Shown here: piece by piece, positions 1 to 32,852 of the stretch
Layout: each line of letters opens with the position of its first letter
Position numbering within the stretch: position 1 is the first letter of the stretch
Origin: Eubacteriales bacterium
GTDB lineage: Bacteria > Bacillota > Clostridia > Saccharofermentanales > UBA5734
Direction: 5' to 3'
Length of the DNA stretch: 32,852 nt
Assembly: GCA_028685755.1 (NCBI GenBank)
Contig: JAQUDJ010000010.1
Location: 1 to 32,852, forward strand
The notes under the pieces: generated by a model
Told to the model about the DNA's origin: nothing
Seen by the model: only the letters and a program-made list of their open reading frames with translations
Database searches by the model: none
Position numbers and translations under genes: made by a program

Positions 1-603
1 CCCGATGATCAGCTAGAGCTCCTACGAATCAGTGGCTTTTTCCATGATGTCGGCAAAATTGGCACAGGGGATGATATCCTTGCGAAATCAGAACGTTTAA
101 ACGATGCCGAATATGATGAAATCAAAAAACATCCGTTAAAGGGTGCACAAATTCTGTCAGCTGTTTATATGTTCAAACAAGTTGTACCGATTGTTTTGTC
201 TCACCATGAACGAATCGACGGTCAAGGCTATCCACAAGGTTTGGTTGGCGAACAAATCCCCTTGCTTTCTCGGATCATCACGGTTGTTGATGCCTTTGAT
301 GCCATGACATCCGATCGACAATATCGTTCGCGTATGGATATGGCTATTGCCAAGAGTCAGCTTATTCAAGGCAAAGGCACACAATTTGACAGCGCCATTG
401 TGGATGCTTTTGTTCAATTGCTCGATCATTACGATGATATAGTTTTGGAGATGGATTCAAAGAAAATCGGATTATCAGACCCTTATGAATCGATGTTGGG
501 GTATAATCAAAGTGTAGCCATTTCATCTGAGCGAGGCGAAGCTTATGTTTTCAGAACGGCGACTGACGGACGCTTACCAGAAAGCCCGGATCGAGTACTT
601 TGA
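1..603 (+). CDS. HD-GYP domain protein (c-di-GMP phosphodiesterase-like), 5'-truncated by window edge
   Basis: Frame 1 is open from base 1: ...GFFHDVGKIG...KHPLKGAQIL...HHERIDGQGYPQGL...IVDAFDAMTSDRQYR. HD and HHExxDGxGYP motifs are typical of HD-GYP. Confidence 0.9.
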   Translation, partial: PDDQLELLRISGFFHDVGKIGTGDDILAKSERLNDAEYDEIKKHPLKGAQILSAVYMFKQVVPIVLSHHERIDGQGYPQGLVGEQIPLLSRIITVVDAFDAMTSDRQYRSRMDMAIAKSQLIQGKGTQFDSAIVDAFVQLLDHYDDIVLEMDSKKIGLSDPYESMLGYNQSVAISSERGEAYVFRTATDGRLPESPDRVL

Positions 604-1444
604 CGAAAAAAGCCGATATATTTTCTTTTCGGATTGTCACCGCGGTGACAACAGCTTGTCCGATGAATTCGCCCGCAACCAGAATATATATCAATATGCG
701 TTAGCCCATTATTACTATAACGGTTACACCTATATCGAAGCTGGCGACGGCGACGAACTCTGGGAACATGCGCAGTTTAAACATATTCGTACTGCGCATA
801 GTGATATTTTTCACACCTTACAGCACTTTCATGAAGAAGATCGCCTGATTATGCTCTACGGCAATCACAATATGGTGTTGCGTAATCGTGATTTTGTCCG
901 TCGCAATTTTCATTATTACTACGATGAATATAACGACGAAGAGAAAGATTTGTTTTTGGGTCTTGAGCCATGCGAAGCCGTCGTCCTCAAGCACAAACAA
1001 ACTGGCCAAGAAATTCTCACCGTCCATGGCCATCAGGGTGACCTGATGAATGATCAGCTTTGGTTCATTTCGATGCTCATGATGCGTTATTTTTGGCGTC
1101 TGATGCATATCATTGGCTTTCAAAATCCAGCAAGCCCCGCCAAGAATGTCAACAAACGCCACAAAATTGAGCGTTTATACAACAAGTGGATCGAGCATTC
1201 CCGCATGATGCTGATTTGCGGTCATACACATCGGCCTAAATTTCCCAAAGCCGATGATCTGCCTTATTTCAACACCGGTTGCTGCATCCATTCTCGGGGA
1301 ATAACGGGCGTTGAAATCGATGGCGGTCAGATTATGCTGATTGAATGGCGGATCCGTGCCGATAAAGAAGGTGTGTTGCGAATTGCTCGTAAAGTGATTC
1401 GCGGACCTGAAGCAATCGAGAAGTTCGACCTCAATAGGAAGTGA
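545..1444 (+). CDS. metallophosphoesterase (calcineurin-like)
   Basis: FFSDCHRGDN, GDGDELWE, YGNHN, VHGHQGD, CGHTHRP metal-binding motifs. Confidence 0.9.
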   Translation: MFSERRLTDAYQKARIEYFDEKSRYIFFSDCHRGDNSLSDEFARNQNIYQYALAHYYYNGYTYIEAGDGDELWEHAQFKHIRTAHSDIFHTLQHFHEEDRLIMLYGNHNMVLRNRDFVRRNFHYYYDEYNDEEKDLFLGLEPCEAVVLKHKQTGQEILTVHGHQGDLMNDQLWFISMLMMRYFWRLMHIIGFQNPASPAKNVNKRHKIERLYNKWIEHSRMMLICGHTHRPKFPKADDLPYFNTGCCIHSRGITGVEIDGGQIMLIEWRIRADKEGVLRIARKVIRGPEAIEKFDLNRK

Positions 1445-1448
1445 TCTC

Positions 1449-2624
1449 ATGCACAGCAAAATCCGTAAACTTTCACTCATGTTGGCGAGCCTGATTTTCA
1501 GCTTTACACTTTCAGCTTGTTCGCTGGTGCCGAGTAATAATTCACCAAACGACAATCCCAACCAGACAACGAGCGAGCAACAAAATCCCGACCCATCAGC
1601 TTCAGGTCTCCAACCGACTAATTCAGATCCGGGTGCTACACCGTCTGGTGATAATAACGAGCTTCCCACGCTAAACACGCTAGCCGAATATTTCCCGCTC
1701 TTGCCGGATGTCTTTTATGACTACGGAGGCAGTGGTAATGAATACGTCCCGATGACGGTCTGGACTGAATATATTTCGGCAGATACGATCCAGTTTTCGC
1801 AAAATAACGGGGGTACAGAAGTTCACCGCCTTTACCAGATTAAAGACGGACAGGTTTTATTAATCCGCAGTTTAGCAGAAATTTATGTGAGCGAAGACTT
1901 GCGGGATCTGCCATCAGAAATGTATCCCGAAGTGATTCTCCAAGAACCTTTAGAAGTGGGTACAACGTGGGCGGTTGATGGTCAACAACGATCAATTAGC
2001 GCGACCGATGTTCGGATAACGACCCCTGCCGGTACATTTTTTACAATTGAAGTCACAACTGAGGACGAGGATACAACAACTAGGCAGTATTATGCTCCTG
2101 GAATAGGGCTGGTCAAAATGACAGTTACTGGCGATTACGAAATCGAGCAGTGGCTGATATCACGCCGCGAGCCGCTTTTTCGGACTGTACCGCTGACCCT
2201 ATATTATGGTCGACTGACTCAAACTGACTCAGAAATCCTGACAACGACGATCGATGCAGAATATCGGACCAATTTGGGGCTAAAAGAGCAACTCACCCGG
2301 TATTTTAGGGAGCCCGCTCTCCCTAATATGCCGGCTTTGATGAGTCAACATACAATAATCAATGCGATTCAATATGATCCGGCATCAGGAATTGCTGTGA
2401 TCGATTTCTCGTCTGAATTTGTGACTGAAATGAATGCTGGCTCGAGTTTTGAAAGTGTGATTATTCGTTGCATTGTGAATACAGTCGGCATAGCCTATGG
2501 CACGGAAAAAGTTATCATCAACATTGAAGGACGGCCTTACGAATCTGGCCATATCGCACTTGGGCCAGGTGAATATTTTGGCGTCGATACAACCGATGTC
2601 ATCCTCGTTGATTCAGATAATTAA
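1449..2624 (+). CDS. lipoprotein with C-terminal GerMN-like domain
   Basis: Signal peptide with lipobox (FTLSACS). C-terminal LTLYYGR...IDFSSEF...IIRCIVNTV...INIEGRP resembles the GerMN/spore germination GerM domain. Confidence 0.75.
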   Translation: MHSKIRKLSLMLASLIFSFTLSACSLVPSNNSPNDNPNQTTSEQQNPDPSASGLQPTNSDPGATPSGDNNELPTLNTLAEYFPLLPDVFYDYGGSGNEYVPMTVWTEYISADTIQFSQNNGGTEVHRLYQIKDGQVLLIRSLAEIYVSEDLRDLPSEMYPEVILQEPLEVGTTWAVDGQQRSISATDVRITTPAGTFFTIEVTTEDEDTTTRQYYAPGIGLVKMTVTGDYEIEQWLISRREPLFRTVPLTLYYGRLTQTDSEILTTTIDAEYRTNLGLKEQLTRYFREPALPNMPALMSQHTIINAIQYDPASGIAVIDFSSEFVTEMNAGSSFESVIIRCIVNTVGIAYGTEKVIINIEGRPYESGHIALGPGEYFGVDTTDVILVDSDN

Positions 2625-2769
2625 CGAATAATATGAGCAATAGTCGATGCCTTTTTGGGCAAAATAGTGTATTTTTGTGAGTTTGTTTTCGCTTTACGCT
2701 ACAATAATGCCCAAATCTCAACCAAAATAAAAATATATTTTCATTCAAATGAACATATGCCCTCATCTA

Positions 2770-2796
2770 ATTGACACTCGAATTTTGCATGTCAAT
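2770..2796. promoter_or_regulatory. candidate operator: ATTGACA-N13-TGTCAAT inverted repeat overlapping a possible promoter (TTGCAT 2785-2790, N16, TATAGT 2807-2812)
   Basis: Perfect 7-bp inverted repeat in the leader of the sulfur operon, upstream of the RBS/ATG at 2844. Confidence 0.35.
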
Positions 2797-2843
2797 AATT
2801 GTTTCGTATAGTCTCATTTCAACTACAACTGGAGGATATTTTA

Positions 2844-3380
2844 ATGGACGTCGAAAAGGAACTGTCAGCCTTAAAAGCGCGCGTTGACGAATTGCCAGGC
2901 GCCGAAAACAAGCTCTCAATGGTCGTTTTCTCAGGGGACCTCGACAAACAAATCGCAGCCATGATCATCGCCACGGGAGCCGCAGCGATGGGCATGAAAG
3001 TGGTCATGTTTTTTACCTTCTGGGCGACCGCCGCACTTCGTGATCCGGCCAAAAAAGTGTCCGGCAAAAATCTAATGGGTAAAATGTTTGGCTTTATGCT
3101 GCCAAAAGGTCGTAACAACCTCAAATTATCTCAGATGCATATGGCTGGTGCCGGCACGGCGATGATCAAAAGCTTGATGAAAAAGAAAAACGTTGCCAGT
3201 ATGGATCAGCTCTATGAAATTGCTGCGATGCTCGGCATCGAATTCAAGATCTGTGAAATGTCGATGGATCTGATGGAAATGAAACGCGAAGAGATGATCG
3301 AGTATCCCAATATGGAATATTGCGGTGTTGCGACATTCTTAGCGAATGCGAAAGAATCTGCCGTTCAGCTGTTCATCTAA
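2844..3380 (+). CDS. DsrE/DsrF/DrsH-like (DsrE2-type) sulfur-transfer protein
   Basis: ATG at 2844 preceded by GGAGG. LSMVVFSGDLDKQIAAMIIATGAAAMGMKVVMFFTFW...EYCGVATFLANAKES is typical of the DsrE2 family. The ORF track start at 2799 is probably too far upstream. Confidence 0.85.
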   Translation: MDVEKELSALKARVDELPGAENKLSMVVFSGDLDKQIAAMIIATGAAAMGMKVVMFFTFWATAALRDPAKKVSGKNLMGKMFGFMLPKGRNNLKLSQMHMAGAGTAMIKSLMKKKNVASMDQLYEIAAMLGIEFKICEMSMDLMEMKREEMIEYPNMEYCGVATFLANAKESAVQLFI

Positions 3381-3461
3381 TCGTGGCATCCCATTTAGTT
3401 GTTTTTACTCTGTGCGTTTATCAAACCACTAAAATTAATAAAATATATGGAGGAACCGATC

Positions 3462-3701
3462 ATGGCTGATTACACTGCTGTCAAAACATTCGATTACAAA
3501 GGTTTACCTTGCCCAATGCCGATTGTCAAAATGAGCCAAGAAATTTCCCGGATCGCTGTTGGCGAAGTTGGTGAAGTCCTCTCAACTGATCCAGGATCAA
3601 TTGCCGACTTCCCAGCATGGGCTAAAACCACTGGCCACCAAGTGCTCGATATCGTTCAAGAACCTGGCCTGATCAAAATTTACGTCAAACGTGTGAAGTG
3701 A
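3462..3701 (+). CDS. TusA-family sulfur carrier protein
   Basis: Start at 3462 after GGAGG. FDYKGLPCPMPIVKMSQEI contains the CPxP motif of TusA/SirA. Confidence 0.9.
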   Translation: MADYTAVKTFDYKGLPCPMPIVKMSQEISRIAVGEVGEVLSTDPGSIADFPAWAKTTGHQVLDIVQEPGLIKIYVKRVK

Positions 3702-3711
3702 GGAGAATCGG

Positions 3712-4566
3712 ATGGCGCTTCTGAGCATGCTGTCCATGATTCCATTCGCGCTGAATGCTGCAACTGCTGAAACCCTCGCTGCAGATGCCGCCCAAGTCGT
3801 CGATGCCGTCGCCGAAGCATCCGTTGTTGCTGAACCGACCGGATTTGGAATAGTTTTGGACAAAATTGAATATTTTATCTTGATCCCTTGGGTCTATCTT
3901 TCGATTGCATTCATGATCTTTGGTATTATCTATCGGCTTGTTTCAATCTACCGGGCACCCAAGACCCCGTTTTCACTTAAAATTTACTCCTCCAAAAAGG
4001 AATCGCCGCTGAGTGCCTGGAATGACACCTTTATGTTGCCCCAGGTTCGCCGCAACAAGCCCTTTTTCTGGATAAGTTTGATGATCTTTCATATCTCCGG
4101 CGTCTTGTTGATCCTCGGCCACCTCGATATTCTGCCAACCATCAGCATCCTTTCTGAAGATTCTAAGCACATGATCGGTGCCGGTTTAGTTGGTGTTGGC
4201 TTCACGTTGCCACTCTTTCATTTTCTTTTCCGTCGCTTCAAAACCCCGATCCGTGAAATCACGGTACCAGCTGATTTTCTGCTGATCGTGCTTGTCCTGT
4301 TCTTAGCTTTGTTCGGCGATATGATCAGCTGGGGCAATTCCTGGACCGCTAACGGCTTTATTACGACCAAACAGAAATTTGCCGAATATTTCCAAGCACT
4401 GGCAACCTTCAATTTTGAGAATCCCCGTTATTATATTTGGAGCCCGCATTACCATTTCCTTGTCATCCATGTTGCATTAGCTAATCTTTTCTTCATGCTT
4501 GTACCATTTTCCAAGATCGTCCATGCCTTCTTCGCCATGCCGATCAATAAGCTGAGGAGGAAATAA
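3712..4566 (+). CDS. membrane cytochrome b-like subunit (nitrate reductase gamma / HdrE / DsrM-like)
   Basis: Multiple TM helices with several His residues (FHISGVLLILGHLD, FHFLFRRF, HYHFLVIHVALANLFFMLVPFSKIVHAF). GAGG RBS. Directly upstream of an HdrD-like gene. Confidence 0.8.
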   Translation: MALLSMLSMIPFALNAATAETLAADAAQVVDAVAEASVVAEPTGFGIVLDKIEYFILIPWVYLSIAFMIFGIIYRLVSIYRAPKTPFSLKIYSSKKESPLSAWNDTFMLPQVRRNKPFFWISLMIFHISGVLLILGHLDILPTISILSEDSKHMIGAGLVGVGFTLPLFHFLFRRFKTPIREITVPADFLLIVLVLFLALFGDMISWGNSWTANGFITTKQKFAEYFQALATFNFENPRYYIWSPHYHFLVIHVALANLFFMLVPFSKIVHAFFAMPINKLRRK

Positions 4567-4567
4567 G

Positions 4568-5812
4568 ATGGATCTGCAACAACAATACGAGCTCGAAAAA
4601 TTATTCAAGACTAAACTGCATCAGGCGATGCGCTTTTATCTTGAAACTTGCACCCACTGCGGCCTTTGTGTCGATTCGTGCCATGTTTACAATTCAATGC
4701 CTGAACTCCGTTATACTGCGGTTGGCCGATCTGAAGTTGTCCGCAAGATCTTCATCAAATACTTTAAAATGCAGGGCAAAATTGCGCCTTGGCTCGGTGA
4801 AACAATGGAAATGGACGAATTTGTCCTCGACAAATTCTATGAAGCCGCGTTCTCCTGCACCGGTTGCCGTCGCTGCATGGTACATTGCCCATTTGGCATT
4901 GATACCCAGCAGATTATGTCGATCGCTAAACTCTTACTAGTTGGTGCTGACAAAGAACCTAAAATCCTATCCATGTTATCTGACATGTCAATCAACAAAG
5001 GTGAACAGGTCGAAGAATCTCGCGCACAATATGCAGAAGCAATTAAAAATATTGAACCGGAAGTTGAAGCGATTTGGCCGACGCCCCCAGGCAAGAAAAC
5101 CATACCGTTAGAAGTCGAACATGCAGATGTCTTGTACGTCGCCCTCTCTGGCAAACATTCGATCATTTCAGCCGCTGCGATCTTCAACGCTGCGGATATC
5201 AATTGGACGCTCAGCTCCTTTGAAGCCGTCAATTTTGGCGCATTTCTCGGGGATCCCCAGCGCACCAAAAAAATCGGCAATCGGATAATTGCAGAAGCAA
5301 CTCGCCTCAAAGTCAAAACCGTGGCGATTGTCGAATGTGGTACCGCCTTCCGGATTATGAAACAGCAGTTTGGTAAATTACCTTTTGAGGTTGTGACCTT
5401 TGTCGAATTAATTGCAAAGTACCACCAAGAAGGAAAAATCAAACTTAATAAGGTCATGACGGAAAAGGTTACTTATCACGATCCGTGTCAGATCGCTCGC
5501 AATGCGGGTGTCTATGAGGCCCCTCGTTACATTTTGAACCAGCTTTCAGATGACTTTGTGGATATGATCCCGAATCGTGAAGAGAACTGGTGCTGTGGCG
5601 GCGGTGGAGGGCTAGTTGCAGCGGGCGATTTTGAATTCCGGATGAAATCATCGAAGGTCAAAGCTGACCAGATGAAAAAGACCGGCGCAACCGTTGTGGC
5701 GACCGCTTGCGAGAATTGCCATTCACAATTACACGATGTTTGTGGTTATTACAACACCAATCAACATGTCGAATTCATCTCACATCTAGCAGCCCAAGGT
5801 CTAGCAAAGTAA
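4568..5812 (+). CDS. (Fe-S)-binding heterodisulfide reductase-like subunit (HdrD/DsrK-like)
   Basis: Two 4Fe-4S motifs (CTHCGLCVDSCH, CTGCRRCMVHCP) and a C-terminal CCG-type motif (NWCCGGGGGLVAAGD...ACENCHSQL). Confidence 0.9.
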   Translation: MDLQQQYELEKLFKTKLHQAMRFYLETCTHCGLCVDSCHVYNSMPELRYTAVGRSEVVRKIFIKYFKMQGKIAPWLGETMEMDEFVLDKFYEAAFSCTGCRRCMVHCPFGIDTQQIMSIAKLLLVGADKEPKILSMLSDMSINKGEQVEESRAQYAEAIKNIEPEVEAIWPTPPGKKTIPLEVEHADVLYVALSGKHSIISAAAIFNAADINWTLSSFEAVNFGAFLGDPQRTKKIGNRIIAEATRLKVKTVAIVECGTAFRIMKQQFGKLPFEVVTFVELIAKYHQEGKIKLNKVMTEKVTYHDPCQIARNAGVYEAPRYILNQLSDDFVDMIPNREENWCCGGGGGLVAAGDFEFRMKSSKVKADQMKKTGATVVATACENCHSQLHDVCGYYNTNQHVEFISHLAAQGLAK

Positions 5813-5839
5813 TCTAGTTTCGGTTAGCTGCATCAAGAG

Positions 5840-5880
5840 CCTGCTGAATTTTTCTAACGGGTTCCGTTAAAAGGTGCAAA
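5840..5880 (+). repeat. left copy of 41-bp inverted repeat flanking the accessory island
   Basis: cctgctgaatttttctaacgggttccgttaaaaggtgcaaa; 36/41 identical to the reverse complement of 11199-11239. Confidence 0.9.
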
Positions 5881-5902
5881 ATCAAAAAAATATCCTATTC
5901 AC

Positions 5903-5941
5903 AAGATAAGTCGCATTTGACAAACAAGTGCGGCTTATCTT
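5903..5941 (+). terminator. strong hairpin, likely terminator of the sulfur operon
   Basis: AAGATAAGTCGCA-N13-TGCGGCTTATCTT, 13-bp stem with one G-T wobble; weak T tract. Confidence 0.6.
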
Positions 5942-6048
5942 TATATTCTGGCATTTCAGACATTATCTTATAGAATTTCTATTATTTCTCAATACAAATC
6001 GCAACGTGAAATATAGCAAGAATACGCGCATTCTTGATAATAATTATA

Positions 6049-6084
6049 TCGCGAAATATATCGTGAATTGTTATGTGAATTATC
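6049..6084 (+). repeat. three contiguous 12-bp iteron-like direct repeats (plus a related copy at 6004-6015)
   Basis: TCGCGAAATATA | TCGTGAATTGTT | ATGTGAATTATC at 6049, 6061 and 6073; ACGTGAAATATA at 6004-6015. Confidence 0.45.
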
Positions 6085-6206
6085 TAACAATGGGGTTATA
6101 ATGTTCTAGTAAGCACTGACGTTATTGGATTTCCTGTCAATAATAATTTACATCACATCATCATTATAAAGTAATAAAATTAGGATGTAAACTTTATAGA
6201 GAATTT

Positions 6207-6596
6207 TTGGAGGTAATCATGGAGCCGTTGATACCGAGAAGACAGGACCTGGTTAAGGTCGATTGGAAGATTTCCAGAGAACTTAAAGGGTTGATTAGTG
6301 AATACTCCAAGTACACAAATTATCCTGAAGAGGAGATTATCGAAAAGTTCATCAGCGAGATTAACAAGGACTCTGCTTTTCTCGAATGGGTGAAAAGCAA
6401 GAGGTTTACAAAACGGGCCAAACGTTACATATCACATGAAATTGCCCCGGAACCTCAAATCAATCTAAACGATGGAAAAATGGCAACGAAAAGGATTTCC
6501 ACACGCAAAAAGAAGTCCTCGTCTTCGGCTGACAAGGACGTTCCAGGAAACTTTTTACTTGAAGAGGACGAAGATTATATTGATTCCGAATCTTAA
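6207..6596 (+). CDS. small hypothetical protein, probable companion of the downstream transposase-like gene
   Basis: ATG at 6207 (alternative at 6219) after GGAGG; basic middle section and acidic C-terminus; stop lies 8 nt before the next ORF. Confidence 0.6.
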   Translation: MEVIMEPLIPRRQDLVKVDWKISRELKGLISEYSKYTNYPEEEIIEKFISEINKDSAFLEWVKSKRFTKRAKRYISHEIAPEPQINLNDGKMATKRISTRKKKSSSSADKDVPGNFLLEEDEDYIDSES

Positions 6597-6604
6597 CAAC
6601 AGTC

Positions 6605-8563
6605 TTGAGGGCAACTGGTATGAGAAAACGAAGCAGACTAATAAAGACCGACGAAATAAACGTTGTTTGTCACGGGCCATTCGGAGATGATGTCCTCCTT
6701 GCGAGAGACACGGAATACCCCGTTTTGTCTGATGACCAGTTTCGAAAGAAATATCGGCATTATGTTTTTAAGCCGGCATCTATTGAGATTGATGGAAAAG
6801 AACTTGAAATCCAGTTGAATTTTTGTAACGACACATTTTGTGACAATTACTTCCTTGAACAACACAGATTTTCAAAACTGAAAGGGAAACCATCCAGATA
6901 TAAGATGGATGGGCAGAGCGATGATACCCGACTAAAGTGTAATAGTGTTTCTTACTTGGCACACCCGCTGTATCCGATACCTCACAACACTTCATTGATT
7001 TCAAATTGGTCGGTAGCCGAGGAGATAAAAAGGCTTCTCGTCCTTGAAACAATAATCCCTGATATCAAGATATATGAGTTTCATCATCCAGGATGTAGCA
7101 ATGCTGCGGCCAACCCTCTTGATAACATTGACCTGTTTTACAGAAAGGGAATCACTACGGGTAAGTGTCGCAAATATCAATGTAAGGAATGCATGAAGTC
7201 GACCAATGTTCGGCCTGAATTACATGAACGTCATAATTTTCGCCAAAAAAGAAATGATGTTTTAGTGCCCTTAATGACCCAGTTGTTTACCAAGAACAAC
7301 GTTAAGGGGATGATGGAAAATCTTGATATGGGTGCCAGCACCTTCTATCACAAACTCGAATGGCTTTACCGAAAATGCCTGGAATTCAACGCGATATATG
7401 AAGCAGGTCCCTTAAAGTCGAAGACCTTTGATGAACTATGGTTAAACACCGACTCTTTGATTTATAACCTGAACAATATCCGAATGAGAGGGCATGGGGT
7501 ATATAACCCCAAAAACAAACTTGATAAGCTGCCGGCAACCAATATCATCGGTAGCGCCGATTTAAAATCTGGATACGTGTTCAGGCTTGATATCGCATAT
7601 GATTCCAAGGTTTCGCTTGAGCAAATTGAGGAGGATACGAAAAATTTCCATTGCGACCATTCAAACTTCTTTTTGCGAAAAAACGAAAGACTATCATACC
7701 CTTTCTGCCCACAACCCCCAACGGCCCATGACACCCAAAGCATTGCAGAATATATGAAGGAGCTGGAATCCTTTAATTATAGGAAAAACTATGTTCCGGG
7801 TTCTCATGTCAAAATGCAGTATACAGCTGCTGCCCATTATTTTTTACTGAATAAGACTTTGAAAGTGAAGCAGTATTACTTTGTATCTGATAACGACAGC
7901 ACTTTGCAATCTGCCATTTTTAAAATATTTGCAAAGCATTTTTCAGACGGTTATGCTGATTATTTCGTTTGCCAAACGGACAAGACTCAAACTCTCCAGG
8001 AAGCATATAACAATTCACGAAATGCTCGTACAGAACTTCTTGAATGGGCTGCAACTAATGGAGTTAAGACCCGCAGCATATGGGAAAAGGCTAAGGCCAA
8101 ACTTCATGAAGATTTGAAATCCCATAAATTTTATAATGAAAAGACTGTCAACGGGCATCTTGTATACTCAATGGGAAGCAACCCTATTAAGCATCCCCTC
8201 CCGAGCCTTGATGAAGGCATACGCAAAATCAATTTGATTAATTTCACACAGCATTACAGTACAAAAGAACTTGCCGACTTGATTATTCAAGTAAACAGCA
8301 GGGCCATAAACAACGCATTTCAACTTATTCATCGAAAAATTTCCTTACTTGAAAGGCCGCTGGTGACGTCGCGAGGCGATGGGAAAAGCTACATTTATGC
8401 CAATTACAACCCCCGGTACGCCATGCAGATTCTGACCATTTTCCGCACATATTACAATTTCTGCAAGACAATGAAATATGCTGGTGTCAAAATGACACCG
8501 GCTCAAAGGCTTGGATTGACAAACAAAGTGTTTGATATCAAGGAGATTATTTTTTTGGATTGA
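6605..8563 (+). CDS. large transposase-like protein with IS1/InsA-like zinc-binding N-terminal part and DDE-like core
   Basis: Cys/His-rich HHPGCSN...RKGITTGKCRKYQCKECMKST, acidic candidates NTDSLIY and SDNDSTL, and C-terminal RTYYNFCKTMKYAGVKMTPAQRLGLTNKVF resembling transposase C-termini. Start may be 6620. Confidence 0.6.
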   Translation: MRATGMRKRSRLIKTDEINVVCHGPFGDDVLLARDTEYPVLSDDQFRKKYRHYVFKPASIEIDGKELEIQLNFCNDTFCDNYFLEQHRFSKLKGKPSRYKMDGQSDDTRLKCNSVSYLAHPLYPIPHNTSLISNWSVAEEIKRLLVLETIIPDIKIYEFHHPGCSNAAANPLDNIDLFYRKGITTGKCRKYQCKECMKSTNVRPELHERHNFRQKRNDVLVPLMTQLFTKNNVKGMMENLDMGASTFYHKLEWLYRKCLEFNAIYEAGPLKSKTFDELWLNTDSLIYNLNNIRMRGHGVYNPKNKLDKLPATNIIGSADLKSGYVFRLDIAYDSKVSLEQIEEDTKNFHCDHSNFFLRKNERLSYPFCPQPPTAHDTQSIAEYMKELESFNYRKNYVPGSHVKMQYTAAAHYFLLNKTLKVKQYYFVSDNDSTLQSAIFKIFAKHFSDGYADYFVCQTDKTQTLQEAYNNSRNARTELLEWAATNGVKTRSIWEKAKAKLHEDLKSHKFYNEKTVNGHLVYSMGSNPIKHPLPSLDEGIRKINLINFTQHYSTKELADLIIQVNSRAINNAFQLIHRKISLLERPLVTSRGDGKSYIYANYNPRYAMQILTIFRTYYNFCKTMKYAGVKMTPAQRLGLTNKVFDIKEIIFLD

Positions 8564-8735
8564 TGTCAAATCCATGGCAAATTATCGCTGTGAAAATTGA
8601 AAGTGATATCTACGCTTAATACTATAATAAATTATTTGATTATAATAGAATTGTAAATAATGGTCAGACTGCACGAAATCGGTCGCTAAGTTTAAGTTTG
8701 CAATTGACGGATATGCGAATGTTTTAGGAGTCAGC

Positions 8736-9227
8736 ATGAAGAGATTATCGATTATTCTAATTGTTTTAATCATGGGTGTCAGCGGGTGCTCGAGCAAATC
8801 TACCGAAATGAAAAGTACAGACGTCATTTCAGGGTATCTATTTATTATTGACCAGTTATTCGCGCAAGCCCACAATGATATTGAGAACAATGACATGAAA
8901 TATTTGGCTGTAGACACCACTCAAATGATTGAAATGAATGAAGCTGATAAGGCTCAACTGCTTTCAAGACTTTCAGAAAAATATGGTTATGAGCTGTTGG
9001 ATAAAACTTATGAACAACTGGTCAGGGAGAATCTAATTGTTAATAACGTATTTTCTAATGGCGCCTTAATTCAAATTAAAAATATCACGTTAAAAGCAAG
9101 TACAATCACTGCTGATGCTTCCATTTACTTTGCCGCTTTGGGTGGCCATGGGTTTAACAGAGTACAAATTGAATTTTCAAATGGTCAATGGCAAATACAA
9201 AAAACAGGTGAGACCTGGGTTGCATAG
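8736..9227 (+). CDS. small predicted lipoprotein, unknown function
   Basis: Lipoprotein signal MKRLSIILIVLIMGVSGCSS; preceded by TAGGAG. Confidence 0.7.
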   Translation: MKRLSIILIVLIMGVSGCSSKSTEMKSTDVISGYLFIIDQLFAQAHNDIENNDMKYLAVDTTQMIEMNEADKAQLLSRLSEKYGYELLDKTYEQLVRENLIVNNVFSNGALIQIKNITLKASTITADASIYFAALGGHGFNRVQIEFSNGQWQIQKTGETWVA

Positions 9228-9244
9228 TCAAATATTTGGACTTT

Positions 9245-9270
9245 ATTCGAAATTGGCGGATAGTACGAAG
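9245..9270 (-). repeat. 26-bp intergenic motif, copy 1
   Basis: attcgaaattggcggatagtacgaag; related to the reverse complements of 10097-10122 and 10936-10961. Confidence 0.5.
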
Positions 9271-9404
9271 GAATAGCTATTGAGTTTACACCCAGAAACC
9301 TGATTTTCCATGTGCAACAAACATGCTACCAATAGTTGCGAAATAGTTGGTAGTAGAAACCAGTTTTGTTTTGATACATTTTTGGAACAAGGAGGAATAA
9401 ATAT

Positions 9405-9749
9405 ATGTCAATCGTTGCGTCAAGTATAGCTCTATTATTCGGACTATCATTAATGGCCCTGTTTGTTTTCTTAATTATTCTGATTATACGTGCTCTTTTG
9501 AAATACATTAACTCGAAAGATGTTCGAAAAGAAAAATCAGAAGCACGTAGGTCTATTGGACAAGTATTAAAGCAGCACCGAACTAGCTGCAAAATAACAC
9601 AAGAATTTGTAGCTGAAACCATTGGAGTGAGCAGGCAAGCAGTATCGAAATGGGAAAGCGGAACGTCCGACCCAAGTACATCAAATTTACTCGCACTCGC
9701 AAAACTGTATGGCATATCAGCAGAGGAATTGCTGAAAGAAATTGAATAA
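9405..9749 (+). CDS. membrane-anchored XRE-family HTH regulator (N-terminal TM, C-terminal HTH)
   Basis: N-terminal hydrophobic helix then IGQVLKQHRTSCKITQEFVAETIGVSRQAVSKWESGTSDPSTSNLLALAKLYG; GGAGG RBS. Confidence 0.85.
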   Translation: MSIVASSIALLFGLSLMALFVFLIILIIRALLKYINSKDVRKEKSEARRSIGQVLKQHRTSCKITQEFVAETIGVSRQAVSKWESGTSDPSTSNLLALAKLYGISAEELLKEIE

Positions 9750-9795
9750 GCGAAAATAATATTCATCAACCGCAAATCAAAGAAGGAAAATCAAA

Positions 9796-10050
9796 ATGAA
9801 CATACGAAAAATTACAAATTTATCCGAAGCACTAATGATTATTGGAGCTCTGTTGGCATTTCTTCTCTATGCTATTCCAGAAGTGAACATTTATTTTGGA
9901 ATCATCATACTATTTTCTGCTGCAGCTATTGTAGCCGGAATGTATTTGAAGTTCAAATATTACAGATGCCCGCATTGTCATTCACTTTTGCCTTTGAGAA
10001 CATCTTCATTTCCTGTGTACTGCCCCGAATGCGGGGAAAAAATCGAATAA
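9796..10050 (+). CDS. small membrane protein with C-terminal zinc ribbon
   Basis: Two hydrophobic segments then YRCPHCHSLLPLRTSSFPVYCPECGEKIE (CPxC...CPEC). Confidence 0.75.
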   Translation: MNIRKITNLSEALMIIGALLAFLLYAIPEVNIYFGIIILFSAAAIVAGMYLKFKYYRCPHCHSLLPLRTSSFPVYCPECGEKIE

Positions 10051-10096
10051 TGTGTTTTTAAGCAAGAATTTGCTTTTTGCCAGCAAATGTTGAGTA

Positions 10097-10122
10097 TTTC
10101 GTACTAGGCCGCTATTGAGAAC
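10097..10122 (+). repeat. 26-bp intergenic motif, copy 2
   Basis: tttcgtactaggccgctattgagaac; 20/26 identical to 10936-10961. Confidence 0.55.
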
Positions 10123-10184
10123 AAAGTGAATTCATATCTTATGACAATTAAAGTGTTTACATTGACTGATAGGGAGATAATACT

Positions 10185-10871
10185 ATGCAATCAAGACATA
10201 TACTGATTTTAAGTATTATGGTTGTTTTTTCATTATTAATTGTTGGTTGCAATGTTAAAGACCAAACTGGTTTAGAAAATATTAGACAAGAAATTAATGG
10301 GCTGAAGGCAGATGCTTTGCAACAGGAAATTTTGTTAGAGAATATCGAAATTTCAATCAAAGACATAGAGGCATTGAAAGCTCAAAATGATGAATTGAAA
10401 AGAGAGATATTGAGACTCGACGAATTAATCAATTTGAATGAATCGCATGGAGATTTAACTCAGTTGACTCTTCATGAGCAAGAGAAATATGAAGAATTCA
10501 AGACGTCATATGATGATGTTGTTTTAGTTGGTCTAAAACCAATCTCAGTTTGCAAAATGTATCTTTATGCTTCACTTGTTAAAGAATATGAAACTGAATA
10601 TGAACTGTATACCACAAATGAAGCATCTGTACTTTGGTCAAAAGAAGAGGATAAGAATATTCCAAACGAACACAGATTGCAGGAATTCGATATTTTTAAG
10701 GATATTTACGATGTTGGCATTATATTTTCAGAATCCAACGCAGAACAGGCAACAATAACTTGGAAAAGTAAGAATGGAAATGCTGATGAAAAACTGGGTG
10801 CAATAACCTATGGATTCAGTTTAGTGAAAGATGGCGATGCTTGGAAAGTGAATTTCCTGCCGATGCAATAG
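10185..10871 (+). CDS. predicted lipoprotein with coiled-coil region
   Basis: Signal/lipobox SLLIVGCN, followed by a Leu/Glu-rich heptad-like segment. Confidence 0.7.
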   Translation: MQSRHILILSIMVVFSLLIVGCNVKDQTGLENIRQEINGLKADALQQEILLENIEISIKDIEALKAQNDELKREILRLDELINLNESHGDLTQLTLHEQEKYEEFKTSYDDVVLVGLKPISVCKMYLYASLVKEYETEYELYTTNEASVLWSKEEDKNIPNEHRLQEFDIFKDIYDVGIIFSESNAEQATITWKSKNGNADEKLGAITYGFSLVKDGDAWKVNFLPMQ

Positions 10872-10935
10872 AATAGGATTAGATATCAACGAGTTGATTT
10901 ATGGTTAGATTATTCGAGAAGGATGCAAAAGCCAT

Positions 10936-10961
10936 CTTCGCACTTAGCCGCTATTACGAAC
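10936..10961 (+). repeat. 26-bp intergenic motif, copy 3
   Basis: cttcgcacttagccgctattacgaac. Confidence 0.55.
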
Positions 10962-11089
10962 TGTAAATCAACAAACACTAACCAGCACATTCGAAGTCTT
11001 CAAGCTTTTATATGGAAGTGTCTGAAATCAACATAATTGTCTATTGCTGCCATTATCTTAAAGATATATTTTCCATTGATTTTAAAATG

Positions 11090-11124
11090 AAAAGGGCCGG
11101 CGGCATAACCGCTGACCCTTTTTT
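11090..11124 (+). terminator. rho-independent terminator
   Basis: GGGCCGGCGG-cataa-CCGCTGACCC followed by TTTTTT. Confidence 0.75.
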
Positions 11125-11198
11125 GGTACAAACTTAATGTATTAAATTGTTGTGCATTGATTCATGGCTTTTACTGTGAATTATCTGATAATTTCAAA

Positions 11199-11239
11199 TT
11201 TGCACCCGTTAACGGAACCCGTTAGAATTTTTCAGCAGG
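11199..11239 (-). repeat. right copy of 41-bp inverted repeat flanking the accessory island
   Basis: tttgcacccgttaacggaacccgttagaatttttcagcagg. Confidence 0.9.
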
Positions 11240-11356
11240 TTTTTTTATGTAACGATGAATACGGCGGATAACTTGTCGAATGCTATACTGTAAAAAACTC
11301 GCAAATTTCCCACATAAGCCGAACATTTCTCAAACCATGAGAAAGCTGAATACGCG

Positions 11357-12952
11357 ATGTTTGAATTACATGCACCAACCCTGATCATAGCGACTTTAGT
11401 CGTTAACATATCACTGATTATCCAATTATTTGCAATTGCCCTATATCGAAAATCGAAAGCCATCGGTTTATTTACCATTGCTTTTGTAAACTCGTTAATC
11501 GGGTTAGCGGTCTATATCAGTTCAACGCAAAGTCCCAATTCTCCGATTCGAATTTTAGCTAATTTATTGTTGTTTAGTGTATATTTACTACTTAGTTCAG
11601 GGATTCGACAATTCTTTGACATGCCAATATGGCCCAAACGGCACTGGATATACGTTGCAGTTTTATTAATAGGCTTTATATATTTAAGCTATATTCAGCA
11701 CGCCCCCGTGATAAGAAACAGTTTATTTTCGATCATGACCATCACGGTCATCCTTGATGGTCTGATTGCTTTAAGTGTCAAATTTAAGTCCATTAAATCG
11801 TTGCGCGTGTTGATTGCCAAACTTTTATTTTCATTTCACATTTTGACTTCTATTATTCGTCTGATTTTGATTTATATTCAGCACGAAGCCTATACCAATC
11901 TACTCGATGGCAGCTTGGTTTCATCATATTCATTACTTGTGGCACTTTTCAACTTCGGGATTTGGATTGCAGGTATTATCTTACTCGATTTTTCCCGGAT
12001 CACAGATACCCTTGAATCGCAAAAGCGCGTGTTGGAAGAAGTTGTATTAAAAGACAACCTAACCGGGCTTTATAATCGTAATTACTTAGATCGTGAATTG
12101 GACTTTTATATTGATACGGCAAATCGATATGCAGAACCATTCAGTATGGTGTTGATCGACATTGATTATTTCAAGCGTATCAATGATCAACATGGCCACG
12201 ATATTGGCGACCTGGTTCTGATTGAACTAGCTGAAATAATCAAAAAATCTATTCGCAATTCTGATCGTGCTTTTCGGTGGGGCGGTGAAGAATTTTTAAT
12301 TGTACTGCCGATGACAAATCAAATTGGTGCCAGGCACCTAGCTGATCAACTCATTCAAACAATCCAAAACCGTAATATTGGTACGATTAAGTCTCTTACC
12401 GTCAGCATGGGTATCGCAGAACATCTGCGTTTTGAACCGAAAGACATCTGGTTTAAACGAGTTGATATGTCTCTCTACCACGCAAAGAATAATGGCCGCA
12501 ATCAAATCGCAGAATGGGAAATATCAGATCAATTGCCGATGAATTTGATTAAGTTAGATTGGCACAAACAATGGGAATGTGGCAATGATTTAATAGATCA
12601 AGAGCATATTGAGTTAGTCGATATGGGCAATCGATTACTTGATTTAACGTTAACGAAGGCTAGTCAAACTGAGCTGAAAATACATTTTGACAAGTTAATT
12701 GATCATTTGCAAATTCATTTTGAGAATGAGGAAAAATTTCTACTTCATAATCAATACACAGGATATGAAGTACATCGCCAGCAACATCAAAATATCATGA
12801 ATCAATTTGATACAGCTCGTTTATTATTAGTTCAAGAAGCGCTCGACCCGACTGCACTTTTTAATTTAATGATGGGGAAATTCATATTTGGCCATCTCAT
12901 GACGGCAGATGTCGAATTTTTCGAATTCACGCGCTCCAAAAAAAATAGATAA
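11357..12952 (+). CDS. membrane GGDEF diguanylate cyclase fused to C-terminal bacteriohemerythrin
   Basis: N-terminal TM region; NLTGLYNRNYLD...RWGGEEFLIVLP; then WECGNDLIDQEHIELVDMGN...HFENEEKFL...HRQQHQ...GHLMTADVEFF hemerythrin ligand pattern. Confidence 0.9.
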   Translation: MFELHAPTLIIATLVVNISLIIQLFAIALYRKSKAIGLFTIAFVNSLIGLAVYISSTQSPNSPIRILANLLLFSVYLLLSSGIRQFFDMPIWPKRHWIYVAVLLIGFIYLSYIQHAPVIRNSLFSIMTITVILDGLIALSVKFKSIKSLRVLIAKLLFSFHILTSIIRLILIYIQHEAYTNLLDGSLVSSYSLLVALFNFGIWIAGIILLDFSRITDTLESQKRVLEEVVLKDNLTGLYNRNYLDRELDFYIDTANRYAEPFSMVLIDIDYFKRINDQHGHDIGDLVLIELAEIIKKSIRNSDRAFRWGGEEFLIVLPMTNQIGARHLADQLIQTIQNRNIGTIKSLTVSMGIAEHLRFEPKDIWFKRVDMSLYHAKNNGRNQIAEWEISDQLPMNLIKLDWHKQWECGNDLIDQEHIELVDMGNRLLDLTLTKASQTELKIHFDKLIDHLQIHFENEEKFLLHNQYTGYEVHRQQHQNIMNQFDTARLLLVQEALDPTALFNLMMGKFIFGHLMTADVEFFEFTRSKKNR

Positions 12953-12959
12953 AAAACGT

Positions 12960-13997
12960 TCAGCGACTCTCGGTTTTGCCATCAGCATAGCGGGCAAATC
13001 GCTTCAGATCGCTACCATGTACTGGATCTGAACGATCCCATGGCCAACCGCCAAATTGTGTTTGCCGATAATCCGCAAACGCTTTGGTGATTTCATCTTG
13101 AGTGTTCATCACGAAGGGGCCATATTGAACGATTGGTTCTATAATAGGTTCACCTTCAAGTAGTAATAAGAACGCTACATCAGAACCAGTATTTTCGACG
13201 GTAAAAGCACTTGAGCCATCGAGGTTAATGCCTTGATTCATCTTTAATTGGCTATTTTCACCAGTCTCTCGACTTGCCAAGGCAATCTGATTTCCTTGAT
13301 AAAAGTATAAATTTCGTGAAATCGTAGCATTAACAGCCTCGAGTTCAAAGCTTCCGCCAGCTGAGATTTCAATTTCTAAAATCCGCACATGATGGGTTGG
13401 ATTTGCAGCCCATGAATCTGGGGCGGGTTGGATAGCCACTCTGTCATGCAGTGCGCCTGCGACGAGACGATACCGGACTGTTGTAGCGTTGCTTGCTGTT
13501 TCTTCCCAGACTGGGACATCTTCTGCCCACAGCATTTTATAATGTGGCGTACAGAGTTTTTTGTTGGCAGGTAAATTCAACCAAATCTGGAACAATTCGG
13601 TCGGATTGGGTTGATTTTTGTGAAGTAGGGGAAACATCTCAGCGTGTTGGAGGCCACTACCTGCAGTCATCCATTGCACGTCGCCGGCACCATACCGTCC
13701 AGCAGCACCATGTGAATCCGAATGGTCGATCATTCCTTGTAAGACAACTGTCACTGTTTCAAATCCACGGTGCGGATGGACCGGGAATCCGGGGACTTGT
13801 TCGCCATGGTACATGCGGTAACCGTCTTTAGGTGCAAAATCATTGCCGAGATTTCGATCTTTTAATGCGTCTTGCGATACACCGAGTTGAGGTGTACCTG
13901 CCGGGTATTTATCAAGGTGATGCGCGCAAAAAAGAAATGGGTTATTAGTCGGCCAATGCAAATCAAGATTATAAGTTGACTTAAATACTTTTTTCAT
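12960..13997 (-). CDS. pirin family protein
   Basis: GFPVHPHRGFETVTVVLQGMIDHSDSHGAAGRYGAGDVQWMTAGSGLQHAEMFP. Start taken at MKKVFKSTYNLDLHW (13997) rather than 14030. Confidence 0.92.
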   Translation of the reverse strand: MKKVFKSTYNLDLHWPTNNPFLFCAHHLDKYPAGTPQLGVSQDALKDRNLGNDFAPKDGYRMYHGEQVPGFPVHPHRGFETVTVVLQGMIDHSDSHGAAGRYGAGDVQWMTAGSGLQHAEMFPLLHKNQPNPTELFQIWLNLPANKKLCTPHYKMLWAEDVPVWEETASNATTVRYRLVAGALHDRVAIQPAPDSWAANPTHHVRILEIEISAGGSFELEAVNATISRNLYFYQGNQIALASRETGENSQLKMNQGINLDGSSAFTVENTGSDVAFLLLLEGEPIIEPIVQYGPFVMNTQDEITKAFADYRQTQFGGWPWDRSDPVHGSDLKRFARYADGKTESR

Positions 13998-14324
13998 AGA
14001 ACAGACCTCGATTAGACCACCATGGATCATTCATTTATTTAAATTCATCGTCCTTAACTTTAGAATAACTGTCATGCGTGGCAATTGCTGTATGCCTAGA
14101 TACATTATAACCATAAAATTGACTTGACAGATATCCGGAACGATTATTATTAACATTTAATTATCAAGAAGCAACAAAGTGTCATCGATCAATACGCTTT
14201 CTCTTCAAAACGTAAAATAGTACAAAGACTCGTCGGTCCGTTGCTTGTTGCCTTCTCTTGCGACCGCTATAATTTGCATAGCTGTCGCTAGTTAAGGTGT
14301 TTTGAGCGGGCTTGAGGAGCAAAA

Positions 14325-15425
14325 ATGACAAACGAAATGCAATACCAATCACTTTTTGAACAAACAAAATTAAAAATCACCGCTGTTGATACACGACACA
14401 TCAATCAAGCCAATCAGCGCCTCGATTCATTAGTCAAACCGCCGCGGAGTCTTGGCCATCTTGAAGATTTAGCTGCACGATTATCCGCAATCGGTGGCAA
14501 AATTGGACATCGAATTGAGAAAAGATGCGTATTGGTGTGTGCTTCTGACAATGGGGTAGTTGCCGAAGGCGTTTCAAGTGCGCCACAGGTCGTCACCGCG
14601 CTCCAAACGCTCAATATTCTCAATGGTGTAGCGGGTGTATCCGTTTTAGCTCGCCAATTTAAGACCGACCTCATTGTTGTAGATTTAGGCATCGTTTCAG
14701 ATATTGAGCATCCGGATCTGATTATGCGCAAAATTGCTTATTCGACTGGCAATATCGCCAAGGAACGGGCAATGACTGCAGAACAAGCCGCTCGGGCGAT
14801 CGAGACGGGCATTGAACTTGTAAACGCACTAATTGACCAAGGCTATCAGGCTATTGGTATTGGGGAAATGGGCATCGGCAACACGACAACCAGCAGTGCC
14901 GTTCTTGCAGTTTTACTTGATCTGCCGTTGTCTGAGATCGGCCAAACAGTTGGACGTGGCGCCGGCTTAACAGACCAAGATTTCGAACACAAAATTGCAG
15001 TCATTCGCCAGGCGATTCAAGTTAACCAGCCCAATCGACATGATGTCGTTGACATCTTAGCCAAAGTGGGCGGATTTGATCTCGCTGCAATGACCGGCGC
15101 GTACCTAGGTGCGGCGGCCAGACGAATTCCGGTGGCAATTGATGGTTTTATTTCTGTTGTTGCAGCCCTCTGTGCCGTTCATATTGAACCCCTCGTCCGC
15201 GATTATTTATTTGCGTCCCACGAATCCTTCGAACGTGGCTATGCGTTAGCGATTAGCGCATTAGACCTCACTGCGCCACTCAAACTCGACATGCGTTTAG
15301 GCGAGGGAAGCGGTTGTCCGCTGCTATTTGCCTTGATGGACGCCGCAAGTACCGTGATCGCTGATATGGCAACGTTAAGTGGCACCGGAATCGAATTAGA
15401 CTATTCGAACGATGTAAATTTCTGA
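14325..15425 (+). CDS. cobT: nicotinate-nucleotide--dimethylbenzimidazole phosphoribosyltransferase
   Basis: LVKPPRSLGHLEDLAARLSAIGG, GIGEMGIGNTTTSSAV, LDMRLGEGSGCPLLFALMDAA. Confidence 0.95.
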   Translation: MTNEMQYQSLFEQTKLKITAVDTRHINQANQRLDSLVKPPRSLGHLEDLAARLSAIGGKIGHRIEKRCVLVCASDNGVVAEGVSSAPQVVTALQTLNILNGVAGVSVLARQFKTDLIVVDLGIVSDIEHPDLIMRKIAYSTGNIAKERAMTAEQAARAIETGIELVNALIDQGYQAIGIGEMGIGNTTTSSAVLAVLLDLPLSEIGQTVGRGAGLTDQDFEHKIAVIRQAIQVNQPNRHDVVDILAKVGGFDLAAMTGAYLGAAARRIPVAIDGFISVVAALCAVHIEPLVRDYLFASHESFERGYALAISALDLTAPLKLDMRLGEGSGCPLLFALMDAASTVIADMATLSGTGIELDYSNDVNF

Positions 15426-16012
15426 TGCGGATTTTGATATCAGGTGGCTGTAAAAATGGCAAATCCTCGATTGCTGAAAATTGGATTGCACAGGCTCATG
15501 CTTTAGATCCGAAGCAACCGTTGTATTATTTAGCCACGATGATACCGCGTGATGACGAAGATACGTTACGCATTAAACGTCATCAAATTCAGCGAAGCCA
15601 TTTGCCTTTTCAAACCATTGAGATTGAACGCGATATCTTCAATCAAATTAGCTTATGTAACCCACATGGATTTTTTCTCCTAGATAGCACGACTGCGCTC
15701 CTCCAAAATGAACTGTTTCATTGGCAAGATCCGTTTGAAGTTGATACACAGGCAGGCCAACGTGTTGCAGCTGATCTGTGTCAATTGGCCACCCGATTGG
15801 ATAATCTCATGATCGTCAGCGATTATATCTATTCAGACGCCTTCTTTTATGATCCTGTGACGGAGTTGTTTCGAGAAGAACTTGCCCAGGTTGATCGAGC
15901 CATTGCGACCTGTTGCGATGTGGTCGTTGAAATATGCGCGGGGCGAGCTATAGTTCACAAGGGTCAAGATCTCCTTAGTCTGATGGATTATCATGTGCTC
16001 AATGCCGTGTGA
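15425..16012 (+). CDS. CobU-family adenosylcobinamide kinase/guanylyltransferase-like protein (copy 1)
   Basis: ISGGCKNGKSSIAE P-loop, YLATMIPRDDEDTLRIKRHQIQR. Confidence 0.85.
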   Translation: MRILISGGCKNGKSSIAENWIAQAHALDPKQPLYYLATMIPRDDEDTLRIKRHQIQRSHLPFQTIEIERDIFNQISLCNPHGFFLLDSTTALLQNELFHWQDPFEVDTQAGQRVAADLCQLATRLDNLMIVSDYIYSDAFFYDPVTELFREELAQVDRAIATCCDVVVEICAGRAIVHKGQDLLSLMDYHVLNAV

Positions 16013-16025
16013 GAAGGGGTAAAAG

Positions 16026-16829
16026 ATGAATAGTATCAGAGGGTTCTGGATGGCCTTAGGGATGTTCTCAATCTTACCAGTCCCACTATCAAAGATCTGG
16101 GATGAACAGGCCAAACCATGGATGATGTCTGCTTTGCCTCTAGTTGGCTTATTTATTGGGCTAATCACAGGCTTGCTCCAACTACTTTTCACATGGCTTG
16201 TTGTACCGATTTGGCTTCAGGCGGTCCTGATTGTTTTAATTTATCAAAAATTAACCGGGTTTATTCATTTAGATGGCTTGATGGATACAAGTGATGCGCT
16301 TGGCTCCCAAGCCCAATTGGAAAAACGACTCGCGATCCTCAAAGATCCACATGTTGGTTCTTTTGCCGTGCTCACGCTGGTTTTTGTGTTAATGATCCAA
16401 GTAGCTTCTGTATTGACGCTCAGCAGCAACCAATTACTCAGTTTCAACTGGGCTTGGCAAGTTGCACCGTGGCTATTGATACCCGTCGTATCGCGTGCTT
16501 TGGTTAGCCTATTCGTACTTCATACAAAACGTGTCGTCACTCAAGGCTTAGCTCAATCCTTTCGCGAACGGACGACGGCTAAACAATCGATTTTACCGAT
16601 TTCCATGTTAGTGATCGCTTTTGTTGGAGTTGCTAGCTTAGCCATATGGACTGGTCAAGCCGAGTTGTTGCTGATTTTGATGATGGAAATTTTGACTGGT
16701 ATTGTGGCTTTTAACTGTGTCCATCGAGCCTTTAGTGGCATTTCGGGTGATTTAGCTGGTTATATCGTGGTGATCAGTGAAACGGCGGCATTACTGAGCT
16801 GGGCGCTGCTTGTAGGGGGCTTATCATGA
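16026..16829 (+). CDS. cobS: adenosylcobinamide-GDP ribazoletransferase
   Basis: FWMALGMFSILPVP, GFIHLDGLMDTSDALGS, LKDPHVGSFAVLTL. Confidence 0.92.
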   Translation: MNSIRGFWMALGMFSILPVPLSKIWDEQAKPWMMSALPLVGLFIGLITGLLQLLFTWLVVPIWLQAVLIVLIYQKLTGFIHLDGLMDTSDALGSQAQLEKRLAILKDPHVGSFAVLTLVFVLMIQVASVLTLSSNQLLSFNWAWQVAPWLLIPVVSRALVSLFVLHTKRVVTQGLAQSFRERTTAKQSILPISMLVIAFVGVASLAIWTGQAELLLILMMEILTGIVAFNCVHRAFSGISGDLAGYIVVISETAALLSWALLVGGLS

Positions 16830-17218
16830 CAGGGTTGCGGTTTGTGATTGGTGGTGCCTATCAGGGCAAGTTAGGTTTTGTGCTCGCCCAGCAAAATCTG
16901 CAAGCAACACAGGTTTTTACCTGTGGGCTAGACACACTTGAAATTGATTGGAGTTTACCGGTGATTGATAAGTTGCATCTGCTGTTTTGGGCACAGCAAC
17001 AGAAGGGTATCGACTCGCAAAAATACCTCGAATCGCATCGCGAGAAACTCTTAGATCACTGGCTTATTTGTGATGATCTATCGGCAGGTGTCGTCCCAAT
17101 TGATGCGAAGACCCGCATGTGGCGCGAAACCACCGGTCGCTGTAGCGTTTACTTAGCAACCCAAGCAGATGAGGTTTATCGAATTTTTTGTGGGTTGGCC
17201 ACAACGCTCAAACCATGA
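16826..17218 (+). CDS. second, divergent CobU-like protein
   Basis: FVIGGAYQGKLGFVL (degenerate P-loop) and C-terminal ICDDLSAGVVPIDAKTRMWRETTGR...TQADEVYRIFCGLATTLK, typical of the CobU C-terminus. Confidence 0.75.
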   Translation: MTGLRFVIGGAYQGKLGFVLAQQNLQATQVFTCGLDTLEIDWSLPVIDKLHLLFWAQQQKGIDSQKYLESHREKLLDHWLICDDLSAGVVPIDAKTRMWRETTGRCSVYLATQADEVYRIFCGLATTLKP

Positions 17219-17853
17219 TTGCCAACATGAATCGTCAAACAGATGCTCCACCCGCCACGTTTGACATTTTCGTGGTGCGCCACGGAGCAACATTAGCTAA
17301 TGAAAACCGGCTTTATTGCGGCCGTTCTGATCTGGCCCTTTGTGAATCGGGTCGCTCAAACCTAAACAAGCTTAAGTCTTGCTATGATCAAGTTATGATA
17401 ACAACGTGTTATCATAGCGGGCTCAAAAGAACACGCGAAACTGCTGAAATCCTATTCCCAGGGATTCAAACTCAAGAAATAAGTGCGTTAAGCGAGTTTG
17501 ATTTTGGCGATTTTGAACTCCAATCGCATGAGCAGTTAATCCAAAATCCAGAATACCAAAATTGGATAAATGACTTCGAAAATATCGGGTGTCCGAATGG
17601 AGAGCGTTTGCCGCTTTTTATGGAGCGGGTGATCACTGCTTGGCAAGATTTACTCAAAAATCTGGATCAACCCGTCGCAATCGTCACGCATGGTGGCGTC
17701 ATCTCACGACTTATGGATTTTAGCTTTCCTAACATGCGACTTGACTACGAATGGCAACCTGCTTGCGGGGCAGGGTACCGCCTGACGCTCGCCAAAGACT
17801 CAGATGCAGTCCGGGTGATTGCTTTTAACGAGATCTGCGTAGAAGGCGTTTGA
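17215..17853 (+). CDS. histidine phosphatase family protein, likely alpha-ribazole phosphatase (CobC-like)
   Basis: FVVRHGATLANENRLYCGRSDLALCESG; start at 17215 gives an ATGA overlap with the upstream stop. Confidence 0.85.
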   Translation: MIANMNRQTDAPPATFDIFVVRHGATLANENRLYCGRSDLALCESGRSNLNKLKSCYDQVMITTCYHSGLKRTRETAEILFPGIQTQEISALSEFDFGDFELQSHEQLIQNPEYQNWINDFENIGCPNGERLPLFMERVITAWQDLLKNLDQPVAIVTHGGVISRLMDFSFPNMRLDYEWQPACGAGYRLTLAKDSDAVRVIAFNEICVEGV

Positions 17854-18484
17854 TCTGTCGGCCCAAAGTCATTGGCAAGGCTTCAATAGCATCAATTTCA
17901 TTATTTTTAAGCGAATATATTCTGAACTGATAATTCTGCAAGTTAATTTCCTGTCCGACGAATAACTGCTTTTCTTCGCGCGATAAGGCATTCATAATCA
18001 CGTCGCGTACCGAAAGACCTCCGTCTTCGACAGCAAAATGTGTGCCGAGTATCGCATTGGCCTCCTTTAATAGAGTACGGCCTTCAAGAATACAGGCATC
18101 TGGGTTTGATTTTTGAATGAGGTATTTTTTAACAATAAAGAGCGCCGCGATTGCCGCAACACCAAGTAAGATTTCGTTATAACGCGGTTCATCGATAACA
18201 ATTTTCCGAGCAATGACAAAAAGCAACACTTCGATAGTGCTCTCAGGTGTATGTTTTGATATCATTTTAACGAATTCTACCGCGATGATTAGTTCAAAAA
18301 TAACACCCAAATAGGTATGAATATCAAAATCATACTGTCCCTGAATCAGTAATCCGACTGACGCATATAGATTGACAACGACCTCGATGGCAACAATGAC
18401 AACAGCTAGGAGAATTAAAATCGATAGAAGGATTTCAAAATAGCTGGCCGATCTAGAAATACGATTACGCAAATACTGTTTCAT
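17825..18484 (-). CDS. PsiE-like membrane protein
   Basis: Several TM helices; DIHTYLGVIFELIIAVEFVKMI...VLLFVIARKIVID resembles the PsiE family. Start at 18484. Confidence 0.6.
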   Translation of the reverse strand: MKQYLRNRISRSASYFEILLSILILLAVVIVAIEVVVNLYASVGLLIQGQYDFDIHTYLGVIFELIIAVEFVKMISKHTPESTIEVLLFVIARKIVIDEPRYNEILLGVAAIAALFIVKKYLIQKSNPDACILEGRTLLKEANAILGTHFAVEDGGLSVRDVIMNALSREEKQLFVGQEINLQNYQFRIYSLKNNEIDAIEALPMTLGRQIKRLLRRSR

Positions 18485-18578
18485 GATAACCCCCGGTCTT
18501 GATTTGTTGATTAACGAGATGCGTAGGAGCATGACTATAATATTTACGTTATCATAGATTTATAACGAAAACAAAATC

Positions 18579-19148
18579 ATGCAAGTTAAGAAGGTGATTA
18601 CCGTGTTAGACGAAATCCTAAAGTTCAATCAGGCGTTTGTGATGAATCGGTCATTTGAACCCTATGTAACAAGTAAATTGCCGACACGTAAGCTGGCTAT
18701 TTTGACATGCATGGATACCCGATTGACTGAATTACTTCCCGCTGCTTTAGGTGTCAAAAATGGTGATATCAAACTTATTAAAAATGCAGGCGCGATGATA
18801 TCATCGCCTTTTGGCAGTGTGATGCGAAGCTTGATTGTCGCTATTTATGCCCAAGAAGTCGAAGAAATCCTAGTCATCGGCCATCATGATTGTGGCATGC
18901 GCTGTTTTGATAATCAGGCTATCCTTCAAAAAATGAAAAACCACGGAATAACGGAGGAAAAAATCGAATTCCTCCGCTATTGTGGTATTGATTTCGAAAC
19001 TTGGCTTAACGGGTTTGAGGATGTATTTGAATCAGTTCGCTCAAATGTTGATCTAATACTGCATCATCCACTGATTCCCGCGGATGTTAAGGTTTTCGGC
19101 CTGGTTATGGATCCGCATACAGGCCAGCTTGAAGTGGTCAATCAATAG
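18579..19148 (+). CDS. beta-class carbonic anhydrase
   Basis: LAILTCMDTRLTELL, LIKNAGAMI, VIGHHDCGM; alternative GTG start at 18603. Confidence 0.9.
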   Translation: MQVKKVITVLDEILKFNQAFVMNRSFEPYVTSKLPTRKLAILTCMDTRLTELLPAALGVKNGDIKLIKNAGAMISSPFGSVMRSLIVAIYAQEVEEILVIGHHDCGMRCFDNQAILQKMKNHGITEEKIEFLRYCGIDFETWLNGFEDVFESVRSNVDLILHHPLIPADVKVFGLVMDPHTGQLEVVNQ

Positions 19149-20293
19149 CGTAGCATGGCCAGTGCATCGGCATCTTTAGGCAGCTGTTCATGTGCGACAG
19201 TGTATACTTGACCGCCGTTTTGCAGTGTTTTGATTGCCGCAATTTCGAGTAAATCCGTGTGACTAAAATGTTGGTTCTCCGGCGAATTTTCTTGATGTAC
19301 GATTTTATGACTGTGAGGCTCTATTCTGCCGGCGATGATGTGATCTTTGGGGATAAATAATTGGGCAACACGACCACGTTCTGCAACATCGATAATTTGT
19401 CTGATGTTTTCACGTATTCGTTCACTCCCTAAGTGGTTCTGGGCAAGCTCCCAGTCCTTTGCTTGACCGTCCGGCAATTGGGCGCTCACAACCCGCCATG
19501 CGGCACGATTCAACTCGATTTCAGTGAGGTGATCTGGAGATCCAGAAATGTTTTCGGGCATTAGGTAAGGGTTTTTACTCACTTTGCGGAACGTGGCGAA
19601 TAAGTAATCAACACAGGCTACGACTGTAGGCAAATTTTCGGAACGCCAATGTGCCAATACTTTGGTGTCAATTTGCCTTAGATATTCTTCAAGCATGATG
19701 TGGTCACGATCTTTTCGATTATCAAATCCATGATTGACAGCTCCGGCAGAACCCCCGTATTGCTGGCGTTGTTTTTCGAAAGAATAGGTCGAAACAATGC
19801 TTTCTAGCGAGTCAGGCAGATCCGAAACCGGAATCAAAATCAAACGATTTCGGCTTCCGCGGTAGACCCGCACGCCGCTGCGACCAATTGCGAGTAATAA
19901 ATATTCAGCATCTGCTGAGTCGATCTCGAGTAGCTGACGAGTGACAAAATGATTGTCAATTACGACTTGCTCTTGAACCGCATGGTCAAGTGACATCACA
20001 AAGGATGAGTTAGCACTAATAAAAATCGCCAATCCTTCATGCGCATATGCCCAAAAAAGCGGGGCATCGAGTAGTTCTGCAGCTGGACTTAAGATGGCTT
20101 TGATTTCATTTGCTGTTAATTTTTCGCGCCGCAAATGGTCTTCAACCTTTTCGAGAATGGTATTCAAGCGAATCGGTGTTTGATTGACTTCGTTGCCTTC
20201 CCGGAGGATGGGCAGGTAAATCGAAATGGAGGGATATACTGATTCGTTCCAAAGCAGTTGCATGGTGTCACGAGGAATGCGTGCCATAGACAT
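19142..20293 (-). CDS. baeRF-like (bacterial archaeo-eukaryotic release factor-like) family protein
   Basis: SIYLPI..., LLLAIGRSGVRVYRGSRNRL, LDAPLFWAYAHEGLAIFIS; overall pattern resembles baeRF family 3. Start choice tentative. Confidence 0.6.
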   Translation of the reverse strand: MSMARIPRDTMQLLWNESVYPSISIYLPILREGNEVNQTPIRLNTILEKVEDHLRREKLTANEIKAILSPAAELLDAPLFWAYAHEGLAIFISANSSFVMSLDHAVQEQVVIDNHFVTRQLLEIDSADAEYLLLAIGRSGVRVYRGSRNRLILIPVSDLPDSLESIVSTYSFEKQRQQYGGSAGAVNHGFDNRKDRDHIMLEEYLRQIDTKVLAHWRSENLPTVVACVDYLFATFRKVSKNPYLMPENISGSPDHLTEIELNRAAWRVVSAQLPDGQAKDWELAQNHLGSERIRENIRQIIDVAERGRVAQLFIPKDHIIAGRIEPHSHKIVHQENSPENQHFSHTDLLEIAAIKTLQNGGQVYTVAHEQLPKDADALAMLRY

Positions 20294-20510
20294 CATCTCC
20301 AATCTGTTGACACAGCAATGGGGCTCAATTTCATTATACTGCGCAGACAATCAATCTTCTGAAATCATCTTAGATATTAGCGCCAAATATTATTTGAAAG
20401 GTTGTCATTTTAATGTTAAATTTGACAAGAGAGGGTATTCCTCATCGCAAAATATTTAAACCTTTCGCAGATGTATAATAGAGTAGTAAAGGTTTAAAAG
20501 GAGGTAAACT

Positions 20511-21947
20511 ATGGCCAAAATTCTTATTGTCGGTGCTGGTTTTGCCGGACATTTTGGAGCCATGACATTGGCAGACCAGCTTAAACGCAAAGGGCTGGCT
20601 AAACAACATGAAATTACAGTTATTAATCGCGGTCCCAATTTCAATTACATTCCTTCGTTGATTTGGGTAGGCATTGGACAGATGGCCCCTCAAAAAATGC
20701 AATTTGACCTCGCAAAAGTCTACAAAAAGCTTGGAATCAAATTTCATGTTGGCAAAGTGTTTGAAATCCATCCGGATGAACAATATGCCTTGATGGAAAC
20801 TGACAGCGATAAAAAGATTAAGCTTGATTACGATTATTTAATGATGGCGACTGGACCGTTGCTAAACTTTCCAGCTACACCTGGACTTGGCCCAGACAAC
20901 GGTGGATTTACCAATTCTGTATGCACACCACCGCACGCGGTCCATGCAGCTGAAAATTATTTAAAACTCGTTGATAAGCTTGAAAAAGGTGAAGCTGCAG
21001 ACGTGATTATTGGCACCGGACATGGAACATGCACCTGTCAAGGTGCCGCACTCGAATATCTCTTTAATGTCCATAACGATCTCAAAAAACGTGGCCTGCG
21101 CGACCTTGTCAATTTGACTTGGTTGTCTAATGAACCGGCACTTGGGGATATGGGAATCAGCGGCGTTGAGGTTCAAACGGGCAACGGAATCATGGATTCT
21201 GCTGAATTTGTCCAAGGTCTTTTCGAAGGTTACAAGATCAACTGGCAGATTCGGAGCCATGTGAATAAAATTGAGGCTGATACGGTTCATTACGAAACCG
21301 TCGAAGGCGACTTAAACTCCAAACACTTTGACTTTGCTATGCTCTTACCACCGTTCAAAGGGCAGCCGATCAGTTATATCGCTGCAGATGGCAGTGATAT
21401 AACCAGCACGGTTTGCAACCCCGCTGGTTTTGTCAAAGTAGATGCAGTCTATGGCAAAGCGTACGCAGATCTTGATGGACCAGACTGGCCCAAAACCTAT
21501 CAATCCAGTCAATATAAGAATATCTATTCGGCAGGGATTGCCTTTGCTCCTCCAGGGCCGCTTTCTAAACCAAGTACATCACCAAATGGCACAGTCATTG
21601 CCCCTGCACCGCCACGCACCGGATATACCTCTGAACTCTGTGGACACGCCGCAGCACTCAATATCGTTGATATGATCGAGGGTAAGTCTCCATCACATTC
21701 AGGCTCAATGGCAGAAACCCCAGGTCTTTGCGTTGCATCCATGAATAAATCAGCAGTGACGGGCAATGCCATGGTTATTGGCCTTTTCCCGATGGCGAGA
21801 AACCGCGCAAAATATCCAGGTTACGGCCGAGATCTGAAAGCCAGCATGATCGATATTGGTTTGTCCGGTTCCTGGTTCAAACTCTTTCTGCACTACGCCT
21901 TTATGCACAAACTCCAAGCCCGTCCGTTCTGGCGGATGATTCCATAG
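20511..21947 (+). CDS. FAD-dependent oxidoreductase, sulfide:quinone oxidoreductase-like
   Basis: KILIVGAGFAGHFGA Rossmann motif, NYIPSLIWVGIG, conserved-type Cys in NSVCTPPH, GTCTCQGAALEYLF and STVCNPAGF. Confidence 0.85.
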   Translation: MAKILIVGAGFAGHFGAMTLADQLKRKGLAKQHEITVINRGPNFNYIPSLIWVGIGQMAPQKMQFDLAKVYKKLGIKFHVGKVFEIHPDEQYALMETDSDKKIKLDYDYLMMATGPLLNFPATPGLGPDNGGFTNSVCTPPHAVHAAENYLKLVDKLEKGEAADVIIGTGHGTCTCQGAALEYLFNVHNDLKKRGLRDLVNLTWLSNEPALGDMGISGVEVQTGNGIMDSAEFVQGLFEGYKINWQIRSHVNKIEADTVHYETVEGDLNSKHFDFAMLLPPFKGQPISYIAADGSDITSTVCNPAGFVKVDAVYGKAYADLDGPDWPKTYQSSQYKNIYSAGIAFAPPGPLSKPSTSPNGTVIAPAPPRTGYTSELCGHAAALNIVDMIEGKSPSHSGSMAETPGLCVASMNKSAVTGNAMVIGLFPMARNRAKYPGYGRDLKASMIDIGLSGSWFKLFLHYAFMHKLQARPFWRMIP

Positions 21948-21978
21948 ATCGATTTAAAGAGTGAGAAGGAGCACATAG

Positions 21979-22092
21979 ATGAAATACGTATTGACAAAGA
22001 GCGAACAAGCCAAGCAAGCCAACATATTGTACCAATTCGGTAAATTCATCCTGTTGAGTATCAAATTTGTCAAACTCGTAGGCAAACATTAA
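21979..22092 (+). CDS. 37-aa small ORF downstream of the SQR-like gene
   Basis: AGGAG RBS then MKYVLTKSEQAKQANILYQFGKFILLSIKFVKLVGKH*; directly followed by a terminator. Not in the supplied ORF track (too short). Confidence 0.6.
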   Translation: MKYVLTKSEQAKQANILYQFGKFILLSIKFVKLVGKH

Positions 22093-22110
22093 TATTTTAA
22101 AGCTTAATTC

Positions 22111-22155
22111 GTGGGTCATGTGCTGGGAAACCAACACTTGACCCACTCTTTTTAG
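22111..22155 (+). terminator. rho-independent terminator after SQR-like gene and small ORF
   Basis: GTGGGTCA...TGACCCAC long stem followed by TCTTTTT. Confidence 0.85.
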
Positions 22156-22218
22156 GGCTGAGAATTGACATAAATATATTTAAGAATTATTCTTAATAAT
22201 ATCAAGGAGGACAAAATC

Positions 22219-22812
22219 ATGGGAAAACTCGCAGGAACGAAAACACAAGAAAATTTGATGAAAGCCTTCGCCGGTGAATCACAGGCGCGCAATCGCTATA
22301 CGTATTTTGCTTCAGCCGCTAGTAAAGAAGGCTATAAGCAAATCGAAGCCATTTTTATTGAAACAGCAGATAACGAGAAGGAACACGCCAAAGTCTTTTA
22401 TAAACATCTTGTTGCCGGCCTTGATGCTGCAGAAGCGGTACCAGTTGAAATTACCGCAATTTATCCGGTAGCATTAGGCAATACGCAGCAAAATTTAGTA
22501 TCCGCAGCAGCCGGTGAAAATGAAGAATGGACCGTCCTCTACCGAGAATTTGCTGATGTTGCTGAATCTGAAGGGTTCAAAGACGTAGCCTTTAGTTTCC
22601 GTAAAATTAGTGAAGTCGAAAAAGAACATGAGGAACGGTATCTTGCACTTGCTAATAATATTGCACAAGGGACTGTCTTTACAAAGACCGAATCAACCTT
22701 CTGGAAATGTCGTAATTGCGGGTACATTTTTGAAGGCACAAGCGCACCCGAATCTTGCCCGGCTTGCAAACATCCCAAAGCCCACTTTGAAGTTCAAAGC
22801 AAAAATTACTAA
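22219..22812 (+). CDS. rubrerythrin
   Basis: [34 protein letters not shown], rubredoxin-like [27 protein letters not shown]. Confidence 0.96.
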
Positions 22813-22841
22813 GTAAGACAGCCTAGTGTAAGTATAAAATC

Positions 22842-22872
22842 AAAAGGGGCAGCCGTGGCTGCCCCTTTTTTT
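22842..22872 (+). terminator. rho-independent terminator
   Basis: AAAAGGGGCAGCCGTGGCTGCCCCTTTTTTT. Confidence 0.92.
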
Positions 22873-22905
22873 GTCAGCAAAATAATGAACCCTTCAGCGG
22901 ACCTG

Positions 22906-23703
22906 TCACGTGAATAACTGCATCATTAAAATCGGTAGATTAACGCAACGAACGCCTAAGAATAAGAAGGTCCAGCCAATCAAATAGACGATTTCAATAA
23001 TGCCAAATTTCAAAATACCACCGGTATGAAATTTTCCCTGATAACCTCGAATAACCATCGATTGATAAACACGTTGCGCTCGACCATACGTGCGAATTAG
23101 AAGTTGACCACTGATCACACCCCAATAATCATGGCGCAGTCCTTTTTGCGCAGGTGCTCGCAAAAAATATGCCCGCATCATATGAGAAAGTTCTTCAGCC
23201 AAAACAGTAATGTAGCGAAAAGTGAGCAGAAATTGCAAAGCAAATAACTTAGGAAGCCGAAGTAGTTGAAGCGCTACGGTTATTTTTTCGACACTTGTCG
23301 TCATGATCAGCAAAAAACTCGCGGATAAGGTCAGAACCGATTTAATTAACAACGAGATGAGCATAACCTGACCACGGGAGATGGTCCAGAAACCCCAAGA
23401 TATCGGCGTTTGATCAAAGATTGAATTGATTAAGCCAATTGAAAGGATAAAGGGCTCAATCCAAAGAATTCGTTTGACGAGAACATGTAGTTTTATGTCC
23501 GCTAAAACAAGGATGATAACTGGATAAAAAAACAAGGGAAGTAAGGAAATCGTTTCTGTAGCTGGAAATGATACAACAATAATCAAGAAAATGAGTGTAA
23601 TCAGCAATTTTGCCAAAGGGTGCAGCCGATGTATCACGGAATCTTGTCGAGCTAATTGATCAAGCAACCGTATTTGATACATCGAACTGGCTATTTTTTG
23701 CAC
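22906..23703 (-). CDS. CbiQ/EcfT-like energy-coupling factor transmembrane protein
   Basis: LDQLARQDSVIHRLHPLAKLLITLIFLI, LRLPKLFALQFLLTFRYITVL, MVIRGYQGKF. Confidence 0.85.
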   Translation of the reverse strand: MQKIASSMYQIRLLDQLARQDSVIHRLHPLAKLLITLIFLIIVVSFPATETISLLPLFFYPVIILVLADIKLHVLVKRILWIEPFILSIGLINSIFDQTPISWGFWTISRGQVMLISLLIKSVLTLSASFLLIMTTSVEKITVALQLLRLPKLFALQFLLTFRYITVLAEELSHMMRAYFLRAPAQKGLRHDYWGVISGQLLIRTYGRAQRVYQSMVIRGYQGKFHTGGILKFGIIEIVYLIGWTFLFLGVRCVNLPILMMQLFT

Positions 23704-23843
23704 GCCGTTTACACTCCGCTTCCAAATAAGATTATTTTATTGTATCACGGGCGATTCACACAGAACGTTGCGAAGTTCCTGACAATTTCATCACATTTGC
23801 GGCATATGCTTAAAACAACAAATCAATTATAAAGGAAGTAATC

Positions 23844-24683
23844 ATGATCAAGAAAAAGTTTAATTATCGTTTGCTTGTGCAAATCTTTTTCTTCACATTG
23901 ATCGCCTATTATGCAATGGCGAAATCACTAGCTGAGGCAGGCATAACCTTATCGTGGCTTGTCTTGCCGGATATTTCTCTTCATACACTTTGTCCTTTTG
24001 GTGGAGTGGCAACACTTTATTCACTGCTAACGGCAGGCGAACTCGTGCGCCAGATTCACTTTTCAGCGGTTGTCCTTGCTGGCATAATTGTTGTCTTGTC
24101 AATTTTTCTCGGCCCAATTTTCTGCGGCTGGGTCTGTCCGTTGGGCTCCGTCCAAGATTGGATCAGTCATGTGGGTCATAAGATTTTCAAATGGCGATAT
24201 AATGCAATGATTCCAAAAAAAATTGATTTTAGCTTGCGATATGCACGTTACCTCGTACTAGCTTGGGTAATTTATGTGACCGCTGTGACCGGTCAACTGA
24301 TCTTTTCTGATTATGATCCCTACTACGCATTATTTCATTTTTGGACAGGCGAAGTTGCACCCATTGGCTTAGGCATTCTCATCGTAACATCACTCCTGTC
24401 GTTGATCATCGCACGCCCGTGGTGCAAATATGCCTGTCCATATGGCGCGGTCCTTGGCCTTTTTAATAAAATCAAAATTTTTGGGCTTAAACGCCAGGTC
24501 CACACGTGCATTTCCTGCAATCGTTGCAACAAAGCATGCCCAATGAATCTTGACATTGCACATGCAAATTCAGTTCGAGATACCCAATGTATTAGTTGCA
24601 TGGAATGTACCTCGGACAATTCATGTCCAATCCCTCAGACCGTTGTAGTAGTAGTTGGATCAGTTAAAAAGGAAGGTAAATAA
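23844..24683 (+). CDS. NapH-like 4Fe-4S polyferredoxin membrane protein
   Basis: GPIFCGWVCPLGSVQDW, PWCKYACPYGAVLGLF, CISCNRCNKACP, CISCMECTSDNSCP. Confidence 0.88.
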   Translation: MIKKKFNYRLLVQIFFFTLIAYYAMAKSLAEAGITLSWLVLPDISLHTLCPFGGVATLYSLLTAGELVRQIHFSAVVLAGIIVVLSIFLGPIFCGWVCPLGSVQDWISHVGHKIFKWRYNAMIPKKIDFSLRYARYLVLAWVIYVTAVTGQLIFSDYDPYYALFHFWTGEVAPIGLGILIVTSLLSLIIARPWCKYACPYGAVLGLFNKIKIFGLKRQVHTCISCNRCNKACPMNLDIAHANSVRDTQCISCMECTSDNSCPIPQTVVVVVGSVKKEGK

Positions 24684-24684
24684 A

Positions 24685-25209
24685 ATGAAATTACAACTTA
24701 AAGCGTGGTCAATGCCCATACTTATCGTCATAATCATTTTTGGTGGAATTGCGATTGCCCAATGGGGTGGCTATTGGGAAACCACCTCAGAAGGTGGTGG
24801 CGGTAATGGTGGCGGTCGAGGGCGCGGTGAAGTGAGTGAATCAGAGGTAGCTGATTATGAGCCCGGCGATATTCGCGGGAGTTACACGTTTGATGACGTA
24901 TCTTCAATATTTAATATCGACCCCAAAATTCTGCTTTCTGCATTTGGTTTGCCGACAGATCTTGATCCGGTGTCAATTCGAACAGGTGATCTCGAATCCT
25001 ATTACGAGGGTAGCGGCGTTGAAGTTGGTAATGGATCGGTAAAAATTTTCGTTGGGCTTTACAAAGATTTACCCGTTGATTTGGATTTAGACTCATATTT
25101 GCCGACATCAGCTGTCGCCTTAATCAAAGCAGCAAATTCGAATTTAGCGGTGGAGCAAGAAGCTTATTTGCTCAGCAATAAGATCGATTTCATACCGGTC
25201 ATTGAATAA
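24685..25209 (+). CDS. membrane-anchored protein with Gly-rich linker, partner of NapH-like gene
   Basis: N-terminal TM, GGGGNGGGRGRGE linker, then a soluble domain; start one base after the upstream stop. Confidence 0.65.
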   Translation: MKLQLKAWSMPILIVIIIFGGIAIAQWGGYWETTSEGGGGNGGGRGRGEVSESEVADYEPGDIRGSYTFDDVSSIFNIDPKILLSAFGLPTDLDPVSIRTGDLESYYEGSGVEVGNGSVKIFVGLYKDLPVDLDLDSYLPTSAVALIKAANSNLAVEQEAYLLSNKIDFIPVIE

Positions 25210-25227
25210 AATGATTTAAAATCAGGA

Positions 25228-25884
25228 TTATTTTCGCTTGGTGTAGGTGATTGCGTTAGATTTACAGACCGTCTGGCATGTGCCGCATACAAGGCACTCG
25301 CCCGTATTGATGCGATAAGGCTTTATCGCAGTTTGTGCGTCTGCCCTCGAAATGGTTTTTGTCGGACAAGCCCTAGCACAAGCGCCACATTGAACACAGG
25401 CCGATTCGTTAATCTTCATACCGGCTATTGCTGTTTTAGCGGGAAAACGAAGGATCGCACCGTATGGGCAAAGGTAACGGTGCCAGAGTAATTCAGGGTA
25501 AAAGAACGTTAAAATAATTCCAGCAAAAAACAAGATGGGCATGATTGGCAAAGTCAAATGATTTTTTTGACTTATAACGGCAACTGCCACAAATAAAATT
25601 AAGATGATCGTCCTCACCCAGGGGTTTTTCAACCAAGATGGGATAGGGCGGTCTTTTATTTTCAATTTCTTTTTAGCAACCGTTGTCCAACGCAGGACCG
25701 TATTGATCGGACAGATCCAGCCACAATATAAACGACTAAATACAAATGAAGCAATAACCCCACCAACAAAAAAGCCCATCCAGAGCTGAATTTTACCCAG
25801 TGCGATCAGTGCGATAAAAAGGATTAGCATCAATAATTGCAGGGCTGTTTGTAGCGCGCGTTTAATAAAAAGTGTACGTTTCAC
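25228..25884 (-). CDS. 4Fe-4S polyferredoxin membrane protein (NapH-like, second copy)
   Basis: LYCGWICPINTVLRW, RYLCPYGAILRFP, CVQCGACARACP, CLVCGTCQTVCK. Confidence 0.87.
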   Translation of the reverse strand: MKRTLFIKRALQTALQLLMLILFIALIALGKIQLWMGFFVGGVIASFVFSRLYCGWICPINTVLRWTTVAKKKLKIKDRPIPSWLKNPWVRTIILILFVAVAVISQKNHLTLPIMPILFFAGIILTFFYPELLWHRYLCPYGAILRFPAKTAIAGMKINESACVQCGACARACPTKTISRADAQTAIKPYRINTGECLVCGTCQTVCKSNAITYTKRK

Positions 25885-26114
25885 AGGCTTTAACTCCTTT
25901 GCGTGTCTAGTGCCGTTAGTATAAATTCATTCATCAATTCAGTAAGTTACCAAGGCTACTAATATCGGAATAATTTACATTGTTCTAACAAATAAATTTG
26001 GCATTTACGTGTGTATGGTATGAAAGGGTGATAAAATATAATCGTTTGCGAATCTGATATTTACCCAATCAATATATTATTCGAACTTTTGCCTAACGAA
26101 ATGAGGTACCAAGA

Positions 26115-27152
26115 ATGGTTTTATCCACTGCGATGGTCGTCAGCATTGTTCTGGTCTTGGCTGTAATTTTCGTCAATGGCTGGACTGATGCACCTAATGC
26201 GATTGCAACAGCCGTTTCAACACGATGCCTTACCCCGCGTGTAGCGATCATTGTCGCAGTTGTTTTTAATATGTTAGGTACTGCGGTCATGACAATACTG
26301 AATGCGAAGGTTGCTGAAACAATCAGCAAGATGGTCAGCTTTGAAGCTGCATCAGAACTTCAACCGAATGCCCCTCTGATCGTTTTGGCTGCATCTTTAG
26401 CCGCAATAGTCATATGGGCAACCGTCGCGTGGTACTTTGGCATTCCGACAAGTGAAAGCCATGCATTGATCGCAGGCATCACGGGGGGCGCTTTGGCCCT
26501 CGGCAATGGCTTCTCAGCTATCAATATGGGCGAATGGAAGAAAGTCTTCTATGGCCTTGGGATCTCATCCGTTTTAGGCTTTTTCAGTGGCTATGCACTT
26601 GTCCATCTGATCACTTTCTTGTTTAAACATGTCAAACGTGTCACCGCAAATCGCTTCTTTACCGGAGGTCAGATTTTTGGGGCAAGTTGGATGGCTTTTA
26701 TGCACGGGGCTCAAGATGGCCAGAAATTTATGGGCGTCTTCATGCTTGCACTTTTCTTGAATAACGCTGCCTCTAAAACAACAGAAGGTACATTTAAAGT
26801 GCAGTGGTGGCTGATCATCCTGACTTCACTTGTCATGGGCTTTGGCACGTCCGTTGGCGGCTGGCGCATAATCAAGGCTGTTGGCATGGATATGGTCAAG
26901 CTCGAAAAATACCAAGGCTTTGCGGCTGATGTCGCAGCAGCAGGCTGTTTGCTACTATCCTCAGTGACAGGTATTCCGGTCAGTACAACCCACACAAAAA
27001 CAACCGCGATTATGGGTGTCGGCAGTGCTCGCCGCATTTCATCAGTCAATTGGGGTGTTGTTAAGGATATGGTCCTAGCTTGGGTCTTAACTTTCCCAGG
27101 TTGCGGGTTGATTGGTTATGTGATGGCAAAGTTAGCCTTGCTGATTTTCTAA
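26115..27152 (+). CDS. PiT-family inorganic phosphate transporter
   Basis: FVNGWTDAPNAIATAVSTR and GIPVSTTHTKTTAIMGVG signature repeats. Confidence 0.93.
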   Translation: MVLSTAMVVSIVLVLAVIFVNGWTDAPNAIATAVSTRCLTPRVAIIVAVVFNMLGTAVMTILNAKVAETISKMVSFEAASELQPNAPLIVLAASLAAIVIWATVAWYFGIPTSESHALIAGITGGALALGNGFSAINMGEWKKVFYGLGISSVLGFFSGYALVHLITFLFKHVKRVTANRFFTGGQIFGASWMAFMHGAQDGQKFMGVFMLALFLNNAASKTTEGTFKVQWWLIILTSLVMGFGTSVGGWRIIKAVGMDMVKLEKYQGFAADVAAAGCLLLSSVTGIPVSTTHTKTTAIMGVGSARRISSVNWGVVKDMVLAWVLTFPGCGLIGYVMAKLALLIF

Positions 27153-27251
27153 AAAGCTCGACTTAGCCCACTCAATATGACCCTGTAAAAATGAATTCAC
27201 TAATTGTGTTGATTACAATGAATAAGCATTGATGATTTAAAGGAGAATAAG

Positions 27252-27869
27252 ATGGCTTTCAAGAAGGAAATGAATTACTTCGATGTTTTGATCACAGCAA
27301 CCTCTTACTCGATGCAAACCGCAGTCAAATTAAACGAATTAATGAACAATTACACGGATGTTGCGCGCAAAGCGAGTGAAATCCATGACTTAGAACATGC
27401 TGGCGATAATGAAGTCCACCGCATGTATGATGCCCTGCACACGGCATTTATCACCCCGATCGACCGCGAAGACTTGTTTGGCCTGATCAAGTCGATCGAT
27501 GATATCACCGATCTGATCGAGGATGCTTCGAACCGTCTTGATATGATGGCGATTGGTGAAGTTCGACCGGAAGCGCTTGAGATGGGGAGCCTCTTAGAAC
27601 GTGGCACAACCATGTTGCATGAGTTGATGAAAGAATTTAAAACACACAAACGCAATAAGAAGTTGATGCAATTGATCCGCGATGTTAACACGTTAGAGGA
27701 AGAGGGCGATCGACTATACCGTACGAGTATCAAACGGCTCTTTACCACAGATGTTTCTGTCATTGAGGTCATCAAGTGGAAAGATATTTATGACGACATG
27801 GAAAATGTGCTCGATGCCTGCGAAGATGTCGCCAATATTGTTGAAGGCGTGGTCATGAAGAATTCTTAA
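27252..27869 (+). CDS. DUF47 family (PhoU-like) Pit accessory protein
   Basis: HDLEHAGDNEVHRMYDALHTAFITPIDREDLFGLIKSIDDITDLIEDASNRL. Confidence 0.93.
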   Translation: MAFKKEMNYFDVLITATSYSMQTAVKLNELMNNYTDVARKASEIHDLEHAGDNEVHRMYDALHTAFITPIDREDLFGLIKSIDDITDLIEDASNRLDMMAIGEVRPEALEMGSLLERGTTMLHELMKEFKTHKRNKKLMQLIRDVNTLEEEGDRLYRTSIKRLFTTDVSVIEVIKWKDIYDDMENVLDACEDVANIVEGVVMKNS

Positions 27870-27898
27870 TTATCGATTTTTCGATAACGAAATTTATG

Positions 27899-27931
27899 GA
27901 GAGTTGCTCGATTGGGAGCAACTCTCTTTTT
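27899..27931 (+). terminator. rho-independent terminator after pit-DUF47
   Basis: GAGAGTTGCTC-gattgg-GAGCAACTCTC-TTTTT. Confidence 0.92.
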
Positions 27932-28086
27932 ATGTAAATTGAGATAAGTTACAAACAAAATTATTGAGAAAATAATGAATAGACAAATTGAATATATGAT
28001 GTTAATTGTCAAAAAAAAGCTTATAATAAAAATAGCTTTAAAAGTTACATAATAATGCATTAAATATATCATATGAGGCCGACATT

Positions 28087-30165
28087 ATGACGCAACCAAC
28101 ACCACTTGGAAATTTTGAACATATAGATAATGATCAAATACATTTGATTTTAGAAAGCAGTCAAATAGCAATATGGGACTGGAATATTCAAACAGGCGAG
28201 GCTTCCTTCAACGATAAATGGGCTGAAATGGTTGGTTTTACTTTAGCAGAATTACAGCCAATGAGTATTGAAACATGGGTTAAATTAGCTCACCCAGATG
28301 ACCTAATCGAATCTAATAATCGCTTGAATTGTCATTTTTCGGGCGAGACACCATGCTATGAATTTGAAAGTCGAATGCGTCATAAGGATGGCCACTGGGT
28401 CTGGGTGCTTGATCGAGGCAAGGTTATTGCATGGACATCGGATGGTCAACCGCTGCGAATGTTCGGCACTCACACGGATATTTCTAGAATTAAAAATGCT
28501 GAAGCGATGCTTAAATTGAGTGAACAGCGTTACAGTTTAGCTTTGCAAGGTGCGAATATTGGTCTTTGGGATTATGATGTTCCAGCAAAGTCCCTGTTTT
28601 TTTCGCCAGTCATGCATAAATTGCTTGGCTATGCGGAGCATGAAATTCCCCACAGGTTTGATTTTTGGATTGACATTAGCCACCCTGACGATAAAAGCAA
28701 AATTCACAAAGCGACCATGGCATACCTGAAATCGGGTGTGGGTCAATTTGAAGTGGAACATCGCCTCATACAAAAGAATGGTACATATCGGTGGTTTTTA
28801 TCGCGTGGCAGTGCACTGATGGATGCGCAAAATAAGCCAATACGCTGGATCGGCACGATTATGGATATTACAGAACTGACGCAAGAGCGCGAAGACAGTT
28901 TAGAACTCGAGCGCTTTATGGCGGTCAATCAAGATCTTTTGTTGATCACGGATAAAGACGGACAATTTATTAAATATAATGAGGCATGGTCTGAAATTCT
29001 CGGTTATCCGATGGATTATTTCCGGATCCATCGATTCCTCGAGTTGATTCACCCCAATGATTTGACCGAGACACTCCAGGTTTTATCTAAATTAACTAAT
29101 CAGGAAAAGGTCATTAATTTTATCAATCGTTATCGATGCCAAGATGGTCAATATAAATATTTCGAATGGCGTGCATTCCCATATGGTGACCAAGTTTATG
29201 GCTCTGCACGTGATATTACTCAACGCAAGACAGCTGAAGAACAAGCTCTATATTTGAGTGAACACGACTCGTTGACCCACTTGTATAATCGAAATTATTT
29301 TGATCGACGAGTTCAAGCTGAAATTGAACGCGCGAATCGATACCCAGTTCCGCTGGCTTTAGTGATGATCGATCTAGATCATTTCAAACGAATTAATGAT
29401 ACATGGGGACACCCAGTTGGGGATTCTGTTTTATATGAAACGGCACAAATTCTCTTGCAAAATCTTCGCAAGCAAGATGTACTTGTGCGGATGGGTGGCG
29501 AAGAATTTCTAGTTCTGATGCCCCATACGACGCAACAAGGTGCCCGTGTCGTCGCTGAGAAGATCCGTGTAGCGATCGAACAAGTGAACCATGTAGTCGC
29601 CGGCCATTTTACTGCCAGCTTGGGTGTAGCCGAGCGTCAAGAAAATGAAAGTTTTATCCAGTGGTATAAACGAGTCGATGATGCAATGTACCAAGCAAAA
29701 GCGGATGGTCGCAATCAGGTTGCCGTTTCGAATGACTTCCGAAGCGCCCAGCCAATGAATGTCATGCTGCAATGGCAAGTTGAATGGGATTGTGGCAATC
29801 CGTTAATTGATCAACAGCATCAGCAATTACTCGATATTGGGAATGGTTTGATCACACTGGCATTAGCCGATTCAGACCCGAAAGTGATGCTTAATTTGTT
29901 CGATCAATTAGTCATCCATTTAGATCATCATTTCGCTATTGAAGAAGGCATTTTAGAGACCCAACATTACGAAAACCTTGAAGCACATCGGCAAACGCAT
30001 CGTGACCTGATGGGCAAAGCGCGCTTTTTAAGGACCTATTTCGAAAATCGCACAATCACTGCCAGCTCTATTTTCACGTTTATCATTGAAGATCTTGTCA
30101 TGGGGCATCTAACCAAAGAAGATATTCTTTATTTCCCGCTACTTAAAGGCTTAAATGACGCTTGA
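28087..30165 (+). CDS. PAS-PAS-PAS-GGDEF-bacteriohemerythrin diguanylate cyclase
   Basis: Repeated PAS/PAC motifs (GHWVWVLDRG..., RWFLSRGSALMD..., QYKYFEWRAFP), MGGEEFLVLMP, then WDCGNPLIDQQHQQLLDIGN...HHFAIEEGIL...HRQTHR...GHLTKED. Confidence 0.92.
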   Translation: MTQPTPLGNFEHIDNDQIHLILESSQIAIWDWNIQTGEASFNDKWAEMVGFTLAELQPMSIETWVKLAHPDDLIESNNRLNCHFSGETPCYEFESRMRHKDGHWVWVLDRGKVIAWTSDGQPLRMFGTHTDISRIKNAEAMLKLSEQRYSLALQGANIGLWDYDVPAKSLFFSPVMHKLLGYAEHEIPHRFDFWIDISHPDDKSKIHKATMAYLKSGVGQFEVEHRLIQKNGTYRWFLSRGSALMDAQNKPIRWIGTIMDITELTQEREDSLELERFMAVNQDLLLITDKDGQFIKYNEAWSEILGYPMDYFRIHRFLELIHPNDLTETLQVLSKLTNQEKVINFINRYRCQDGQYKYFEWRAFPYGDQVYGSARDITQRKTAEEQALYLSEHDSLTHLYNRNYFDRRVQAEIERANRYPVPLALVMIDLDHFKRINDTWGHPVGDSVLYETAQILLQNLRKQDVLVRMGGEEFLVLMPHTTQQGARVVAEKIRVAIEQVNHVVAGHFTASLGVAERQENESFIQWYKRVDDAMYQAKADGRNQVAVSNDFRSAQPMNVMLQWQVEWDCGNPLIDQQHQQLLDIGNGLITLALADSDPKVMLNLFDQLVIHLDHHFAIEEGILETQHYENLEAHRQTHRDLMGKARFLRTYFENRTITASSIFTFIIEDLVMGHLTKEDILYFPLLKGLNDA

Positions 30166-32482
30166 AAAATTCTAATGCAGGAACAGGCTTGCCAAAAACA
30201 TACCCTTGAATCTTATGACAACCCATTTCCTTCAAGAGGTTGACTTGAGCGACCGTTTCTACACCTTCGGCAACGGTTTTGATTTGTAATGCGTTAGCCA
30301 TCGCGATAATTGCCTGAACGATTTGCTTATCTGCGGAATTCTCTGCTAAGGTGTCGATCAAGTGCTTGTCAATTTTTAAGTAATCAATCGCATAACGTTT
30401 GAGATATCCGTACGATGAGTAGCCCGTGCCAAAATCATCAATGGATATGGAAGCGCCTAATTGCGATAACGCCTGCAGAATATCGCCAAAGGAATCGTCC
30501 GTCATGGCATAGCTTTCAGTTATTTCAAAATTAAGCCAGTCCGGATGAACCCCGGTCTCTCGAATTAGTTCGCGAACTTGCTCTAGAAAACTTGGATCTT
30601 CCAGTTGCAATGGTGAAATATTGATCCCAACTTGCAATTGCGTATGGTTTAAAATATTCCATTCTCTGATTTGGCGCATCGCCGTCCGCATCACCCAGCG
30701 CCCAATATCCAAGATCAAGCCAGTTTCTTCAGCAACAGCGATAAATTCCAGAGGGCCAATGCCTGGGAAATTCAATGAATCCCAGCGCAGCAGGGCCTCC
30801 ATACCCATCAGTTCAGAGCCTGACACATTATATAAGGGTTGATAAGCTAAATAGAACTCACGATCTTTATCGATGCGCCTTAATGCCATTTCTACTTCCT
30901 GTCGGCGCTGGAGTTTTTGAAAAATTTCCCGATCGAAGAAAACTGGTACATTATTTTTGTTGATTTTAGCTTGTTCAACTGCTGTTAACGCACATTTTAG
31001 TAAATCAATTTGGTTATCAGCATTTTCAGGAAAGCTTGCGACCCCAATTTGAATTTGTAAGAGGATTTGAAACGGGTCGGCCGTCATAGACACATTAAAA
31101 TCCTGGATCAATTCATACAACTCATGTTGAATGTCATTTAAATCCAACTCAAAATTAAATAACAAGGCGAATTCATTGCCACCCATCCGCGCAACGAGTG
31201 CTTTAGAGCCAAAACGTTTCAAAATTCGTTGAGCAGATTGGATCAGTATTTGATCGCCGATCTCCTGACCGTAAAGATTATTGACATTTCGAAATCGCAC
31301 AATATCAATCAGAACGAGATGAAGGGGCCAACTGTATTTTTTTTGATAAATCGCTTGGTCCACGAGCTCAAGAAAGCGATTACGACTTAACAAGCCGGTT
31401 AAGGAATCTGTTTGAACTAAGTGATTGATGGTTTGCAATTGCGCCGTTCGCTCAGCAACGAGTACTTGTAGCGCCGTATTATGCTCTGTTCGTTCAGCTA
31501 AGGTTCGGCTCACTTGGATTGTGTTCTGAACATAAAGACTTGCAAAGAGATAGAGTAATAAAACAGCGGCAAAATATAACAGTTGGATCAAATTTACGCC
31601 ATGAAGGATAGCCGTCAAGACTGGCAAAGCAAAAATCCAAATAACTGACCAAAAGGGGCCTTCATTAGTCAATGCCAAGTCTATGTGTTGTCCTGACTGT
31701 TCTAGCAATTGCTGAGATTGTTGTTCCACGAAGGATAAATGCAAACCCAAAGTCAAAATAAACAAGGCGGAAATAAATAGCCAGTCGCTTAGTCCGTTCG
31801 GGACATACTGGTCTTTTAATTCTTGGCCGACATATAAGCCATCTGCAAGTGTTAAGATAAGCATTGACAGTAAAATGATATATTGCCCTTGCTGTTTACG
31901 AGGAGATACCCGGGTTGAAACTAAAACAGTCAACGCGATGGTGACTGCCATTGTGTCAAAAATCAAATATAGAATTAAGGGTAATGTTTCTGCGGTATAA
32001 CCAAACTGTGTGTCGAAAAAGAGAACAGCTACAACGACCAGTGTGATCAATGAAACCGTAATGAGATCAAGCGTCAATTGAATTTTGTTCCAACGATGGA
32101 GACTTCTAAATAATAGTGAGCCAATACCGATCGCGATCAACACATTGGGAACGACGTACAGGTAAGAAATGATTAAAATGGTGCCTGGATCTACTTGGAT
32201 AAACTGAGCTGTAAAAATCCAAACCAGATCAGCGACGGCATAGACGAGTATCCCGATCATAAATAGAGTCGCAGATTGATGGTTTGCTTGGTGCTTTTTA
32301 GTGAGGGTCCACAGCGAAAGGGCACAGCCTAGCAAGGTTAATGGTGCGATGTAATTTCCCCACCAAGCACAACCTGTCCAAGTCAAAAGTGTATGGATGA
32401 TCAGCACGCAGCCGGCAATAATCCAGCATTTAAGTGCGTTCTTGGACAAACTTTTCACGGGTAGTTCTGCAATCAACATCAT
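30143..32482 (-). CDS. multi-TM membrane protein with GGDEF (variant GGNEF) and EAL domains
   Basis: Hydrophobic N-terminal half; RMGGNEFALLF; MEALLRWDSLNFPGIGPLEFIAVAEETGLI; SIDDFGTGYSSYGYLKRYAIDYLKIDK. Confidence 0.92.
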   Translation of the reverse strand: MMLIAELPVKSLSKNALKCWIIAGCVLIIHTLLTWTGCAWWGNYIAPLTLLGCALSLWTLTKKHQANHQSATLFMIGILVYAVADLVWIFTAQFIQVDPGTILIISYLYVVPNVLIAIGIGSLLFRSLHRWNKIQLTLDLITVSLITLVVVAVLFFDTQFGYTAETLPLILYLIFDTMAVTIALTVLVSTRVSPRKQQGQYIILLSMLILTLADGLYVGQELKDQYVPNGLSDWLFISALFILTLGLHLSFVEQQSQQLLEQSGQHIDLALTNEGPFWSVIWIFALPVLTAILHGVNLIQLLYFAAVLLLYLFASLYVQNTIQVSRTLAERTEHNTALQVLVAERTAQLQTINHLVQTDSLTGLLSRNRFLELVDQAIYQKKYSWPLHLVLIDIVRFRNVNNLYGQEIGDQILIQSAQRILKRFGSKALVARMGGNEFALLFNFELDLNDIQHELYELIQDFNVSMTADPFQILLQIQIGVASFPENADNQIDLLKCALTAVEQAKINKNNVPVFFDREIFQKLQRRQEVEMALRRIDKDREFYLAYQPLYNVSGSELMGMEALLRWDSLNFPGIGPLEFIAVAEETGLILDIGRWVMRTAMRQIREWNILNHTQLQVGINISPLQLEDPSFLEQVRELIRETGVHPDWLNFEITESYAMTDDSFGDILQALSQLGASISIDDFGTGYSSYGYLKRYAIDYLKIDKHLIDTLAENSADKQIVQAIIAMANALQIKTVAEGVETVAQVNLLKEMGCHKIQGYVFGKPVPALEFFKRHLSL

Positions 32483-32765
32483 AACCCTTTGTTCATTTCA
32501 TTTTGCACATCACTAATTACCTTTATGTTAACGTATTTAGTCATAATTGACTATGAACATCCAATTTTCGTCCGATTTTTTAGCGGTTGATTATGTCTGT
32601 AAATTAACGTAAATATGACTGCTAAATTGCTGTTTTACGTCTTTCTGACGGTCGCTTGTGCAAGGTGTTTAGATTAACTAGAGAATTTCTTGCTATTTGA
32701 TGCCTTGCTATATTGGGCAATCACAGTAAAATGTACAACAGTGATTAACCGAGGAACTGTGATTC

Positions 32766-32852
32766 ATGTTTTTTAAATCCCTGTCAGCTGCACTTGCAGC
32801 AATGTTGCTCTTTGTTTTTTCAATTCTTCCAGCTTTTACTCAGATTCAACCT
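32766..32852 (+). CDS. start of a secreted/exported protein, truncated by window edge
   Basis: MFFKSLSAALAAMLLFVFSILPAFTQIQP, signal-peptide-like; ORF runs open to window end. Confidence 0.55.
   Translation, partial: MFFKSLSAALAAMLLFVFSILPAFTQIQP

Follow-up and report, generated by a model that had tools for sequence, protein, structure and literature searches.

The closest described relative is Tn7491, the dfrG transposon, which was first described inside Tn6198 and spreads trimethoprim resistance (PMC10763498). Its ends and 9-bp target duplication are published, one copy was reported between convergent genes, and its transposition is supported by genome comparison (PMC10763498). The words terminator, hairpin and stem are absent from the text of that paper. 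Targeting of hairpins is known from IS1272/TnSha1 of the IS1182 family, where many of the targets are transcription terminators and insertion removes the stem-loop, leaving no duplication (PMC4923244, PMC5678879). Pathway c in Fig. 13 of PMC5678879 is a hypothetical alternative: joining takes place at the loop, which is thereby duplicated. In terms of retroelements, bacterial class C group II introns use rho-independent terminators as insertion sites of low harm (PMC8919778). What was known before is Tn7491 with its 9-bp duplication, and terminator targeting by IS1272. The target preference of Tn7491-type elements, the duplication of the loop, their own putative terminators, their motif array and the breadth of the family appear undescribed in the open-access papers searched, the original description of Tn6198 aside.

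The window is the whole stretch of 32,852 nucleotides analysed here. Judged by its sequence, the island that separates the HdrD-like gene from the GGDEF gene is one transposon, and it belongs to the Tn7491 family. It occupies 5855-11224 (5,370 bp, or 5.4 kb), lies between 9-bp direct copies of GAATTTTTC, and contains a two-gene transposition module and four passenger genes. The features are as follows (coordinates, strand, description).

5835..5848, +, 5' arm of the predicted host intrinsic terminator behind the HdrD-like gene, last 3 bases inside the duplication
5846..5854, +, left copy of the target duplication GAATTTTTC, 9/9 match with the right copy
5855..5880, +, left terminal inverted repeat, 26 bp, TAACGGGTTCCGTTAAAAGGTGCAAA
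5897..5903, +, left subterminal motif ATTCACA, read from the sequence; family motif
5903..5941, +, left-end terminator-like hairpin, directed inwards; -22.6 kcal/mol, z -9.8
6219..6596, +, 125-aa accessory protein, conserved upstream of the transposase in family members; no match in Pfam
6605..8563, +, 652-aa transposase, probably starting at the conserved ATG at 6620
8736..9227, +, cargo: 163-aa predicted lipoprotein with a weak LPAM_1 match
9405..9749, +, cargo: 114-aa HTH_3 regulator anchored in the membrane (PF01381, E 3.7e-17)
9796..10050, +, cargo: small protein of 84 aa that has hydrophobic stretches and ends in a zinc-ribbon-like CxxC...CxxC tail
10185..10871, +, cargo: predicted lipoprotein, coiled-coil-like, 228 aa
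11091..11121, no strand assigned, right-end terminator-like hairpin with T-runs on either strand (fold analysis)
11175..11181, -, right subterminal motif ATTCACA, read from the sequence; family motif
11199..11224, -, right terminal inverted repeat, 26 bp
11225..11233, +, right copy of the target duplication GAATTTTTC
11231..11244, +, 3' arm of the interrupted host terminator, then the rest of the T-run; first 3 bases inside the duplication

The original prediction placed inverted repeats, identical at 36/41 positions, at 5840-5880 and 11199-11239, each with a TAACGG-N3-CCGTTA palindrome. Both observations were confirmed, the palindrome occurring exactly twice in the window, once per repeat, and an inverted-repeat search could extend the arms to 5835-5887/11192-11244 at 81% identity. 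Each of these 41-bp repeats is made up of two parts. Transposon ends account for the inner 26 bp (5855-5880/11199-11224, 24/26 identical), while the outer 15 bp of each are host DNA and form one arm of a predicted intrinsic terminator that was split by the insertion. The proposal of a mobile element with long terminal repeats therefore keeps its first half, the long repeats being 26-bp ends joined to terminator arms. The original prediction, wrongly, recorded no target-site duplication: GAATTTTTC is present at 5846-5854 and 11225-11233 with a 9/9 match. Being close to a palindrome, it blends into the inverted repeat and so escaped notice.

An island captured between two copies of a dispersed host repeat had also been proposed, for which homologous recombination would be the route; this is in keeping with accessory genes bordered by two similar inverted repeats. 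A search of the 2.04-Mb host assembly, as had been suggested, found the 41-bp repeat (88% identity, E 2.4e-8) only at the two window sites, with no third copy. This count, the exact 9-bp duplication, the element's own transposase and the occurrence of the same end type in other genera refute the capture reading, to which we give virtually no credence; related elements share ends, duplication and type of site. A composite transposon or repeat-captured island was rejected on similar grounds, with one transposase copy and two repeat copies genome-wide, and borders that are neither full insertion sequences nor multi-copy repeats.

The insertion point is the loop of a predicted terminator behind a sulfur operon. 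The hairpin lies behind the HdrD-like gene, whose stop codon ends at 5812. Removing the element and one duplication copy in silico rejoins the flanks as AAGAGCCTGCT-GAATTTTTC-AGCAGGTTTTTTT, a hairpin with a T-run, located 22 bp behind this stop codon. The rejoined hairpin folds at -18 kcal/mol (z -6.2), stronger than all 200 shuffles, and the uninterrupted sequence expected in silico between the HdrD-like and GGDEF genes is AGCCTGCTGAATTTTTCAGCAGGTTTTTTT. No sister strain with the window's own empty site was present among nine relatives searched; the HdrD-like gene was found in only one of them (G010, 66% identical, in different surroundings), and the GGDEF gene as query matched many paralogues.

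In terms of coding content, the transposase has no Pfam family in a domain scan, and sequence searches of solved structures returned no relative. It is 40% identical, over 99% of the query, to a protein named “insertion element protein” that recurs in 115 plasmid records, for the most part from Enterococcus and Staphylococcus, and adjoins dfrG in the regions inspected. The structure model is confident (mean pLDDT 83.5) and its top fold matches are the DDE transposases ISCth4, Mos1 and Tn5, none of which reaches E 0.001. Three residues, D283, D429 and E583, are invariant in 33 aligned members and are placed where a DDE triad would be, making them a candidate catalytic triad. We take the 652-aa protein to be a DDE-type transposase. 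The original prediction made no mention of the transposase (6605-8563) or the terminator, and the target duplication was likewise absent from it.

The small ORF directly upstream is present in many members, and its product is homologous among 13 aligned ones (24-39% identity), with no family matches. A possible assignment as ribbon-helix-helix protein was dropped: the model is of low confidence and purely helical, and no family matched. No integron integrase scored above cut-off in the host genome, and an Rfam scan gave nothing credible.

The transposase also carries a zinc ribbon and helix-turn-helix segment, at about residues 164-250, and the stretch around residues 164-290 is related to this part of InsA of IS1 (hhalign E 2.6e-5). 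IS1 duplications are mostly 9 bp. Sub-threshold NCBIfam IS1 matches appear in 29/33 members, the best at 28.4 bits against a curated cut-off of 100, and the curated IS1-family model does not match the window transposase. An IS1 InsB-like catalytic domain was not matched either (hhalign E 0.078, probability <1%). By the curated cut-off, the transposase is not a member of the IS1 family. Tn7491-type elements further differ from IS1 in having a transposase of ~650 aa, cargo genes and subterminal motif arrays.

The agreement with Tn7491 is closer. Tn7491 has the same two-gene module, a transposase 40% identical to that of the window element, related 26-27-bp ends (TAAGTAGTTCAGTTTTGGAGTACAAAA) and a 9-bp duplication; its ends and duplication as measured here agree with the published ones. 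The window element in turn has the Tn7491-type traits of a ~650-aa transposase, an upstream ORF, 26-27-bp ends and a 9-bp duplication, and differs in cargo and host. As Tn7491 has already been described in the same family, the window element does not represent a new one.

With one genome scanned per species, 55 loci were obtained, which belong to Bacillota to the extent that record titles show. After plasmid and phage records and the window had been added, 44 elements could be delimited. Their ends read TAACGGGTTCNGTT..GAGGTGCAAA or TAAGTAGTTCAGTT..GGAGNANAAA. The duplication is exact at 9 bp in 36 elements and at 10 bp in 6, giving an exact 9- or 10-bp duplication in 42/44 with the window included, and is near-exact at 10 bp in the other 2. 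Five loci with unresolved ends were left out (L053, L056, L066, L071 and L072), the end pairs proposed for L065 and L069 were not credible, L031 has family ends and no duplication, and L035 and L052 run into contig ends. Elements measure 2.0-7.9 kb and mostly carry one cargo gene or operon, of very diverse kinds: restriction-modification, MFS, ABC/FtsX, P-type ATPase, GNAT, Nudix, GerA, SpoIIP, a MazF-like protein, SDR and epimerase. Within the window's phylum, a match was found in 7 of 399 genomes, its own included.

Each of the 44 target sites was rebuilt by rejoining the flanks with one duplication copy, and the terminators at all sites are predictions from sequence. A terminator-like hairpin is present in 39/44 rebuilt sites. 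In 37/44 its apex is no more than 2.5 bp from the duplication centre, as against 1.0% of 1,760 intergenic control positions taken from the same loci (Fisher p 3e-56), and the centre is at most 1 bp from the hairpin axis in 33/44. On an independent measure, the duplex energy of the arms, 38/44 sites fall under the 5th percentile of 3,300 controls and 32/44 under the 1st. Hairpin energy is strongest at the duplication axis and falls to background level when the axis is moved by ~8 bp. Tn7491 follows the window element here, with copies L011, L044, L096, L099, L100 and L102 in predicted terminator loops.

The reconstructions agree with three intact empty sites present in databases, at 99.7% for a staphylococcal phage region, 100% for a staphylococcal plasmid and 100% for Pseudomonas plasmids, where the element is a distant member (23% identical). 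The genes flanking the insertions are tandem in 26 cases, convergent in 15 and divergent in 2 (n=43), as expected because the insertions sit behind genes.

Such a distribution could also arise by selection without targeting, if insertion were broad and only the copies in harmless terminator regions survived to be seen. A hold-out set of 11 additional sites, including eight Tn7491 copies from plasmids and a phage, lends this some weight: strong centred hairpins were found in 5/11 and not in 6/11, one of the weak sites being located among phage structural genes. These mostly recent copies contrast with the 38/44 sites below the 5th percentile in the mainly chromosomal set. The terminator preference is thus strong without being absolute; in the older chromosomal set it has probably been reinforced by selection after insertion. 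However, survival behind genes does not account for a duplication centre that falls on the hairpin axis, within 1 bp at three quarters of the sites, nor for the loss of hairpin strength a few bp to either side. The recent Tn7491 copies L096, L099, L100 and L102 are moreover exactly centred (offset 0.0). We prefer targeting because selection by itself would not put the duplication on the axis with this precision, and regard selection alone as quite improbable.

Furthermore, the elements carry hairpins of their own. Of the 44 elements, 31 have an inward-reading terminator-like hairpin with a T-run at the left end and 35 have one at the right, compared to 4-7% of control windows. The left apex lies 62-64.5 bp from the end in nearly all elements, near 63.5 bp, the value also found in Tn7491. 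The left stem covaries, with 366 paired cells against 210 in shuffles, several pair types and compensating changes. The window's left hairpin is off the common symmetry axis (4/12 pairs), yet its fold is strong.

A second signal in the same regions is the family motif WWTNRCA, found at 32, 44, 56 and 68 bp in from the left end and at about 32, 44, 56, 68, 80, 91 and 103 bp in from the right, 12 bp apart. The “attcaca” blocks that had been noted inward of the repeats are real (5897-5903 and 11175-11181) and belong to this family-wide array with 12-bp spacing. These subterminal motifs resemble binding sites.

We infer that the end hairpins may replace the broken host terminator and shield the transposase gene from read-through. 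They could instead be structures bound by the transposase or a regulator, with the transcription stop not restored. The fixed distance of the left apex from the end, as in a protein-DNA complex, and the frequent overlap of the left hairpin with a 12-bp-spaced motif point that way. Against it, the hairpins have T-runs and strong folds, their stems vary with compensating changes, and their sequences diverge widely between elements. We consider a role in binding alone doubtful rather than implausible.

Taken as a whole, we favour, with a probability of roughly 0.87, a single Tn7491-family transposon inserted at the loop of a predicted terminator. To judge by the family, the transposase would join the ends across the apex of an intrinsic-terminator hairpin, using a stagger of 9 or 10 bp; this would duplicate the loop and leave one stem arm at each border. 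The hairpin may be recognised as a DNA structure, e.g. an extruded cruciform. Termination at the element's end hairpins, in place of the broken terminator, would then render the insertion nearly harmless.

This scheme departs from IS1272/TnSha1 in that both hairpin arms are kept and the 9-bp loop is duplicated, and Pfam and NCBIfam scans gave no match to an IS1182-family transposase. The Tn7491-type family looks like a match to the hypothetical loop-duplicating pathway c of PMC5678879. As for class C group II introns, these are retroelements that insert just behind the terminator, whereas the window element is in its loop; neither an intron RNA (Rfam) nor a reverse transcriptase domain (in the ORFs scanned) was found.

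Lastly, most relatives occupy the same type of site, which suggests that such elements can insert there while doing their hosts little harm. The broader picture, of a widespread DDE family that reads terminator structure and not sequence, staggers across the loop, restores the stop and so spreads genes including dfrG cheaply, is tentative, and we place it a little short of an even chance. If true, it would explain the landing sites of Tn7491 and its relatives, including the dfrG copies on enterococcal and staphylococcal plasmids. It would also provide a second, mechanistically different case of terminator-directed DNA transposition: IS1272 destroys the hairpin, while the Tn7491-type family would duplicate the loop and bring its own hairpins. 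Recognition of a hairpin by a DDE transposase and repair of the transcription stop by the element ends would both be directly testable.

On contig C35 of the host assembly (226.9-231.4 kb; locus L111, 3113-7389), we found a 24-bp palindrome, TTCGCAAT-N8-ATTGCGAA, between small hypothetical genes. The genes spaced in this way look like a gene-cassette array, and they are adjoined by a serine recombinase, as judged by its domain content (Resolvase and Recombinase). A search of the host genome for integron integrases gave none that passed the cut-off. The palindrome is also present in the same-genus genomes G001, G004 and G002, where a contig end is often near the copies. In one of these cases, a small ORF is flanked by it on either side.

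Copies of the palindrome by locus
L111 4382, 4801, 5290, 6115 and 7361: host contig C35
L119 5239 and 5529: genome G001
L120 5932: genome G004
L121 66: genome G002

In the window transposon, degenerate copies of this same 24-bp palindrome separate the cargo genes, and the cargo may therefore come from an array like that on C35.

Degenerate copies in the window transposon
9246-9269: between cargo genes
10098-10121: between cargo genes
10937-10960: between cargo genes
8697-8720: possible further copy

As for other Tn7491-related transposons, one chromosome (genome G148) carries two copies of a 6.6-kb member (L094 and L095). Their 10-bp duplications differ, which is consistent with recent transposition inside this genome.

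Lastly, a distant relative, about 23% identical, lies on the Pseudomonas aeruginosa plasmid CP136985 (L025, 5804-7813). It has 26-bp ends and a 9-bp duplication within a terminator hairpin, with the empty site intact in other plasmids. The preference for terminator hairpins thus extends outside Bacillota.
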